This document shows, piece by piece, positions 1-64,000 of a DNA stretch of 64,000 nt. The notes under the pieces are model-generated. The model was not told the DNA's origin and did no database searches. It worked only from the letters and a program-made list of their open reading frames with translations. The stretch's first letter is position 1, and every line of letters begins with the position of its first letter. This DNA comes from Gemmatimonadota bacterium. GTDB taxonomy: Bacteria > Gemmatimonadota > Gemmatimonadetes > Longimicrobiales > Gaopeijiaceae. The position numbers were made by a program, and so were the translations under genes. The stretch is from NCBI GenBank assembly GCA_007121555.1, contig SKKH01000110.1, positions 1-64,000 on the forward strand. Reading direction: 5' to 3'.

Positions 1-1841
1 CCCGCCGTGCCGTAGGCGCCTCGGAGCCGGAGCGAACCCCAGTCCTCGTTCCAGAAGTCGTGGTCCGAGACGTTGTACGAGATGTCCACCTTGGGATAGA
101 GCTCGAAGTCCACCTCCTCACCGAAGGCGCTGTGGCCGTCCGCCCGAAGTCCGCCGGTGATGAAGAGCTGGTCGCTGAGGCCGACCTGCTGCTCCACGAA
201 GAGTCCGAACATCCGCTCCTCGGATCGGGATTCCCCGGCCGCGAAGCTGGAGGAGGTCGCGTTCACGACCCTCAGCCCGCGGAAGGGGAAGTCTTCACCG
301 TATGCACTGGAGATGCCGGCTTCGCTCTGGAACCACTGAAGGCCCGCCGTCGTGCTCGAGCGGATCATGTCGGTGACGTCGGTGGCGAAGGTGCTGCTGA
401 AGTCCAGGTTCAGGTTCTGCGCGATCCGGCGGTAGTTTCCGGCGTACCCGCCAGACCACCGGGCCACGATCTCGGGCGGGAGGTACTCAGTGTTGTCCGA
501 GTTGAAGAAGTCGCCCCCCAGGGTCAGGCGATGGGACCAGTTTTCTCCCATCCGGTAGTCGGCGTTGACGCTTCCGGTGAACCGGTAGCCTCGCTGGAAC
601 ATCTCGAGGTTCGTGAGCCCTTCGGTGGGGGTGAACTGTCCGTCGCGCCCGGCCATGAGGGCGTTGATGATGAAGCCCTCCTGGTTGTTGCCCTGAGGGG
701 GTACCATCACCTCCCGGGAGGAGTATCCGGCCGAGACGTTCACCGTGAGATTGTCGGTGGCCTGGATGCCCAGATTCGTGCGGAACGCCCCGTAGTCCTC
801 CTGGCTGTTGGGCTCGATCCCGCCCGTTCCCCGAAGGGTGCCGGAGGCGTAGTAGTTGAACCCCGCAGTCCCGCCTCGGACGGAGAGCTGGTTGTTCATG
901 TAGTCGCCGTTCTTCCCGAAGGTCTGGATGTAGTAGTCCGAGAACACGGATCCGGACTCCCTCCAGTAGGAGTCGGGAACCCGGCTGCCGCCGAACTCGG
1001 AGCGCAGGCGCCAGGTGGGTGCGCTGTCCATTCCCCGCCGGGTGGTGATGTTGATCACTCCCGCTGCTGCCTCGGTTCCGTAGAGGGTGGCCGCGGAGGC
1101 CCCACGGACGATTTCGATGTTCTCGATGTCTGCAGGGTTGATGTCATCGAATCCGGCCCAGGAGGGGCCGGTGGTATTGATCCCCCGGTAGGGTGAGTCG
1201 TCCATCCGGACCCCGTCCACGTAGATGACCGGGGTGTTGGACTGCGAGAGGCTGGCGATCCCCCGGAGGAGGATCCGGCTTCCCTGCCCGGGCTGTCCGC
1301 CCGACCCCAGGATGTTGACTCCTGGAGAACGGGACTGGAGCATGTTCGACATGCTGGTGATGGGGGCCGCCTCCAGCTCCTGGGTGTTGATCCGGGCCAC
1401 CGAGCTCCCGATCTCACGTCGGGCCGTTCCGGTGCCCCGACCCGTGACGATGATCTCGTCCAGGGCGATGGCGCTCTGGCGGAGCATGAACTCCACCGAG
1501 ACCGACTCCCCGGCCTGAACATCGACGGTTCGGGTGGCGCTGCGGTATCCGATCATCTGGGCCCGAATCTGCTGCTCGCCGGCGGGCACGTTGGAGATGG
1601 AGAAGGTCCCGTCCTGACTCGTGAGGGCACCGACAGAGGTGCCCTCCACCGAGATCTGGGCACCGATCAGGAGCCGACCTTCAGCGCTCTGAACCGTTCC
1701 GGTCACAGTCCCCGTCTGGCCTGCTACAGCCGCGGGCGCGGCGAACAGGGCCCCGAGGACCAGGGTCGGGAGGAGGTGGCGACGCCATGTCCGGGAACTC
1801 TTCCCGGGGTGGTGTCTTCGACGGACTAGGTGAGGGGTCAT
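1..1841 (-). CDS. SusC/RagA-like TonB-dependent receptor, C-terminus cut by window edge
   Basis: This is an outer-membrane receptor expected to import a ligand using TonB energy. Translating the minus strand from the ATG at 1841 gives a signal peptide ending near AAVAG, a carboxypeptidase-regulatory-like beta domain (about residues 43-120, with SVGALTSQDGTFSISNVPAG), then a plug domain. The plug holds the SusC hallmarks QSRSPGVNI, ILLRGIASLS, VIYVDGVRMDD and DIENIEIVRGASAATLYG. The frame stays open to base 1, about 613 residues, so most of the barrel is outside. An in-frame ATG at 1847 also exists, but a GGAG eight bases upstream favours 1841. A SusD-like partner would normally follow downstream, beyond the edge. 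The FCD regulator on the same strand lies just behind it and may control it. Confidence 0.93.
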   Translation of the reverse strand, partial: MTPHLVRRRHHPGKSSRTWRRHLLPTLVLGALFAAPAAVAGQTGTVTGTVQSAEGRLLIGAQISVEGTSVGALTSQDGTFSISNVPAGEQQIRAQMIGYRSATRTVDVQAGESVSVEFMLRQSAIALDEIIVTGRGTGTARREIGSSVARINTQELEAAPITSMSNMLQSRSPGVNILGSGGQPGQGSRILLRGIASLSQSNTPVIYVDGVRMDDSPYRGINTTGPSWAGFDDINPADIENIEIVRGASAATLYGTEAAAGVINITTRRGMDSAPTWRLRSEFGGSRVPDSYWRESGSVFSDYYIQTFGKNGDYMNNQLSVRGGTAGFNYYASGTLRGTGGIEPNSQEDYGAFRTNLGIQATDNLTVNVSAGYSSREVMVPPQGNNQEGFIINALMAGRDGQFTPTEGLTNLEMFQRGYRFTGSVNADYRMGENWSHRLTLGGDFFNSDNTEYLPPEIVARWSGGYAGNYRRIAQNLNLDFSSTFATDVTDMIRSSTTAGLQWFQSEAGISSAYGEDFPFRGLRVVNATSSSFAAGESRSEERMFGLFVEQQVGLSDQLFITGGLRADGHSAFGEEVDFELYPKVDISYNVSDHDFWNEDWGSLRLRGAYGTA

Positions 1842-1964
1842 GATCATTTCTCCGGAGTGTGTGGGGCGATCGGGAGGGAAGGGTGAGGTACGGACGGGAT
1901 GGATCGTTCGGGACCACGCGCCCAGAAGGTTTCAAGTGCCGGGATTCAGGGCGGGATCATCATG

Positions 1965-1972
1965 TGTATACA
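1965..1972. promoter_or_regulatory. Candidate GntR/FCD operator (TGTATACA palindrome)
   Basis: A perfect 8-bp palindrome, TGTATACA, reads TTTGTATACACATG on the minus strand. It sits about 125 bases upstream of the SusC-like receptor start and behind the gene for an FCD-type GntR regulator. FCD regulators often bind short palindromes of the TTGTATACAA type (family knowledge). That it controls the receptor is inference. Confidence 0.4.
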
Positions 1973-2107
1973 AACCGTCCTCATATCGCACGTTACCCTC
2001 TCCTGACGGATTGGCGCAAGCAATGTACGGAAGCCGCTTTCGAAGCAGGACTTTCCCCCAGGGGACCGCGATGCGAACCGATTCGCCAGCTCCGATGCCG
2101 AGGGCGC

Positions 2108-2818
2108 CTACCAGCTTCCGAGTTCGCCGGAGCGCTGGATGACTCCGGCCAGGCGGTCGGCGGCGTTGCTCCAGTTTCGTCGAACTGCGGCGTGGGCCTG
2201 ATCGGGCTTGCCGTCTCTCAGGGAGGCGATGATGGCCCGGTGCTCGGTCACGGAGGCCCGGATTCGGGCCACCTGGGTACTGCTGTAGAGACGGCGGTAG
2301 CGGTCCGCCTGGGGCTTGATGGCGTCGTGGAGATGGAGGAGGCGGGCGCCGGCGCCCGCTTCCACGTACCGACGGTGAAAGTCGGTGAAAAGCCGGAAGA
2401 TCCCCTCCACCTCGGGAGGCTGGGCGGCGGCCGCAGTCAGGAGGCCGGCGTCCAGGGCCTCGAGCTGGGCGCAGACCTCTTCCCGAATCTCAGCCTCCTT
2501 TGCGCTCAGCAGACGGGCGGCGAGGCCCTCGATCTCTCCGACGATTCCGAAGATCTCCCGGGCGTCCTCCTCGGTGAGAGGGGAGACGGAGAGCCGAGTC
2601 TGACGGCCCCCCTCCAGGGTCAGCACGTAGCCTTCCTGATTCAGTCGCTGGAGGGCGGCGCGGACCGGGGTCCGGGACACGTGGAGGCGAGAAGCGAGCT
2701 CGGTTTCGATGATCCGCGATCCCGGGGCCAGTCGACCTCGGACGATGAGTTCCCGGAGTCTGAGGTATACTCGGGTGGTCTGATCGAGGGCGCTGGTGGT
2801 GGATGCGATGCTGGCCAA
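2108..2818 (-). CDS. GntR-family transcriptional regulator, FCD domain
   Basis: A 236-residue DNA-binding regulator. An N-terminal winged helix (about residues 15-75) contains LRELIVRGRLAPGSRIIETELASRLHVSRTPVRAALQRL, given here only as its landmark stretch PGSRIIETELASRLHVSRTP. It is followed by an all-helical FCD ligand domain to the end. I place the start at the TTG at 2818: GGGAGG lies seven bases upstream, and the length then matches the family. The frame is open back to 3049, but that extension is proline/serine-rich and unlike any GntR N-terminus. FCD regulators usually sense a small organic acid. The palindrome at 1965 near the receptor promoter is a possible target. The ligand is unknown. 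Confidence 0.9.
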   Translation of the reverse strand: MASIASTTSALDQTTRVYLRLRELIVRGRLAPGSRIIETELASRLHVSRTPVRAALQRLNQEGYVLTLEGGRQTRLSVSPLTEEDAREIFGIVGEIEGLAARLLSAKEAEIREEVCAQLEALDAGLLTAAAAQPPEVEGIFRLFTDFHRRYVEAGAGARLLHLHDAIKPQADRYRRLYSSTQVARIRASVTEHRAIIASLRDGKPDQAHAAVRRNWSNAADRLAGVIQRSGELGSW

Positions 2819-3085
2819 CGACGTACCTCCCAGAGGAAGCTGCCACCCGCACGGTGGGGCTGCGCTTGAAGGATTCGGATGTGATGAGGAAAACCAGGGA
2901 AACAAGAAGGGACGTCCGCTGATCACGCAAGCCGAGCCTCCAGCTCCCCGGGAGTCGGCGTGGGCTTTGACGGCGGCTCCCGCCTCCACCATCATAGTGT
3001 TCCATTCAGTTGGAGCGGCCTCTCGGTAGTTCAGGCGGAATCGAGTCACTCCAGTCCCCCTTCCTTCAGGTCAGGAGCACGTTTC

Positions 3086-4144
3086 ATGGTGCGTAGATCC
3101 GGACTTCTCGCGGCCACTGGGATGGTCGTCGCCATACTTCTGGGCTGCGAGCCCACCGACACCAACGCTTCGCCCGATGTAGGGCCGGAGTTCGACGGGG
3201 CTGAATACGGATTGGTGATCCACGGCGGCGCCGGAACGATCACCCGGGAGGACATGACCGACGAGCGTGAGGCCCGGTATCACGCCTCCCTCGAGGAAGC
3301 TCTCCGAGCCGGATATGAGATCCTGGAGCAGGGTGGATCGGCCATGGATGCCGTCATTGCCGCCGTCGTCGTCATGGAAGACGAGCCGCTCTACAACGCA
3401 GGGCGGGGCTCGGTGTTCACCAGCGAGGGGACCAACGAGCTGGATGCCGCCGTGATGGACGGTCGTGACCTCGACGCCGGAGCCGTTACGGGCGTGACCC
3501 GGATCAAGAACCCCATCAAGCTGGCCCGCCTGGTGATGGAGGAGTCTCCCCACGTGCTCTTCGCTGGAGACGGGGCCGAGACCTTCGCCAGCCAGTTCGA
3601 CCTCGAGGTCGTCGACCCGGACTGGTTCTACACCGAGGAGCGATGGGAAGCCCTCCAGCGAGCGCAGGAGCGAGAGGAGGTCACCCTGAGCTGGCACGAG
3701 GAGGAGGACCGGATGATCGGAACGGTGGGGGCTGTGGCTCGTGACCAGAACGGCAACCTGGCGGCGGCCACCTCGACCGGAGGTATGACGAACAAGCGGT
3801 TCGGTAGGGTCGGCGACGTGCCGATCATCGGCGCCGGCACCTACGCTTCGAACGCCTCGTGCGCCATCTCCACGACGGGCCACGGCGAGTACTTCATCCG
3901 GAACGTAGTGGCCAGGGAGATCTGCGCCCGCATGGAGCACCGGGGCGAGAGCCTCCAGGAGGCCGCGGATGCCGTGATCCTCGAACAGCTCCTGGACCAT
4001 GGCGGATCCGGGGGAGCCGTGGGGATCGATCGCGACGGGATGATCACCATGACTCTGAACACGCCCGGGATGTACCGGGGTCACTACCTCGCCGGGGCCG
4101 AACCCTTCACCGCAATCTACGGGGACGAAGGAGACGGCCGCTGA
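3086..4144 (+). CDS. Isoaspartyl peptidase / plant-type L-asparaginase, lipoprotein
   Basis: An Ntn-hydrolase that removes asparagine or isoaspartyl-linked residues after cleaving itself into two subunits. The start at 3086 has AGGAG eight bases upstream. The 352-residue product begins with a lipoprotein signal (ILLGC, Cys21). LVIHGGAGTI (43-52) and YNAGRGSVFT (103-112) are typical of the alpha subunit. The self-processing nucleophile is Thr213 in IGTVGAVARD, followed by the TSTGGMTNKRFGRVGD stretch that shapes the active site. The lipid anchor implies action in the periplasm or at the outer membrane rather than the cytoplasm. The gene is divergent from the GntR regulator and could share its control, though no operator is seen in the 267-base gap. 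Confidence 0.93.
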   Translation: MVRRSGLLAATGMVVAILLGCEPTDTNASPDVGPEFDGAEYGLVIHGGAGTITREDMTDEREARYHASLEEALRAGYEILEQGGSAMDAVIAAVVVMEDEPLYNAGRGSVFTSEGTNELDAAVMDGRDLDAGAVTGVTRIKNPIKLARLVMEESPHVLFAGDGAETFASQFDLEVVDPDWFYTEERWEALQRAQEREEVTLSWHEEEDRMIGTVGAVARDQNGNLAAATSTGGMTNKRFGRVGDVPIIGAGTYASNASCAISTTGHGEYFIRNVVAREICARMEHRGESLQEAADAVILEQLLDHGGSGGAVGIDRDGMITMTLNTPGMYRGHYLAGAEPFTAIYGDEGDGR

Positions 4145-4180
4145 GGACCCCCTGACCCCGGTGCGTACGGTTGGATCAGT

Positions 4181-4201
4181 CCCGTGCGGTGAATGCACGG
4201 G
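4181..4201 (+). terminator. Hairpin after the asparaginase gene
   Basis: A perfect 7-bp inverted repeat, CCCGTGC and GCACGGG, with a 7-base loop begins 37 bases after the asparaginase stop. No T-tract follows (AAAATGGGA), so intrinsic termination would be weak. It could equally be an mRNA-end stabiliser. Confidence 0.35.
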
Positions 4202-4304
4202 AAAATGGGACCTTGACGCCCTCCTTTCTGGTAAGGAATGGGCGTGATTCCTCCGGATACACGGCACTGCGCCGACCCTCCCTCACCGGGCCCGACCTTC
4301 TCCG

Positions 4305-5120
4305 ATGCTCCATGGTGTTTTCCTCGTCCTCGTTGCGCTGGCCACCTCGGTGGGCGGTGATGAGCCCCACCTCGCGGCCGGTCCCCCCGTCGGGATGACG
4401 AGCCCGTCCGCGCAGGTCCCTGTCGAGGATCCCAGGCTGGAGAGGGCCGACTCCATCTTTCTGGCCGGCGACGCCCATGGCGCGCTGACCGTGGTCCTGG
4501 AGATTCTGGAGGAGGACGGCGAGGGGTACGAGCCCCTCTGGAGGGCCTCATCCTACGCCCTGGCGACGGGGGTGCTCGAGGAGGCCGAGACCGGGGATAC
4601 TGGAAGGTATGAAGAGGCCCTCGAATTGGCCGAACGAGCCCTGGCGGTGGATCCGGACGGACTGTCGGCCCACTACTGGAAGGTGGCTGCGCTGGGGCGG
4701 CTGGCGCTGGGAGCTGGCCCTCGAGAAGCCATGGACTATGCGGAGAAGATTCGAGAAGGGGCGCTCCTCATCCTGGAGCGGGACCCGGACCACGCCGGTG
4801 CGCACCACGCACTGGGGAAGCTGTACCTCGAGATCATGGGGGTGTCCGGGATGTCCCGCTTCCTCGGTCGCACCTTCGCCGGAGGTGAGGCCCTGGGCGA
4901 GGCGAGTTGGTCCAGGGCCGAGAGTCACCTGAAGAAGGCCACCTCGCTGGCTCCGGAGATGCTCCTCTTCCAGCTCGACCTCGCCCGCCTCTACCGGGAT
5001 CGTCGTCGCACCGCCCAGGCCAAAGCCCTACTGGAGACGTTGGCGGAGGCACCGATCCGCCAGCCGCCGGACCGGGTCTTTAGGGATGAGGTCCGGGAGA
5101 TCCTGAGAGACATCTCCTGA
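4305..5120 (+). CDS. Exported TPR-type protein (RMD1-like)
   Basis: A 271-residue protein of helical repeats. The first 20 residues (MLHGVFLVLVALATSVGG) look like a signal peptide. The rest carries TPR-like helical pairs, notably LELAERALAVDPDGLSAHYW, LLILERDPDHAGAHHALGKL and LKKATSLAPEMLLFQLDLA. The order and spacing resemble regulator-of-microtubule-dynamics-type TPR proteins, common as periplasmic scaffolds in bacteria. No catalytic motif is visible. The start has only weak ribosome-binding signal. The next gene begins 22 bases after the stop on the same strand, so the two are probably co-transcribed. The precise role is unknown. Confidence 0.72.
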   Translation: MLHGVFLVLVALATSVGGDEPHLAAGPPVGMTSPSAQVPVEDPRLERADSIFLAGDAHGALTVVLEILEEDGEGYEPLWRASSYALATGVLEEAETGDTGRYEEALELAERALAVDPDGLSAHYWKVAALGRLALGAGPREAMDYAEKIREGALLILERDPDHAGAHHALGKLYLEIMGVSGMSRFLGRTFAGGEALGEASWSRAESHLKKATSLAPEMLLFQLDLARLYRDRRRTAQAKALLETLAEAPIRQPPDRVFRDEVREILRDIS

Positions 5121-5142
5121 CCCGCAGCCCGAGGGAGGAGGG

Positions 5143-5997
5143 GTGAGCCTCGAACGCACGGAGGAACGGGGGGACGAGCTGGAAGGAGTGCCGAACGGCC
5201 CCCCGGTGGAGCTGAGCCGCGACGAGCTCGACCGGGTGATCCGCCGAGCTGCCGAGTTGCAGTTCGCCGGGAGCGGGGAAGAGCCTGGATCCCGCCTCTC
5301 CGAAGCTGAAGTGCTCCGGATCGGGCGGGAGGTGGGCCTCGAGCCCAGGCATGTCCGCCGAGCCATGGGAGAGCTCAGGGCCGAGTCCCTGCTCCCCGTC
5401 GCAGGAGGAGATGAGGGCCTCCTGGGACGGTTGGTCGGCTCGTCTCTGGTCTCGGCGTCCCGAGTGGTCAAGGGAGAGATCGACCCGTTGACCCGAGGCA
5501 TGGAGAACTACCTGGAGGTGGGAGAGAGCCTGCGTCAGCTCCGGAAGCGGGGCCGCCACTCCCGCTGGGAGGCGGCCGAGGGAATGATCGCCTCGCTTCA
5601 GCGGGGGTTGCGCTGGGGCGGGAGGAAATACGAGCTCGCCCAGGCCCGCTACGTCGAGTTGAACCTCGAACCCGTGGGCGACGACCAGGTGCTCGTCGCC
5701 CTCCAGGCCGATCTCTCCTCCATGCGGGTCGAGACCGTCTCCGGATGGACGGCCGGTCTCAGCCTTGGGGGGGCAGGAGTGGGGTTCGCCGCAGGCGTCG
5801 TCCTGGCAGGCCCGATCCTGGCCGTTCCCGGTGCGGTCCTGGGGATGGGGGCCGGGATCGCCAGCGCGCGCCGGGACTTTCGGGGTCGAACCGAGCGGAT
5901 CCGGATGGTGATGGAAGGGATTCTGGATCGCCTGGAGAGCGGCTCTCCCCTCCTGAGCGAGTCGCCCTCCTGGCGGGATCGTTGGCTTCAGTCGTAG
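5143..5997 (+). CDS. Uncharacterised membrane-associated protein
   Basis: A 284-residue protein I do not recognise. The GTG start is preceded by GAGGGAGGAGG. The N-terminus (about 20-85) is charged and helical, with LSRDELDRVIRRAAELQF and LSEAEVLRIGREVGLEPRHVRRAM, resembling a small helical domain found at the start of several bacterial membrane proteins. A basic middle part follows. A glycine/alanine-rich hydrophobic stretch around 205-245 could form one hairpin of two membrane helices. A basic helical tail ends the protein. It lies 22 bases behind the TPR gene and probably shares its transcript. No enzymatic motif is visible. Confidence 0.65.
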   Translation: MSLERTEERGDELEGVPNGPPVELSRDELDRVIRRAAELQFAGSGEEPGSRLSEAEVLRIGREVGLEPRHVRRAMGELRAESLLPVAGGDEGLLGRLVGSSLVSASRVVKGEIDPLTRGMENYLEVGESLRQLRKRGRHSRWEAAEGMIASLQRGLRWGGRKYELAQARYVELNLEPVGDDQVLVALQADLSSMRVETVSGWTAGLSLGGAGVGFAAGVVLAGPILAVPGAVLGMGAGIASARRDFRGRTERIRMVMEGILDRLESGSPLLSESPSWRDRWLQS

Positions 5998-6006
5998 CCC
6001 TGAAGG

Positions 6007-6024
6007 CGATGCCGCAGTGCATCG
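6007..6024 (+). terminator. Small hairpin downstream of the 5143 gene
   Basis: A 6-bp inverted repeat, CGATGC and GCATCG, with a 6-base loop starts nine bases after the stop codon. It lies in the roughly 200-base gap before the convergent membrane-protein gene. There is no T-tract, so it is only a weak terminator candidate. Confidence 0.25.
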
Positions 6025-6201
6025 GTAAAGGGCTCCAACGACGATCCTGGGCCGCAACCCCCCGACGTCCTTCGGGTTCTCCTGCGCAGTGCTCGGAGCT
6101 CTCGCGGGGGAAGCGCCCCAGGCGCTGGGCGCTGCTGCGTCATCAGCCGCTCCCAAACGGGGGTCGCTCCTCTTCTTCAAGAGCCTTCTCGCGGCCCCGG
6201 T

Positions 6202-6702
6202 CTATCTGGACGGGATGTCCTTGCCTCCGAGCCACCGGTCCGCTCCTCGAAGGAAGAGCCCCGTTCCGAGTCCCCATGCGCCATTCACCAGAAGCCCGGT
6301 GGCCATGGGGGCCGGCTGCCATCCGCTTCCCACGGGGGCCCCCTGGAGCGGCATTACCACGAACCAGTTCACCAGGGTCGGGCCGGCCGCCCCGAAGGCC
6401 AAGGCTGCAGCGAAGTATCCGAGCCCCCGTGGCCACCAGCGGTCCACCGAAGCGAAGATGATTCCCCAGATTCCTCCCCAGAAGGAAGCCGAAAGCCATA
6501 CGGGGACGCCCAGGGGCCAGGTGGGATCCCTGGGGAAGGGACTCCGGGGGGTGAAGTCCACCGCGGAGAGCAGCGTGAGCATCACCTGGTGAAAGAGGGG
6601 GACGGCCAGAAAGCCCGCCACGAAGCCCCAGAGAAGGAGGCGTCGGCGGGAGGCGGGGGGATTCGGAGGCATGGCGGGAACATGTTGATGTTGAAAATGC
6701 AT
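6202..6702 (-). CDS. Small integral membrane protein, unknown function
   Basis: A 166-residue, strongly hydrophobic protein with about four predicted membrane helices: LLLWGFVAGFLAVPLFHQVM, the stretch around LSASFWGGIWGIIFASV, GYFAAALAFGAAGPTLVNWF and MATGLLVNGAWGLGTGLFL. It resembles small four-helix membrane proteins found scattered in bacteria and has no known catalytic motif. Two starts are possible: the ATG at 6702 and one at 6672 (MPPNPPASRR). Neither has a clear ribosome-binding site. It is divergent from the serine hydrolase and convergent with the 5143 gene. Confidence 0.65.
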   Translation of the reverse strand: MHFQHQHVPAMPPNPPASRRRLLLWGFVAGFLAVPLFHQVMLTLLSAVDFTPRSPFPRDPTWPLGVPVWLSASFWGGIWGIIFASVDRWWPRGLGYFAAALAFGAAGPTLVNWFVVMPLQGAPVGSGWQPAPMATGLLVNGAWGLGTGLFLRGADRWLGGKDIPSR

Positions 6703-6923
6703 GATCGCAAAATCATCCTAGCCTCCCTTCAGGATGCACGCCACCGGCCCGCCTTGACCCGGGACCGCAAGGCCCCGTCCCGGTGGTCCCTCTGCTTCTC
6801 CAACGGCCTTCCAGGCCATCGACCGGGGGGCCTGGCGGATCTTGCCAGGGTCCCGACCCGGGCGGTACCGTGACCCGCTGGAGCCTCACAGCACCATCCA
6901 CTTCGATTTTCAGGCGACCGCCT

Positions 6924-8192
6924 ATGATGGCAGCACTCATCCGCTCGCTGAGTCACCTTCCCTGCTGCCGGCGTGACGCGCGCGGACGGGAGTTCCTCCC
7001 GGAGCCTCCGAGGTGGATTCTTCGAGCCTCCTTCGCACTGGTGGCAGTCGGAGCGATCTCGATTCCCCCTTCTGTTGGAGCGCAGTCCGGGGAGGGACCG
7101 ATCCCCAGCGCGTCCGGGATCGACGCGGTGGTGGCCGAACTGGAGCCCGAGATTCGAAGGGCGATGGCGGAGGGCCGGATCCCTTCGCTCACCATCGCCC
7201 TCACCGCAGGCGAGGAGATCCTCTGGAGCGGGGCCTATGGGGAGTCGAATCTGCGGGCCCGCACTCCGGCGACCCCGGAGACCGTTTACATCATCGCCTC
7301 CACTCTGAAGACCATGGTGGCCACGGTGCTCCTCCAGCTTCATGAGGAAGGTCACTTCGAGCTGGATGATCCGGTCTCGCAACATCTGGAGCGGATTCGG
7401 ATCCCCGGCGAAGACCCCTCCCGCCCGGTCACCTTCCGACATCTCCTGACCCACACCTCCGGGCTCGCCGGTGGATTCAGCGGCACCCCGGTCTGGGCCG
7501 ATACCGTGCCCACACCCATGGACGAGTTCCTGGCCGGCTCGCTGCGGCTGGAGGGACCGCCCGACGAGGCAGTCCGCTACTCCAACCCTGCGTTCACCCT
7601 CATGGCGCACCTCATCGAGGAGATGACCGGAAGCGATTTCCGGGACGAGATGCGCAGCCGGATCTTCGACCCCCTGGGGATGACCTCCACCGATTTCGCC
7701 CCGACGCCGGTCATGGAGGAACTCCTGGCTGTGCCCTATCGTCCCGATCCGGACACCGGTGCCCAGACCCCCATCTCCCGGGTCCGCTTCGCGGAATGGC
7801 CCGCAGGGGGTGCGTGGGGAACCGTACTGGACCAGGCCCGCTGGCTCATGGCCTCGCTCAACCGAGGAGCCCTGGGGGACGTCCGACTTCTTTCCGAGGA
7901 GACGGCGGCGCTGATGCAGACCCGCCAGTCGGACCGGTTCACCGGGCCCATGGCCGGGGGGTGGGGAGGAGAGGAGGCGGGTTACGGGCTGGCGTGGTGG
8001 ACCACCACCCGGGACGGGGAGCGCTACATCGCCCACTCGGGGAGCGTGGGAGGCTATACCGCCTTCATCCATGGGAATCGGGACCGGAGGCTGGGCGTGA
8101 CCCTGCTCACCAATGGCCAGCGGGCCCATCCCCACCTGGTTCGGCTCTCCTTCCTGGCCACCGACCTCATGAGCCGGAAGCTCCTCCCATGA
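6924..8192 (+). CDS. Serine hydrolase, beta-lactamase class C / esterase family
   Basis: A penicillin-binding-protein-fold serine hydrolase (class C beta-lactamase, D-aminopeptidase or esterase group). From the ATG at 6924 it has 422 residues. A hydrophobic stretch at about 32-52 is a signal anchor or signal peptide, so the enzyme acts outside the cytoplasm. The three active-site motifs are visible: SxxK as STLK (Ser126, Lys129), YxN as YSN (219-221) and HSG (371-373). FRHLLTHTSGLAG (171-183) is also typical of the family. The substrate cannot be told from sequence. The stop overlaps the next gene by four bases (ATGA), indicating translational coupling. A further ATG at 6927 is equally possible. 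Confidence 0.9.
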   Translation: MMAALIRSLSHLPCCRRDARGREFLPEPPRWILRASFALVAVGAISIPPSVGAQSGEGPIPSASGIDAVVAELEPEIRRAMAEGRIPSLTIALTAGEEILWSGAYGESNLRARTPATPETVYIIASTLKTMVATVLLQLHEEGHFELDDPVSQHLERIRIPGEDPSRPVTFRHLLTHTSGLAGGFSGTPVWADTVPTPMDEFLAGSLRLEGPPDEAVRYSNPAFTLMAHLIEEMTGSDFRDEMRSRIFDPLGMTSTDFAPTPVMEELLAVPYRPDPDTGAQTPISRVRFAEWPAGGAWGTVLDQARWLMASLNRGALGDVRLLSEETAALMQTRQSDRFTGPMAGGWGGEEAGYGLAWWTTTRDGERYIAHSGSVGGYTAFIHGNRDRRLGVTLLTNGQRAHPHLVRLSFLATDLMSRKLLP

Positions 8193-8755
8193 GTACCCTG
8201 GACCCCCAACTCATGCAGCTCGATCGGGAGCTCCGGGATTTCGTTCTGCAGCTTCGCCGGGACCGGGAACAGGTTCGCACCTACCGGATGGGTCTGGAGC
8301 TCATGGGGAACGCCCTGGCCGACCGGGAGGTTCTCCTGGAGGCGGCACGAATGGAGGTGCGCCTCGCCGAAATGAAGCCTCGGGTGGAAGGGATGAGGCG
8401 GCGAATCTCCAGTCTCTCCCGCCGATTGCACCGCAGCCGGCGGGTCAACACCTCGGCCTTCGGACGGATCGGGAATCTCAGAGGCCAACGCGTTCCCGAG
8501 GTGGAACGGGAGATCGGGGCCCTGGACCGGGAGCTGCGAGGTCTGCGGGAGGCCCTTCATCACCGATTCGTGGATCCCCTTCGGACCCCCACGCCCTTCG
8601 ACGGGGGAATGGCGGACCTGTTCAACGTGATCCTGGAGATGCTGGGCTTGGTCCTGAAGCATCGGGAGCAGGCGCGCCAGGAGGACCAAGGTGAGGGCGA
8701 AGCTGCCGCCCGGTTCCCTTTCCCAGGCTCGACCCGCGGTTCATCGGGGCGCTAG
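8189..8755 (+). CDS. Coiled-coil protein coupled to the serine hydrolase
   Basis: A 188-residue protein with no recognised family. It begins with an ATG overlapping the serine-hydrolase stop by four bases. It is almost entirely helical and highly charged (LQLRRDREQVRTYRMGLELM, VEREIGALDRELRGLREALH), which predicts a coiled coil from about residue 5 to 125. A short hydrophobic segment (LFNVILEMLGLVL) follows, then a disordered tail. The overlap and the regular heptad-like pattern support a real gene. It may be a structural or scaffold partner of the hydrolase. Confidence 0.6.
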   Translation: MSTLDPQLMQLDRELRDFVLQLRRDREQVRTYRMGLELMGNALADREVLLEAARMEVRLAEMKPRVEGMRRRISSLSRRLHRSRRVNTSAFGRIGNLRGQRVPEVEREIGALDRELRGLREALHHRFVDPLRTPTPFDGGMADLFNVILEMLGLVLKHREQARQEDQGEGEAAARFPFPGSTRGSSGR

Positions 8756-8771
8756 CAGGCTGATCGGGGAT

Positions 8772-9248
8772 TCACGGGTCCCACCGGCTACCGGGTCCGG
8801 CCTCCGACCCGGATCGAATCTGCTCCGGCGTGACCACCTCGATGCGAGGGGTGCCGCGGTGGGTGGTCACCTGGCCGGCCACGCAGATCCGCTGGTCCCG
8901 ATAGGCCACTTCGGGGGGAGGATGGAATCGGTCGCGGTCCCGACCCCAGATCACCACGTCGAAGGGCTGATCCGGATAGGCCTGCTCAAGGTTGAGGTAG
9001 GTGGGGCGGCCCCCGGTATCCTGGGCGAACACGGCGTGGACCACCCGCCCGCACACCACGGCCCGATCCCCCTCCAGCTCCGCCGCCTGCACCGCCTCCA
9101 CCACCGGGACGTCGGCGTAGTCCTCGGGGTCGAAGGGAGGCGGACCTCCGGGTACGATTCCACTTCGGCGAGCGAGAAAGGTGACGAGGACCAGTAGGCC
9201 CACCGCAGCCAGGGCCACGGTCCTCAGGGTGCTGCCTCGTCGCCTCAC
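8772..9248 (-). CDS. Membrane-anchored protein with possible OB-fold
   Basis: A 158-residue protein. One membrane helix near the start (TVALAALGLL-like region, about 9-25) anchors it. A compact beta-rich domain follows (about 60-145) with VVCGRVVHAV, RPTYLNLEQAYPDQPFDVVIWG and ICVAGQVTTHRGTPRIEVVTPEQI. This pattern of a short strand, 'the product is written as if for a named line', then a terminal strand ending in TPEQI resembles OB-fold domains seen in nuclease-linked and secreted proteins. Function unknown. It ends 16 bases from the convergent coiled-coil gene and starts six bases ahead of nothing but the EttA stop region downstream of EttA (gap of 17 bases), so it is probably co-transcribed with EttA. 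Confidence 0.6.
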   Translation of the reverse strand: MRRRGSTLRTVALAAVGLLVLVTFLARRSGIVPGGPPPFDPEDYADVPVVEAVQAAELEGDRAVVCGRVVHAVFAQDTGGRPTYLNLEQAYPDQPFDVVIWGRDRDRFHPPPEVAYRDQRICVAGQVTTHRGTPRIEVVTPEQIRSGSEAGPGSRWDP

Positions 9249-9265
9249 CGCTGATCTCCTCCCTT

Positions 9266-10945
9266 CTACCGGACCAGCTTCCGGTACTTGATCCGCTTCG
9301 GCTGGAGGGCGTCGGGGCCCAGCCGCTGCTTCCGGTCCTCCTCGTACTCATGGTAGTTGCCCTGGAACCACTTCACCTGGGAGTCGCCCTCGAAGGCCAG
9401 GATGTGGGTGGCCACCCGGTCCAGGAACCACCGGTCATGGGAGATCACCACCACGCACCCGGGAAAGGAGAGGATGGCGTCTTCCAGAGCCCGGAGGGTG
9501 TCCACGTCCAGGTCGTTGGTGGGCTCGTCCAGGAGGATCACGTTACCCCCGGACTTGAGGAGCTTGGCGAGGTGGAGGCGGTTGCGCTCTCCACCCGAGA
9601 GCACGCCCACCTTCTTCTGTTGCTCTCCCCCCCGGAAGTTGAACGAGGAGAGGTAGGCCCGGGAGTTCACCTCCCGCCACCCGAAGTCCAGGGTGTCGTG
9701 CCCCCCGGAGACCTCCTCCCAGACCGTGTTCTCGGGGTTCAGGGCCTGCCGGCTCTGGTCCACGTACGAGAGTTTCACGGTGGAACCGATCCGGATGTCG
9801 CCGTCGTCGGGGTCCTCCTGGCCAACGACCATCCGGAAGAGGGTCGTCTTCCCGGCACCGTTGGGTCCGATGATGCCCACGATTCCTCCCCGGGGAAGCT
9901 GGAAGGAGACGTCCTCCATGAGGAGCTTGTCCTCGTAGCCCTTGGTGACTCCGTCGAAGATCACCACGTCCTCACCCAGTCGTTCGGGCTTCGGGATGAG
10001 GATCTCGGCGGTGCGAAGCTCCTCGTTCCCCTCCTGAGACATGAGCTCCTCGTAGGAGCGAAGGCGGGCCTTTCCCTTGGCCTGCCGCGCCTTGGGCGAC
10101 ATCCGGACCCACTCCAGCTCCCGCTCCAGCGTCTTCTGGCGAGCCGACTCCTTCTTCTCCTCCTGGGCGAGCCGCTCCTGCTTCTGCTCGAGCCAGGACG
10201 AGTAGTTGCCCTCGTAGGGAAACCCCGCCCCCCGATCCAGCTCCAGGATCCATCCGGCCACATTGTCCAGGAAGTACCGGTCGTGGGTGATCGCCACGAT
10301 GGTGCCCTTGAACTGCTCGAGGTGATGCTCCAGCCAGGCCACCGACTCGGCGTCCAGGTGGTTCGTGGGCTCGTCCAGAAGGAGCAGGTCCGGCTCCTCG
10401 AGGAGGACCCGGCAGAGGGCCACCCGTCGCTGTTCACCGCCCGAGAGCTTGGTCACGTCGGCGTCGCCGGGGGGCAGGCGGAGGGCGTTCATGGCGATTT
10501 CGAGCTTCCGTTCCAGCTCCCAGGCCCCCACCGCTTCGATCCGTTCCTGCAGGGCGGCCTGTTCGTCGATGAGCGCGTTCATCTCGTCGTCGCCCGAGAC
10601 CGAGCCGAAGGCGGCGTTCACCTCTTCGTAGCGCTTCAGGAGGTCCCGGGTCTCCTTCACCCCCAGCTCCACATTCCCCTTCACGTCGAGTTCAGGATCC
10701 AGCTCCGGCTCCTGGGGGAGGTAGCCGACCTTCGTCCCCTTAGCCGCCCAGGCCTCGCCCTGAAAGTCGCTGTCCACCCCGGCCATGATGCGAAGCAGCG
10801 TGCTCTTTCCGGAGCCGTTCGGGCCCACGACCCCGATCTTGGCTCCCGGATAGAAGCTGAGCCAGATTCCCTTGAGGATCTCCTTCTTCGGGGGGACGAC
10901 CTTGCGGAGGTCCTTCATGACGTAGATGTACTGGGCTCCGGACAT
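9266..10945 (-). CDS. ettA: Energy-dependent translational throttle protein EttA (ABC-F)
   Basis: A cytoplasmic ABC-F ATPase that binds the ribosomal E site and gates entry into elongation according to energy state. The first reasonable start, the ATG at 10945, gives 559 residues, close to the 555 of the Escherichia coli protein. Two ATPase cassettes are complete: Walker [10 protein letters not shown] (41-49) with signature LSGGEQRR (167-174) and Walker [13 protein letters not shown]; then a second Walker [10 protein letters not shown] (360-368) with LSGGERNR and [12 protein letters not shown]. The linker between them is charged and helical (about 240-320), as expected. The frame is open upstream to 11011, but that part does not resemble the family. 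A TATAAT-type -10 lies about 138 bases upstream. Confidence 0.97.
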
Positions 10946-11082
10946 GTGACTCTCGGTTCGTTGACTGGGGGTGGTCGGAAGAGGGAGGCTCGGCAGGAAC
11001 CGGCGCCTCACTCGACCCGGCTGGGGCTCAATCTACCCACGGGGCGGGATGGCGTCATGTGGGGGAGCCTCGCCGCCGGCGG

Positions 11083-11088
11083 ATTATA
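11083..11088 (-). promoter_or_regulatory. -10 element (TATAAT) upstream of ettA
   Basis: The minus strand reads TTTTGTTATAATCC here, a perfect TATAAT in an AT-rich island that stands out from GC-rich surroundings. No good -35 hexamer lies 16-18 bases upstream (ACGGAC is the best). The element is 138 bases ahead of the ettA start. Confidence 0.5.
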
Positions 11089-11217
11089 ACAAAATCACAT
11101 ATTCAGTCCGTGCGAAGAATCGGGGGTCGGGGCGTGGGGCGACGCGGGGACACCGTCGCGGGTTTTCACTCGGTGCACCTCGGAGCTTCGCGGGGAGGAT
11201 TCGAGTAGAACCCATCG

Positions 11218-11238
11218 TCGAGTGGACCCGCCACTCGA
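11218..11238. repeat. Perfect inverted repeat upstream of the DUF427 gene
   Basis: TCGAGTGG and CCACTCGA form 8-bp arms around the 5-base loop ACCCG. The repeat ends 25 bases ahead of the DUF427 start codon. It could be a repressor site or a leader hairpin. There is no T-tract, so it is not a typical terminator. Confidence 0.4.
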
Positions 11239-11263
11239 GCCTCCTCCGAGCGGAGTCTTCCCC

Positions 11264-11776
11264 ATGTCCGGCCCCGAACGTTCTTCCTCCGAGCCTCCCC
11301 CATCCGATACGCCCCACCCTCCCGAATCCGTCTGGGACTACCCTCGACCGCCCCGGATCGAGATGAACCGCCTTCCGCTTCGCGTGGTCCACGAAGGTCG
11401 GGTTCTCGCCAGGAGTTCGGGGGGATACCGGGTCCTCGAGACCAGCCATCCCCCCACCTACTACATCCCCCCGGAGGATGTGGACTGGGAGCGGCTGGAG
11501 AAGAGCCGGACCCGAACCCTTTGTGAGTTCAAGGGGCAGGCCCACTACTGGTCGCTCCGCACCGACGAGGGGCTGGTGGCGGATGTGTGCTGGGCCTATC
11601 CCTCTCCCCGGGATCCCCGGCTCAAGGACCATGTGTCGTTCTACGCGGGTCGGGTGGAGGAGTGTTGGGTCGACGGCGAGCGGGTGCGGCCCCAGGAGGG
11701 AGACTTCTACGGGGGATGGATCACGTCGTGGATTCGAGGTCCCTTCAAGGGGGGAGCCGGAACCCGGGGCTGGTGA
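11264..11776 (+). CDS. DUF427 domain protein
   Basis: A 170-residue protein whose C-terminal two thirds match the DUF427 family: LPLRVVHEGRVLARSSGGYR, VLETSHPPTYYIPPEDVDWE, TLCEFKGQAHYWSL and VCWAYPSPRDPRLKDHVSFY, given as consecutive landmarks. DUF427 proteins have a small beta fold of unknown biochemical role, sometimes called NTP_transf_9. The ATG at 11264 is chosen over an in-frame GTG at 11222 because GGAG sits nine bases upstream. The first 40 residues are proline/serine-rich and probably disordered. The Lon-domain gene follows 82 bases later on the same strand. Confidence 0.88.
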   Translation: MSGPERSSSEPPPSDTPHPPESVWDYPRPPRIEMNRLPLRVVHEGRVLARSSGGYRVLETSHPPTYYIPPEDVDWERLEKSRTRTLCEFKGQAHYWSLRTDEGLVADVCWAYPSPRDPRLKDHVSFYAGRVEECWVDGERVRPQEGDFYGGWITSWIRGPFKGGAGTRGW

Positions 11777-11858
11777 GGCCCCGGGGCCGGGCCTCCGATG
11801 CCATCGGCCCGACCTCCCGTTTCCGGAACCTTCGACAGGCGACCGGGTCACCCGAACC

Positions 11859-12506
11859 ATGCGTCGTCTCCCGCTGTTTCCCCTTCCGGTCGTGCTCCTT
11901 CCGGGCTCGATCATGCCCCTGCACATCTTCGAGGCCCGCTACCGTCAGATGGTGGCGAGGTGCCTGGAGTACGATCGCCGCTTCGGGCTCATCTACCACG
12001 ATCCCGACCGGATGGGCCCGTTCGGAATGGAGATGGATCGTGTGGGCACGGTGGCCGAGATCAAGGAATTCCAGATCCTTCCGGATGGTCGATCCCTCCT
12101 CCTGGCCGAAGGGCAGTCCCGCTTCCGGATCGTCGATGGAATCGAGTCCGACACGCTCTACTACGAGGGATTGGTGGAGCCCTTCGAGGATGAGCCTCCC
12201 GCAGACGAGGAGGAGCTCATGTCGCGCCGACGCCGGTCCCTGGACCTCTTCCTCTCCGTGGTGGAGCACATGCGGGTGGAGGGGGAGGGCGAGCTGGACG
12301 GCCCGCCCGCAGAGGGAGAGGACGAGGCCGAGGTGATGGCCCAGCTCGAGGCGCTGGACCCAGCCGACGAGATCAGCTTCCGGATCGCGGAGCGAATCCG
12401 GGTGGATCCTCTCTGGCTCCAGTCCTTTCTGGAACTCTCTCGAGAGGCCCCCCGCCTCGATCGCCTGGATGTCCTTCTGAGCGGAGCCCTGGAAATCGAG
12501 GACTGA
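11859..12506 (+). CDS. Lon-protease substrate-binding-domain protein
   Basis: A 215-residue stand-alone LON N-terminal domain (PUA-like fold) without the ATPase or protease parts. MRRLPLFPLPVVLLPGSIMP opens it exactly as in the family, followed by LHIFEARYRQMVARCLEYDR. The C-terminal part (about 115-215) is acidic and helical, ending in RLDVLLSGALEIED. Stand-alone LON_N proteins are common; they are thought to bind unfolded peptides, but no defined role is established. The frame is open upstream, but the ATG at 11859 coincides with the family start. Confidence 0.9.
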   Translation: MRRLPLFPLPVVLLPGSIMPLHIFEARYRQMVARCLEYDRRFGLIYHDPDRMGPFGMEMDRVGTVAEIKEFQILPDGRSLLLAEGQSRFRIVDGIESDTLYYEGLVEPFEDEPPADEEELMSRRRRSLDLFLSVVEHMRVEGEGELDGPPAEGEDEAEVMAQLEALDPADEISFRIAERIRVDPLWLQSFLELSREAPRLDRLDVLLSGALEIED

Positions 12507-12816
12507 CGAGGACCCGCCTCCTTCCGCACCCGTTGTTTCCCCCCGCAGGATCCCCCTTCCCGACAGTTCCTTCCAGCCCGCCTTCTACCGGGCAGAAGCC
12601 CTTACGTCAGGGGCGTACGACCAGCCCACCCTTCGTCGGAGGCCCGCCCCGCGCAGGTCATTCACCTGCGTTCCACTCGTTACCGGATCTTCGTCGCCCG
12701 CGGCGCTCGCCGTGACCTCCGGGGACCAACTTTCAAGCGCTCGATGACAATGTGACTCCTTCGGGTTCTCCCCGTGCGGCGAGAAACCGGAGTGCATCCC
12801 TCCTGCGGAGCGCGGC
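12507..12816. other. Intergenic region upstream of the Oar-like receptor
   Basis: A 310-base gap with no gene I can support. It contains the perfect inverted repeat at 12652-12670 and, close to the receptor, a GGAG eight bases before the start. I see no clear -35/-10 pair. Confidence 0.5.
12652..12670. repeat. Perfect inverted repeat upstream of the Oar-like receptor
   Basis: CGCAGGT and ACCTGCG form 7-bp arms around the 5-base loop CATTC. The repeat lies 147 bases ahead of the receptor start. It may be an operator, or a hairpin ending transcription from the Lon-domain gene, although no T-tract follows. Confidence 0.4.
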
Positions 12817-15800
12817 ATGACGTACCCAAGACTTCGATCTCTTCTTCCCCTCGTTCTCCTCGGATTCTTCCTCCTCGTGGAGGGGGTTCAGGCCCAGGCC
12901 ACCGATACCTCCATCTCGGGGGTCGTGACGAACCAGGCCGGTGAGCCCATTCCGGGGGTGGACATCATCGTGGAAAACCAGTCCACGGGCTTCCGGAGTG
13001 GGAGCCTCACCAACCGGAACGGACAATTCACCTTTCGGCAGCTTCCCATCGGAGGGCCGTACACGGTCACGGCCTCCTTCCTCGGCTATCAGGAACAGCA
13101 GCAGACGGGAATCACCCTGAACCTGGGTTCCTCGGTGCAGGTGCCGATCCAGCTCTCGGAGGCGGCCATCGAGCTCGAAGGGATGGTCGTCACGGCCTTC
13201 GACTTCGACGCTCGGGCCGACCGGCTCGGAAGCACCTCGGCGCTGACCTCGGAGCAGATCGAACAGCTCCCCACCGCCGACCGCGACTTCCTGAACCTGG
13301 CCGCACTCACACCCCTGGCCGGACGGGGGCTGAACCTCTCGGGACAGCGCCAGATGTCGACGAACCTGACGATCGACGGGATGAACGCGCGGGACCAGTT
13401 CAAGGGGGGAAGCATCAGCAGCGGCCCGTACACGATCTCCATGGAGGCCGTCCGGGAGTTCGAGGTGGTCACGAACAACTACGACGTGACGATTGGTCGC
13501 CAGGGGGGCGGGGGGATCAACGTGGCCACGAAAACCGGGACGAACGAATGGTCCGGGTCGCTCTTCTCGTACCACCGCTCCGACGCCCTTCGCGCCCCGC
13601 AGGACTTCCAGGGTCGGGAGTTGGGGGACTTCAGCACGACCCAATGGGGGTTCTCCTTTGGAGGCCCGATCCAACGGGACAGGCTCCACTTCTTCACCGC
13701 CTTCGACCGACAGGACGAATCCCTCCCCCTCTTCGTGTCCGATGTACGCGACGAAACGGATGAACTGAACTTCGGGATCACCCGGGACAATCTGGAGCGG
13801 GTGGTATCCATTCTCCAGGATCAGTACGGTACGAGTCGGGAGCAGCCACAGTTCGGGGCCTTCGACCGGCAGACGGTGGCCAACACCCTCTATACCCGCC
13901 TCGACTGGCAGCTCAACCCCGAGCACCGCCTCACCTTCCGGAACAATCTCACGAGCTGGGACAACCCCCAATACGGGGGTGGGGACCGGGCGCTCACCCT
14001 CTGGGAGGCCCGGCGTGACTTCCGGGCGGCGAACAACAGCGCGCTCCTCTCGCTGACCTCCAACATCTCTCCCGATTTCACGAACGAAGCCCGCTTCCAG
14101 TACGAGTTCGTGCGCAACGAAATCATCGAGCTCTCCGACATTCCCCGGGGCTTCGTCCGGGTCCAGTCCGATCTCCCCGACGGCTCGAGCCGGGAGACCG
14201 AGGTCCAGTTCGGGGGCCACCGATTCGCACCCGAGTTGAACTACGTCCACCGGATGCAGCTCGCGAACACCGCGTACTTCCGAGCCGGCGGCCTCGACTT
14301 CACGGTGGGCACGGACAACATGTTCAACATCGTGGAGTCCACGATCTCGGTGGAGCAGGGAGGGCTCTTCGAGTTCGCCTCCATCGAGGATCTGGAGAAC
14401 CGGACCCCCTTTCGCTACTCCCGCCTGGCGCCCATCGAGGGAGACCGGCTCACGAAGGAGCAGTACATCCTCGACGCCTCGCTCTTCGGGCAGGTCGAGT
14501 TTCGCCCCGCGGACAACGTCCGGACCACCGCCGGCCTCAGGTGGGACGTGGCCACCTTCCTGAACCCCCCGGAGCTGAACCCCGTAGTCCAGGCCGAGCT
14601 GGGTCGGAGGACCGACTCCGCACCGGCGGACCTGACGAACTTCCAGCCCCGTCTCCAGGTCACGTGGGACGTGGGTGGAAACGAGCGCGACATCCTCCGC
14701 TTCGGGGCAGGGGCCTTCTCCTCGCAACCCCCCTACATCGCCTTCTCCAACCACCTCTTCAACTCGGGCACCGAGACGGGAACGGTCCTCCTTCAGGCAC
14801 CCCAGGACCAGATTCCCACCCCGGACTTCGAGGCCTACAGGCGGGACCGGTCCACCATCCCCGGGGTGGACGTCGTGGGCTCGCTCCCTCCGGCCTTCAT
14901 CAACATGACGGCGGAGGATTTCCGGTTCCCTCGCACGTGGAAGGCGAACGTCTCCTACAACAGGATCGTGAGCGACCGACTGCGGCTCGGGGGCAACCTC
15001 CTCTTGAACTACGTCCACAACAACTACCACTACCTGCCCCGCAACCTGGTCGATGAGCCCCGTTTCTTCACCGACCCTGACAACCGGCCCGTCTACGTGC
15101 CGGCGACCACGATCGACGAGCGGGGCAACATCCGCTACACGGACGCCCTTCGAAGCCAGGAACTGGATCGGGTCCTGGAGCTCACCTCAGTGGGCAAGGG
15201 CCGGGGGTACACGGCAGTGTTCGACGCCGCCTACCGCATCCCCGGCGGAGGACAACTCGTAGGCTCCTACACCTGGAACTATTCCGAGGACAACTCCTCT
15301 TTCAACTGCTGCGTTGCGAACACCGCGACGAACACGCCCCACGGCGGCGACCCGCGGAATCTGGCTTTCGCCCCCTCGAACACGGATTTCCGGCACAAGG
15401 TCGTGCTCTACGGTTCGACCCCGGAGTGGTACGGTTTCCGGGCCAGCGCAACGTACTCCGGTATCTCAGGGAACCCCTTCTCCCTCATGGTGAATCGCGA
15501 CATCAGCGGGGACTCGCGATCCAGCGATCTGGCCTTCCTCTTCGATCCCGACGACCCGAACACCGATCCGGCCGTGGCGGAGGGGATGCGCAACGCCATC
15601 GACAACGCGGACCCCCGGATCGCCGATTACATCCGGGCCAACCTGGGCCGGCGGGCGCAGCGAAACGCGATCCGAAGCGAGTTCTCCGGGCAGATCGACA
15701 TGCGCGTGACCCGGGCCTTCCAGACATGGGAGGGGCAGCGTCTCGAACTCGCCCTCGATGTGTTCAATGTGGCGAATCTCCTGAACGAGGACTGGGGGGG

Positions 15801-15954
15801 GCGGTACAGCTTCGGGAACCGGAATCTGCTCAACGTCACCGGGTTCGACCCCGGGACGGAGCAGTTCCGGTACAGCGTGAACCAGAACGTCGGAGTGGTT
15901 CAGCGGAGTGGAAGCGTGTGGCAGGTCCAGCTGGGGGCCCGGTATGCCTTCTGA
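12817..15954 (+). CDS. Oar-like TonB-dependent receptor with carboxypeptidase-regulatory domain
   Basis: A 1045-residue outer-membrane protein. A signal peptide ends near GVQAQA (about residue 28). A carboxypeptidase-regulatory-like domain follows (about 30-115: SISGVVTNQAGEPIPGVDII, TNRNGQFTFRQLPIGGPYTV). The plug (about 120-240) has LTIDGMNARDQFKGG and EAVREFEVVTNNYDVTIGRQ, then GGGGINVATKTGTNEWSGSL, which is the Oar/Cna-B type signature. The long beta barrel runs to the last residue, with a terminal aromatic (RYAF) as usual. Oar-type receptors carry peptides or proteins rather than classic siderophores in the few studied cases; the ligand here is unknown. Its stop lies inside the start of the next gene (11-base overlap). 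Confidence 0.93.
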   Translation: MTYPRLRSLLPLVLLGFFLLVEGVQAQATDTSISGVVTNQAGEPIPGVDIIVENQSTGFRSGSLTNRNGQFTFRQLPIGGPYTVTASFLGYQEQQQTGITLNLGSSVQVPIQLSEAAIELEGMVVTAFDFDARADRLGSTSALTSEQIEQLPTADRDFLNLAALTPLAGRGLNLSGQRQMSTNLTIDGMNARDQFKGGSISSGPYTISMEAVREFEVVTNNYDVTIGRQGGGGINVATKTGTNEWSGSLFSYHRSDALRAPQDFQGRELGDFSTTQWGFSFGGPIQRDRLHFFTAFDRQDESLPLFVSDVRDETDELNFGITRDNLERVVSILQDQYGTSREQPQFGAFDRQTVANTLYTRLDWQLNPEHRLTFRNNLTSWDNPQYGGGDRALTLWEARRDFRAANNSALLSLTSNISPDFTNEARFQYEFVRNEIIELSDIPRGFVRVQSDLPDGSSRETEVQFGGHRFAPELNYVHRMQLANTAYFRAGGLDFTVGTDNMFNIVESTISVEQGGLFEFASIEDLENRTPFRYSRLAPIEGDRLTKEQYILDASLFGQVEFRPADNVRTTAGLRWDVATFLNPPELNPVVQAELGRRTDSAPADLTNFQPRLQVTWDVGGNERDILRFGAGAFSSQPPYIAFSNHLFNSGTETGTVLLQAPQDQIPTPDFEAYRRDRSTIPGVDVVGSLPPAFINMTAEDFRFPRTWKANVSYNRIVSDRLRLGGNLLLNYVHNNYHYLPRNLVDEPRFFTDPDNRPVYVPATTIDERGNIRYTDALRSQELDRVLELTSVGKGRGYTAVFDAAYRIPGGGQLVGSYTWNYSEDNSSFNCCVANTATNTPHGGDPRNLAFAPSNTDFRHKVVLYGSTPEWYGFRASATYSGISGNPFSLMVNRDISGDSRSSDLAFLFDPDDPNTDPAVAEGMRNAIDNADPRIADYIRANLGRRAQRNAIRSEFSGQIDMRVTRAFQTWEGQRLELALDVFNVANLLNEDWGGRYSFGNRNLLNVTGFDPGTEQFRYSVNQNVGVVQRSGSVWQVQLGARYAF

Positions 15955-17458
15955 GGCAGAGCGGTTCAAGGCCCGTTCCACGACTGGGATGGGGGTCGCC
16001 GCGCTTGCGGCGGCCCTCGTCACCCTTCCAGGCGGAGGGCTCACAGGCTGTACCGGGGATGGTGCCGCCACGGACCGGTCGGGCTCTGCCGGACCCGCAG
16101 ACGAGACCCGGGCGGGGGTCGAGTCACACCGCATCGTCGTGGAGGACCTGGAGGCCCTCCACACCTTCTTCCGGCTGGACGGGGAGTCCCCGCCCCTGAT
16201 CGTAGCCCATCGAGGCGGTGCCTATCCTGGGCTTCCGGAGAATTCCCTTGCGGTCTTCGACCATGTCCTGAGCCGGACGCACGCCATCATCGAGACCGAC
16301 TTCCGGCTGACTGCCGACGACCGGATCGTCATGATGCACGACCGGACCCTGGAGCGGACCACCACAGGGTCCGGGGTGACCGAGGAGCACACCTTGGCCG
16401 AGATCGAGGCCCTCCGTCTGGTGGATCACGAAGGTGCGGTGACCGAGCACCGGACGACGTCCCTCGAGGAGGTGCTGGAGTGGGCTGAGGGACGCACCAT
16501 CATCGCCGTCGATGTGAAGGCGCCCCTCACCTTCGAGCGAATGATCCAGGAGATCGTGGCCGCGGGGGCCGAAGCCAGGGTGTTCATCCAGACGTACAAC
16601 CTGGACGACGCCCGGACGGTCCAGCGGGTCCACCCCGGCCTCATGATCTCCACCTCGATCCGGGAGGAGGTCAATCTCGAATCCCTCGAGGGCGCGGGGG
16701 TGGACCTGGCCCGCGTGATCGCCCACACTGGAAGCCGGGAGCCGGAGGACCCGTCGCTCTACCGGGTGCTCCGGGAGCGGGGCATGTACACGATGGTGGG
16801 GACGCTGGGGGAGATGGACCGGGAGGCCGCAGCCGGCAACCCGGAGGTCTATCCCTCTCTGTTTCGGAACGGCGCCACCATCATCTCGACGGACCGCCCG
16901 GTGGAGGCGTCCGAGGCCATGGAATCCGTGGCGGAGCCGATCCGCCCCCAAGGCCCCGTTTCAGCTCGAACGTCTGGCGTTCCATCGCCCTGCGACGGCG
17001 CGTCCAACCAGCCCCACGCCCAGGAGTCCAAGTCCCATCGCCCAGTATACCGGCTCCACCTGGAATGCCAGGAGAAGGCAACCGGCCAGCCCCAGCACGG
17101 GAATCCACCTCGGATAGAGCCGGAGGTCTGCGGGGAGGCGGAGGGCGGCCAGGTTCGTGATCCCGTAGTAGATCAGCACAGTGAAGGCCGAGAAGGACCA
17201 GGTGGTGCGGACATCCCCCAGGAGGACCAGCGCGAGAACGACTGCGCCCACCGCGCCCACCGCGACTCTCGGACTCGCCGTGGGGGTGTGGATCCGCTCC
17301 AGCACCACCGGGAGGTCCCGCCTTCGACCCATGGCCAGCGCCACCCGGGAGAGACCCAGGAGGAGGTTCAGCAGCACGCCGACCATGGCGGTCACCGCGG
17401 CCACGGCCAGGATCGTGGGGAGGAGGGGGAAGCCCAGCTCGCCGGCCACCACCTGTAG
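15944..17458 (+). CDS. Glycerophosphodiester phosphodiesterase, lipoprotein, with antisense read-through tail
   Basis: It hydrolyses glycerophosphodiesters to glycerol-3-phosphate and an alcohol. From the ATG at 15944 there is a lipobox LTGC (Cys36). The catalytic TIM barrel then shows the family motifs: VAHRGGAYPGLPENSL (His89, Arg90, Glu100), ETDFRLTADD (Glu117, Asp119) and MMHDRTLERTTTGSG (His132). The fold ends near IISTDRPVEASEAMESV, about residue 328. The reading frame does not stop there: it runs 165 more residues into the antisense of the convergent permease gene. That tail is rich in His, Gln, Gly and Arg and looks non-functional. The ATG overlaps the end of the receptor gene by 11 bases, so the two are coupled. 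Confidence 0.87.
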   Translation: MPSEAERFKARSTTGMGVAALAAALVTLPGGGLTGCTGDGAATDRSGSAGPADETRAGVESHRIVVEDLEALHTFFRLDGESPPLIVAHRGGAYPGLPENSLAVFDHVLSRTHAIIETDFRLTADDRIVMMHDRTLERTTTGSGVTEEHTLAEIEALRLVDHEGAVTEHRTTSLEEVLEWAEGRTIIAVDVKAPLTFERMIQEIVAAGAEARVFIQTYNLDDARTVQRVHPGLMISTSIREEVNLESLEGAGVDLARVIAHTGSREPEDPSLYRVLRERGMYTMVGTLGEMDREAAAGNPEVYPSLFRNGATIISTDRPVEASEAMESVAEPIRPQGPVSARTSGVPSPCDGASNQPHAQESKSHRPVYRLHLECQEKATGQPQHGNPPRIEPEVCGEAEGGQVRDPVVDQHSEGREGPGGADIPQEDQRENDCAHRAHRDSRTRRGGVDPLQHHREVPPSTHGQRHPGETQEEVQQHADHGGHRGHGQDRGEEGEAQLAGHHL

Positions 17459-18334
17459 GGGAGCGGCGGTCCCCGCGGTGGCTTCGGCGAAGCCGTCGGC
17501 CCCCAGGCTTCCCAGCGCCACCACCGCCACCCCCAGGTAGAGGACGGCCACCACGCCCAGAGTGGCCCAGATGGCAAGGGGGATCGTGCGACGAGGCTCC
17601 CTGACCTCTTCGCCCAGGGTGGCGATTCGTCCGTATCCGGTGTAGGCCACGAAAAGAAGCGCCGTGGCATGGAAGAGGGCGCCGAACCCACCGCCCAGGA
17701 GGTCCAGACCCCCGGAACCGTCCGTCGCCGCTGATCGAGTGGCGCCCGACGCACCCCCGTGCAGCCCGTCGGGGTTGCCGTCCAGGAGCACGGGAAGGGC
17801 CTGAGGAAGGCCCACCGCCAGGAACAGGACGAAGATGGCCAGCGTGACGCCCACGATCACCAGATTCGCCTGATTGGAGCGGCGAATCCCCCCCGCGACC
17901 AGCACCGTGAGGAGGGCCACGGTCGCGGCCCCGATCCCCACGCGTACCAACGCGCCTCCACCCTCGACCCCGAGGAAGAGAAGGAGGGCGCCGGCCACCC
18001 CCAGCGCTGCGGTGGCGGCCGAGGCGCTCTTGGCCAGGAGAAACATCCACCCGGCCGAGAATCCGAGGCTGGGCGAGAGAAAGCGGTAGCCGTACTCGTA
18101 GGTGCCCCCGCTCTTCGGGTGGGCGGCGGCGAGCTGGGCGGAAGAGAGGCCGTTGAAAAGGGCCAGCAGAGCGGCCAGGGGGAGGGCCAGGAGGATGCCG
18201 TGGCCGGCCACGCCCGCAGCGATGCCCAGGGACACGAAGAGGCCGGTGCCCACGATGGAGCCGAGGCCCATGAAGATCGCCCCAGTGAGTCCTACGTCAC
18301 GGAGGAGGCCGCCTTCGGTCGGTTTCGGATTCAA
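16961..18334 (-). CDS. APC-superfamily amino acid permease
   Basis: A 457-residue inner-membrane transporter with about twelve to fourteen hydrophobic helices. The family landmark is at the start of helix 1, GAIFMGLGSIVGTGLFVSLG (residues 19-38), and helix 3 carries PKSGGTYEYGYRFLSPSLGF. The start is the TTG at 18334, 13 bases behind the PncA stop; a GAGGGT precedes it, though the spacing of ten bases is long. An upstream in-frame start is excluded by the preceding gene. The stop at 16961 sits inside the read-through tail of the phosphodiesterase gene. Co-transcription with PncA is likely. The substrate is not determinable from sequence. Confidence 0.9.
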   Translation of the reverse strand: MNPKPTEGGLLRDVGLTGAIFMGLGSIVGTGLFVSLGIAAGVAGHGILLALPLAALLALFNGLSSAQLAAAHPKSGGTYEYGYRFLSPSLGFSAGWMFLLAKSASAATAALGVAGALLLFLGVEGGGALVRVGIGAATVALLTVLVAGGIRRSNQANLVIVGVTLAIFVLFLAVGLPQALPVLLDGNPDGLHGGASGATRSAATDGSGGLDLLGGGFGALFHATALLFVAYTGYGRIATLGEEVREPRRTIPLAIWATLGVVAVLYLGVAVVALGSLGADGFAEATAGTAAPLQVVAGELGFPLLPTILAVAAVTAMVGVLLNLLLGLSRVALAMGRRRDLPVVLERIHTPTASPRVAVGAVGAVVLALVLLGDVRTTWSFSAFTVLIYYGITNLAALRLPADLRLYPRWIPVLGLAGCLLLAFQVEPVYWAMGLGLLGVGLVGRAVAGRWNARRSS

Positions 18335-18347
18335 TGGGGGGAGACCC

Positions 18348-18992
18348 TCAGCGTTCGAGCATCAACTCGTCGCGGGTCAGGATGCGGACCCCCTGCTCGG
18401 AGAGTTTCCCTCTGAGATCCTCATCGCCCGTCGGGTCCACCGAACGGCTGAGGTCCCAGACGAGGGTGGTTCGGAAGCCGGCGTCCACCGCGTCCTCGGC
18501 GGTCCATCCCACGCAGAAATCCCGAGCCAGGCCGCAGATCACGACCTCTGCGACCTGCCTCTCACGGAGGTAGCCAGCAAGGCCCGTGGGAGGACGGTCA
18601 CCCCCCGGACCCCAGTTGTTTCGGAACCCGGAGTAGGAATCGACCCGGGGGTCCATGCCCTTCCGGATCACGGCGTCGACTCGCCCCCAGGGCAGGTCGG
18701 GGTGAAGTTCGGCGCCGGGGGTCCCCTGAACACAGTGGTCGGGCCAGAGCACCTGATCATGGTCATGGAGCTGGATCACGTCGAAGGGCTCCACACCCGA
18801 GTGATTCGACGCGAACGAAGCGTGCTCGGGAGGGTGCCAGTCCTGTGTGGCGATCCTCACCGGGAAGGAGTCGGACTCCATGAGCGCTCGGACCCCCGGA
18901 AGGATCCGGTCTCCCTCACCCACGGCGAGCTGGCCACCGGGAAGGAAGTCGGGTTGCACGTCAATGACGAGGAGTGCGGTGCGGTTCGGCAT
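18348..18992 (-). CDS. pncA: Nicotinamidase
   Basis: It converts nicotinamide to nicotinate for NAD salvage in the cytoplasm. The isochorismatase fold is clear over 214 residues. The catalytic triad is Asp11 (LLVIDVQPDFLPGG), Lys111 (VIRKGMD) and Cys160 (GLARDFCVGWTAEDAVDAGF). Metal ligands match Asp51, His53 (TQDWHPPEHASF) and His86 (WPDHCVQGTPGAE). The ATG at 18992 has AGGGG seven bases upstream; an upstream ATG at 19019 adds nine residues the family lacks. The permease gene follows after 13 bases. Confidence 0.95.
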   Translation of the reverse strand: MPNRTALLVIDVQPDFLPGGQLAVGEGDRILPGVRALMESDSFPVRIATQDWHPPEHASFASNHSGVEPFDVIQLHDHDQVLWPDHCVQGTPGAELHPDLPWGRVDAVIRKGMDPRVDSYSGFRNNWGPGGDRPPTGLAGYLRERQVAEVVICGLARDFCVGWTAEDAVDAGFRTTLVWDLSRSVDPTGDEDLRGKLSEQGVRILTRDELMLER

Positions 18993-19076
18993 GGCGATCC
19001 CCTGGATGCGTCGATACAAGATCCGCTTCGAGTCCGCCCGAAGCGCGTGAACTCACAAGGGGCCCCGGCAGGCAGG

Positions 19077-19598
19077 TCAGGGCTGAACGATGGTGCTTCG
19101 GGACTCCGGAGCCCCCACCACCACGAACTCCATCTCCTCGGCCATGTGGCACTGATTGCAGGCTGCAGTGAATTCCCGGAAGGCTCGCTCCACCACATCG
19201 GTCTCCCCGGATTCCAGAGCAGCCAGCATCTCGTCCACGGGTGCGCCGAGGAAGAGGGAGCGGGCCGATTCAGCTCGCCCCGGACGCCGGATGATGCCCA
19301 GCTCCGTGGCCGCTGCAATCTTCTCGGTCTGGTAGGTGGCGTAGTCCCAGTTCTGGTCCTCCACGGCCCAGTGGAGCTCCCGGTAGCGATGCGCGACCTC
19401 GAACATGGTCGAGCTGAAGCCGGCGAGCTGATCGCCGACCTGCTGGAAACGCTCGTCAACCGTCCCGGAGATCCACTCCGCCCCTCCATCGCCGGTCCCC
19501 TCGGACGGGGGAGCCGGAGCCGGCTCGCAGGCTGGCAGGAGGACCAGGGTGAGCAGGGTCAGGAAGGTGAGCACATGACGAAACTCTGGTCGGTTCAT
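19077..19598 (-). CDS. Lipoprotein with one c-type haem motif
   Basis: A 173-residue exported lipoprotein: basic start, hydrophobic core and lipobox LPAC (Cys24). A helical domain follows, with FSSTMFEVAHRYRELHWAVE and QNWDYATYQTEKIAAATELG. The haem attachment motif CNQCH lies at 147-151, near the C-terminus, as in cytochrome c'-like or other small four-helix c-type proteins (established motif; assignment is inference). It would be periplasmic and could carry electrons. It lies between Lgt and PncA on the same strand. No partner reductase is visible in the window. Confidence 0.8.
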   Translation of the reverse strand: MNRPEFRHVLTFLTLLTLVLLPACEPAPAPPSEGTGDGGAEWISGTVDERFQQVGDQLAGFSSTMFEVAHRYRELHWAVEDQNWDYATYQTEKIAAATELGIIRRPGRAESARSLFLGAPVDEMLAALESGETDVVERAFREFTAACNQCHMAEEMEFVVVGAPESRSTIVQP

Positions 19599-19640
19599 GG
19601 TCTGAGGGACCTGGAGTCGAGGTGCGAAGGGCCTGGGGGG

Positions 19641-20510
19641 TCAGCGCTTTTTGCGGGAGGGACGCGGACGCCCCTTCCCCTTCTGTCCACCCCGGTCCCG
19701 CTCCGGAGGGTCCGCCACCGGGTCGCGGCTCAATACGAAGATCAGCATGACGAGTCCCAGGAGGCCCATGAGGCCCGAGAACACCTGAGAGAGGGTCAGG
19801 TCCAGTACGACGGTCCGCTCTTCCCGGATGTACATCAGCCCGAACCGAATCCAGCCGTACGCCCCGATGAAGGACCATGTGAGGACCCCCGGGCGAGGAC
19901 GGAAGCGCTCGCGGACGAGGAGGAGGACTCCGGCCAGGCCGAAATTCTTTGCCGATTCATAGAGCTGGGTGGGGTGTCGGCAGCCCTCGGGGGGAAACGC
20001 CATGTATTCGTTCTGCGAGTAGTCCACGCAGAAGGGCCCCTCCCAGGGGGTGCCGTACATCTCCGCATTGATGAAGTTGGCGATCCGCCCCAGGGCCAGG
20101 GCCAGGGCTACGGGGACGGCGATCCGGTCGGTGAGGCGGTAGATGCCGATGCCACGGGTCCGGGCGAACCAGGCCACGGCCAGGACGATCCCGAGGAGAC
20201 CTCCGTGGAAGGCCAGACCCCCGCGCCACACCGCGATCCAGGCGGCCGGATCGAAGCCGTACCGGTCGAACTCGAAGACGAACACGTGGAAAAAACGCGC
20301 TCCCACCAGAGCGGCCAGGATCGCGATGAGGACGAAGTTCTCCGAATCCTCCTCGGTGAGGTTCCGGATTCGTCCCTGGCGGGCGGCGCCGCGAAGGGAA
20401 AGCCAGGTGAAGAGCATCCCCAGCATGTAGGGGAGGGAGTACCAGCGGATCCCGAACCCGTCGCCCAGGCGGAGGAGGAAGGGGTCGAAGTTGTGAATGA
20501 TGGGGTCCAC
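19641..20510 (-). CDS. lgt: Prolipoprotein diacylglyceryl transferase
   Basis: It attaches diacylglycerol from phosphatidylglycerol to the lipobox cysteine of prolipoproteins at the inner membrane. The GTG at 20510 has AGGAG eight bases upstream and gives 289 residues, against 291 in Escherichia coli. Diagnostic motifs are GGLAFHGGLLG (His102), GRIANFINAEMYG (Arg142, Asn145) and RHPTQLYESA. Seven hydrophobic helices are visible. The last 25 residues are strongly basic (KGKGRPRPSRKKR), a cytoplasmic tail longer than usual. Given how many lipobox proteins this window encodes, Lgt is a likely housekeeping partner to them. Confidence 0.96.
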   Translation of the reverse strand: MDPIIHNFDPFLLRLGDGFGIRWYSLPYMLGMLFTWLSLRGAARQGRIRNLTEEDSENFVLIAILAALVGARFFHVFVFEFDRYGFDPAAWIAVWRGGLAFHGGLLGIVLAVAWFARTRGIGIYRLTDRIAVPVALALALGRIANFINAEMYGTPWEGPFCVDYSQNEYMAFPPEGCRHPTQLYESAKNFGLAGVLLLVRERFRPRPGVLTWSFIGAYGWIRFGLMYIREERTVVLDLTLSQVFSGLMGLLGLVMLIFVLSRDPVADPPERDRGGQKGKGRPRPSRKKR

Positions 20511-20538
20511 GCGCCCATCTCCTGTAAGGGGGGCCGGC

Positions 20539-20555
20539 GACCCGGGTTTCGGGTC
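20539..20555. repeat. Inverted repeat in the lgt leader
   Basis: GACCCG and CGGGTC form 6-bp arms around a 5-base loop, 28 bases ahead of the lgt start on its own strand. It may be a leader hairpin or a remnant terminator for the kinase gene upstream. Confidence 0.3.
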
Positions 20556-20630
20556 CCGATCAGGAGGAACGCTCTCGGCCCGTCGGGCTCCTGTCAACCG
20601 AATGGTCCCGAGGGGCCTCCGGTCAGATTG

Positions 20631-21800
20631 CTAGGGGAGGACGTCGCACATCCGCTCTACCAGATCGTCCCAGTCCTGCAGTTTGTTGAGCACCGGGGCC
20701 CCGATGGGATGACTCGGTGCAGGCCCACCGGTGAGGAAGAGGACCCGGGAGGCCAGGTGTGGATGGCGCCGGGCGAGCATCTCATAGATGTTGGCTCCTG
20801 AAAGGCCGCCGCCGAGATTCAGGTCCAGCAGGACGATCTGGGGATCCCACCGAAAGAGCTCCTCGAGGAGCGTGCCCAACTCGTCCAGATGGGTGAGGCT
20901 GGGGGTCAGCACCCGAGCTCCCTCGCCGTGAAGGCGCCTGCGGAGGACCCGACGGATCGCCTGATCGTCGTCGATGATGGCGACCCTGACTCCCGGGGGG
21001 AGGCACCCCTTCTGCTCCACCTCACCCGGCAAGCGGCGCAGGGGGCTCGAGGGCCGTTGGAGGGGCACCTGGAACCGGAAGGCCGCGCCGCCCAGTTCTC
21101 CGGGTTCGGAAATCAGTTCGAGGCTTCCCCCCAGCTGGTGCGCTGCCCACCTGGCGAAGGAGAGACCCAGCCCCGACCCTCCCCCGGACCCTGCCACGAA
21201 GGGTGAGAAAATTTCGCCCCGGAGCTCGGGTGCCACCCCGTCGCCGTCGTCCTCCACCACGATCTCCACGATCCGTCCGGCATCGACACAGCACGCCGTG
21301 ATGAGGATGCGGGACCGCGCGTGCCGGCTTGCGTTTCGCAGAAGGTTTCCCAACGCTCGGCTGTAGAAGCTACGTGGTCCGGGCACCTGGGTGTCCGCTG
21401 GAAGGGTGGTGCGAAGCGAGGGGGACACCCGAGGGGCTCCCGTGAGCCACCGATGGATGACTTCTTCCAGAAGGGGCTGGACCGGAGTGGTCACCTCGGG
21501 AGAGCGGGGTGCGCCCCGAACCTCATCCAGGATGTCGACCACCATCTTTCTGAGTTCCCGCGTCTCGGCCTGGATCCGAGCGAGCTCCCCGGAGGTGGAG
21601 CGTCCCAGGGCCGACTCGGTGCGGGCCACGGCCACTCGTCCTTCCAGCACGGAGAGATGACTCCCGAGGTCGTGCAGGAGTTCGGCAGAGATCTTCCCCA
21701 GCGATTCCAGTCGCCCGGGGGTCGATTCCTCCCCTCTTCGCGGGAGCGGTGAGGAGAACTCATGCCTCACCTTCCCCCGGTCCGGCTGATCCTTCGTCAC
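20631..21800 (-). CDS. Soluble hybrid histidine kinase with C-terminal receiver domain
   Basis: A 389-residue phosphorelay protein. It has no transmembrane or sensor domain: about 35 residues precede the H-box SAELLHDLGSHLSVLEGRV (phosphorylated His43). The ATPase domain (about 105-250) has the N-box ALGNLLRNASRHA (Asn152, Asn156), D/G boxes VVEDDGDGVAPE and GGGSGLGLSFARW. A receiver domain follows (about 272-389) with acidic residues IIDDDQ, phospho-acceptor Asp326 in VLLDLNLGG, and Lys373. The GTG start overlaps the AraC-type gene's stop by four bases (GTGA), so the two are coupled. Its input is probably another protein, since no sensor is present. Confidence 0.88.
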   Translation of the reverse strand: MTKDQPDRGKVRHEFSSPLPRRGEESTPGRLESLGKISAELLHDLGSHLSVLEGRVAVARTESALGRSTSGELARIQAETRELRKMVVDILDEVRGAPRSPEVTTPVQPLLEEVIHRWLTGAPRVSPSLRTTLPADTQVPGPRSFYSRALGNLLRNASRHARSRILITACCVDAGRIVEIVVEDDGDGVAPELRGEIFSPFVAGSGGGSGLGLSFARWAAHQLGGSLELISEPGELGGAAFRFQVPLQRPSSPLRRLPGEVEQKGCLPPGVRVAIIDDDQAIRRVLRRRLHGEGARVLTPSLTHLDELGTLLEELFRWDPQIVLLDLNLGGGLSGANIYEMLARRHPHLASRVLFLTGGPAPSHPIGAPVLNKLQDWDDLVERMCDVLP

Positions 21801-22615
21801 CGTTTTTCGGCCCGGTCGTCCCGAAGGCGGGCCAGCTCCTCGAAGAACGCCTTCGATACCGTCTCGAAGCCGCCCATCTGGCGGAGCTGGGTGGGTGTGT
21901 AGGGAACCACGGAACGGATGGCTCGGCGCAGGGCCTGGTCTCCGGAGTAGCCGCAGGCGAGCCCCACGCTGAAGACCGTATGCCCTGGATCGTCGAGAAG
22001 GGCCGATGCAAAAAGGACCCGCAGCCAGAGGAGGAGCCGACGAGGGTTCGGGAGCTGTGAACGCTGACACCAACGAAGAAGGGTGGAGGGTGAGAACCCC
22101 AGGGTTCGAGCCAGGTCCTTCGGGTGGCCGCCCGACATGATGGTGTCCACGGCCGCGTCCATGAGCGAACGAGCCCGCCCTGTGAGAGGCACTCCGAAGT
22201 CCTGAGTCAGAAGTCGACGCAGATGCTGTGCTCGGGCCGTGAAGAGCCGTCTACGGATCGCCTCCGAGCTCACGTCCTCCTCGACCTGGAGGATCTCCGC
22301 CACCCCCCAGTCACCCAGGAGCCAGACATCCCGATATCGAGACGGATTCGTGTCCAGGGCGGCGATCACCGTGGCGGAGGGGAACGCCTTCAGCACGTTG
22401 TAGAGGTGAGGCGACGGTCCTCCGGTCCTCCCCTGCCCATGGTAGGGGTCGACGAGGACGACGGCGGCCGGAGGAGCCGCCGACACCGCATCCCGAAGGT
22501 CAGCCCACTCGGCCACCGTGGCCATGTGAAATCGCTTCCTCGAGACCTTGTGGAGCCGGTCCCGTAGGAGACGGTCCGGGTGCAGAACGATGAGTGGACG
22601 GGGTGCTGTCTTCAT
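21797..22615 (-). CDS. AraC-type regulator with receiver-like N-terminus
   Basis: A 272-residue regulator. The N-terminal 130 residues have an alternating alpha/beta pattern, with VVLVDPYHG (Asp56) where a receiver would carry its phospho-acceptor, but it lacks the usual acidic pair, so it may be a pseudo-receiver. The C-terminal AraC/XylS domain (about 150-255) contains both helix-turn-helix units: LARTLGFSPSTLLRWCQRS and FSVGLACGYSGDQALRRAIR. The ATG at 22615 is chosen; no ribosome-binding site precedes it, so the transcript may be leaderless. The direct repeat immediately upstream is a likely target. The coupled hybrid kinase is the likely partner. Confidence 0.87.
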   Translation of the reverse strand: MKTAPRPLIVLHPDRLLRDRLHKVSRKRFHMATVAEWADLRDAVSAAPPAAVVLVDPYHGQGRTGGPSPHLYNVLKAFPSATVIAALDTNPSRYRDVWLLGDWGVAEILQVEEDVSSEAIRRRLFTARAQHLRRLLTQDFGVPLTGRARSLMDAAVDTIMSGGHPKDLARTLGFSPSTLLRWCQRSQLPNPRRLLLWLRVLFASALLDDPGHTVFSVGLACGYSGDQALRRAIRSVVPYTPTQLRQMGGFETVSKAFFEELARLRDDRAEKR

Positions 22616-22619
22616 AATT

Positions 22620-22649
22620 TGACGGAATCTGTTATGAGTCTGACGGAAT
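22620..22649. promoter_or_regulatory. Direct repeat, candidate AraC-type operator
   Basis: TGACGGAAT occurs at 22620-22628 and again at 22641-22649, a start-to-start distance of exactly 21 bp, two helical turns. It lies in the short divergent region between the AraC-type gene and the lipopeptide gene. Direct half-sites at 21 bp are the classic arrangement for AraC-family proteins (araI1-I2). That this AraC-type protein binds here is inference. Confidence 0.55.
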
Positions 22650-22738
22650 ATGAGTGGGCATCCCGTACGGGTTCCCCCGACATTTCATATGACTTTTTCA
22701 CGAGCAGTCCGCTTTCCCCTTCGTTTCAGGAGCCTCAC

Positions 22739-22891
22739 ATGCGCTCGATTCGCTTTGTCGCCATCCTCCTCGCCCTCGGTTTCGCCGCTGCCTGCAGCGA
22801 CCTCGGTCCCACCGCCGTGCAGGATGGATGTGATCGAAACACCCAGGTCGATTGTGATGGCAGAGACGGCTACATCGGTTCCGATACCTGA
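22739..22891 (+). CDS. Small 50-residue lipopeptide
   Basis: A short gene. AGGAG seven bases upstream of the ATG supports it, and the product has a textbook lipoprotein signal: MRSIRFVAILLALGFAAAC, with the lipobox AAAC at Cys19. The mature part is only about 32 residues (SDLGPTAVQDGCDRNTQVDC onward), acidic, with two more cysteines at 32 and 40 that might form a disulphide. I do not recognise a family. It is divergent from the AraC-type gene across the 21-bp direct repeat and convergent with the TPR gene (stops 18 bases apart). A role as a signal peptide or a receptor-exposed lipopeptide is conceivable but unproven. Confidence 0.7.
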   Translation: MRSIRFVAILLALGFAAACSDLGPTAVQDGCDRNTQVDCDGRDGYIGSDT

Positions 22892-22909
22892 GCTTCGAAG
22901 GGATGAACG

Positions 22910-24208
22910 TCAGGCGCCGGCGGGCTGGCCCTCCTGCAGGGACCGCAGGAGTTCCCGGGCCAGCTCGTCGGCGTCGTCGGTCGCCGGGGCCACCGCGCCA
23001 CTCTGAGAACGCTGGGCCAGCGCAGCCTGTTCGGCCTGGATCGACTCGAGGAGCGCTTCGGCCTCGAACCGGACCAGGCTTTCTCCCCGCCTGCGGGCCA
23101 TCGTCTCGGCCCGCAGGGCGGCCGCTCGAGCCTGATCAAGGCGGCCCAGCGCCATGGCTCCTCGAGCCACTTCGGCCCAGGCGTCGGCGATGCCGGGGCC
23201 GTCCCACCATCGATCCAGCTCCGCCTGAGCCCAGTCGAAGGCGTCGGTGTCGCTCATGTGCCCTGCCGCCCGGGCGATGGAGCCCAGGGCGATCCCCCGG
23301 CATGAGTCCTTGACGCGGTCCACCGTCTCCCGCAGCACGGGGAAGGCATGCTCGAAATCTCCCCGCTGCATCCAGAACACGGCGATGTCGTGAGCCAGGT
23401 GGGGGAGACCTTCGTGCTGAGGCCCGAAGGCCTCGAGAGCGCGGCGAGCGTAGGCCAGGGACTTTTCCGACTGACCCGCCTTGTCTTCGAGAATGAAGAG
23501 ATCCTGAAGGGCCAGGGCCTCCATCTCCCGGAGGCCCTGCCGTACGGATCTTCGGAGGGCCTTGGCGTAGCTGCGTCGAGCCGCGGGCAGGGCCCCGCGC
23601 CGGAGCATCATCTTCCCATGACCCAGGTAGGCTCGCACGTAGGTCTCCCAGTCCCGGGATTGCCGTGCGAGTCCAATGGCGCGGTGGAGCCAGGATTCGG
23701 CGCGGGCATACTGGGCCAGGTCTCGGGTTGTCCGGCCGATGGCCAGGGCGAAGCGTGCGTTGGCGGGGCAGCAGAGAGCTGCGGCCTGAAGGAACTCCAG
23801 AGATGTCCGAGGAGCATCCGCGGCCTCGGCCCACCCTGAGACGCGACGACATGCCACCCCCACGGCCTCGGAGTCCGCCCGCTCGGGGCTCACGACCACC
23901 TCGGCCAGGACCTCCATGGCATCCTTCAGGTCTCCGGCTTCGTCGGGAACCGCCGACATGACTTCAAGGAGTCGGCGGCGCCCGGCTTCGGCGTCGAACA
24001 GGTCCTTGCGTTCACTGGGAGCCACCTGGGACCAGAGGAGCACGGACCGGAGCGTCTTCCACAGAACCCCGCCCAGTTCACTTCGGATCTCGGAGAGAAT
24101 GGATAGTCCCTCCGGACCCGGCGATTCGGCGTCTCGGAGGAGTGGGGGAGGAATGCGCCAGCGGCGTTTCACCTCCGAATCCGGTCCCTTGAGTTTGGCT
24201 CGCGGCAT
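22910..24208 (-). CDS. TPR protein, soluble, possibly signal-binding
   Basis: A 432-residue cytoplasmic helical-repeat protein with no signal peptide. Helical pairs run through most of it, for example LHRAIGLARQSRDWETYVRA, LPAARRSYAKALRRSVRQG, LAYARRALEAFGPQHEGLP and LDQARAAALRAETMARRRG. The first 110 residues are basic and helical with no recognisable DNA-binding domain, so it resembles Rap-like rather than PlcR-like TPR proteins (family comparison, inference). AGGAGG precedes the ATG by five bases. The next gene on its far side is the lipopeptide; the AraC/kinase pair lies beyond. Its role is unknown, but the arrangement with a small exported peptide suggests signalling. Confidence 0.75.
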   Translation of the reverse strand: MPRAKLKGPDSEVKRRWRIPPPLLRDAESPGPEGLSILSEIRSELGGVLWKTLRSVLLWSQVAPSERKDLFDAEAGRRRLLEVMSAVPDEAGDLKDAMEVLAEVVVSPERADSEAVGVACRRVSGWAEAADAPRTSLEFLQAAALCCPANARFALAIGRTTRDLAQYARAESWLHRAIGLARQSRDWETYVRAYLGHGKMMLRRGALPAARRSYAKALRRSVRQGLREMEALALQDLFILEDKAGQSEKSLAYARRALEAFGPQHEGLPHLAHDIAVFWMQRGDFEHAFPVLRETVDRVKDSCRGIALGSIARAAGHMSDTDAFDWAQAELDRWWDGPGIADAWAEVARGAMALGRLDQARAAALRAETMARRRGESLVRFEAEALLESIQAEQAALAQRSQSGAVAPATDDADELARELLRSLQEGQPAGA

Positions 24209-24244
24209 GCCCCTCCTCCTGGATGAAAAACAACGAAAACAGAT

Positions 24245-24272
24245 GGATTACACGAAAATAGAATAAATTCAA
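24245..24272 (-). promoter_or_regulatory. Candidate promoter of the TPR gene
   Basis: In an AT-rich island on the minus strand, TTGAAT (24272-24267) and TAATCC (24250-24245) are 16 bases apart. This lies 37 bases ahead of the TPR start. The match is imperfect; the strong AT shift against the GC-rich surroundings is the main support. Confidence 0.35.
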
Positions 24273-24493
24273 GCTAAAACACCCCCACCCCCCCGTCCAG
24301 CGGAATCCTGGTGTGCCCCGGAAGAGCCGGATCTCGTACCGGCCCATTGCCCTTTGCGCACACAACCGCAACTCTCGGGGATGATCGGGCGGCTTACGCA
24401 GCCCGACGAGTGGCCGGATCCGAAGTGTCAGGGACCGGCCGGTCCGGCAAGTGACTCTTTACAGCAAGAAGTGAACCTCGAGAGGAGGGGTCA

Positions 24494-26035
24494 GTGTCTG
24501 AGGCGAGGTCGGATGGTGCGGCGCGGTCCGGGGCGACGGGGTGGGCGGACCGGATTCTAAACTTCGTGGAACGGACCGGAAACCGGCTCCCCGACCCGAT
24601 TACGCTCTTCGTGATCCTCATGGGGATGGTGCTGGTGGCCTCCTGGCTTTCGTACATGCTGGGGGCCGCGGCCACCCACCCGGGGACGGGTGAGGAAATC
24701 CGGGCCGTGAACCTCCTGACTGGGGACAACATCCAACGCATCCTGGTGGAGATGCCCCGCACTTTCACCGACTTTCCCCCCCTGGGTCTCGTGCTGGTGG
24801 TGATGATCGGGATCGGGGTCGCCGAGCGGACCGGACTCATTGAAACGGCTCTGAAGGCCTTCGTCCGGTCCGTGCCTGGATGGCTGGTCACCTTCGCCAT
24901 CGTGCTGGGCGGCCTTCTCTCGTCGCTGGCGGTGGATGCGGGCTACGTGGTCCTGATCCCCCTGGGTGCGGTGATCTTCCACGGAATGGGGCGTCACCCC
25001 ATCGCGGGGCTGGCCGCTGCCTTCGCCGGTGTGTCCGGCGGGTTCTCGGCGAATCTCTTCCTCACGGCCCTGGATCCCCTCCTGGCCGGGTTCACCGAGC
25101 CGGCGGCGCAGCTCCTGGATCCGACCTACCGGGTGGACCCCACGGCGAACTGGGGTCTCATGGCGGCGTTGGTGCCCGTGTTCACCCTGGGAGCCACCTG
25201 GGTCACGGAGCGGATTCTGGAGCCCCGCCTGGGCGAGTATACCGGAGGGCTGGAGGTGGAAGAGCAGGAATCGCTGACCTCCGAGGAGGTTCGGGGACTC
25301 TGGGCCGCGGCGGCGACGGTGCTCCTGACCCTGGCCGTCATCGGTTGGATGGCGATTCCGGTGGACGGCGCCCTCCGGGGTGACGACGGGGATATCGCAC
25401 CCCTGCTCTCTTCCATCGTGGCGCTGATGCTCTTCGTCTTCTTCCTGCCCGGCCTGGTGTACGGCCTGGTGACGGGGAAGATCAAGAACGATCGCGAGGT
25501 GGCGGCCATGACATCGGAGACCATGGCATCCATGGGCGCGTACATCGTACTCGCCTTCGTGGCCGCCCACTTCATCGCCTTCTTCAACTGGTCGAATCTG
25601 GGGCTGATCGTGGCCATCAGCGGAGCCAGCGGTCTCGAGGCGGTGGGATTCACCGGAATCCCGCTCGTGGTCTCCTTCATCTTCGTCTCGGCCACCATCA
25701 ACCTCTTCATCGGGAGCGCGTCGGCGAAGTGGGCCATCATGGCGCCGGTCTTCGTGCCCATGCTCATGCTCCTGGGCTACTCACCCGAGCTGACCCAGGC
25801 GGCGTACCGGATCGGGGACTCCTTCACCAACATCCTCACCCCCCTGCTGCCCTACTATCCTCTGGTCATCATCTTCGCCCAGAAGTACGAGAAGGACATC
25901 GGGCTCGGGACCCTCATCTCGGCCATGCTTCCCTACTCGGTGGTCTTCGCCCTCACCGCCATCCCCATGCTGGTGATCTGGATGGTGTTCGGAATTCCCC
26001 TGGGGCCCGGCGCTCCCATGGAGTACCTTCCGTGA
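24494..26035 (+). CDS. AbgT-family transporter
   Basis: A 513-residue inner-membrane transporter of the AbgT family, known for p-aminobenzoyl-glutamate uptake and, in some members, sulphonamide efflux. The GTG start has GAGGAGGGG upstream. Family-typical segments are RTGNRLPDPITLFVILMG (28-45), VVMIGIGVAERTGLIETALK, AVDAGYVVLIPLGAVIFHGM, AAFAGVSGGFSANLFLTALD and SASAKWAIMAPVFVPMLMLL. About eleven hydrophobic segments are visible, with re-entrant loops as in known structures. It is divergent from the TPR gene. The substrate is uncertain. Confidence 0.92.
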   Translation: MSEARSDGAARSGATGWADRILNFVERTGNRLPDPITLFVILMGMVLVASWLSYMLGAAATHPGTGEEIRAVNLLTGDNIQRILVEMPRTFTDFPPLGLVLVVMIGIGVAERTGLIETALKAFVRSVPGWLVTFAIVLGGLLSSLAVDAGYVVLIPLGAVIFHGMGRHPIAGLAAAFAGVSGGFSANLFLTALDPLLAGFTEPAAQLLDPTYRVDPTANWGLMAALVPVFTLGATWVTERILEPRLGEYTGGLEVEEQESLTSEEVRGLWAAAATVLLTLAVIGWMAIPVDGALRGDDGDIAPLLSSIVALMLFVFFLPGLVYGLVTGKIKNDREVAAMTSETMASMGAYIVLAFVAAHFIAFFNWSNLGLIVAISGASGLEAVGFTGIPLVVSFIFVSATINLFIGSASAKWAIMAPVFVPMLMLLGYSPELTQAAYRIGDSFTNILTPLLPYYPLVIIFAQKYEKDIGLGTLISAMLPYSVVFALTAIPMLVIWMVFGIPLGPGAPMEYLP

Positions 26036-26130
26036 GAGCCTGTTGGAGCACTGGAATGATCTTGGCGAGGTGGCCTGGCGCGGAAGAGCACGGGGGCATC
26101 TCAGGGCGCCCGGCCCGTGGAAACCGGAGA

Positions 26131-28146
26131 TCATCGGGCGCGGCCGCCACCACCTCCAGAACCGCCTCCAGAACGGCCGCCACCACCGGAACCCGAACTG
26201 CTGTTCCCCGAGGGCGAGGAGGTCATGCTCCGGCTGGCCGATGTGGACAGGCTGCGCATCTTCGATGAGAACGCAGTGGCCCGGAAGGTCGAGCGGGAGA
26301 CCGAGGAGCCCCGGTACCAGTCCGGGGGCTCCCGGTAGAGGTCGTCGAAGGCCCTGGACCAGCGGTCCTCCACCTGGAAGGCCATGGCGTACGGGAGGTA
26401 CTCCTCGAAGAGCTTGGGAGACGTGATCATCCGCTTGTACCGGTCCGACTCCACCCGCTCCAGGAACTCCTTGAATCCCAGGGAAGCTTCCAGCGCCCGG
26501 ACGCCGGATTCGGTCCTGGCGCCCATGGACCGGGCGAAACCCAGGACGATGAGTCCGCTCAACGCCAGTCCCGCTCCCAGCGGGATGGGATCCGGCGCCA
26601 CCGACAGGAGAAAGGGAGGAGGATCGCTGGCCAGGCCTCCGAGGACCAGCCCGGAGACCAGGACCACGACCCCGATCCCGGACCACTGGGCCACGACCTG
26701 ATCGGGCCTTCGCTCGTAGATCCCCTTCTCCTTCAGTCGGGCATAGATTTTCTTGCGAATCCCGTCCATGTGCTTGTAGAACCGGTTCTCCAGATCGGAG
26801 AGGGAGACGGACCGCAGCGGCTCGCTCTCCTTCGTTCCGGCTCCAACTCCGGCGGGGCCAGATTCCCGGTCAGGATTCGAATCGCCATCGGATCCCAGCA
26901 TGGCCCGGATCCCCATGCGACCCTCCTCATTCGCCGCCCCTCCGAAGAGGGCCTTGAGACCGGAGAGGGCGTCGCTGACGGAGGGGGTAGCGGACTTCGG
27001 GGGGAAGAGTCCGGCCAGGTAGGCCCGTTCGTGGGGTCTGAGGTCGGACCATTCGTTCCTGGGTCGGCGCTGGTGGAAGATATACTCGGTGGTGCTTCCC
27101 AGGCCCAGGAACCGCTTCGACTCGTTTTCCTCGATCGTCAGATACCCCCGGACCGCCAGATCCACCAGGGTGGCGGTGATATCGTGCATTTCGGCCTTGT
27201 GGTCGACCAGCGTGCCCACCTCGGCGGGTGACAGGTCCTCCGGCGGTTCGTACTGGACCACGATGGAGCGCCGGGTTGGATCGCGCCCCTTCCGACGCCA
27301 GGTCGTGAACATCCCGAAGAGGGCAACCAGCGGAAGACCGAGGGGCCAGAGCGCCCGGACCCGGTCCAGGCCGCGGGAGAGCGGTCCAGGCCTGGTGACG
27401 ACCCCCGGATCCCAGATCGTGGATATGGTGAGCCCCTCACCAGGACCGAATTCCCGGGTGCTTCGGACCTCCACCTCCCGACCGGCGACGCGGGTCTCCA
27501 CGGCTTGCTCCTGGGAGTCGGCCCGGCCGGTATAGCCCCAGACCTCCACGCTCTCCACCCCCTCGGGGAGTTGGATCCGGGCGATGGCCGACTCGATGGG
27601 CATCTCCCAGTCCGTGCCCGTCACATTCCAGTAGAGTTCGTCGTGATAGCCTTCGTCGGCCCCTTCGGCGAAGAAGCGGATTGCCCCCCGGATCCGGTAG
27701 TGGAGGGCGATCCGGCGGGTGGCGTCGACGGCGTCGGGCACGTGGATGGCATAGCGTCGTCCCCTGCTGATCCCTTCCTCCTCCACCCTCAGATGCCGCC
27801 CCGCTCCGTCGGTGATCGAGTCCATGGTGAGCCGAAGGGTGGCGCGCCGACCCTCGGCGGTGCGGTGGTCCAGGAAGAGGTCTCGCTCCACGATGCTCCA
27901 CCGCCCGGTGAACCGAACGTCGATGGACTCGGTCACCCTGAGGGTCCCGTCCGGTGCCACTTGGATGCGGGTGTCGAAGGTCTCGATCGCCACGTCCCGG
28001 GCCTGGGCCTGGAGCTGCGCCGGTCCCGATCCGAGTCCGAAGGCGCCGGACTCCATGCCGGGAAGAAGGCAGAGCGCCAGTCCTCCGAAGAGCAGTCTCG
28101 AGAGGAGCTGGAAACCGCCGGTGGATGTGCAATCGGAGCGGGTCAT
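26131..28146 (-). CDS. DUF2207 membrane protein
   Basis: A 671-residue protein of the DUF2207 family. A signal peptide (about 1-48) precedes a beta-rich extracytoplasmic domain (50-270: VAIETFDTRIQVAPDGTLRV, TESIDVRFTGRWSIVERDLF). A membrane helix follows (LWPLGLPLVALFGMF), then a cytoplasmic part with VQYEPPEDLSPAEVGTLVDH and DITATLVDLAVRGYLTIEE, and two more helices (about 490-560). The C-terminus is the hallmark glycine/serine-rich tail (SGSGGGGRSGGGSGGGGGRA). Function unknown. GGGAG five bases before the ATG supports the start. It follows the acyltransferase gene after 20 bases on the same strand. Confidence 0.9.
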   Translation of the reverse strand: MTRSDCTSTGGFQLLSRLLFGGLALCLLPGMESGAFGLGSGPAQLQAQARDVAIETFDTRIQVAPDGTLRVTESIDVRFTGRWSIVERDLFLDHRTAEGRRATLRLTMDSITDGAGRHLRVEEEGISRGRRYAIHVPDAVDATRRIALHYRIRGAIRFFAEGADEGYHDELYWNVTGTDWEMPIESAIARIQLPEGVESVEVWGYTGRADSQEQAVETRVAGREVEVRSTREFGPGEGLTISTIWDPGVVTRPGPLSRGLDRVRALWPLGLPLVALFGMFTTWRRKGRDPTRRSIVVQYEPPEDLSPAEVGTLVDHKAEMHDITATLVDLAVRGYLTIEENESKRFLGLGSTTEYIFHQRRPRNEWSDLRPHERAYLAGLFPPKSATPSVSDALSGLKALFGGAANEEGRMGIRAMLGSDGDSNPDRESGPAGVGAGTKESEPLRSVSLSDLENRFYKHMDGIRKKIYARLKEKGIYERRPDQVVAQWSGIGVVVLVSGLVLGGLASDPPPFLLSVAPDPIPLGAGLALSGLIVLGFARSMGARTESGVRALEASLGFKEFLERVESDRYKRMITSPKLFEEYLPYAMAFQVEDRWSRAFDDLYREPPDWYRGSSVSRSTFRATAFSSKMRSLSTSASRSMTSSPSGNSSSGSGGGGRSGGGSGGGGGRAR

Positions 28147-28166
28147 GAGATCTCCCGAGGAGGCGG

Positions 28167-29561
28167 TCAGGGGGACGTCGGGGAGTGCAGGGATTCGGGC
28201 TCCCGGGTATCCGATCCCTCCACCTTCCGCTGGAGCTCCCGAAGGCGTAGGGCCAGCTCGGCCTGTCGCTCCAGGAGCTTCTCCCGAAGATCGGACCGGC
28301 CCTTCAGGAGAAGGATCCGGCGGAGATCCGAGGCCGCATCCTGCCAGCGGTCACGGATCGCCAGTGTGAGGATTCCCAGCACCGGGAGAACGATGAGGGC
28401 AATGAGCGCTGGTTGCCAGCCCACGAGTTCCCGGAGGAGGGCGGCCAGGGCGAGGATCCATCCGCCACAGGCGGTGGCGCCCCCAAGGACCTTGTAGGTT
28501 GCGCGCTTGTCCGGCGGGAGCTGGTACCGGGGCTCGGCCCAGCCGACCAGCCGGTAGGGGAGGAAGAAGATGATGGCGCCCACGATGGCAAGAGGTGCAG
28601 CCAGGCCGAAGAACACCAGGTTCTTGACGGTCCACCGGGCCGCCACTGCCGCTCGCGGAACCTGATGCAGGTCCGCGGGCTCCAGGCCCAGGGTGTCCAG
28701 GACCCGAGTGTGGCGTAGGATGTCGCGCGAAAGCTCCTCCTGGACCTCACCCTCCCGGGCCCGGGCCGCATCCAGGATCGATGCGGTGCGCCGCATCCGT
28801 GCCAGCCACCGGACGGGGTTCTCGGATCGACCGCGTCCGTATTCCGCATGATGGATGGCTTCGGCTCCCTCGACGATGGGGAAATCCTCCCAGCTCTCCA
28901 GATTCACCGTCACGCGGGAGAGCCCCTCGTGGATCCGCCGCGTAAGTTCGCGGACCGCCTCCGGGTCCTCCTCCCCTCGCTTCGCCAGTTCCCCCCAACG
29001 GATGGGTCGTCCCACCAGGAGGAGGGCCTCGGACCGGAAGCGCTCCTTCCCCCCGCGGAAGGTGAGGCCCACCGGCAGGATGGGGAAGGCGCCGGCCCCC
29101 TGCTGTGCCGCTCCCAGGGCGATCCGGGCCGCCCCCGTCTTCAGGGGTGCCAGGGAGGGAGCGGAGTGGCTCAGCCCCTCGGGGAAGACTCCCACGGCAT
29201 CGCCTCCCAGAAGGGCCTCATGGGCGGCGGCGAACATTTCCCGGTTCCGGGCCGCCCGCTCGCTGGCGTCCGCCGAGGGCAGGGGATCCTCACGTCGGAG
29301 GACGGGGATGGCGCCGGAGCCACGGATGAGCCAGCCGATGCTGCGGAGTTCGAAGAGGGCGGCCCTGGCCAGCCACCGTACCGGCCGGTCGGCGGCGATG
29401 GCCACCAGCGCTGGATCCAGGAGTGAGTTGGGGTGGTTCGCCACCAGGAGCACGGGCCCGGAGCGGGGCACCTGGGTTCCTGCGACCGAGATCCGGTAGT
29501 AGGTCCGGGCCGCGAAGGTGGTGAGCCGGTGGGTGTGGCGGTGGAGCCAGGAATCAGGCAC
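28167..29561 (-). CDS. PlsC-like 1-acylglycerol-3-phosphate acyltransferase
   Basis: It should transfer an acyl chain to a glycerophosphate-type acceptor at the inner membrane. The active-site motif is NHPNSLLDP (the HxxxxD box), and FPEGLSHS matches the second acyltransferase block. At 464 residues it is much longer than typical PlsC (about 240); the C-terminal half contains two pairs of membrane helices (around PLAIVGAIIFFLPYRLVGWA and ACGGWILALAALLRELVGW) and ends in a charged helix. I choose the GTG at 29561, since AGGGGG lies six bases upstream; a TTG at 29579 has no such signal. Similar long acyltransferases exist in many bacteria with unclear acceptors. Confidence 0.85.
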   Translation of the reverse strand: MPDSWLHRHTHRLTTFAARTYYRISVAGTQVPRSGPVLLVANHPNSLLDPALVAIAADRPVRWLARAALFELRSIGWLIRGSGAIPVLRREDPLPSADASERAARNREMFAAAHEALLGGDAVGVFPEGLSHSAPSLAPLKTGAARIALGAAQQGAGAFPILPVGLTFRGGKERFRSEALLLVGRPIRWGELAKRGEEDPEAVRELTRRIHEGLSRVTVNLESWEDFPIVEGAEAIHHAEYGRGRSENPVRWLARMRRTASILDAARAREGEVQEELSRDILRHTRVLDTLGLEPADLHQVPRAAVAARWTVKNLVFFGLAAPLAIVGAIIFFLPYRLVGWAEPRYQLPPDKRATYKVLGGATACGGWILALAALLRELVGWQPALIALIVLPVLGILTLAIRDRWQDAASDLRRILLLKGRSDLREKLLERQAELALRLRELQRKVEGSDTREPESLHSPTSP

Positions 29562-29770
29562 GTGCTCCCCCCTCGTCAACAGCTTCGCGGGCCCCGGATG
29601 AAGAGTGGCCCCCTCCCGACGGCTCCGGGTTCAGGGCTCCCCCCTGGCCAGAGACGCAAGACCCCGTCGCGGTGGTGCACTCCGGTTCGTCATCAGTGCT
29701 CCAGAAAGAGTGATCGCCGCTGCCTCCAGTGTCAACGAAGGGCGCCGGACGGGCGATGTCCGATCGGGGC

Positions 29771-30517
29771 TCAATTCCCCTCGAGGAGGGTGCGGATCTC
29801 CGGCGGAGGCTCGAGCGCCTCGGGTCCCGCGTCGTCCACCTCCACCGACTGGATTTCCAGGACCTGCTCCATGCCCATGGTCTGCTGCACCATCCGGGTG
29901 GGCAGCATCATCCCGTGGAACTCGGCGTAGTCGTGATAATCGGTGACTGTGGGCACCTCTCCCATGTCGCTGATCTGCACGTCCTCGGAGCGGAGCAGTA
30001 GACCGGTCTCAGCAGAATAGCAGTCGAAGGATTCCCGCCCGGAGCGCCAGACCAGCCGGACCCGATAGCACGCCTCCCCGTTCACCTCGATGGCCTCGAC
30101 GGTCTCCCGCTCAGGCACCGCCTCCGGATCTCTCAGGGTCGCGGCGAGGAGGGAGCGTTCCTCCATCTGATCCAGCTCCTCACCTTCCATGAGTTGGGGT
30201 CCGGTCATCTGGTTCATGGACCATCCCACCTCTCCGTCGAAGCCCACCATGAGCTCGCCCATTCCGGGGATGGTCGAGGTCATCCGAGACCCCACACCGG
30301 GGAGCTGGAGGAGCTCGAAGTCCCCGGCGATCCCCATCCCAGGAAGGGACATGGCCCCCGAGGTCCGGATGGAGGTGGGATCGCTATGGGCGTCCCTCCC
30401 CCCGATGGCCTCCACGTATCCGGCGATGAGGTCGTCGGCCGGGGGCAGCTCCTGGCCCGAGGCCAGGAGGGGCAAGAGGAGAAGGAGCCCGAGGGCCTGG
30501 AGGGTTCGCTGCGTCAT
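29771..30517 (-). CDS. Exported LolA-like / outer-membrane lipoprotein-sorting-like protein
   Basis: A 248-residue exported protein. The signal peptide is MTQRTLQALGLLLLLPLLASGQ. The mature part has the strand-rich LolA-like pattern: LIAGYVEAIGGRDAHSDPTS, IRTSGAMSLPGMGIAGDFEL, MVGFDGEVGWSMNQM, VNGEACYRVRLVWRSGRESF and YAEFHGMMLPTRMVQ. Such proteins are often found next to peptidases in Gemmatimonadota and Acidobacteria. The ATG at 30517 overlaps the S41 peptidase stop by four bases (ATGA), with GAGG eight bases upstream, so it is translationally coupled to the peptidase and may be its partner. Assignment to LolA itself is not claimed. Confidence 0.72.
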   Translation of the reverse strand: MTQRTLQALGLLLLLPLLASGQELPPADDLIAGYVEAIGGRDAHSDPTSIRTSGAMSLPGMGIAGDFELLQLPGVGSRMTSTIPGMGELMVGFDGEVGWSMNQMTGPQLMEGEELDQMEERSLLAATLRDPEAVPERETVEAIEVNGEACYRVRLVWRSGRESFDCYSAETGLLLRSEDVQISDMGEVPTVTDYHDYAEFHGMMLPTRMVQQTMGMEQVLEIQSVEVDDAGPEALEPPPEIRTLLEGN

Positions 30518-31953
30518 GGAGTTGCCTCGTTGGAGGTTGGAGTGGCGCTGGAGATCCACCTCAGCGCCGCTTCGAGTACAGGGTCTCCCCCCTCGAGCAG
30601 GGAGGCTCTGGACAAAGGGACTTCGGTGTCGGGCAGGACTCCCCTTCCCTCGAGCCGGACCCCATCGGGACCGGTGAAGTCGGCCACGGCATGCATGAGT
30701 CGATCCCCGCTGGGGAGCTCCGTGATCACCGCGGGGAGGACCTGGCCGGCGGAGGTCTCACCGAACACCCGAGCGCGTTCGAGGGCCTGGAGACCACCCG
30801 CGAAGATCTCCGTGGTGCTCCCGGACCCCCGGTCCAGGAGGATCGCCACCGGACCGGTATAGGGAGATACCCTGCGCCCGTCCGGGGCGATCCGCTGCGG
30901 GTTCACCACGAATCGCATCGTGTTTTCCCGCGTTGTCATGGTGCCCAGCTCCACCCGCTCGTCGATGAAGTGACCGCTCACGCCCATGGCCATCCCCCCG
31001 ACCCCGCCGGGATTTCCCCTGAGGTCCAGGATCATGCCGGCGGCCTCCCGGTGCCGATCCACGGCCTCGGCCAGTGGCGAAGCCAGCTGCGGGAACCATC
31101 CGTTGAATCGAATCAGAGCCACCGGCTCCACGAGCTCCGGCCGGTGAAGCTCCTCATCGTGGAGCTGGAGGCGAAAGGGGGGGAGGTGTCCGAACTGAAC
31201 CACCTCGCCTGGGGGAGCGGTCCACTCGAGTTCCACGGTCTTCGCCCGGTCATCTTCACCCACGACCTCGAGCGTCACCCTGTCGCCCACGGGTCCCCGG
31301 AGGTGCGCCGCGAGGAGGCCGTCGAACCAGTGGTCCGGTGGGAGATCGTGCTCGCCGGCGGCCTCTCCCACCGCCTGGGCGACGATCTCGGTGAAGGGGC
31401 GGCCGTCCAGGGCGGCCACGAGCATCCCCGGCCGGATCCCCGCGTCCCGAGCCGGTCCAACGTCATCTACGCGGGCCACGAGGGCCTCCTGGTTCAGCCA
31501 GCGCACCTCCAGGCCGAGCTCTCCGGAGCCCGACTGGACCGCCTCGGGATCCGAGGCGGTCCGGGGGATCAGGACGAAGTGGGAGTCGCCCAGGCGATCC
31601 AGCATGGCCCAGAGGACCTCCCGCAGCTCTGCGGCGGAGTTGGCAGCGGCGGCCAGGGGACGGAGTTCATCCCGGACCCCCTCCCAATCGAGTCCCTCCA
31701 TCTCCGGATCGTAATGCGTGTCCTGAATCCGGGTCCATGCCATCTCGAAGGTGGCCTCGGCATGGAGGGAGTCGGGCGCGGGGACGCCGAACCGCACCAG
31801 CGACTCCATCGCGCTCGAGGACCCTCGGGGACCCGCTGGAATGAGGGCCACACCACTGGACTCGAGCGCGGGAATTCCCTGAGCGTGCGCCGGAGGGCAG
31901 GCGAAAGCCAGTGCCGCGACCAGGACCGAACCGAGGAGGGCGATGCGGATCAT
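30514..31953 (-). CDS. S41-family peptidase, exported
   Basis: A serine peptidase of the C-terminal-processing (tail-specific) fold. From the ATG at 31953 it has 479 residues: signal peptide (about 1-24, ending PPAHAQ), an N-terminal helical domain, a PDZ-like part (around DDVGPARDAGIRPGMLVAAL), and the catalytic domain. The nucleophile Ser is in DRGSGSTTEIFAGGL. Where CtpA would have its lysine there is glutamine (GETSAGQ), as in the IRBP-like S41B branch, so another residue must act as base. The start lies four bases behind the DUF457 stop; an in-frame extension to 32037 is unlike the family. Confidence 0.88.
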   Translation of the reverse strand: MIRIALLGSVLVAALAFACPPAHAQGIPALESSGVALIPAGPRGSSSAMESLVRFGVPAPDSLHAEATFEMAWTRIQDTHYDPEMEGLDWEGVRDELRPLAAAANSAAELREVLWAMLDRLGDSHFVLIPRTASDPEAVQSGSGELGLEVRWLNQEALVARVDDVGPARDAGIRPGMLVAALDGRPFTEIVAQAVGEAAGEHDLPPDHWFDGLLAAHLRGPVGDRVTLEVVGEDDRAKTVELEWTAPPGEVVQFGHLPPFRLQLHDEELHRPELVEPVALIRFNGWFPQLASPLAEAVDRHREAAGMILDLRGNPGGVGGMAMGVSGHFIDERVELGTMTTRENTMRFVVNPQRIAPDGRRVSPYTGPVAILLDRGSGSTTEIFAGGLQALERARVFGETSAGQVLPAVITELPSGDRLMHAVADFTGPDGVRLEGRGVLPDTEVPLSRASLLEGGDPVLEAALRWISSATPTSNEATP

Positions 31954-31957
31954 GGGA

Positions 31958-33097
31958 TCATGAGGTCGGAGTGGGGGGAGTCGGACAGGGCACCTGAATT
32001 CGGGGCCCCGACAGCGCGCCGCCGCCATTGCCGTCACCCCGGTCTACGTAGCGAGCGTCCAGGAGCTTTACCTGGCAGGCCGGGCCCGGACCCGCATCGA
32101 TCCGGAATATGGGGAAGCGGGCCCAGGTGAGGTACCGCTGGGCCTCCGGGTGTTCCGTGGCGGTGGCGATCATGGCCCGGGTTTCGGAATCTCCGGTGAC
32201 CTCCAGACGGGTCAGGAGCTCGTCGTTCCAGTCGACCCGTGGTCGACGGTTCCAGCGGAATTCCCCGGTCCGGTAGGTCTCCGCCTCCTGCACCACGACC
32301 TGGGCACCGAAGGGATCGGCGGGAAGGGGCCCGACCATGAGGGCCTCCACGACCTCGCTCCCTCCGGCCTCGTCCACAACGATGGAGTTCACCATTGAGC
32401 TCTGGCCCACCATGCCGACCAGATACAAGCCGGCTCCGAGGAGGCACAACCTGACGATCCCCTGAGCGTCGTTCGACCCGGGTCGATGGCGGACTCGAAG
32501 GAGGATCCACACCCCGATCCCTGCGATCCAGAGCACCCGGGCCCACCCCGGTACCATCTCGGCCAGGAGGACCGGCACGCTCAGGACCAGGGCCAGGAGG
32601 GCCCAGAGGATGCGGATCCCTACCCCTGACGACCAGAAGAGGAAGGTGGGGCCCACCAGGAGAAGCCAGAGCCAGGGGTCCATGATGAAGACCGCGTCTC
32701 CGTAGCTCCAGCGACCGTCGAAGGGAAGAAACCACCGCATTCCGTATGTGTTGAGCCAATCCAGGGCCGGGTGGGTCCAGACGCCGAGGGTGGCCAGAGC
32801 CCACAGGGGAAGGGCGCGGGTGGGCTCGGCGTCGGGCCGGCGCCGGCGCCGGATCCAGCGATCCCATCCGAGAACGAGGGCCGTGACGAGGACCGGGAGC
32901 ACCAGGAGGGCCGGCACCCCGTGGGTGAGGCCGCGGCGGAGTTCCAGGGAGAGATAGGGGGCGCCGAAGCTCGTGAAGATGTCGATGTCCGGGGCGTTGG
33001 CCGCCAGGATCAGTGTCGGGGTGGCCAGAGCCGTGGTCCGCCGGAGACCGGCGGCGGAAAGGCCCGCTCCCACACACGTATGTGTCAGGGGGTCCAC
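31958..33097 (-). CDS. Membrane-bound metal-dependent hydrolase, DUF457/YdjM-like
   Basis: A 379-residue inner-membrane protein of the YdjM/DUF457 group. The N-terminus carries the family's metal-binding pattern: MDPLTHTCVGAGL (His6), LILAANAPDIDIF (Asp37, Asp39), LTHGVP (His59) and THPALDWLNTYGMRWF (His and Asp). About four to six hydrophobic helices follow, with a C-terminal soluble domain (from about 245: VEALMVGPLPADPFGAQVVV and RVDWNDELLTRLEV). Members are linked to the SOS response only in enterobacteria; the substrate is unknown. The start is a GTG, with AGGA seven bases upstream. It opens the minus-strand run S41/LolA-like/acyltransferase. Confidence 0.85.
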   Translation of the reverse strand: MDPLTHTCVGAGLSAAGLRRTTALATPTLILAANAPDIDIFTSFGAPYLSLELRRGLTHGVPALLVLPVLVTALVLGWDRWIRRRRRPDAEPTRALPLWALATLGVWTHPALDWLNTYGMRWFLPFDGRWSYGDAVFIMDPWLWLLLVGPTFLFWSSGVGIRILWALLALVLSVPVLLAEMVPGWARVLWIAGIGVWILLRVRHRPGSNDAQGIVRLCLLGAGLYLVGMVGQSSMVNSIVVDEAGGSEVVEALMVGPLPADPFGAQVVVQEAETYRTGEFRWNRRPRVDWNDELLTRLEVTGDSETRAMIATATEHPEAQRYLTWARFPIFRIDAGPGPACQVKLLDARYVDRGDGNGGGALSGPRIQVPCPTPPTPTS

Positions 33098-33116
33098 GGC
33101 GGCATCCTTCTCCGGC

Positions 33117-33131
33117 TCGGTTCGGTTCGGT
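33117..33131. repeat. Three tandem copies of TCGGT
   Basis: TCGGT repeats three times in the divergent gap between the DUF457 and AtzG-like genes. It is short and may be chance; no neighbouring promoter element is obvious. Confidence 0.25.
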
Positions 33132-33279
33132 TCACGGGCTCTCCGGTGGGGTCTTCACTTCTTCATTGGGCTTCTCGGGTCTGGCTTCCCGGCGGGCCTC
33201 TGTCTAGTGTAGAGGCGCTGATCGGCCGGGCTTTTTCCGGCGCCGCTGGTTCGTGCTCATCCTTCCCGCAGGTGTACAC

Positions 33280-33582
33280 ATGACTCCTTCGTCACCCCGT
33301 CCCTCCGACGACGAGCTGGACGCGTTCATCCAGACCCGCCTGAACCTCCTTGGGGTGGATCTGGGGGTGTTGCCCGACGACGATCCCTCCGCCCCCGCCG
33401 ACCGGCGAAGGGTCATGCAGGCGATCCGAAGAGTTCTTCGGGAACAGATGCCCGAGGTCTCCGACTATCCCCTGGACCCCATTGAGGTCCCTCCGGTCCT
33501 CTATCCAGCGCACCTCCCGGAGGTGCGCCGGCCCACCCTGGTCCAGGCGGAGAGTGGCACCGGGCAGGAGGGTGAAGGATGA
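33280..33582 (+). CDS. AtzG-like small protein, partner of the amidase
   Basis: A 100-residue protein whose stop overlaps the amidase start by four bases (ATGA). AGGTG six bases upstream supports the ATG at 33280. It begins with a disordered segment, then DDELDAFIQTRLNLLGVDLG, a helix VMQAIRRVLREQ and the conserved-looking end YPLDPIEVPPVLYPAHLPE. That end closely resembles AtzG/DUF4089 proteins, which finish with a FPLPDEVEPAPVFR-type stretch and bind the amidase AtzE, like GatC with GatA. The resemblance is by eye. It would act as a regulatory or assembly subunit of the amidase, but that protein is exported while this one has no signal, which does not fit easily. Confidence 0.62.
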   Translation: MTPSSPRPSDDELDAFIQTRLNLLGVDLGVLPDDDPSAPADRRRVMQAIRRVLREQMPEVSDYPLDPIEVPPVLYPAHLPEVRRPTLVQAESGTGQEGEG

Positions 33583-35246
33583 AGGGGGGCGACGGGGATC
33601 GCACGGAGAGCAGCCTGCCCCAGGATGCGTTGGTGGACCGGCGGGATTTCGTCACTCGGATGGGGGCCCTGGCGGCCATGGCTGCCCTTACCGGCTGTGC
33701 GGTGGGACGGGAACCCACCATCGCACCCGCCGCGCCGGCCTCCCGCGCCGACGCCCAGGCCTTCTTCCGGAGCCTGCCCCGCCCGGAGTTGTCGGCCGGC
33801 CGCGTGACCGATCCGGCGGAGCTCACGGCCTGGGAGGCCGGTGCCCTTCTCCGGGACGGCGACCTGGGCGCGGTGGAGTATCTGGAGGCCTATCTGGACC
33901 GGATCCGTCGGTGGGACGGAGTCTACCGGGCCTTCAATGCCGTGACCGAGGATCGGGCCAGGGCCCGAGCCCGGGAGCTGGACTCGACCCCGGCCACCGA
34001 GATCCTCCATGGGATTCCTCTGGCCATCAAGGACAACATCCATACGGCCGGGGTTCCCACGACGGTGAACTCCCACATCTTCCGGGATCTGGTTCCCGAG
34101 GAAGACGCGATGGTGGTGACGAACCTCATGGCCCGGGGAGGGGTCATGCTGGGAAAGAGCCAGCTGGGCCCCCTGGCCACCACTCGGGCGCTGACCCCGG
34201 ATGGGGAGATCACCACGATGAACGCATGGGCTCCAGGGGATCCTGAGGTGAGCCCAGGAGGGTCCTCGTCGGGATCGGCGACGGCTGTCATGGCCCGCCT
34301 GGCCTCCTCTTCCATCGGGACCCAGACCGGCGGTTCCATCACCATGCCCTCCATGGCCCAGGGCACCACCGGCCTCAAGCCCACCTTCGGTCGGGTCTCG
34401 CTTCATGGCGTGGTTCCACTCAGCTACACCCGGGACCATGTGGGTCCATTGGCCCGTGATGTGCGGGATGCCGCCCTCATGATCCAGGCCATGGCCGGGG
34501 TGGATCCCCGGGATCCTCGGACCGGAGGACTCCCACCCGTGCCCGACTTTCTACGGGCCGCCACTCCCGTGAGCCGTGGGGGCCGGCCTGTGGTCCGGTG
34601 GGAGACCCGCCTCGGGGTGCTGCCGGGGTGGACCGACGCGGACGGAGAGACGGGGGAGAATCGGAGGGCCTTCCTCCGGGTGGCCGAGGAAGCCGGGATC
34701 GACCTGGTGGAACTGGTGCCTCCGCCGGCCTGGGAAGAACTCACTTCGGGTGCCTTCAACGCCCTTCGCCTGGTGGAACGCACCGAGCCCTTCCTCCCCT
34801 ACCTGAAGGAGGATGTCCGCCTCTTCGGGCCGACCATCACCTCCTTCATGAGCGGGCTCTTCGTCTCGGGCGACGAGTACCTGAAGGGACAGCGGGCGAA
34901 GCTGGCCCTTCTGCGCCTCGTCATGGACGACTTCTTCTCGCAGTGCGATGTGGCCACGATGGAGAGCCACATCCCCTTCGACATGATCGGGTGCCCCCTG
35001 TTGGCCCTCCCGGCAGGGACCCGGGTGCTGCGGGGACGCACCCTGCCCGGTGGGGTGCTCCTTGGAGCGCCTCCGTTCGGAGAGGAGCGCCTCCTGGCTC
35101 TGGGCGTGGCTGTGCAGGAGCGAAGTGACTGGCACCGCCGGAGGCCCGCCGACCCGTCGGAGGCCGAGGAAGCCCGCATGACCGGGCCGGGAGCCCGCAG
35201 TCGGGGTCGTCTGGACGTCGACGCAGTGGAGCGCCAGGCTGAATGA
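33579..35246 (+). CDS. Amidase-signature enzyme, Tat-exported lipoprotein
   Basis: An amidase-signature hydrolase of 555 residues. The catalytic Ser-cisSer-Lys triad is complete: Lys151 (LAIKDNIHT), Ser229 (SPGGSSSGSA) and nucleophile Ser253 (GTQTGGSITMPS). Spacing matches the mammalian enzyme FAAH exactly in the Ser229-Ser253 interval. Residues 20-40 read DRRDFVTRMGALAAMAALTGC, which combines a twin-arginine-type signal with a lipobox (Cys40); such signals suit a folded, exported enzyme. The C-terminal 30 residues are charged and probably disordered. It is coupled by four-base overlaps to the AtzG-like gene before it and to uppP after it. The substrate is unknown. Confidence 0.93.
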   Translation: MKGGDGDRTESSLPQDALVDRRDFVTRMGALAAMAALTGCAVGREPTIAPAAPASRADAQAFFRSLPRPELSAGRVTDPAELTAWEAGALLRDGDLGAVEYLEAYLDRIRRWDGVYRAFNAVTEDRARARARELDSTPATEILHGIPLAIKDNIHTAGVPTTVNSHIFRDLVPEEDAMVVTNLMARGGVMLGKSQLGPLATTRALTPDGEITTMNAWAPGDPEVSPGGSSSGSATAVMARLASSSIGTQTGGSITMPSMAQGTTGLKPTFGRVSLHGVVPLSYTRDHVGPLARDVRDAALMIQAMAGVDPRDPRTGGLPPVPDFLRAATPVSRGGRPVVRWETRLGVLPGWTDADGETGENRRAFLRVAEEAGIDLVELVPPPAWEELTSGAFNALRLVERTEPFLPYLKEDVRLFGPTITSFMSGLFVSGDEYLKGQRAKLALLRLVMDDFFSQCDVATMESHIPFDMIGCPLLALPAGTRVLRGRTLPGGVLLGAPPFGEERLLALGVAVQERSDWHRRRPADPSEAEEARMTGPGARSRGRLDVDAVERQAE

Positions 35247-36151
35247 CCCTATTCGAAGCCATCATCCTGGGCATCATCCAGGGGATCTTCATGTTCTTCC
35301 CGGTGAGCTCCACGAGCCACCTGGTGCTCACCCAGCACTGGTTGATCCAGCAGGGCTCGGGGATGCCCTCGCCGGAATCGGCCGAGATGATCCTCTTCGA
35401 TCTGGTGGTGCACCTCGGAACACTGGTCTCCATGGCCGTGGTCTTTCGCAAGAGCCTGGGTCATTTCCTGAGCCGTCTGTTCAGCGGTGCGCAGGTCCGG
35501 TTTCAGCGGCCGGGGAAGGCCGGTGCACGGGAGCGCCTGACCCTCAAGCTGGCCTTCATGGGAATCCTGGCCGTGGGGGTGACCGGGGCCGTGGGCTTTC
35601 CCCTGAAGGATCTCTTCGAGAGTGTGTTCGCTCGGCCGATCTTCATCGCCGGGACTCTGACGGTCACCGGGATCCTCCTCTACTGGACCGACATCCTTCC
35701 CCGCAGGACCCGGCGGCTTTCCGACATCGGACCCGGGAGCGCGGCGATCGTGGGATTGGCTCAGGGCCTCTCCCTGCTTCCCGGACTCTCCCGGAGCGGA
35801 ACCACGATCGCCTTCGGACTCTTCGCGGGGATGAAGCGGCGGTGGGCGGCCGAGTTCTCCTTCTTCATCGCCTTTCCGACGATCATGGGCGCCTCCCTCC
35901 TGCAGGCCATCGAGGTGTGGCAGCTGGGGTGGACCGGGGGGGTGGGATTGACCGCGATGGCCGTGGGGTTCGGAGTGGCGGCGGTAGTGGGAATCGGCGC
36001 CCTCACGGTCGTGCTCAAGCTCCTGTATCGGGCCCGGTTCCGCTTCTTCTCCTATTACGTCTGGGCTCTGGCGGTCTTCGTTCTGGTGGGCCATAGTCAG
36101 GGATGGCTGGTGGATACGGGTCTCGTCGAGATCGATTCGCCCGTGCCCTGA
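35243..36151 (+). CDS. uppP: Undecaprenyl-diphosphate phosphatase (UppP/BacA), active-site variant
   Basis: It dephosphorylates undecaprenyl diphosphate to recycle the lipid carrier for cell-wall synthesis. The fold is clear: FEAIILGIIQGIFMFFPVSSTSHLVL at residues 4-29 (split here as FEAIILGIIQG and FMFFPVSSTSHLVL), LPGLSRSGTTIA, and MKRRWAAEFSFFIAFPTIMGASLL. About eight hydrophobic helices are visible. Odd point: the (E/Q)xxxE motif normally holds a catalytic glutamate at the fifth position, here Met17 (Q13-G-I-F-M17). His26 and the arginine of LSRSG remain. The ATG overlaps the amidase stop by four bases. Confidence 0.88.
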   Translation: MTLFEAIILGIIQGIFMFFPVSSTSHLVLTQHWLIQQGSGMPSPESAEMILFDLVVHLGTLVSMAVVFRKSLGHFLSRLFSGAQVRFQRPGKAGARERLTLKLAFMGILAVGVTGAVGFPLKDLFESVFARPIFIAGTLTVTGILLYWTDILPRRTRRLSDIGPGSAAIVGLAQGLSLLPGLSRSGTTIAFGLFAGMKRRWAAEFSFFIAFPTIMGASLLQAIEVWQLGWTGGVGLTAMAVGFGVAAVVGIGALTVVLKLLYRARFRFFSYYVWALAVFVLVGHSQGWLVDTGLVEIDSPVP

Positions 36152-36185
36152 GCAGCTTCTGACTCCTCGACCGAGGTGAACACCG

Positions 36186-37904
36186 ATGCACCGACGCCCC
36201 GCCATCTCCTCGACCCTGCTTTCCGGACTGCTCCTGGTCCTCCTTCCGGTCTGGGGCTGTGTTCCCGACCGACCCGACCGCCTCGATTTCGTCGAGGATC
36301 CCGCCACGACGACCGAGGTGACCGGGGCGGCCGATCGGGCCGCCGCAGGCGGGTCGGATGAGGGTCCTCAGAGGGAGGAGGACCACCTCCACGAGCACGA
36401 CCCGGGTCCGGAAGCTCTCGGAGAGGTGGGCCGGGTGGAATTCCCGGTGAGTTGCGGGCCCGAAGCGACGGCCTACTTCGAATCGGGGGTGGCCATGTTC
36501 CACTCCTTCTGGTTCCCTCAGGCCGACTCCGCGTTCCAGGCCGCGCTGGAACTCGATCCGGAGTGCGCCATGGCGGAGTGGGGCCGGGCCATGGCGCAGA
36601 TGGGGAATCCCTACGCAGGCGCCATCCCGGAGGATCGGCGATCCGTGGCCATGGCCGCTCTGGATCGGGCACGGTCCCTCGACCCCCCCACCGAGAGGGA
36701 AAGAGGCTTCGTGGAGGCGGCTCGCCAGCTGTTCGGTGAGGGAGGGGATACCGACGGAGACCGGCGGCGGAGCTGGGAGCGCGCGCTGGAAGAGCTTCAC
36801 CAGACCCACCCCGATGACCCGGAGATCACCATATTCCTGGGGCTGGCGCTCCTGGCAAACGCTCCCCCGGACGACACCACCTTCGTGCGCCAGCTCCGGG
36901 CCGCCGACCTCCTCGAGCCCCTCTTCGAGCAGCGCCCCGATCACCCGGGTCTGGCCCACTACATCATCCACGCCTACGACGCTCCGACCCTGGCGGATCG
37001 TGGGCTGGAAGCGGCGCTGAGCTACGCGGAGATCGCTCCCGCCGCTCCCCACGCCCTGCACATGCCCTCGCACATCTTCACCCGCCTGGGCATGTGGGAC
37101 CGGTCCATCGAGGCGAATCTGGCTTCGGCCCGGGCGTCAGGGAACGACTGGGCCCGTGTCCACCCCTGGGACTACCTGGTCTACGCCTACCTCCAGCAGG
37201 GACGGGATGCCGAGGCGGCCCGGATCGTGGAGGCTGCGGAGGCTGCGGTCTCCCAGGCTCCCTCTCCGGAGGCGGCGGCCGGTGCGTACAACTGGCAAGC
37301 CATGCCGGCCCGTCTGGCGCTGGAAAGGGAGGATTGGGCGGGGGCGGCCACCCTGGAAATCCGCGGGGAGCGAGCCCACCAGAGTGTGGCCATCCGTCAC
37401 TTCGCTCGAGGTGTGGGGATGGCCCGTACGGGCGATGTGCAGGGAGCCCGGGCCGAGAGGGACCGCCTCGCCGAGATCGAGTCGGCGCTGGATGACGCCG
37501 GGGAGAGCTACTGGGCACGGGTGGTGGAGGCCCAGGGGCTCGCGGTGGAGGGGTGGACCCTGGCCACCGAGGGGCGGTTCGATCAGGCCCTGGAGCGCAT
37601 GAGCGCCGCTGCGGAGCTGGAGGAGAGGGTGGAGAAGCATCCGGTGACGCCGGGCCCTCTCCTTCCGGCCCGGGAGATGCACGGAGAGATCCTCCTCCAG
37701 GCGGGACGCCATGGGGAAGCCCTGGAGGCCTTCCAGCGCGTGCTGGAGCGAGAGCCCAACCGAGGGCGAGCCACGTACTACGCCGGTCGAGCGGCCCAGG
37801 CCCTCGGAGACGAGGTAGAGGCCGAACGATATCTGCGGGCGTACCGGGAGCTGACCGCCCGCGGTGACGGGACCCGGGGTTGGACGGCATCCAACCCCAG
37901 GTAG
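36186..37904 (+). CDS. TPR lipoprotein
   Basis: A 572-residue exported lipoprotein (lipobox LPVWGC, Cys25). After an acidic, histidine-rich linker (DEGPQREEDHLHEHDPGPEA), helical repeats fill the rest: YFESGVAMFHSFWFPQADSA, FQAALELDPECAMAEWGRAM, and later QALERMSAAAELEERVEKHP. The signature blocks GLAHYIIHAYDAPTLAD and ALHMPSHIFTRLGMWDRSI identify a widespread TPR family of unknown function, often beside hydrolases. Histidines in the linker could bind metal. The gene starts 34 bases after uppP and may be in its transcript. Confidence 0.82.
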   Translation: MHRRPAISSTLLSGLLLVLLPVWGCVPDRPDRLDFVEDPATTTEVTGAADRAAAGGSDEGPQREEDHLHEHDPGPEALGEVGRVEFPVSCGPEATAYFESGVAMFHSFWFPQADSAFQAALELDPECAMAEWGRAMAQMGNPYAGAIPEDRRSVAMAALDRARSLDPPTERERGFVEAARQLFGEGGDTDGDRRRSWERALEELHQTHPDDPEITIFLGLALLANAPPDDTTFVRQLRAADLLEPLFEQRPDHPGLAHYIIHAYDAPTLADRGLEAALSYAEIAPAAPHALHMPSHIFTRLGMWDRSIEANLASARASGNDWARVHPWDYLVYAYLQQGRDAEAARIVEAAEAAVSQAPSPEAAAGAYNWQAMPARLALEREDWAGAATLEIRGERAHQSVAIRHFARGVGMARTGDVQGARAERDRLAEIESALDDAGESYWARVVEAQGLAVEGWTLATEGRFDQALERMSAAAELEERVEKHPVTPGPLLPAREMHGEILLQAGRHGEALEAFQRVLEREPNRGRATYYAGRAAQALGDEVEAERYLRAYRELTARGDGTRGWTASNPR

Positions 37905-37923
37905 GAGGCCCCGGCGCTCAGGG

Positions 37924-39006
37924 CTACTCCTGAACTTCCTCCATCCGGTTCGGCTCTGAGCGGCCCCTTCCCCTGGCGATGCCTCCGTTTTCGGATCCTC
38001 CTGCCTGGTCCTTCTCGGGAGCTGCGTCCTCCACCGGGGTGGCCACGTGGACCAGGGCGTCGCCGCGGTTCACGTTGGGCTGGCGGGTGAGTCCGATGAT
38101 CACACCCGATCGGTTCGTCTTGATCGGGAGCGTCCGATCGCCGAATGCGTCACGGATGACCCCGATGCGGTCACCCTTCGCGACCCGATCACCGGGATCG
38201 ACGTGAATCCGCGCCAGCCCGCTCCGACCTGCCCGAATCCAGGCCGTGCTGCTGGATTCAATGGGGATCTCGGAGGGTGGGGGCGGGGCGGACTTCCGCA
38301 TTTCCATCGCCTGGATTACCCGCAGCACCCCGGCGAAGCCGGAGTCGATGACGTGCCGTTCGAACCGATGGGCCTCGCCCCCCTCGAAGACGAGGACCCG
38401 ACCCCCACGGGCCGTGGCTGCGGCCCGGAGGGAGCCGTCGCGGAGGCTGGCGTGGATCAGGGCGGGCGCTCCGAAGGCCCTGGCCAGCCGGGCCGTCTCC
38501 GGATCGGAGAGGTCGGCCCGGATCTGGGGAAGATTGGTCCGACCATCGGATCCCGTATGCAGGTCGATCCCCAGGTGGCACCCCGCCACGACCTCCCTCA
38601 TGAACAGGTGTGCCAGCCGGGAGGCCATGGAGCCCCGGGAGGAGCCCGGAAAGGAACGGTTCAGGTCCCTCCGGTCCGGGAGATACCGGGATTCGATGAT
38701 AAAGCCCTGGACGTTCACGATGGGGATGGCGAGAAGGGTCCCGGCCAGGCGACCCGGAGTCACCTCGCCCAGAACCTTCCGGACGACCTCGACACCGTTG
38801 AGTTCATCCCCGTGGATGGCGGCGCTGAGCCAGACGCGGGGTCCCGGACGGACGCCGTGGAGTACTTCGATGGGCAGGGTGAGCTTCCCTCCCGTGGCCA
38901 GGCTTCCGGCCGGAAGCTCGATTCGCTTCCGCTCGCCAGGGGCAACGGAGACCCCCGCTACGACCGCGGCCTCGTGCGCTCCCTCGTGGGGCTCGGGCAG
39001 GTTCAT
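37924..39006 (-). CDS. Succinylglutamate desuccinylase/aspartoacylase-family zinc hydrolase with lipoyl-like C-terminal domain
   Basis: A 360-residue metal-dependent acyl/peptide hydrolase of the M14-like AspA/AstE branch. Zinc ligands are visible: His65 and Glu68 in [13 protein letters not shown] and His150 in [10 protein letters not shown]; the substrate-binding DLNRSFPGS is at 114-122. From about residue 275 ([20 protein letters not shown] onward, VAKGDRIGV) lies a biotinyl/lipoyl-like barrel typical of this subfamily. The last 35 residues are charged and disordered. The ATG overlaps the RimK stop by four bases. In the RimK operon it could trim an acyl or amino-acid chain from the modified protein (inference). 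Confidence 0.9.
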
Positions 39007-39908
39007 CCCGTGCCGACTCGACGCTCGATGAACTCGATGACCTTTCCGGCCACATCGACCCCCGTGGCGCCTTCGACCCCCTCGAGACCCGGTGAGGAGT
39101 TCACCTCGATGACCACCGGACCCCGCTCGGCCCGAAGCATGTCGACGCCGGCTACGGAAAGCCCCATGGTGGCGGCGGCGCGGATCGCCGTGCGCCGTTC
39201 CTCGGTGGTGAGTTCGATCCCCTCCGCGGTGCCCCCCTGGTGGAGGTTGGACCGGAAGTCCCCGGGGGCGGCTCGTCGGACCATGGCGGCGACGACCTTC
39301 TTTCCCACGACGATTGCCCGGAGGTCCTCTCCTCCCGCCTCCTTGATGTACTCCTGGACCAGGATGTTGGCGTCGAGCTGTCGGAAGGCCCCGATCACCG
39401 ACTCGGCCGCCTTGCGGGTCTCGGCCAGCACCACCCCCACGCCCTGGGTTCCCTCGAGCAACTTCACCACCACCGGAGGCCCGCCGACCCGGTCGATGAG
39501 CCCCTTCGTGTGCCGGGTGGAGTGGGCGAAGGTGGTCGTGGGCAGGCCCACCCCCGCTCGGGAGAGGAGTTGCATGGAACGGAGCTTGTCCCGGGCCTGG
39601 GTGATTCCGTCGGATTGACCTGCGCTGAAGGTGCCCATCATCTCGAACTGCCGGACGACTGCAGTACCGTAGTAGGTATAGGAGGCCCCGATCCTCGGGA
39701 TCACCGCGTCGAACTGAAGTTCCTCCTCGGTGGCGTTCCGGTCCGCAACCAGATCCTGATAGATCACCGAAGGTCGCTCCGCCGTGATGTCCATGTAGCA
39801 GCGGAGGTAGTTCACGACCCGAACGTCGTGGCCCCGCTCCTGTGCGGCCTCCATGAGCCGGGAGGTGGAGTAGAGAGAGGCCTTTCGGGACAGAATTCCG
39901 ATCTTCAA
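39003..39908 (-). CDS. rimK: RimK-type ATP-grasp ligase
   Basis: An ATP-dependent carboxylate-amine ligase. In Escherichia coli RimK adds glutamates to the C-terminus of ribosomal protein S6. The TTG at 39908 gives 301 residues (E. coli 300) and starts [20 protein letters not shown], matching KIAILSRDGTLYS of the family. The ATP-grasp lobe has [39 protein letters not shown] and the metal-binding [11 protein letters not shown]. The frame is open further back to 39998, but that stretch is not RimK-like. The TTG overlaps the RimB-like gene's stop by four bases (TTGA), which independently fixes the start. Whether it acts on S6 is unknown: no other target is visible here. Confidence 0.95.
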
Positions 39909-40435
39909 GAAGGGGTCTCGGTTGGGGGGACGTCGGAGCGGGTGGAGTGGCCGGGCGGCTGGCCCAGGAGGAACGAGGCACCTGGATCCACCAGGCACCG
40001 CCCTCGGAGGGCTGTACGGCCCAGTAGCATCCGGAACCCCATCCGATCCCGTCGAGTCAGGGTCACCTCCACGGGCCAGCGATAGGGCCCCAGCCCCAGG
40101 GTGAGTTGGACCGTGGGACGGGGTTCGGACACCCCGCTGGAGCTCCGGACCTTCCGATGGTCCACCAGAGGAGCCCGGATCTCCACGGGATCGTCGTTGC
40201 GTCGCTGATGAGGGTGGAGGAGGAAACGGATCCAGCCCTCACCCCCGGTGCGGATTCGGGTGGCATGAAGGGCCGACGAGCGAGCTCCGGTGTCCACCTT
40301 GGCCTTGATGGGGGGCGACGAGGTGTCGGGAAGTGTGATCCACTCCCGCCAACCCACCAGAATCAGGCCGTCTTCGCGCCCTCCGGACTCCACGGGCTCC
40401 ACAGGGGAGTTCAGGGGGTCAGCCTCATGGGTCAT
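39905..40435 (-). CDS. rimB: RimB-like retropepsin-type protease (DUF785)
   Basis: A 176-residue retropepsin-like protein of the DUF785 (ATP-dependent zinc protease, RimB) family. Its active-site signature is [18 protein letters not shown], with Asp48-Thr-Gly, and [20 protein letters not shown] and [19 protein letters not shown] follow. In Pseudomonas, RimB and RimA modulate RimK's glutamate ligation. The ATG at 40435 has GAGG five bases upstream. It is the first gene of a tight operon with rimK and the zinc hydrolase, with four-base overlaps throughout. Its last 20 residues are disordered. Confidence 0.88.
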
Positions 40436-40500
40436 CGAACCTCGCTGGGCGCACGGTGGAGCGGTCGTATGGGGCCGAAATGCCGCCGAAGATAACGCCC

Positions 40501-40716
40501 TCAGCGATCCAGGACCACGCTACGTCGGCACTCCGGGCAGTGGTGCCAGCTTCGCCTGCGGACGTACGAAACACCGGGAGGTCGCGGGACTCTCGTTTCC
40601 TCCAGAGCGACCCGGCAGCGGGGACACTCGAGGGCGTGCCCCTGGCGCCGCCGGCGACGGAGCGCGTCGACCTCTTCGCGGGAAAACACTCTTCCTTCGC
40701 CTCCAGCTTCATGCAT
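40501..40716 (-). CDS. Small zinc-ribbon protein
   Basis: A 71-residue protein with two CxxC pairs: LECPRCRVALEETRV and WHHCPECRRSVVLD. Four cysteines at this spacing form a zinc ribbon (family knowledge). It is basic and helical at the front (REEVDALRRRRRQ). The ATG at 40716 has a GGGGAGGGG 12 bases upstream, a little far. It ends 65 bases ahead of rimB on the same strand and may be part of that operon. Function unknown. Confidence 0.55.
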   Translation of the reverse strand: MHEAGGEGRVFSREEVDALRRRRRQGHALECPRCRVALEETRVPRPPGVSYVRRRSWHHCPECRRSVVLDR

Positions 40717-40891
40717 CGGTCACCCCTCCCCAACTCCCCGTCGGAACCGATCGCCGGAGCTCCGGGCGGGCGCTCCTGAAACCCCGCCCGTCTTCGATTC
40801 GTAGGGGGGGATGGAGCATAAACGGGCCTCCGGCACCCCGGGTGCGACTCCCGGACGGACGCCTACGATACCCATAGATGGAGAGACCGAC

Positions 40892-41098
40892 ATGAACGCG
40901 CTACTCAAGCTTCTGGGTCTGGGAGTCCTGGTACTTCTGGCCCTCCACGTAATCGGAAGCCTTCTGGCTCCTATCCTGATCCCCATCATCATCCTCTTCG
41001 TCCTCCTGTCGATCCTGGCGGTCCCGGTGGCCATGATCGCGGCCCTGGGCTGGTTCGTACTCTGGGCCTGGAGTCGCCTCGAGGGGCAGCCCGTCTGA
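40892..41098 (+). CDS. Small membrane protein
   Basis: A 68-residue, almost wholly hydrophobic protein with two adjacent membrane helices: LLKLLGLGVLVLLALHVIGS and then VLLSILAVPVAMIAALGWFV, both flanked by short charged ends. GGAGAG seven bases upstream supports the ATG at 40892. It is divergent from the zinc-ribbon gene. I do not recognise a family. Confidence 0.65.
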   Translation: MNALLKLLGLGVLVLLALHVIGSLLAPILIPIIILFVLLSILAVPVAMIAALGWFVLWAWSRLEGQPV

Positions 41099-41445
41099 GC
41101 CTCGGGACCCTTCTTCGAACGGGGGCGCCCGTGCCCTGAGTGCATGGGTGCCCCAGGGTCACTCCTCTGTGTTACCCCCTCTCCCAAAACAGTCCCGCAG
41201 GGTGGCGAAGGCCAGTAAATATGCGGGGTTTCACCGGATCGCCTCTCTTGACGCCCCCTGAACCTGCTCTTACCGTAGTTTCAAGCTCTGGCCGGGGACT
41301 CCGGATGGCTCGGCCGGGAATCAGGAAGGGCATCGCTCCGAGGAACGAGCTTCGGAGGTGCCTGCAGGGCGGTTCTTCGCTGATGCGCCGAATTCCTTCG
41401 GTCTCAGCGGTCCCCACATCATTATCCAATCGAGGAGTGACCCAG
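41099..41445. other. Upstream region of the HU gene
   Basis: A 347-base gap with no gene I can support. It carries the promoter at 41248-41276 and a leader of about 160 bases before the HU start; the remainder is GC-rich and plain. Confidence 0.5.
41248..41276 (+). promoter_or_regulatory. Sigma-70-like promoter of the HU gene
   Basis: TTGACG (41248-41253) and TACCGT (41271-41276) are separated by exactly 17 bases. The -35 matches five of six consensus bases and the -10 keeps T, A and final T. Transcription would start near 41283, about 163 bases ahead of the HU start. Confidence 0.55.
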
Positions 41446-41733
41446 ATGAACAAATCCGAGCTCGTGGATGCTTTGGCCGATGCAACCGGAATGACGAAGG
41501 CCGACTCCGGCAAGGCGATCGATGCCCTGTTCGACACGGACAGCGGTGTGATCGCCACGGCTCTCAAGAAGGGCGAGCGGGTCCAGATCACCGGCTTCGG
41601 CACGCTGGAGACCAAGCAGCGGAAGGCCCGCACCGGCCGGAACCCCCGGACTGGTGAGACGATCAAGATCCCCGCGACCAAGACTCCGAGCTTCCGGGCG
41701 GGGAAGGGGCTCAAGGACGCAGTGAAGTCCTGA
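41446..41733 (+). CDS. hup: HU-family nucleoid protein
   Basis: A 95-residue DNA-bending protein that packs the chromosome. It has the standard opening MNKSELVDALADATGMTKAD, the beta-arm RTGNRNP-type motif as ARTGRNPRTGETIKIPATKT, and the C-terminal PSFRAGKGLKDAVKS. Between helix 2 and the first strand, the sequence LFDTDSGVIATALKKGERVQ is about four residues longer than in Escherichia coli HU. GAGGAG eight bases upstream fixes the ATG at 41446. A strong intrinsic terminator follows. Confidence 0.96.
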   Translation: MNKSELVDALADATGMTKADSGKAIDALFDTDSGVIATALKKGERVQITGFGTLETKQRKARTGRNPRTGETIKIPATKTPSFRAGKGLKDAVKS

Positions 41734-41762
41734 TCTGAACCCCCGTAGTTCCAGGGAGCGAA

Positions 41763-41802
41763 GGGGCCGCATCCTTACCGGGATGCGGCCCCTTTTCTTT
41801 TT
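41763..41802 (+). terminator. Strong rho-independent terminator of the HU gene
   Basis: A perfect 12-bp stem (GGGGCCGCATCC with GGATGCGGCCCC) around the loop TTACCG, followed by TTTTCTTTTT. It begins 30 bases after the HU stop and is the clearest terminator in the window. Confidence 0.95.
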
Positions 41803-41821
41803 GTCGGATCCCACCGATCCG

Positions 41822-43462
41822 TCAACTGGAGGCCGGGCCCCTGCGTCGACTCGGGGGAGCCCCGCGCCCCGACTTCTCCCCTCTCCCGCCTCCCGGTTTT
41901 TCCCCCCGTCCGTGGTCCCGGGCACCCCCGCGATCGAAATCGACCCGCACGCTGCGGCCACGGATCGAGGTGCCGTTCAGGGCCTGGATCACTTCCTGGG
42001 CTCGGTGGTCCTGCACGTCCACGCGGGAGAAGGTGTCCTTCACATCGATCCGGCCCACCTCGTCGCCCTTGAGACCGGCCTCGCCAGTGATGGCGCCGAG
42101 GAGGTCGCCAGGTCCCGCTCCGTCCTTGCTGCCCACGCTGATGAAGAGGCGCGCCCAGGCCGGTGGCCGGTCGCCGGGAGTCGATCCGGCAGTCGCTCCT
42201 CTGGCCGACGCGGCACTCCCGTCGGCGGCTCCCTGATCCCGGAGGAGGGCGGCCAGCGCCGCTGCCACCTCCACCCCCGAGGTCTCCTCGAGCAGTGGGT
42301 CCAGAAGGGTAACGTACGCGCTCAGGTCCCGTTCCCGGAGGGCCTGTCGGATCGACTCCCGGAAGGTCTCCACCTCCGCGAGCATGGCGGCTGGGGTGGA
42401 GCCCCGGTCCTTGAGCCGATACCCGGCTTCCTTGGCCAGCCGCCGGAGGTGGGGGACCTCGCGGGGCTCGGCCACGAGGACGCCAGTGCTTTGTCCCCCT
42501 CCGTGACGTCGGTCCAGGGTGTCCGCGTCCAGAGGCGGATCCAGCGAGAGAGTGGTGACGAGATCCACCGGGATCTCCTCCTCAGCCAGCGTCTTCCGGT
42601 CGGCCAGGGGATCCAGCCCCAGCCAGACCGGGACCGAGGGATCGCCAGGGGCGCCGGCGAGGAAGCCGTGAAGGGTGAGGAGGTCTCCCATGTCTGCGGC
42701 CCGGTCCTCGGAGCGGCAGAAGAGGAGCACGTGATGGCTCCCCTCGTCCAGGATCTGCGCGATGACTCCCACCGCCTCTCGCATGAGCTCGCCTCCCTCG
42801 GCCACATGGAGCTCCAGGACCCCTCGCTCCAGGGGCGCCTCGTCCGGATCTCCCCCCGCCGCGTCGCTGGGGATGAACACGGCCCTGCGGAGATGAGCGT
42901 CGATCCATTCCCTGACCATGGGCGAGATGGGGTCGGAGACGACGATCCCCTGCACGTTGCCCGCCTCCAGCGTCTCCAGCACCAGCTCCACTCGAGGCCG
43001 GTTCACCTCGTCGAGCAACATCGAAGCCCCCTCGATCACCAGCGCCTGGACCCCGTCCACCTTCACGTCAGCCGAGCGAATCGCCGCCTCCAGCGCCGCG
43101 GGGGTGGAGACGAGGATGTCCGCGTGGCCGGGGAGGGCCCATCCGTCCTGGAGGGCCGCGCATCGATGTCCGGTGGCCATCCCGAGGCGGGCGAGGGAGC
43201 GGGCGGTCCCTTCGGCGACCTCAGGAGTCGTGACGAGGACCAGCGCCACCGGTTGGCCCCCTCCAGGCTCGAGACGGCTCAGGAGGGCGGTGCCCCAGGC
43301 CACTCCGGCTCCGGCTCCGGGCCCGGCGCGGAGAACGGCCGGGTTGCCCCGGCGAAGGACGGGGATGGCGTCGGCCTGGAGCGAAGAAGGGATTTCAATC
43401 CCCTCGGCCGCCAGCGCTTCCACCAGTTCGGGCTCGAGGCCCAGGTCGTCGAAGGATTCCAT
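41822..43462 (-). CDS. Degenerate DEAD-box protein with intact DbpA RNA-binding domain
   Basis: A 546-residue protein with DEAD-box architecture but without its chemistry. The Q-motif region survives (FDDLGLEPELVEALAAEGIE, then IPSSLQADAIPVLRRG, Gln29). The Walker A site reads AGPGAGAG (46-53) where AxTGxGKT is needed: Lys is Ala52 and Thr is Gly53. Motif II is EGAS (144-147) instead of DEAD. Motif III SAT and the arginine fingers of motif VI (HRxGRxGR) are absent. ATP hydrolysis is therefore unlikely. The C-terminal domain (about 435-510: ARLFISVGSKDGAGPGDLLG and AITGEAGLKGDEVGRIDVKD) is a good DbpA RNA-binding domain, followed by an arginine/glycine-rich tail (GGGRGEKSGRGAPPSRRRG). Probably an RNA-binding factor without helicase activity. 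Confidence 0.85.
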   Translation of the reverse strand: MESFDDLGLEPELVEALAAEGIEIPSSLQADAIPVLRRGNPAVLRAGPGAGAGVAWGTALLSRLEPGGGQPVALVLVTTPEVAEGTARSLARLGMATGHRCAALQDGWALPGHADILVSTPAALEAAIRSADVKVDGVQALVIEGASMLLDEVNRPRVELVLETLEAGNVQGIVVSDPISPMVREWIDAHLRRAVFIPSDAAGGDPDEAPLERGVLELHVAEGGELMREAVGVIAQILDEGSHHVLLFCRSEDRAADMGDLLTLHGFLAGAPGDPSVPVWLGLDPLADRKTLAEEEIPVDLVTTLSLDPPLDADTLDRRHGGGQSTGVLVAEPREVPHLRRLAKEAGYRLKDRGSTPAAMLAEVETFRESIRQALRERDLSAYVTLLDPLLEETSGVEVAAALAALLRDQGAADGSAASARGATAGSTPGDRPPAWARLFISVGSKDGAGPGDLLGAITGEAGLKGDEVGRIDVKDTFSRVDVQDHRAQEVIQALNGTSIRGRSVRVDFDRGGARDHGRGEKPGGGRGEKSGRGAPPSRRRGPASS

Positions 43463-43485
43463 TCAAATCCGTGGTCAGAGGTCAA

Positions 43486-43505
43486 GGATCATCCTGCGAT
43501 GATCC
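43486..43505. repeat. Perfect inverted repeat ahead of the degenerate DEAD-box gene
   Basis: GGATCATC and GATGATCC form 8-bp arms around a 4-base loop. The repeat lies 24 bases ahead of the start codon of the DEAD-box-like gene, in its transcribed direction, so it could be an mRNA hairpin in the leader, an operator, or the end of the upstream transcript. Confidence 0.5.
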
Positions 43506-43524
43506 AGATCAGGGAACTTCAATC

Positions 43525-43860
43525 TCAGGAGGGGTCACCGGAGCCGTCGCCGCCCTGATCCCCCTCCTCATAGGGGAGGAGGTTCAGGAACCGCTGGATC
43601 TCGTAGTCCATTCGGGAGGTGCGAAGCTGGTCCGTCTCCGCCACCACCTCCGTGTACATGGAATGGCGGTGTGCGTGGACGGAGACCGTGCCCTCCTCTC
43701 CAGAGTAGGTGACGGAATGGTCCGAAGACTTCTTCGGGGACAGCCCCAGCCGGTGGGGAAGAAATATCGCGGCCTCGCTCAGCACCCGAGAGGGGGAGGC
43801 GACCGTTTTCCGAACGTATCCAGCCATCTCGCGTTTGCTCCGTATCTTGGTATGGATCAT
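43525..43860 (-). CDS. Uncharacterised 111-residue protein
   Basis: I do not recognise this protein. It has no signal peptide or membrane helix. MIHTKIRSKREMAGYVRKTV begins it, followed by SVTYSGEEGTVSVHAHRHSM and LRTSRMDYEIQRFLNLLPYE, which suggest a small alpha/beta fold with a conserved-looking end. The ATG at 43860 overlaps the DsbA-like gene's stop by four bases (ATGA), so it is coupled to that gene. The C-terminal 17 residues are acidic and disordered. Confidence 0.6.
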   Translation of the reverse strand: MIHTKIRSKREMAGYVRKTVASPSRVLSEAAIFLPHRLGLSPKKSSDHSVTYSGEEGTVSVHAHRHSMYTEVVAETDQLRTSRMDYEIQRFLNLLPYEEGDQGGDGSGDPS

Positions 43861-44459
43861 GTGGCGGCCTCCAGGAAGGTGGCCACCTCGTCCGCTCCAC
43901 TGAACCCCTCCAGCCGAAGATCCCTTCGGACGAGGGTGGGGACGCCCCGGATCTTCAGCCTCGCGGCCTCTTCCCGGGCCTCCCTGACCACCGGCTCGAA
44001 ACGGTCCACGCCCAGGACCGTGCGGGCCTCGGCTGGATCCAGTCCGGCCTCCTCGGCCAGGCCGATGAGGACATCCACCCGTCCCAGGTCGAGGCCCTTC
44101 TCGAAGTGGGCCCGGAAGAGGCGGGAGTGAATCCGACTCTTCCGGCCCCTCACCTCCATGGCATGCAGGGCCAACTCGTGCGCTTTCCGCGTCCACGGAA
44201 TCAGCGTGGGAGGGGAAAAGGGAAGGTCGAGGTCTCGTGCTTCCCGTGCCAGGGCCCGGGTCATCTGTTGCCAGTCCGTATCGTCTGCGGCCAGGAGGGA
44301 GGCGGGTGGGGGTCGCAGCTCCAGGGGGATCCACTCCACCCCCGTGCCTCCATCTTCACCCGGGCCGTCCAGCCGCCGCACCAGGAGTTCGTGGACCAGG
44401 TACGAGCCGGGGTCCACGAAATCGAAGTAGAAGTGGAGTGGGTCCGCCTCCTCGGTCAC
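43857..44459 (-). CDS. DsbA-fold protein lacking the CxxC motif (HCCA isomerase-like)
   Basis: A 200-residue thioredoxin/DsbA-fold protein. The first strand reads LHFYFDFVDPGSYLVHELLV, where oxidoreductases would have CxxC; here DPGS replaces it, as in 2-hydroxychromene-2-carboxylate isomerase-like glutathione-dependent enzymes (YFDFxSPxSY). The helical insertion (about 55-150) and the cis-proline strand IRGVPTLVRRDLRLEGFSGA complete the fold. A redox role is unlikely; an isomerase or glutathione-transferase-type role is possible. The start is a GTG. It is coupled to the 111-residue gene. Confidence 0.8.
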   Translation of the reverse strand: MTEEADPLHFYFDFVDPGSYLVHELLVRRLDGPGEDGGTGVEWIPLELRPPPASLLAADDTDWQQMTRALAREARDLDLPFSPPTLIPWTRKAHELALHAMEVRGRKSRIHSRLFRAHFEKGLDLGRVDVLIGLAEEAGLDPAEARTVLGVDRFEPVVREAREEAARLKIRGVPTLVRRDLRLEGFSGADEVATFLEAAT

Positions 44460-44728
44460 GGCCTGTGCGCTCCCTTCATCCCTCGACTCCTCCAGTCCAC
44501 GTTCCTGGGTCCTCCGAAGTGCTTCACGCCGCGTGCCAGCCGTCGATCCGACCCGGCCGCCCGCTCCTTGTGTATCCTCTTGGACCCGTAATGTGCTCTG
44601 GACTCGGTGGGCGGATCAACTCCCGCCGTCTGGAGCCGCTGTGGAAGTTCCTTCTTGCTCCGCCCGAGGGGAGTTCGAGATATTGACCCATTCGCCCAAG
44701 CTCCCGTTCTCCTCTCCAATGCGTCCCC

Positions 44729-45925
44729 ATGGTCTTCAGCTCGAACATCCAGACCCTTCGCCCCTCCGCCACCATCGCGGTGAGCACCCTGGCCAAGAAG
44801 CTCAAGGCCGAGGGAAGGGACATCATCGACCTCAGCGCCGGCGAACCCGACTTCCCCACTCCGGATTGGATCTCGCAGGGCGCCATCGACGGGATCAGAG
44901 GGGGGCGGACGGGCTACACTCCCGCCCCGGGCCTGCCCGATCTTCGGGAGGCGGTGGCTCGGGACATGGAGCGGCGCTCCGGGGCGGGATGGTCCGTGTC
45001 CTCCGAGAGCGTCATAGTGACCTCCGGAGCGAAGCAGGCGCTCTTCAACGCCTGCTTCGCCCTCTTCGGGCCCGGCGACGAGGTGGTCGTGGCCACCCCC
45101 TACTGGACCAGCTACCCTGAGATCGTCGGGCTGACCGGCGCCAAACCGGTCTTCGCGGCCGGGCCCCGGGAGGAGGGATTCAAGCTTGGCTCCGAGGCGC
45201 TGGACGCCGTGAGCGGACCTTCGACGAAGGGGCTCATCCTCTGCTCTCCCTCCAATCCCACGGGGGCGGTCTACACGCGAGACGAACTCGAGGCGGTGGC
45301 TCGTTGGGCCAGGGATCGAGACGTCTGGCTGGTCTCCGACGAGATCTATCGCCGCATCGTCTTCGAGGAGGATCAGGCCGCCGGGCTCATGGACCTGGAC
45401 CCCGATGCCGTGGGACCCTACGTGGTGGTGGACGGGGCCTCGAAGTGCTTTGCCATGACCGGTTGGCGGATCGGTTACGCCGTGAGCCAACCGGAGGTGA
45501 TTCGGAAGCTCTCGGCTCTCCAGAGTCACACCACTTCCAACGCCGCGACCCCCTCGCAGATTGCCGCGCTCACCGCGCTCTCCGAGCCCGAGCGCGCCGA
45601 CGAGTCGATCCGCGAGATGGTCATGGCGTTTCGCCGTCGCCGCGACCTGGTGGTCCGGCGTTTCGGGGAAGCCCTTCCTCATATGGAGCTCGTGGAGCCC
45701 CAGGGCGCCTTCTACCTCTTCATCCGTGTGGACTCGGAGTACGGGGGCGAGGTGACCGATTCCCAGGCGTGGTGCTCCCGGGAGCTGGAGCGAACCGGTG
45801 TGGCCCTGGTTCCCGGCGTGGCCTTCGGTGACGATCGGTATGTGCGCCTCAGCTACGCCACCTCCGACGAACTCCTGGACGACGCGGTGGATCGCCTGGC
45901 CCGGGTCCGGAAGGGCGGCGAGTGA
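44729..45925 (+). CDS. Aspartate aminotransferase-type PLP enzyme
   Basis: A 398-residue class I aminotransferase. It uses pyridoxal phosphate to move an amino group between an amino acid and a keto acid in the cytoplasm. Motifs: DLSAGEPDFPTPDWI (34-48), SGAKQALFNA, SPSNPTGAVY, VSDEIYRRIVF and the PLP-binding Lys239 in DGASKCFAMTGWRIGY. The pattern is the prokaryotic (type Ib) aspartate aminotransferase group. The stop overlaps the methyltransferase start by four bases (GTGA). Confidence 0.94.
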   Translation: MVFSSNIQTLRPSATIAVSTLAKKLKAEGRDIIDLSAGEPDFPTPDWISQGAIDGIRGGRTGYTPAPGLPDLREAVARDMERRSGAGWSVSSESVIVTSGAKQALFNACFALFGPGDEVVVATPYWTSYPEIVGLTGAKPVFAAGPREEGFKLGSEALDAVSGPSTKGLILCSPSNPTGAVYTRDELEAVARWARDRDVWLVSDEIYRRIVFEEDQAAGLMDLDPDAVGPYVVVDGASKCFAMTGWRIGYAVSQPEVIRKLSALQSHTTSNAATPSQIAALTALSEPERADESIREMVMAFRRRRDLVVRRFGEALPHMELVEPQGAFYLFIRVDSEYGGEVTDSQAWCSRELERTGVALVPGVAFGDDRYVRLSYATSDELLDDAVDRLARVRKGGE

Positions 45926-46566
45926 GCGAGGCGGCCCCGGACTCGACCGAGGGGTTCATCGCCCGACTCTTCGCCCCTGAGGACTCTGATCTGCGCCGGA
46001 TCCGCGAGGCCATGGAGGCCGAGGGACTCCCCGACATCGCCCTTCCCGCCACCACCGCCCGGACGGTCCAGTTGCTGCTCCGCCTGATCGGGGCCCGGAA
46101 GGTCCTGGAGGTAGGCACCCTGGCAGGATATTCGGCGCTCTGGATCGCCAGGGCCCTGCCCACCGAAGGTTGCCTCACGACGATCGACCGGGATCCCGCG
46201 CGCAGCGAACTTGCGGGCCGACTTCTCTCCCGCGCCGGCGTCGGCGACCGGGTCGATCTCCGGGTCGGGGACGCCAGAGACCTGCTGGAGGAGCTGGGTC
46301 CTGACGGTGGGTGGGACGCGGTCTTTCTGGATGCCGACAAGGAGGGACTGCCCGAATACCTCACCGAAGCGCGACGTCTCCTTCGTTCGGGTGGACTCCT
46401 CCTGGTGGACAACGCCCTCTGGAAGGGCAAGGTGATCGACCCGGAAGCCTCGGACGAAGCCACGGTGGCCATACGGGAGGCGTTGGTGATCGCCGCAGGC
46501 GACCCGGCGCTCGACGCCACCCTCCTTCCGGTCGGTGACGGTCTCCTCGTGGCCCGGCGTTCCTGA
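45922..46566 (+). CDS. Class I O-methyltransferase
   Basis: A 214-residue SAM-dependent O-methyltransferase of the catechol/caffeoyl-CoA-like (methyltransf_3) family. The SAM site is VLEVGTLAGYSALWIARALP (60-79), with the acidic TIDRDP and FLDADKEGLPEYL that holds the divalent-metal site. The GTG start overlaps the aminotransferase stop by four bases (GTGA). Coupling to an aminotransferase suggests related amino-acid or phenolic metabolism; the substrate is unknown. Confidence 0.92.
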   Translation: MSEAAPDSTEGFIARLFAPEDSDLRRIREAMEAEGLPDIALPATTARTVQLLLRLIGARKVLEVGTLAGYSALWIARALPTEGCLTTIDRDPARSELAGRLLSRAGVGDRVDLRVGDARDLLEELGPDGGWDAVFLDADKEGLPEYLTEARRLLRSGGLLLVDNALWKGKVIDPEASDEATVAIREALVIAAGDPALDATLLPVGDGLLVARRS

Positions 46567-46645
46567 CCGGCGCCGAGACGTCACCGGCAGAGCTCCGACG
46601 CTCGCCAGGCGGGCCGATCCGACCCGGACTCCTGAGGGCGATCGT

Positions 46646-47617
46646 TCATCCCAGCGCGGCCAGCGACGCTCGCAGGGTGTCCAGGGTGCGCCCCACGTAC
46701 CCGCCTCCGAAGAGGTTCACGTGGACCAGAAGGGGATAGAGCTGGTAGATCCCCCGCCTGAACTCCTCGTACCCCGGGGCCAGGGGAGCCGCCTCCCGGT
46801 AGGTGGTGTCGAAGCTGCGCCCGGGCGAGCCGAAGAGCTCCAGCATGGCGAGGTCCACCTCGCGGTGTCCTCGATAGACCGCCGGATCCACGAGGAACGG
46901 CGTGTTCGTCCGGTCCACCAGCACGTTCCCTCCCCAGAGGTCTCCGTGGAGGAGGGAAAGGCCGTCCTCCTCCCAACCGGACAGCCCGGTGGGAAGCACG
47001 TCCAGGAGGCGGTCCATCTCCGGGTCGACCTCGGCGGAGATCCGCCCCGCGTCACGGGCTCGCCGCCACTGTGGAAGGAGCCGCGCCTGGGCCCAGAAGG
47101 TGGGCCACGGGGTGACCGCAGGGTTGGGCTGTGGGAGGGTGGCGATCCACCCATCCTCCACCCAGCCCGGAACGGATCCCTGGGGGAGGGGCCGGTGGAG
47201 ATGGGCGAGGCCGAGGCCGAGCAGGCGTCCTGAGGGCCGGGTTTCCCGTCCGGGCTCGACCCATTCCAGCAGAAGCCATCCCGGAGCCTGGGGCGTGCCG
47301 TCATCCCATCCCAGGACGCGTGGCACGGCCAGTCCCGAGCTCTCCGATCCCTCCGAGGCTCCGGGACTGTCGTCGGGCTCGCCACCCCCGCCCTGGATCC
47401 GTTCTCTCAGGGCGTCGAGGCCTCGGGCTTCGACGCCGAAGCGCGAGGGACCGGCTTTGCGGGACCACTTGAGAAAGGCCGGGGGGGCCGTCTCGAACTC
47501 GACTCGAACGGCAGGATCGATGCACCCGCCGCCGACGCGATGAAAGCCCCGGATCGGACCCAGGCGTTCGGTGACGGCTCGGGAGACCTCCGCCGGGATA
47601 TCGGCTCCGGCGATCAA
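46646..47617 (-). CDS. Fructosamine-3-kinase family protein
   Basis: A 323-residue kinase-fold protein of the fructosamine-kinase family, which phosphorylates ketoamine adducts so that glycated proteins can be repaired. The catalytic block is LLHGDLWGGNVLV, followed by FLVDPAVYRGHREVDLAMLE; the N-lobe includes GFHRVGGGCIDPAVRVEF. The TTG start at 47617 overlaps the tyrosine-phosphatase stop by four bases (TTGA). FN3K-like and low-molecular-weight phosphatase genes occur next to each other in several bacterial groups. Confidence 0.9.
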   Translation of the reverse strand: MIAGADIPAEVSRAVTERLGPIRGFHRVGGGCIDPAVRVEFETAPPAFLKWSRKAGPSRFGVEARGLDALRERIQGGGGEPDDSPGASEGSESSGLAVPRVLGWDDGTPQAPGWLLLEWVEPGRETRPSGRLLGLGLAHLHRPLPQGSVPGWVEDGWIATLPQPNPAVTPWPTFWAQARLLPQWRRARDAGRISAEVDPEMDRLLDVLPTGLSGWEEDGLSLLHGDLWGGNVLVDRTNTPFLVDPAVYRGHREVDLAMLELFGSPGRSFDTTYREAAPLAPGYEEFRRGIYQLYPLLVHVNLFGGGYVGRTLDTLRASLAALG

Positions 47618-48135
47618 CCCAGTCGACCCTCGACCTCGTCCAGGAGCGCCTCGCAGGAACGTCGGACGAGGCGGTAGACGTGGTTGAAGCCGTCGGGACC
47701 TCCGTAGTAGGGATCGGGGACCTCCAGGTCCTCCTCCGCCTCGGCGTCGAATTCCCGGAGAAGGTGAAGGTCGGCCTCGTCGTCTCCTCGGAGATCCTCG
47801 AGGTTTCGCAGGTTCTCCCGGTCCATGGCGATGACCAGGTCATAGACCTGGAAGTCCACCGCCTTCACCTGCCGAGCCCTCTGGCCTTCGAGTTCGATGC
47901 CGTGCTCCCGAGCCACGGCCACGGATCGCCGATCCGGCCCCTCACCGACGTGCCAGGCGCCGGTTCCCGCCGAATCCACCTTCACCCGGTCCTCGAGGCC
48001 GCGTTCGTGGATCAGATGGCGTAACACCCCTTCGGCCAGGGGCGAGCGACAGATGTTTCCGAGGCAGACGAAGAGTACGCTGAGGTTGCTGGTATTCTGA
48101 GCAGCCATGTTCGAATCTGGGTTGGAGTGGTCCAC
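47614..48135 (-). CDS. Low-molecular-weight protein-tyrosine phosphatase
   Basis: A 173-residue cysteine-based phosphatase. The P-loop is VCLGNICRSPLAEGVLRHLI (active Cys and Arg in CLGNICRS), and the general-acid loop is EVPDPYYGGPDGFNHVYRL. The GTG at 48135 has GGAG six bases upstream; the ATG at 48108 (MAAQN) is an alternative. It is coupled by TTGA to the fructosamine kinase and so may act on the same pathway. Confidence 0.92.
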   Translation of the reverse strand: MDHSNPDSNMAAQNTSNLSVLFVCLGNICRSPLAEGVLRHLIHERGLEDRVKVDSAGTGAWHVGEGPDRRSVAVAREHGIELEGQRARQVKAVDFQVYDLVIAMDRENLRNLEDLRGDDEADLHLLREFDAEAEEDLEVPDPYYGGPDGFNHVYRLVRRSCEALLDEVEGRLG

Positions 48136-48269
48136 CCACGTCTCCGAGGAAGTTCGAAATGGGCGGAACGCAAGGGATACGCTAAACTATAACAAGCGGG
48201 CCATGAGGCGTCGGAGCGAATCCAGGCGTCAAAGCGTCGGGAGCGTCCCGGCCCAGGGTCCGCCAACAT

Positions 48270-49541
48270 GTGATGGAGTCAAACTTGGACGAAGTCGTAA
48301 CATTCAAGAGTCTCGGCCTCTCGCAGGAGCGCCTTGCCGCCATTGAAGCTCAGGGGTGGACCCACCCCACCCCGATTCAGCAGAAGGGAATCCCACCGGC
48401 CATGGAAGGTCGGGATGTCGTGGGGGTCGCCCAGACCGGTACCGGAAAGACCGGCGCTTTCATGATTCCCTCCCTCGAAAAGGTCGAGCCGGGGAAAGGC
48501 CTGCAGGTGCTGACCCTCTGCCCCACACGTGAATTGGCCCAGCAGGTGGCCGCAGATGCCCGCCTTCTCTCGAAGGGCACAAACCTCCGGGTCGCGGACG
48601 TGGTCGGGGGAGTGGGATACGAGCCGCAGATCGAGGCCCTGAGAGGCGGTTGGGAGATCATTGCGGCCACCCCCGGACGGTTCAACGATCACATGAGCCG
48701 CAAGAACGTGGATCTGACGGGGCTCAAGGTTCTGATCCTGGACGAGGCCGACCGGATGCTGGACATGGGATTCCGTCCCCAGATCGAAGATGTGCTCCAG
48801 CGGACCCCCCGTGACCGTCAGAGCATGCTCTTCTCGGCGACGATGCCCAACGGCGTCCACGCCCTCGCCCTGCGGATCACCAAGGACCCGGCCTGGATCG
48901 AGGCCACCCCCTCGGGCACCGTCGCGGATCTCATCGATGAACACGTCTACATGGTGAAGCCGGCGAAGAAGCCCGAGCTCCTCGTGACGCTGCTGGAGGA
49001 CCCCGGGTGGGATCAGGTTCTGGTGTTCAGCCGTACGAAGGCTGGAGCGGACGCGCTCAGCGCTCGGCTGGGACGGGCCGGAGTGACGACCGACACCATG
49101 CATTCGGATCGACGGATGCAGCACCGGGTTCGAGCGTTGGACCGGTTCGCGACCGGAGAGGTGCGGGTTCTGGTCGCCACCGACGTAGCCCAGCGGGGCC
49201 TCGATGTGGAGGGGATTTCCCATGTGGTGAACTACGACGTGCCCATGGACCCCGAAGACTACGTCCACCGGATCGGTCGAACGGGCCGTGCCGGTTCGGC
49301 GGGCACCGCGGTGACCTTCGTGACCGCGGGGGAGCTGGGCTACCTGAGGTCCATCGAGCACCGGCTGGGCCGTGACCTGGATCGAACCTCCATGGACGGC
49401 TTCGACTACACGGGCGAATCCCAGGCCGCCAGCGGGAAGGATCGCCCCAAGCACCCCAGGAGCGCGGGCGGACTCGGCACCCGGTCCGCCGACGATCTCT
49501 CTGAAGAGGAGCTGCAGAAACTCCTTGGCTTTTCCAACTGA
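48270..49541 (+). CDS. DEAD-box RNA helicase, RhlE-like
   Basis: A 423-residue ATP-dependent RNA helicase with complete motifs: Q-motif FKSLGLSQERLAAIEAQGW and PTPIQQKGIPPA, Walker A AQTGTGKT (54-61), DEAD (158-161) in LILDEADRML, SAT (189-191) and the arginine fingers HRIGRTGRAG. The C-terminal tail is short and lacks a DbpA domain. It contrasts directly with the degenerate paralogue 5 kb away, which has the DbpA domain but no intact motifs. The GTG at 48270 and the ATG at 48273 are both possible starts. Confidence 0.95.
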   Translation: MMESNLDEVVTFKSLGLSQERLAAIEAQGWTHPTPIQQKGIPPAMEGRDVVGVAQTGTGKTGAFMIPSLEKVEPGKGLQVLTLCPTRELAQQVAADARLLSKGTNLRVADVVGGVGYEPQIEALRGGWEIIAATPGRFNDHMSRKNVDLTGLKVLILDEADRMLDMGFRPQIEDVLQRTPRDRQSMLFSATMPNGVHALALRITKDPAWIEATPSGTVADLIDEHVYMVKPAKKPELLVTLLEDPGWDQVLVFSRTKAGADALSARLGRAGVTTDTMHSDRRMQHRVRALDRFATGEVRVLVATDVAQRGLDVEGISHVVNYDVPMDPEDYVHRIGRTGRAGSAGTAVTFVTAGELGYLRSIEHRLGRDLDRTSMDGFDYTGESQAASGKDRPKHPRSAGGLGTRSADDLSEEELQKLLGFSN

Positions 49542-49562
49542 CGTCCAAGCTGGCAGTCTCCC

Positions 49563-50117
49563 TTGATTCGAGAGCGCGGTGAGCTCGGAATCCTGGGGCT
49601 TCTGCTCCTCCTCGTCCCTGTGGCCTGCACCTTCGAGCAGAGGCCCAACGGTGACGAGCCCGAGGAGGAGGATCCCTCTGCCCATCAGGTGGAGGGCGAG
49701 ATTCCCGACCCCGATACCTTCGGGCCCACGGAGGGCCCCCTCCAGACCCTGCGTGCCTTCCGGGAGGCGATGGCGGTCGGCGACCTCTCCCTGGCCCTGG
49801 CGCTCCTGGATCGGGATGCCTCCCTGATGGACGAGGTCGCGGGGGAGGTGGGAACCTCCGCCTCCAGGGGAGAGGTGCTTCTGGAGCTTCGAGCTCGATT
49901 GGCCGAGGGGCTGGACCTCAGCGAAACCTCGACCCGCCTCTCCTTTCCCGGAGGCGTAGCGCTGGTGGTTTCCACCCTCCACATCCAGGTGGCCGACGAC
50001 GCTCCGGAGGCGCTGGCGGGGCTGGCCGACCGGGAGCTCCGGGAGACGGTGCTTCTGGTCCCCACGGCCGAGGGATGGCGCATCCGCCACCTCCATCGTT
50101 CTCTTCCCTCCCCTTGA
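49563..50117 (+). CDS. Lipoprotein with NTF2-like (DUF4440/SnoaL) domain
   Basis: A 184-residue lipoprotein with a short signal and lipobox VPVAC (Cys22). The mature part has the NTF2-like pattern: PLQTLRAFREAMAVGDLSLA, LALLDRDASLMDEVAGEV, VALVVSTLHIQV and the closing strand EGWRIRHLHRSL. The only in-frame start ahead of the signal is the TTG at 49563; it has no strong ribosome-binding site. The gene follows the DEAD-box helicase after 21 bases. Confidence 0.75.
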   Translation: MIRERGELGILGLLLLLVPVACTFEQRPNGDEPEEEDPSAHQVEGEIPDPDTFGPTEGPLQTLRAFREAMAVGDLSLALALLDRDASLMDEVAGEVGTSASRGEVLLELRARLAEGLDLSETSTRLSFPGGVALVVSTLHIQVADDAPEALAGLADRELRETVLLVPTAEGWRIRHLHRSLPSP

Positions 50118-50242
50118 GCTGGAAGACGAGTTGAGGAGACTGGAAGGCGAGTCCGGACTTGCGCCTTCCCGACCCCGCCCCTCATCGTCGTCAGTCTCTT
50201 CGATGATTTCGGTCTACGTCGCCCCTCACCCCCGGGAGCCCC

Positions 50243-51496
50243 ATGCCCTCGCTCGACCAAATCCGTCAGGCTCGGGAGAGAATCCGAGGCGAAGTGATCC
50301 AGACGCCCTGTCCCCGCACCTTTCTCTTCGAGAACCTGGTGCCCGGGAAACTCCACTTCAAATTCGAGAACCTGCATCGGACCGGATCCTTCAAGGAACG
50401 GGGTGCACTGAACCGGCTCCTGGCGCTTTCCGGGGAGGAGCGGACGCGGGGTGTGGTCACCGCCAGCGCGGGCAACCATGCCCAGGCCGTGGCCTACCAC
50501 GCCCACCGTCTGGGGATTCCGGCCACCGTTCTCATGCCCGAGACCACCCCCCTGGTCAAGGTCAGCAACACCCGCCGGTACGGGGCTGAGGTCATCCTGC
50601 ACGGCCAGCGCTTCAGTCAGGCCATCGAGGAGTCCCGTCGACTCGAGCGGGAGCGGAACCTGGTCATGGTCCATGCCTTCGACGACGAGCAGATCGTGGA
50701 GGGGCAGGGCACGATCGGGCTGGAGATCGCCGAACAGGTGCCCGATGTGGACCTGGTGGTGGTGCCGGTGGGTGGAGGTGGACTCATCTCGGGGATCGCC
50801 GTAGCCATCAAGGCCCTGATCCCCGACGTCCGGGTCGTGGGCGTGGAGGTCGAGGCGGCTCCGTCCGCTCGGCGCTCCCTGGACGAAGGTCGGATCACCG
50901 CGGTCGAAACCGGCGAGACGCTGGCCGACGGCATCGCCGTGAAGTCACCCGGAGAGGTGACGTTCCCCCTGCTCCAGCAATACGTCGACGACATCGTCCT
51001 GGTGGGAGAGGAGGAGGTGGCCCGGGCCATCCTCCTCCTCCTGGAGCGAGAGAAGAGTCTGGTGGAAGGCGCGGGGGCCGCCGGCCTGGCCGCGCTGCTC
51101 GCAGGTCGGATCCCGGTCTCCCGGAACGAGTCGGTGGTGGCCCTTCTCTGCGGGGGGAACATCGACCTCAACATCCTCTCCCGCATCATCGATCGAGGCA
51201 TGGTGGACGACGGTCGTATGGCCCGCTTCGTGGTCACCGTGCGGGATCGGCCCGGTTCGCTGGCTCGCCTCACCCGCCTCGTCGCGGACCAGGGCGCGAA
51301 CGTTCTGGAGATCGCTCATCAGCGGGCCTTCGCCGACATTTCGGTGGGCGATGTGGAGATCGGGATGCACCTGGAGACCCGGGGTCGGGATCATGTCGAG
51401 GAGATCATCCGCCTTCTCCGGGAAGACGGAACCCGCGTGCGAGAAGCAGTGCTCCCGTCCCGAGCCGTGACGAACCGTCGCCCCCGGGGGGTCTGA
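50243..51496 (+). CDS. ilvA: Threonine dehydratase with C-terminal ACT domain
   Basis: A 417-residue PLP enzyme that deaminates threonine (or serine) to a 2-oxo acid. The PLP lysine is Lys51 in ENLHRTGSFKERGALNRLL; the phosphate-binding loop is PVGGGGLISGIAVAI, and VTASAGNHAQAVAY supports the family. An ACT domain (about 330-405: VVTVRDRPGSLARLTRLVAD) usually gives feedback control by amino acids. Length and one ACT domain suit the catabolic/biosynthetic short form. The ACT domain and the start (MPSLDQIRQAR) are clear. Confidence 0.94.
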   Translation: MPSLDQIRQARERIRGEVIQTPCPRTFLFENLVPGKLHFKFENLHRTGSFKERGALNRLLALSGEERTRGVVTASAGNHAQAVAYHAHRLGIPATVLMPETTPLVKVSNTRRYGAEVILHGQRFSQAIEESRRLERERNLVMVHAFDDEQIVEGQGTIGLEIAEQVPDVDLVVVPVGGGGLISGIAVAIKALIPDVRVVGVEVEAAPSARRSLDEGRITAVETGETLADGIAVKSPGEVTFPLLQQYVDDIVLVGEEEVARAILLLLEREKSLVEGAGAAGLAALLAGRIPVSRNESVVALLCGGNIDLNILSRIIDRGMVDDGRMARFVVTVRDRPGSLARLTRLVADQGANVLEIAHQRAFADISVGDVEIGMHLETRGRDHVEEIIRLLREDGTRVREAVLPSRAVTNRRPRGV

Positions 51497-51543
51497 ACAG
51501 CGTTCGGGGGAAGGTATCCGCTGCAGCCCGCCCGCCCGAGGTC

Positions 51544-52467
51544 TCACTTCGACTGATCCCAGGAACGTGGAACGAGCGTCCTGGCCGTCGACTCCACCGT
51601 ATGGAGATGGATGCCCACGGTCTTCCCGACCGGCTCGGCGTATCCTCCACCCATGACCACGGCGACGGGCACGCCTCGATTCCAGCACGCCTCCAGGACA
51701 CTCCGATCCCGGTGGGCCAGACCCTCCCGAGAGACGCGGAGGCGTCCGAGTCGATCTCCGCGATAGGGATCGGCTCCGGCCACATAGAAGAGGAGATCCG
51801 GAAGGGGCCGGGCCAGGGTGGCCTCCAGTGCCTGGCCCACGGCCTCGAGGTAGGGCTCGTCCTCGGTGCCGTCTGGAAGGGGGAGGTCCAGGTCGCTCTC
51901 CTCCTTCCGAAAAGGGAAGTTCCGCTCTCCGTGCACCGACGCGGTGAAGACCCGGGGATCGGAGTGAAAGATGGCCGCGGTGCCGTTTCCCTGGTGGACG
52001 TCCAGGTCCAATACGGCCAGGTGCGCAGCCGATCCCCTCTCCAGATGATCCCTGGCAGCCACCGCCACATCGTTGAAGACACAGAACCCCTGGCCCCGAT
52101 CGGCGAAGGCGTGGTGCGTTCCACCGGCCAGATTCGCGGCGGCGCCGTCTTCCAGGGCCGCCCGTGCCGCGCTCAGGGTGCCTCCGACGGACCGCCGGGA
52201 GCGCTCCACCAGTCCAGGTGACCAGGGAAACCCGATGGCCCGCTGGTCCTGAGCGGAGAGGCGTCCCGACGTCACCGCATCCAGGTACTCGGGAGTGTGG
52301 ACCCTGAGGAGAGTGCGGTCGTCCACGGCCTCCGGTACCTCCAGCTCCGCCCATTCACCTCGGCCAGCGACGCTCACCGCTTCCCGAAGAAGGCGGTACT
52401 TCTTCATGGGAAATCTGTGGCCCGGGGGCAGAGGGAGCACGAAGTGATCGCTGTAGAAGATCTTCAC
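51544..52467 (-). CDS. Histone deacetylase / acetylpolyamine hydrolase-like protein
   Basis: A 307-residue zinc deacetylase-fold enzyme. The start VKIFYSDHFVLPLPPGHRFP is the family opening. Metal-binding motifs are LDLDVHQGNGTAAIF (Asp, His) and VAGADPYRGDRLG (Asp); AGGTHHAFADRGQGFCVFND contains the catalytic His pair. I take the GTG at 52467 as start because upstream sequence is not family-like and lies in the promoter region of the divergent receptor. Such enzymes remove acetyl groups from small molecules or proteins; the substrate is unknown. Confidence 0.9.
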   Translation of the reverse strand: MKIFYSDHFVLPLPPGHRFPMKKYRLLREAVSVAGRGEWAELEVPEAVDDRTLLRVHTPEYLDAVTSGRLSAQDQRAIGFPWSPGLVERSRRSVGGTLSAARAALEDGAAANLAGGTHHAFADRGQGFCVFNDVAVAARDHLERGSAAHLAVLDLDVHQGNGTAAIFHSDPRVFTASVHGERNFPFRKEESDLDLPLPDGTEDEPYLEAVGQALEATLARPLPDLLFYVAGADPYRGDRLGRLRVSREGLAHRDRSVLEACWNRGVPVAVVMGGGYAEPVGKTVGIHLHTVESTARTLVPRSWDQSK

Positions 52468-52772
52468 TCTTGAGGGGCTGTTGAGAATGTCGAGGTGCCA
52501 CCGTTGGGACCGCCCGACCACCGCTTCGCGTCGGTGCGCACTGAATCTCTGACTCACCAGGCGAGCGGCCCATCGTCGCCAAGGACACGGATGTGGCGGG
52601 ATGGGTGATGGAAGGGCATGGCTGTGGACCCTGCAGCCGTGCAGGGGGTTCCAGACCACCGCTTCTTCTTCCCTCCAATCTGAGGGGAAGACTCGTCCTC
52701 CCCCACGGCGACGTTCCCGGGTCGGCGTGGAATCCCGTTCTATCCGTGGATCTTCCGCTCGTGCATGCGCCC
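52468..52772. other. Divergent region between deacetylase and receptor genes
   Basis: A 305-base gap without a gene. It holds the inverted repeat at 52629-52646 and a 12-base direct repeat, GACCACCGCTTC, at 52516 and 52654. I see no good -35/-10 pair. Confidence 0.45.
52629..52646. repeat. Perfect inverted repeat upstream of the third TonB receptor
   Basis: CCCTGCA and TGCAGGG form 7-bp arms around GCCG. It lies 127 bases before the receptor start and 162 bases before the divergent deacetylase start, so it could be a shared operator. Confidence 0.4.
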
Positions 52773-55178
52773 ATGACGCTCCTGGATCTTCCGACGGCTC
52801 CATGGCTCCTGTGCTGGGTCCTCCTCCTGGGAGGCCCCGTCGGGCCCGGATGGGGGGTGACCGCCCAGGCCCCCGAGTCGGGCGGCGTGGAGGGACGGGT
52901 GGCGTCGCAGGAGGGCGCCCTCCTGCGTGGGGTGGTGGTGGAGTTCTGGTTCGAGGACGACCAGAGTCCGCTTCGCACGACGGAGACCGATGACGCAGGC
53001 TACTTTCGGGTGGACCGCCTGCCTCCCGGCGAGTACGAAGTCCGATTCCTTCGCCTGGGGTTCGGGTCGCTGGAACGCTCGGTCCGGGTGGAGGCGGGTG
53101 CGGACCGAGTCCGCATCGATGTAGAGATGGAGGCCGTCGCCATACAGGTGGAGGGCGTCCTGGTGGACGGCGAGCGAAGCCGGCGGAGAGCCCGTTTCGA
53201 GGAGGGAGCCGGGATCACGGTTCGGGAGCTCTCCTCGGAACAGATCCGGGGGGTGCCGGGGCTCGCCGAAGCCGACCCGCTCCGCGCTCTGGAGATCCTT
53301 CCAGGGGTGGTCTCACCCACCGACTTCAGCGCCAGCTTCAACGTGCGTGGGGGATCCGCCGATCAGAATCTGATCCTCCTGGACGGGTTCCCCCTCTTCA
53401 ATCCCTTCCATGTCGGGGGAGTCTTCTCGGTGTTCAACGCCGACATGGTGGACCGGGTCGAACTTGAATCAGGAGGTTTCCCCGCCGAGTTCGGAGGGAG
53501 GGTCTCCTCGGTTCTGCGGGTGGAGACCGACCCTGGATCGGGAACCTTCGAGGTGGACGGGGGCGTCTCCCTCCTGGCGGCCCGGGCGGCGGTGTCCGGC
53601 TCTTTCGGCGAGAGCTTCGAGGAGCGTCTGGGGCTCAGGTCGACCCGGTGGCGGGTATCGGGACGCCGCTCCTACGTGGACCAACTCGCCCGCCCCGTCA
53701 CCGAGCTCCCCTACGTGATTCGGGATCTGCAGGGAATCCTGGATGTCTGGACCCCCGGGGGAGGGCGGTGGACGGTGACCGGCTATTCCGGAAGGGACGT
53801 GCTGGACCTCTCCCGGATCGGGCAGGAGGACTTTCCCCTTCGCATCTTCTGGGACTGGGGGAACGACCTCCTGGGGACCCGGTATCGTCTGCCCTTCGAG
53901 GGTGGGGGAGGGTTGGAGCTTCGGCTCGGAGCCAGTCGCTTCCAGACCGGGCTCACCTTCACCGATTTCGATGACTCGGAGTTTGGCAGCAGCATCGTCC
54001 AGGGGCTGGGTCACGCCAGCGTGAACCGATACCTGGCGCCGGGGTGGCAGGCCAAGGCCGGGGTGGAGGCGGACCGGTATACCTTCGAGAACTTCGCTGC
54101 CTCGGGCGGGACGAACTTCGGTGGAGGCGATGGAGGTGGAATCTCCACCGGCGCCTTCGGGCAGCTGGAGTGGAGGAGTCCGGGTCGGTGGAGCCTTCAG
54201 GGCGGTGTTCGGGTCGACGCATGGTTCCCCGAGGAGGGAGACCGGGTCGTCGTCCCGGGCCCCAGGCTGGCGGTCCGCCGCTTCGTCGGACGAGGCGACG
54301 GGGCGGTGAAGGCCTCGGTGGGGCGCTACTCCCAGTTCGCCCAGTCTCTTCGTGACGAGGAACTCCCCCTGGGGATCGATCTCTGGGTGACGGCCTCGGA
54401 TCTGGTGCCCCATCTGGTTTCGGACCAGATCCAGGTGGGCTACGAGGGCTTTCCCGCCGAGGGATGGTTCGTGGCCGCCGACGGCTACTACCGGAGCTTC
54501 GATGGAGTCATCGCTTCCAACCTCGCCGCCGACCCCAACGACCCCGGAGACGAGACCGTCGACGGGCGGGGCCGGGGCTACGGCGCCGATCTCTTCCTGG
54601 AGCGAACCGAGGGCACCGTCACCGGTTCCCTTTCGCTCTCCTGGCTCCAGGCCGATCGGACCTTCCCCGACTTCATCTCGGGGCGGGAGGACCGTCCCGA
54701 GATCACCTATTCTCCCCTCCACGATCGACGCCTGGATGCGGACCTGGTGCTCCGGGTCCCCCTGCCCCGGGAATGGACCGGGGGGCTTCGTTGGCATGTG
54801 GGGACCGGACTTCCCTACACACGGCCCCTCGCCCAGTACGCCTTCTTCGAAGCGAGGCAGACCCGGGGCGGAAGAAGTCGATGGCAGGGACAGGGCGAGC
54901 AGTTCGGATCGGAGACGGAGGAGGAGCCGGCTCGGGCCGTGGTGCTGGGCCCCAGAAACGGCGAACGCTACCCCACCTACCACCGGATGGACGTCTCCTT
55001 CCGGCGAAGCTTCCGGCCCTCATGGGGCTCGATCACTCCGTACCTGGACATCCTGAACGTATACAACCAGTCCAACGTCCTCTTCTATTTCTACGACTTC
55101 AGCGCCGATCCGCCGACGCGCTCCGGGCTCTCCATGTTCCCGCTGCTCCCCACCTTCGGGGTGGAGGTGAGCTTTTGA
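52773..55178 (+). CDS. TonB-dependent receptor with carboxypeptidase-regulatory-like domain
   Basis: An 801-residue outer-membrane receptor. The signal peptide (about 1-32) is followed by a CarboxypepD_reg-like domain (GGVEGRVASQEGALLRGVVV, AGYFRVDRLPPGEYEVRFLR), then the plug: LRALEILPGVVSPTDFSASF, NVRGGSADQNLILLDGFPLF, VELESGGFPAEFGGRVSSVL. The barrel ends in FGVEVSF, a terminal aromatic as expected. The ATG at 52773 is preferred over an in-frame ATG at 52593, since the first would remove the unmatched 60 residues and gives a signal peptide directly. Its TGA overlaps the next TTG start by four bases. Confidence 0.9.
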   Translation: MTLLDLPTAPWLLCWVLLLGGPVGPGWGVTAQAPESGGVEGRVASQEGALLRGVVVEFWFEDDQSPLRTTETDDAGYFRVDRLPPGEYEVRFLRLGFGSLERSVRVEAGADRVRIDVEMEAVAIQVEGVLVDGERSRRRARFEEGAGITVRELSSEQIRGVPGLAEADPLRALEILPGVVSPTDFSASFNVRGGSADQNLILLDGFPLFNPFHVGGVFSVFNADMVDRVELESGGFPAEFGGRVSSVLRVETDPGSGTFEVDGGVSLLAARAAVSGSFGESFEERLGLRSTRWRVSGRRSYVDQLARPVTELPYVIRDLQGILDVWTPGGGRWTVTGYSGRDVLDLSRIGQEDFPLRIFWDWGNDLLGTRYRLPFEGGGGLELRLGASRFQTGLTFTDFDDSEFGSSIVQGLGHASVNRYLAPGWQAKAGVEADRYTFENFAASGGTNFGGGDGGGISTGAFGQLEWRSPGRWSLQGGVRVDAWFPEEGDRVVVPGPRLAVRRFVGRGDGAVKASVGRYSQFAQSLRDEELPLGIDLWVTASDLVPHLVSDQIQVGYEGFPAEGWFVAADGYYRSFDGVIASNLAADPNDPGDETVDGRGRGYGADLFLERTEGTVTGSLSLSWLQADRTFPDFISGREDRPEITYSPLHDRRLDADLVLRVPLPREWTGGLRWHVGTGLPYTRPLAQYAFFEARQTRGGRSRWQGQGEQFGSETEEEPARAVVLGPRNGERYPTYHRMDVSFRRSFRPSWGSITPYLDILNVYNQSNVLFYFYDFSADPPTRSGLSMFPLLPTFGVEVSF

Positions 55179-56128
55179 AGGGGGGCAGGAAGGTCCAGCG
55201 CAGCGGCCCGTGGAGCGGCCGGCTGGCCCTCCTGGCGATCCTTCTCGCCACTGCCGCGTGCGAGCTCCAGGAGATCACCGTGGCGGTCCCGCAGGAGGTG
55301 CTGGTGGCCGAGGTGTACCTCAGGGTCGAGGAGGACGCCGGTGAGGGGCTGGCCCTCCTCCACTGGTCCGGCGGGACCGATCCCGGAGGCACGAGGGAAG
55401 CTCGGATCGAGGTGACCCGGGACGACGGCGCCAGAGCCACCTTTCAGGAGGTGGCCCCTGAGGAGTGCCACGACCTCCTTCCGGAAGAGGACTTCTTCAC
55501 CGCTTGCTTTCGGCTTCCGCCGGAGGACGGGGAGCTCGTCCGCCCGGGGGCACGTTTCGACCTGGAGGTCTCCCTGCCGGGAGGAGAGTTCCTCGAAGGC
55601 CGCACGATCATCCCCGGCGACTTCGAACTCCTGAGCCCCCGCCCCCAGGGCGGTGCGTGCAGGCTCGCCCCTCGCTCCCTCCTCCCCCTGGAATGGACCC
55701 CCTCGGCGGGGGTGTGGGCCTACGTGCCCGAGGTGGAGCTCAGGGGAATCCGGGCGGCTCTCGAGGAGGAGGGTATCGAGGTGGTGAACGATCCTCTCAT
55801 TCTCCTGGGACTGGCCATCTCCGAGGCGGACACCTCGATCCTCTTCCCCTCCCAGTTCGGGGTCTTCCGACGGTTTTCCGGCGACAGGGAACTCCTGTTG
55901 GCCCTCCAGGGCGGCCTTCCTACCGGGGTGCGTGCCCGGGTCCTGATCTCGGCGCTGGACCGGAACGCCACGAACTGGAGTCGAGGGGGAAGCTTCAACC
56001 CCTCCGGGCAGGTCCGAACCCCCTCCCTCTTCGGCGACGGGACGGGGGTTTTCGCCTCCCTGGTGATCCGTGAACTCGAGGTTGAGGTGGAGGAAGGGGA
56101 AGAGTCGAATCTGCCATCGTGTTCCTGA
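55175..56128 (+). CDS. DUF4249-like lipoprotein partner of the receptor
   Basis: A 317-residue lipoprotein (lipobox TAAC, Cys about 25) starting at a TTG that overlaps the receptor stop by four bases (TTGA). The body is a string of beta-rich domains: VLVAEVYLRVEEDAGEGLAL, ARIEVTRDDGARATFQEVAP, FDLEVSLPGGEFLEGRTIIP, then GVFRRFSGDRELLLALQGGL. Placement directly behind a CarboxypepD-type receptor and the strand order resemble DUF4249 proteins, which sit with such receptors in Bacteroidota (family knowledge). It would be the receptor's outer-membrane-facing partner. Confidence 0.68.
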   Translation: MKGGRKVQRSGPWSGRLALLAILLATAACELQEITVAVPQEVLVAEVYLRVEEDAGEGLALLHWSGGTDPGGTREARIEVTRDDGARATFQEVAPEECHDLLPEEDFFTACFRLPPEDGELVRPGARFDLEVSLPGGEFLEGRTIIPGDFELLSPRPQGGACRLAPRSLLPLEWTPSAGVWAYVPEVELRGIRAALEEEGIEVVNDPLILLGLAISEADTSILFPSQFGVFRRFSGDRELLLALQGGLPTGVRARVLISALDRNATNWSRGGSFNPSGQVRTPSLFGDGTGVFASLVIRELEVEVEEGEESNLPSCS

Positions 56129-56153
56129 TTCCTGATTTCCGAGGAGCCCATCC

Positions 56154-57281
56154 ATGAGCGTACGAGCCGCTGTCATGCCCGGTCCGGGACGACCCATTCG
56201 TCTCCAGACCTTTTCCGATCCGGAGTGTGGGCCCGGGGAGGCCCTCCTCGAGACCCTGGCGAGCGAAGTCTGTGGCACGGACGTGCACCTCTGGCATGGT
56301 CGCCTGGCCGGAGTTCCCTATCCGATCATTCCGGGTCATGTGAGCGTGGGCCGGGTCAGGGAGATGCGAGGAATCTCCACCGATGTGATGGGACACGCCC
56401 TGTCCGTGGGTGACGTCGTGACCTTCCTCGACGTCTTCGGCACCTGTTACCGCTGCTTCCAGTGTCAGGTGGCACGCCAGCCCAACCGTTGTCCGTCCAG
56501 GCGAGTCTACGGGATCACGAGTCCCCTCTCCGAGGGACTCATGGGAGGCTGGTCCGAGGTGATCCACCTCCGGCCCGGAGTCCACCTGCTCCGGGTCCCC
56601 GAGTCGGTGCCCTACCGGCGTCTCATCGGCGGAGGGTGCGGCCTCTTCACCGGTTTCGCCGCCGTGGAGCGGAGCGACCTTGAGATGGGGAGCACGGTCC
56701 TGGTCCAGGGCACCGGGCCGGTGGGGCTCAGCGCCATGGCCTTCGCCCACCTGAGGGGGGCCGGTCGGGTGCTCGCCATCGGTGACCCCGAGGACCGTCT
56801 GGCGCTGGCCTCACTCCTCGGGGCCGACCAGACCTTCTCCCTCGCGGCTACCAGCCGGGAGGAGCGCAGGGAGGCGGTCCTGGAGCTCACCTCGGGTCGG
56901 GGGGCGGACGTGGTCATCGAGGCGGCGGGTCAGCCCTCGGCGGTCGAGGAGGGGCTGAAGCTTCTTCGGGATGGGGGCACCTACGTGGTGGCCGGACACT
57001 ACACCGACACGGGAGGGGTGGAGCTGAACCCCCATAGCGAGCTCAATCGGAAGCATGTGGAGCTTCGGGGTCAGTGGGGCACCGATCTTCGTCACCTGGT
57101 GGGGGCCATCCGGATGCTCGAGCGGTGGGGCGATGCCCTTCCCTTCGAGCGCGTGATCGGGCGGGAGTACGGGCTGGATGAGGTGGAGGAAGCCCTCCGC
57201 GACGTCGAGGCCCTGCGGGTCACGAAGGCCCTGGTGGTGCCGGGAGTCCGGTCGGTGGACGGGCCGCCCTCGTCGGACTGA
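56154..57281 (+). CDS. Zinc-dependent alcohol dehydrogenase (MDR family)
   Basis: A 375-residue NAD(P)-dependent oxidoreductase. The catalytic zinc Cys40 is in EVCGTDVHLWHGR, and His62 follows in IIPGHVSVG, where GHE is more usual; so the third residue is Val63. A structural-zinc cluster with Cys98, 101, 104 and 113 lies in FGTCYRCFQCQVARQPNRCP. The nucleotide-binding motif is VLVQGTGPVGLSAMAFAHLR. The substrate is unknown. It starts 25 bases behind the lipoprotein gene, so it may share its transcript. Confidence 0.9.
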   Translation: MSVRAAVMPGPGRPIRLQTFSDPECGPGEALLETLASEVCGTDVHLWHGRLAGVPYPIIPGHVSVGRVREMRGISTDVMGHALSVGDVVTFLDVFGTCYRCFQCQVARQPNRCPSRRVYGITSPLSEGLMGGWSEVIHLRPGVHLLRVPESVPYRRLIGGGCGLFTGFAAVERSDLEMGSTVLVQGTGPVGLSAMAFAHLRGAGRVLAIGDPEDRLALASLLGADQTFSLAATSREERREAVLELTSGRGADVVIEAAGQPSAVEEGLKLLRDGGTYVVAGHYTDTGGVELNPHSELNRKHVELRGQWGTDLRHLVGAIRMLERWGDALPFERVIGREYGLDEVEEALRDVEALRVTKALVVPGVRSVDGPPSSD

Positions 57282-57310
57282 GCCCTGGGGAGCTGCCGCC
57301 ACCCCCAGCT

Positions 57311-58051
57311 TCAGTCCGGGGTCGGTTCGTCGACGGCCCGGGGCTCGCTCCGGATCGGTTCCCCGTCGTCCTTCACCTTGCCGACCCGGATGCGTCGGGC
57401 CAACTCCTGACCCACGGTCTCCAGCGCCCCGGGGGGCTCCCCCACGCGGACCGAGACCGGGCCGTTGAAGGGAGCCTGCTTCTCAACGGTGAGCAGGACG
57501 CCGGGCAGCAGGCCCCGAGACTCCATGTACCGAAGGCGCTCCGAATCGTCGTCTCGGACCGCCCGGATCCGGACCCGGCTGCCCACATCCACGTCGGCCA
57601 GGGTGGTTCGCTCCGTCGTTTCCACCCGCCCCGCCCGTGTGGGGATGGGGGCGCCGTGTGGATCGTGGCTCGGGTTCTCCAGCGCTACCGCCATGCGGTC
57701 GATGAGGTCGTCGGAGGCGGCGTGCTCCAGCCGTTCCGCCTCCTCATGGACATCGTCCCAGGAGTAGCCGAGGCGTTGGCTGAGGTAGGTCTCCAGGACC
57801 CGGTGGCGCCGGACGATTCTCAACGCTTCTCGTCGTCCTCTGGGAGTCAGGCGAGCTCCCCGGTACCTTTCGTGTTCGACATAGCCCGACCCGGCCAGGC
57901 GCTTCACCATGCCGCTCACCGATCCCGGTTGAACGTCCAGCGCCTGGGCGATGGCGCTGGTGCTGGCTGCACTCCCCTGCTCCTCCAGGGAATAGATGAC
58001 CTTGAGGTAGTCCTCGACCGAACGGGAGAGAGATGGTGGCGTCTCGGACAT
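57311..58051 (-). CDS. DtxR/MntR-family metalloregulator with FeoA-like domain
   Basis: A 246-residue metal-sensing repressor. The N-terminal winged helix reads RSVEDYLKVIYSLEEQGSAA, STSAIAQALDVQPGSVSGMV, KRLAGSGYVEHERYRGARLT; the dimerisation domain has HRVLETYLSQRLGYSWDDVH, EEAERLEHAASDDLIDRMAV. A C-terminal FeoA/SH3-like domain (about 150-220) follows. It probably responds to iron or manganese. It is divergent from the beta-barrel gene, and the CDF exporter at 62.7-63.6 kb is a plausible target (inference). Confidence 0.92.
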   Translation of the reverse strand: MSETPPSLSRSVEDYLKVIYSLEEQGSAASTSAIAQALDVQPGSVSGMVKRLAGSGYVEHERYRGARLTPRGRREALRIVRRHRVLETYLSQRLGYSWDDVHEEAERLEHAASDDLIDRMAVALENPSHDPHGAPIPTRAGRVETTERTTLADVDVGSRVRIRAVRDDDSERLRYMESRGLLPGVLLTVEKQAPFNGPVSVRVGEPPGALETVGQELARRIRVGKVKDDGEPIRSEPRAVDEPTPD

Positions 58052-58188
58052 GGAGGTCGGGTCGACGAGGGAGGGAAGGGTGCTTCGAATCTACCTTCCC
58101 CCCGTCTCAGCGTCGAGTTGCAACCCCGGGACGCATGGGTCCCGCTATCCTCACCTCCCTGATCCTCCTCAATCCCGAGAGTTCCAAC

Positions 58189-58896
58189 ATGATCCGATTC
58201 CCACTTTCGTCCATCCCCGGGTCCTCTATCCTGGGGTCCCTGTCATTGGCATTGACGGCCGGGTTGCTTTCCCTGGCGGCCCAGAACCTCGAAGCCCAGG
58301 TGACCGTCGTCCCGCAGGCCGGGATCTACGCCCCCCTCTCCGACCTGGGTGAGCTTCGGGATGACACCGGGGAGACCCTTCTCGAACTGGGACGACGGGA
58401 GTCCACCCTGGCCTTCGGGGCCACCTTCGAGACCGGGGACCCCGAGTCCAGCGCTGTGGGAGTCCGGGCAGGAATCGGCTTCGCCACCCGCTCCGATGTG
58501 CCGGTTCAGGGCGTGGGATGCGAGGACTGCGCCGCTCGAAGCAGCCTCCTCACCGTCGGGGCCGCACTGGTTCTCCATCCGTTTCCCCGTCTCGCGCTGC
58601 TTCGGCCGTACCTGGTCGCCGGAGGGGGGGTGGCCTACTACGACTTCGACGATGAGGGACTCCGGGAGGAGGGGTGGCAGAACGCCCTTCAGGATCAGGC
58701 CCAGGCCCAGCTCCATCTGGGACTCGGGACCCATCTCTTCCTGGGTCCTCTCCGGCCTCGCATCGAGTTGGGTGCCCACATCTCCCGCTTCAACCCCTCT
58801 GACGAGTCCATCACTCCGCAGGGAGTGACGGGCATAGGGGAGGGTGACCGTCAGGCAAACCTCTTCCTCATGGTGGGGATTCCCTTCGGCGGCTGA
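58189..58896 (+). CDS. Outer-membrane beta-barrel protein
   Basis: A 235-residue exported protein. The signal peptide (about 1-36) ends near LEAQVT. The mature part has amphipathic strands with an OmpA-like barrel pattern: VPQAGIYAPLSDLGELRD, AVGVRAGIGFATRSDV, PYLVAGGGVAYYDFDDEGLR, LGLGTHLFLGPLRPRIELGA and the C-terminal FLMVGIPFGG. A pair CEDC near residue 110 is unusual for such barrels. GAGAG eight bases upstream supports the ATG at 58189. Confidence 0.72.
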   Translation: MIRFPLSSIPGSSILGSLSLALTAGLLSLAAQNLEAQVTVVPQAGIYAPLSDLGELRDDTGETLLELGRRESTLAFGATFETGDPESSAVGVRAGIGFATRSDVPVQGVGCEDCAARSSLLTVGAALVLHPFPRLALLRPYLVAGGGVAYYDFDDEGLREEGWQNALQDQAQAQLHLGLGTHLFLGPLRPRIELGAHISRFNPSDESITPQGVTGIGEGDRQANLFLMVGIPFGG

Positions 58897-58964
58897 ACAA
58901 GAGGAGGACGTCGGCCGAGGTGAGGGTCCACCCGCCAGATGTTTCTGGCCAGGTGGAATTTACC

Positions 58965-58972
58965 TATCTTTG
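58965..58972 (+). promoter_or_regulatory. TAnnTTTG element upstream of the lysine-rich gene
   Basis: TATCTTTG lies in an AT-rich stretch 52 bases ahead of the 59025 start. It matches the TAnnTTTG -7 element of Bacteroidota promoters. The nearby TTGACA/GATAAT pair is only 12 bases apart and so is not a sigma-70 promoter. Use of this element in this organism is inference. Confidence 0.35.
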
Positions 58973-59024
58973 ACATCTTGAAGTTGCGATAATGTACGCT
59001 TGACTCTGACGCTGGGAGGGTGAT

Positions 59025-59258
59025 GTGGACGATTCGGTGGTGGTGGATGCAAAGCGGATCCTCCTGCGGTACGGGGCGCCCATCGCGATCCTGGACAAGA
59101 TCGAAGACACCGAGCGCATTGAACTGGCTCGTCTGGTGAGTCGGACCGAGGTGCCTGACCGGGGATCCCGGCTTCAGGACCTCCTCGTGGAGAGGGGATA
59201 CCTGGATGCCGACTCGGTGACTCCCGTGAAGAAGCGGAAGCGAAAGAAGAAGAAATAG
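59025..59258 (+). CDS. Small protein with poly-lysine tail
   Basis: A 77-residue protein starting at a GTG with GGGAGGG seven bases upstream. The first 60 residues form a small helical unit (VVDAKRILLRYGAPIAILDK, TERIELARLVSRTEV, RLQDLLVERGYLDADSV), ending in KKRKRKKKK. The tail may bind nucleic acid or acidic surfaces. I recognise no family. A terminator-like hairpin follows. Confidence 0.65.
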   Translation: MDDSVVVDAKRILLRYGAPIAILDKIEDTERIELARLVSRTEVPDRGSRLQDLLVERGYLDADSVTPVKKRKRKKKK

Positions 59259-59294
59259 CCTTCCAGTTCCGGGTTTCAGACCCGATGGCAGTTC

Positions 59295-59324
59295 GGGGCG
59301 GTCCTCCACTCGGAGGGCCGCCCC
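59295..59324. terminator. Strong hairpin between convergent genes
   Basis: A 13-bp stem (GGGGCGGTCCTCC with GGAGGGCCGCCCC, one G-T wobble) around the loop ACTC. It lies between the 59025 gene and the convergent nhaC. TTGTT follows on the plus strand; the T-tract is weak, but the stem is very stable and could end transcription from both sides. Confidence 0.6.
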
Positions 59325-59340
59325 TTGTTCGTGGGGACGT

Positions 59341-60930
59341 CTACATGGCCACGAAGGCGAGGATGGTGGAGAGGAGGGCTCCGATACTCGCGGCGGCCAG
59401 CGCCAGGGGGAGCTGGGTCAGGACGTGGTCCATCACATCGCACCCGCAGGCCAGCGAAGACAGGATCGTGGTATCGGAGATGGGAGAGCACTGGTCGCCG
59501 AAGACCGCGCCTCCCAGGACGGCCCCGAAGGCCAGCGACATGTAGAAGGGATCGGGATTGATGGCGTAGGCCAGGGGCATGGCCAGGGGAAAGACCACGG
59601 CGTAGGTACCCCATGACGAGCCTATGGAGAAGGCCACGACCATGCAGATGAACATGAAGAGGGCCGGGAGGATCACCGGATTCACCAGCTCCGCGGTGGT
59701 CTCGACGATGAAGTTGGCCGTTCCCAGCTCGCCGGAGACCGTGCCCAGGGTGACGGCCAGGGCCAGGATGATGGCTCCGATGGTCACCCCTTTGCATCCG
59801 TCGACGAACCCGTCCACCACCTGCTTCAGCTCCATTCCCTTGACGAGCGCGAGCCCCATGGCGGCCAGGACGGCGAGTCCGAAGGCCTCGGCGATGGGAA
59901 CCGAGATTCCGGCCAGGAAGATCTCGATCTCCCCCTGCTGGATCGCGGGGATGAGGGGGCCGATCACCCCGGTGAGCGCGACTCCCACCAGGACGAAGAG
60001 GGGCACGAGGAAGTCTTCCAGCCCGGGCCGGTAGCCGCCGGGGATCTTGAGCTGGGTGAGCTCGTCGGCGGCCAGCGGTTCGGATCCGTCCCGGTCCAGC
60101 TTTCCAGTCTCCCGGGCCCGCTTTCGGGCCCGCTTCATCTTCGCTCCCTCCCAAGGCAGGAGCTCCAGGGCGAAGAGGAGCGTCAGAGTGATGGCGAAGA
60201 GCCCATAGAAGTTCAGGGGGATCGAGCGGAAGAAGAAGGTGACTACGTCCTGCTCGGTCATGAAGAGCGGAGTGGTGCCCACCAGGAGGCCGGCCACGTA
60301 GAGCGGCCAGGCGTTCAGGGGGATGACGGTGGCAATGGGCGAGGCCGTGGAGTCCACCACGTAGGTGAGTTCCTCGTGCGAAACGTTCTGCTTGTCCGTC
60401 ACCGACTTCACCGTGGTACCGGCCAGGATCGTGGAGATCGTTCCGCCCTGGTGGAAGGTGATCCCCATGAGCCAGGCGAAGAACTTCGCGGACCGGGGAC
60501 CCCGGACGATCTTGCGCGCAGCCCAGTCGGCGAAGTGCCGGGCTCCTCCCGTCCGTGTCCAGATCCCGATGAGTCCCCCCAGGGCCCAGAGGTACACCAG
60601 GAGGATGACGGCGAAGGACTCGGTGCCTATGGAGGGAATCAGGAACCGGTCGATGATGTTCACATCGGCGATGACGAAGCCCGCCACCAGGATCCCGAGG
60701 AAGAGCGAGCTGACCACGTCCCGGGTGAAGAAGACCAGGACGAGGGTAGTCAGGGCCGGAAGGAGCGAGGTGAACCCGTAGTGACCCCCCTCTTCCACCG
60801 GTTGGGTCAGTTCGGGGGTGAGGGTCCAGGCCAGGAGGATGGCCAGCCCGGTGAGGACGAAGGGAGACCACTTCCTCCATGGGGGGGTCTCCCGATACGA
60901 ATCACCTGCCTTCTTCAACGCTCCGCTCAA
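59341..60930 (-). CDS. nhaC: NhaC-family Na+/H+ antiporter
   Basis: A 529-residue inner-membrane antiporter exchanging sodium (or another cation) for protons. Family segments: VYLWALGGLIGIWTRTGGAR, HQGGTISTILAGTTVKSVTD, TASPIATVIPLNAWPLYVAG, FSIGSSWGTYAVVFPLAMPL and VFGDQCSPISDTTILSSLAC. About eleven helices are visible. The TTG at 60930 has GGAGG seven bases upstream and lies inside the end of the 577-residue gene (29-base overlap), so the two are coupled. Confidence 0.92.
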   Translation of the reverse strand: MSGALKKAGDSYRETPPWRKWSPFVLTGLAILLAWTLTPELTQPVEEGGHYGFTSLLPALTTLVLVFFTRDVVSSLFLGILVAGFVIADVNIIDRFLIPSIGTESFAVILLVYLWALGGLIGIWTRTGGARHFADWAARKIVRGPRSAKFFAWLMGITFHQGGTISTILAGTTVKSVTDKQNVSHEELTYVVDSTASPIATVIPLNAWPLYVAGLLVGTTPLFMTEQDVVTFFFRSIPLNFYGLFAITLTLLFALELLPWEGAKMKRARKRARETGKLDRDGSEPLAADELTQLKIPGGYRPGLEDFLVPLFVLVGVALTGVIGPLIPAIQQGEIEIFLAGISVPIAEAFGLAVLAAMGLALVKGMELKQVVDGFVDGCKGVTIGAIILALAVTLGTVSGELGTANFIVETTAELVNPVILPALFMFICMVVAFSIGSSWGTYAVVFPLAMPLAYAINPDPFYMSLAFGAVLGGAVFGDQCSPISDTTILSSLACGCDVMDHVLTQLPLALAAASIGALLSTILAFVAM

Positions 60931-62635
60931 TGACGATCCTCCGTTCCGGATCCAGGGGGAACTGCAAGCTCACACCGCTGCCACCCTCCAGGGGCTCCAC
61001 CGGGAGCTCCACCACCTCCTGGGCCAACCTCACCTTCAGAGGCGGAGCGAGTGGAACTCGCGCCCTGAAAACGAGAGTCAGAGGTGCCCGTCCTCCGGCC
61101 TGGAAGAGGTGAAACCTAAAGACCCCGTCGGCGAGGCGACAGGAGAGGCCCATCCGGGCGTCTCCCACCTGGAGGTGGTCTACCTCCAGCGTCTCCGGAC
61201 CTCCGCGAAGCTCGAGGGTAAACTCCAGTCGTCCGTAGCGGGCGTCGGGGTCCGCCCCCAGCCGTCCCTCGATCCAGGAACGGAGGAGGCGGGCGGCATG
61301 GAGGGTGCGCCGGGGTGCGGTGACGGGAGCGTCGAGGGGGGCGAAGGCCCAGGGCGGCGGCAGGTGGGCCGGCCGGTCCGCCTCCGGCGCTGGAACGTTC
61401 GATGGGGATCCCCCCAGAACCGGGAGTCGAACGCCCTTCGAGGCCGCGGATCCGGCCGGCGAGTCGGAGCGGAGGGAGCGGGCCATGGCCTGGCGAACCT
61501 CGAGAATCGCCTCCCGCCAGCCACCACCTCCCCGCTCCACCCCCCCAGCCAGTCGTTCCAGGACCAGGAGGGGGCCGGGGTGGGCTGCCGGAGGTGGGGT
61601 GGATTCGCCGTCTTCGGCCACTTCGAGGAGATGGTCCATGGCGGCGTCCAGGGCTGGGCGCAGACGGACGAGTCGCGGGAGGGCGCCGGTCCATGCCGCG
61701 GCCTCACCGGCCAGATGGAGGAGGGGGAGGGGAGGGGCGGCGTCCTCGCCGGCCAGCGCCTCCAGCATCGCCCAGCCCAGTTCGGCCCGACCTCCGCAGA
61801 AGGCGCCGAGCCCCAACTCCGCAAGAGCGCTCCCGGAAGCCAGCACCGGGGCGCCCTCCACCAGCCCCAGGAGGAAGGGGGCGGTCGGCCGTCCGTCGCC
61901 ATCGGTCCCCAGCGCTGCGCCGGCCAGCATCAGCCCTGCTCGGTCCAGGCTTCGACCATCGGCCACGAGGTGCAGACCGCCCGGGTGCGGTCCGCCGAAA
62001 GACCCACCTGCAGGACCCGACCCGCTGGACTCGGCCTCCTCTCGACCCGCCCCTCCCCTTCGGTGCCGAGCCAGCTCCCTGGCGTGGGGAGGATGGATCC
62101 TTCGGCGAAGGGACTCCAGCTCTTCGCCCGGTGGCAGGAGGGCGACGCCCAGACCGTCTGGTCCGAGGGGTCCCTCCAGCCCGTAGACGTCTTGTCGGGA
62201 GACCTCCCCCGTCGAGGCCGCGAGTGCCAGATGCAGGAGGACGGGCTCGCCTTCGGGGCTGGGGCCTTCCCAGCTCCAGTGGAGGAGGGGCGCCGGCGCC
62301 GAATCCGGCAGCACCCCCCGTTCGAAGAGGATCATCCCTCCAGGAACGGAGATTCGCCGTTCCCATCCTCCCGGCCCCACCCGCAGCTCCGTGCCCGCGA
62401 GGGGGGAGGTCGCGGAGCCCAACCTCAGCGTCAGGGGGCCGGCCACCCTGACGGCTCCTCGCCAGAGCCCCTGAAGCCCATCTTCCCGGTTCACGACCCC
62501 GACCAGCCCTCCTCCGGTGACGGCCTGGGATCCCTCTGCGCCTGTGACGGACCAGGAGGCGGTGGCGGGAGGCCCGGCCAGGGGCTGGGCGAAGGGCAGG
62601 AGATGGATGGAGGCTGAAGGCCCCGATGACGGCAT
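60902..62635 (-). CDS. Uncharacterised 577-residue protein
   Basis: I do not recognise a family. No signal peptide is evident. The N-terminal third is strand-rich (ASWSVTGAEGSQAVTGGGLV, LTLRLGSATSPLAGTELRVG), the middle is helical (LGWAMLEALAGEDAAP, LRPALDAAMDHLLEVAEDGE), and the C-terminus returns to strands (LEVDHLQVGDARMGLSCRLA, VFRFHLFQAGGRAPLTLVFR). That order recalls large carbohydrate-active proteins with a helical toroid between beta domains, but no catalytic motif stands out. The ATG at 62635, twelve bases behind the CDF stop, is chosen. It overlaps nhaC by 29 bases. Confidence 0.6.
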   Translation of the reverse strand: MPSSGPSASIHLLPFAQPLAGPPATASWSVTGAEGSQAVTGGGLVGVVNREDGLQGLWRGAVRVAGPLTLRLGSATSPLAGTELRVGPGGWERRISVPGGMILFERGVLPDSAPAPLLHWSWEGPSPEGEPVLLHLALAASTGEVSRQDVYGLEGPLGPDGLGVALLPPGEELESLRRRIHPPHARELARHRRGGAGREEAESSGSGPAGGSFGGPHPGGLHLVADGRSLDRAGLMLAGAALGTDGDGRPTAPFLLGLVEGAPVLASGSALAELGLGAFCGGRAELGWAMLEALAGEDAAPPLPLLHLAGEAAAWTGALPRLVRLRPALDAAMDHLLEVAEDGESTPPPAAHPGPLLVLERLAGGVERGGGGWREAILEVRQAMARSLRSDSPAGSAASKGVRLPVLGGSPSNVPAPEADRPAHLPPPWAFAPLDAPVTAPRRTLHAARLLRSWIEGRLGADPDARYGRLEFTLELRGGPETLEVDHLQVGDARMGLSCRLADGVFRFHLFQAGGRAPLTLVFRARVPLAPPLKVRLAQEVVELPVEPLEGGSGVSLQFPLDPERRIVIERSVEEGR

Positions 62636-62649
62636 GTTGGTCCGAGAGT

Positions 62650-63624
62650 TCACGAGGAGAGAGGAGGGATGCGGGCGTCCTGGAAGGAGACGGGGTCCTC
62701 CACCGGCTCCAGGTGGGTCAGGACGTGACTGCCCGGGAGGATGTCCCGGAGGCGGCCCTCGATGACCTCCGCCAGGTCGTGGCCCCGCTGTACCGACCAC
62801 TCGCCTGGCACCAGGACGTGAAGGGAGATGAAGCTTCGTTGGCCCGCCCGTCGGGTGCGAATGGCGTGGAATTCGATCCCCTCCTCCCGGAAGGGTGCGA
62901 GGACCTCTTCGATCCGACTCCGGTCAGCGGGGGGAAGTGCCGTGTCCAGGAGCCCGAGAGCCGAACGGCGAACCAGTCGAATGCCGGTGATCAGGATATG
63001 CACCGCCACCCCCAGTGCCAGGAGAGCGTCCAGACGGTTCCATCCGGTGAGTCCGACCAGACCCACCCCGGCGATGACGGCGCCCGAGGTCCAGAGGTCG
63101 GTGAGGAGGTGCTGGCCCCCGGCCTCCAGCGTGATGGAGCCGTGGCGGCGCCCGGCCCGGAGCAGGAGCCAGGCCATTCCCGCATTGAGAAGACTGGCCG
63201 CGGCGGCCACGAGGAGTCCGACGCCCACGGCCTCCACCGGCTGAGGGTCCAGGAGGCGGGGGATGGCGGCCACCGCGATTCCGGCGGCGGCCGCAAGGAT
63301 CAGGGCGCCCTCGAAGCCGCTGGAGAAGTATTCGGCCTTGTTGTGGCCGAAGGCGTGCTCGTCGTCAGGGGGCTGGGCGGCCCACCAGAGCATGGCCCAG
63401 GCCATGAGGGCTCCGGCCAGATTGGCCACCGACTCCAGGGCGTCGGAAAAGAGGCCCACCGATCCAGTGAGGTGCCAGGCCAGAAGCTTCAGCCCGATCA
63501 CGACGGCGGCGACCAGCGCGGCCAAACCGGCCAGCCGGGTCAGGGTTGGAGCTCTCTCCGGTGCATCCAGGTCACCCGTCTCGGGACCGGAGGACGAGGA
63601 GGGGGAGGGCGAGGAAGGGGACAC
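62650..63624 (-). CDS. Cation diffusion facilitator (CDF) metal exporter, FieF-like
   Basis: A 324-residue inner-membrane transporter exporting divalent metals such as Fe, Zn or Mn in exchange for protons. Motifs: LFSDALESVANLAGALMAWA (metal-site Asp), HAFGHNKAEYFSSGFEGALI and TDLWTSGAVIAGV. The six helices are followed by a cytoplasmic domain (about 230-310) with ISLHVLVPGEWSVQRGHDLA and HVLTHLEPVEDP. It is a natural target for the DtxR-type regulator at 57.3 kb. The start is a GTG. Confidence 0.92.
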   Translation of the reverse strand: MSPSSPSPSSSSGPETGDLDAPERAPTLTRLAGLAALVAAVVIGLKLLAWHLTGSVGLFSDALESVANLAGALMAWAMLWWAAQPPDDEHAFGHNKAEYFSSGFEGALILAAAAGIAVAAIPRLLDPQPVEAVGVGLLVAAAASLLNAGMAWLLLRAGRRHGSITLEAGGQHLLTDLWTSGAVIAGVGLVGLTGWNRLDALLALGVAVHILITGIRLVRRSALGLLDTALPPADRSRIEEVLAPFREEGIEFHAIRTRRAGQRSFISLHVLVPGEWSVQRGHDLAEVIEGRLRDILPGSHVLTHLEPVEDPVSFQDARIPPLSS

Positions 63625-63696
63625 GGTTACTTCGGAGAGTTCGGCACGGATGGGCCCACGACTATCCCAGGGCGACCCAGCATCGAGCCGGGTCCG

Positions 63697-64000
63697 TCAT
63701 TCGTCCACCAGCTCGATCCGATCCTCGTCGTCGGGGACCACGCACAGGAACTCGAAGCCCTCGTCCTCGTCGGCGTCGTACCAGTGGGGCACGCCGGCGG
63801 GAATATGGACCACGTCTCCGGCGGTCACCTGATGGGTCTCGTCGCCGATCCCCACCTCCGCCCCACCCCGGAGTACATATTGCTGGTGCTCCACGGCGTT
63901 GGTGTGCCGGGGCATCCCACCGCCCGGACCCATGACGAACCGTCGCATGTGGAATCCAGCTCCCGACCCCGGTTCGGTCAGGGACTGGCGTTGGGTCTTC
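63697..64000 (-). CDS. Cupin-domain protein, N-terminus cut by window edge
   Basis: A small beta-barrel (cupin) protein. The frame is open to base 64000 ahead of the internal ATG at 63948, reading KTQRQSLTEPGSGAGFHMRR, so the true start lies outside. The cupin core shows MPRHTNAVEHQQYVLRGGAE, VGIGDETHQVTAGDVVHIPA and GVPHWYDADEDEGFEFLCVV, including the metal-ligand histidines HTNAVEHQ and PHWY. It resembles single-domain cupins of unknown role. Confidence 0.85.
   Translation of the reverse strand, partial: KTQRQSLTEPGSGAGFHMRRFVMGPGGGMPRHTNAVEHQQYVLRGGAEVGIGDETHQVTAGDVVHIPAGVPHWYDADEDEGFEFLCVVPDDEDRIELVDE

Follow-up and report, generated by a model that had tools for sequence, protein, structure and literature searches.

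In the literature searched, pseudohelicases appear as single cases, the eukaryotic protein Utp25 being one example. Utp25/Def, which belongs to the eukaryotic SSU processome, is predicted to have retained the DEAD-box fold with catalytic motifs that are dispensable or absent, is conserved and essential there, and was, in its authors' description, the first DEAD-box-like pseudohelicase to be fully validated (PMC9539457). A bacterial protein, PriA of Deinococcus radiodurans, has also been termed a pseudohelicase; it is a DNA replication-restart protein and not a member of the DEAD-box family (PMC4504706).

Among active DEAD-box proteins, E. coli DbpA and B. subtilis YxiN are known for the way in which their C-terminal RNA-binding domain (RBD) finds its target. 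YxiN reads a guanine of 23S rRNA hairpin 92 through the main-chain amides of I436, G437 and I439; the RBD of Hera has the equivalent loop, binds a different RNA and does not read hairpin 92 specifically (PMC3695512). In DbpA it is the RRM that recruits the protein to hairpin 92 (PMC7973409). Searches for bacterial DEAD-box pseudohelicases and for DEAD-box proteins of Gemmatimonadota returned nothing in the open-access literature on the family described below, which is apparently an undescribed family of bacterial DEAD-box pseudohelicases, with about 100 natural sequences at hand. Unlike PriA these are DEAD-box-derived proteins, and they are analogous to Utp25/Def without being demonstrably related to it: Utp25/Def is eukaryotic, has an N-terminal accessory part and lacks a DbpA RBD (PMC9539457).

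The window analysed, a stretch of 64,000 nucleotides from a Gemmatimonadota genome, contains on the minus strand a coding sequence of 546 residues with an ATG start (41822-43462), which is supported by the open reading frame, by orthologues and by constraint and is present as an earlier sequence-only reading had stated. It begins with a RecA1-like, degenerate DEAD domain (residues 1-200; 42863-43462, minus strand, as for all parts of this gene; Pfam DEAD, AF2 and Foldseek), followed by a RecA2-like domain with a shortened motif V region (residues 201-356; 42395-42862), assigned by hhalign to intact DeaD-type helicases. A DeaD-type dimerisation domain (residues 364-409; 42236-42373; PF25399), a DbpA-type RBD with the guanine loop VGRI (residues 438-507; 41942-42151; PF03880) and an RG/GR-rich basic tail (residues 511-546; 41825-41932), recognised in the sequence and similar to the tail of relatives, complete the protein. 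The Pfam matches were strong for the DbpA RBD (89.3 bits, E 1.6e-25), modest for DEAD (35.8 bits, E 8e-9, residues 27-171) and just over the cut-off for DeaD_dimer (25.6 bits), and Helicase_C gave no Pfam match in the 546 residues; for comparison, the ordinary helicase of the window (48270-49541) scored 163 bits with DEAD and 102 bits with Helicase_C. Because a DeaD-type dimerisation domain lies between RecA2 and the RBD, the architecture, as read from the domain matches, is of the DeaD/CsdA/Hera kind rather than that of DbpA proper. The earlier claim that a Q motif and a DbpA domain remain stands, with the dimerisation domain as a part that it overlooked.

Two artefacts were considered and rejected. 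A 591-residue ORF overlaps the gene on the antisense strand, which might make the gene a shadow ORF, but substitutions among close relatives fall mainly on third codon positions of the minus-strand frame and the minus-strand protein is conserved class-wide, so the minus-strand gene is real. A sequencing frameshift does not account for the loss of motifs either, since independent genomes show the same losses.

The decay of the catalytic motifs, also noticed earlier, was borne out by aligning the protein with the window's normal helicase at 48270-49541. At the position of motif I (Walker A; 43304-43327) it reads AGPGAGAG, without the lysine and threonine of AQTGTGKT; at motif II (43022-43033) EGAS replaces DEAD; at motif III (42923-42937) SDPIS replaces SATMP; and at motif VI (42494-42511) the alignment and hhalign place RRHGGG against HRIGRTGRAG, so that the arginine fingers are gone. 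The canonical motif V is also absent, ADRKTLAEEEI standing where the normal helicase has VATDVAQRGLD. All the signatures of an active DEAD-box enzyme (Walker A AxTGxGKT, DEAD, SAT, RGxD and HRxGRxGR) are thus missing from a protein that is homologous to helicases, which is what is meant here by a pseudohelicase. The Q-motif residues F4, P25 and Q29 are kept. Motifs Ia (TTPEV in place of PTREL) and Ib, with which the core binds RNA, are altered in addition to the ATP motifs, leaving a core with neither ATP-binding nor RNA-binding signatures. DEAD, SAT, motif V and motif VI are likewise missing in every full-length orthologue inspected, from three families of one order, and all of them are present in the intact paralogues L057-L060. 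Conversely, a RecA2 block, LLFCRSEDRAADxGDLLTLHGFxAGxPGD, is found in the window's family and is absent from intact helicases.

The likely ancestor was identified by profile comparison. When 30 orthologues were compared by hhalign with 10 intact helicases (nine of DeaD type and the window's own), the match ran full length (E 4.5e-67, 499 columns), and together with Pfam this gives collinear RecA1-RecA2-dimer-RBD homology with DeaD-type helicases. Given this domain order and profile match, the ancestor was probably a DeaD/CsdA-type helicase with a dimerisation domain and not DbpA itself. Intact helicases of this type from the same phylum (L057-L060 and L088) are collinear over their full length, with RecA1, RecA2, DeaD_dimer and RBD in the same order; the pseudohelicase differs from them in lacking the ATP and core RNA-binding motifs, in its shortened motif V region, in its RG-rich tail and in its place on a separate side of the tree. 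DbpA and YxiN are active, and the pseudohelicase, judged by its motifs, apparently is not; with the NCBIfam DbpA equivalog it scored 106 bits, below the cut-off of 524 bits.

In a maximum-likelihood tree of 49 proteins all dead members lay on one side of a branch with 100/100 support, with ten intact DeaD-type helicases and the window's other helicase on the other side, and rooting on the latter made the dead members a single clade. This agrees with a single ancient origin close to the base of the families sampled, a signal that long-branch attraction may exaggerate.

The structural evidence is uneven along the protein. In an AF2 model built from four sequences the RecA1 blocks mostly have pLDDT 70-90, and Foldseek aligned this part to the DEAD-box N-terminal domain 5gju with a TMt of 0.91. 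Over much of RecA2 the confidence is low (pLDDT about 30-50), and because the model is weak there the probable retention of the second RecA fold depends on profile comparison, which speaks for it, and on constraint. The top full-length fold match of the model in Foldseek was DbpA (7pli).

Full-length orthologues, 31-66% identical, were found in most of 57 relatives from three families of one order, and the named database relatives returned by a single database scan are metagenome assemblies of Gemmatimonadetes/Gemmatimonadales. Further afield (families are numbered f1, f2 and so on here), the phylum and class samples showed more degenerate relatives in most of the families covered within the class; distant ones came from families f4-f7 and f11, and in the class sample family f8 mostly lacked relatives of the protein. 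Over their whole length the distant relatives aligned with the family of the window (hhalign, E 3.3e-68) and with intact helicases (E 5.8e-47). When 127 homologous loci were scored for six catalytic motifs, 18 proved to be intact DeaD-type helicases with 5-6 motifs and the other 109, a figure that includes one duplicate fetch and several loci that end at contig edges, where the absence of a motif is uninformative, had no catalytic motifs beyond isolated string matches. No intermediate was seen between the two classes except L103, which keeps DEAD at motif II, has histidine for the Walker lysine and lacks motifs V and VI, and whose relatives read DGAD at motif II. L103 is a possible evolutionary intermediate and, since it keeps DEAD and its relatives have DGAD, the losses look stepwise.

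The result is a graded natural series, from the almost intact AATGSGHE with DGAD (in one case still DEAD) through GPGAG with EGAS to proteins with no P-loop. It lets one ask what the DEAD-box body does without its motor, and whether the functions of DeaD/DbpA depend on ATP. It is a warning, too, that a protein annotated in these genomes as 'DEAD/DEAH box helicase' or 'DbpA' may be incapable of helicase activity.

The same series bears on the suggestion that the protein has kept ATPase activity by means of a rebuilt, non-canonical active site. The P-loop glycines G49 and G51 are invariant within the order, and the P-loops read GPGAG at one end of their range, in the window's family, and GSGKT at the other, in part of family f3, so that nucleotide binding without hydrolysis is possible in those f3 members. 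The Walker lysine, the DEAD acids, SAT and the arginine fingers are all absent from the protein of the window, however, and the P-loop itself vanishes in families f4-f6, as it does in many of the f4-f7 and f11 relatives (e.g. LPHTTESI, with AWADDI at motif II). A rebuilt ATPase is accordingly considered very improbable.

Loss of every catalytic motif could also mean that the gene is decaying and has been kept by chance. The sequence-only reading had argued that it is under constraint and not a simple pseudogene, had proposed a profile search for orthologues and dN/dS as checks, and had named loss of the reading frame in relatives as a sign to the contrary. The frame is open in the full-length orthologues across the order and class, and orthologues occur class-wide. 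Purifying selection was measured directly: dN/dS was 0.07-0.25 for most close orthologue pairs and 0.42 for one. By domain it was 0.10-0.23 in RecA1, 0.01-0.29 in RecA2, 0.10-0.35 in the dimer region and 0.02-0.16 in the RBD, against up to 0.67 in the linker; the low values in RecA1 and RecA2 relative to the linker show that the dead core is constrained in its own right. Family-specific invariant residues are present as well. These observations refute the pseudogene, which has next to no likelihood left, and the gene almost certainly encodes a conserved, functional, catalytically dead DEAD-box-derived protein, very likely with a useful role that is not the unwinding of RNA.

Compared with solved structures, the RBD matched E. 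coli DbpA (E 1e-7) and B. subtilis YxiN (E 4e-5) first and DeaD weakly. Its core loop is close to that of E. coli DbpA: the guanine-loop residues are kept as V-G-R-I, in agreement with the pattern I/V-G-x-I, and the loop glycine is present in 99 of the 99 dead members that have an RBD. These features make recognition of a guanine by this domain plausible without pointing to one particular RNA.

The RBD is moreover not universal. In five members of family f5 (L113, L115, L119, L120 and L136) the dead core is kept and an R/G-rich tail replaces the RBD, which was not found in any nearby frame at these loci. As these five lost the RBD and kept the core, the common denominator of the family, read from the sequences, is not just the DbpA domain but the dead core, the dimer region and an RNA-prone C-terminus.

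Both points weigh on the idea of a ribosome-assembly placeholder, in which the RBD would sit on 23S hairpin 92 as in DbpA and YxiN and the dead core, as an analogue of Utp25, would hold the peptidyl-transferase region or recruit an active helicase, such as that encoded by the neighbouring DEAD gene. It draws support from the invariant, DbpA-like guanine loop with the contacts seen in YxiN, from the recruitment of DbpA to hairpin 92 by its RRM, from a RimK-like/zinc-protease gene pair about 1.4 kb away in the window's genus and some relatives, and from the active helicase 5 kb away. Against it, the RBD of Hera has this loop and yet does not recognise hairpin 92 specifically, the RBD has been lost altogether in the five relatives, and the conserved neighbourhood contains no ribosomal operon. 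Ribosome assembly at hairpin 92 leads among the specific roles, and the placeholder is a possible explanation, if a somewhat unlikely one. The sequence-only reading had gone the same way: its RNA-binding adaptor remains plausible for a conserved, apparently dead helicase descendant with an intact RBD, and its suggestion of ribosome assembly gains from the loop and loses by Hera and the five relatives.

The gene content of the genomes addresses whether an intact partner is needed. No protein of the window's genome other than the pseudohelicase has a DbpA RBD or a DeaD_dimer domain; this assembly is 93% complete, so that absence in one genome is weak evidence taken alone, made firmer by congeners, in three of four of which the single RBD protein is again the dead copy. 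Most family-f1 genomes also lack an intact RBD-bearing helicase and have the dead copy alone. Most of family f3 and 6 of 33 f1 genomes have two RBD proteins, and in the cases inspected the second of them was an intact DeaD-type helicase. The protein could, by analogy with pseudokinases that modulate kinases, be a regulatory subunit forming a heterodimer with an intact DeaD-type helicase through the DeaD dimer domain, which dead and intact proteins have in common, and the genomes with two RBD proteins would suit this. With only the dead copy in the window's genome and three of the four congeners, an obligatory intact DeaD partner is unlikely, and as a general role obligate partnership was rejected, since most f1 genomes have no such paralogue. 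A regulatory subunit is for these reasons thought improbable.

The mechanism that we favour, with modest confidence, is a probably dimeric scaffold that binds RNA independently of ATP. A DeaD/CsdA-type helicase would have been stripped of the motifs with which it bound and hydrolysed ATP and bound RNA through its core, and would have retained the body of two RecA domains, the dimerisation helices and a C-terminus that binds RNA. The dimer would hold two RNA-binding modules, each a DbpA-type RBD with an RG-rich tail, and the dead core would serve as a fixed platform for protein-protein contacts or RNA docking. Such a protein might be an RNA chaperone or scaffold that works without ATP, e.g. a factor in assembly or regulation that occupies structured RNA or marks it; 23S rRNA around hairpin 92 would be the leading candidate target. 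We infer the ATPase inactivity, the dimerisation (from the marginal Pfam match), the RNA binding and its target. Because the ancestor was probably of DeaD type with a dimerisation domain, a dimeric scaffold is no less likely than an adaptor that simply binds rRNA. A wider proposal, put forward as speculation and rather unlikely in its entirety, is that a DeaD-type helicase turned once, early in Gemmatimonadota, into an RNA assembly factor independent of ATP, which most of the class inherited and which is in many lineages the only DeaD/DbpA-domain protein left, doing without catalysis a job (e.g. late 50S assembly) that ATP-driven helicases do elsewhere.

The neighbourhood is conserved in the order HU - pseudohelicase - orphan - DsbA-like - aminotransferase ... 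LMW phosphatase - DEAD helicase in most of family f1 and partly beyond. The last of these is the intact helicase at 48270-49541 on the plus strand, recognised by Pfam and lying 5 kb away in conserved synteny, which has no RBD. Directly upstream of the pseudohelicase, and a possible operon partner by synteny, is a gene for a conserved orphan protein of 100 residues (43525-43827, minus strand), preceded by a DsbA-like thioredoxin gene (43857-44459, minus strand; Pfam DSBA and synteny) that may be the first of a three-gene DsbA-orphan-pseudohelicase run. The orphan had no match in Pfam or NCBIfam. AF2 gave it a confident beta-alpha-beta4-alpha fold (pLDDT 85), and its nearest folds in the PDB were KA1 domains, a match too weak (E above 1e-3) for an assignment. 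It was found in 89 of 121 sampled genomes of the phylum, lies beside the pseudohelicase gene in almost the whole of family f1 and the majority of f2, and is present without this linkage in most other genomes across the class. It is a possible candidate partner; the case for an obligate partner is weakened, as outside the order the orphan, though widespread, is not linked to the pseudohelicase.

Further along the window, at 37927-40435 on the minus strand, genes for an AstE/AspA-like protein, a RimK-like ATP-grasp protein and an ATP-dependent zinc protease stand in a row that recalls rimK-type ribosomal-protein modification genes and is conserved in nearer relatives only. Between the convergent HU and pseudohelicase genes a stem search found a terminator-like stem of 16 pairs (41760-41795), one of 2 terminator-like sites in the region where shuffled sequences would give 1.6. 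The HU-like gene itself (41140-41733, plus strand) is listed as an ORF with about 100 extra N-terminal residues, and its true start is probably internal, near 41440.
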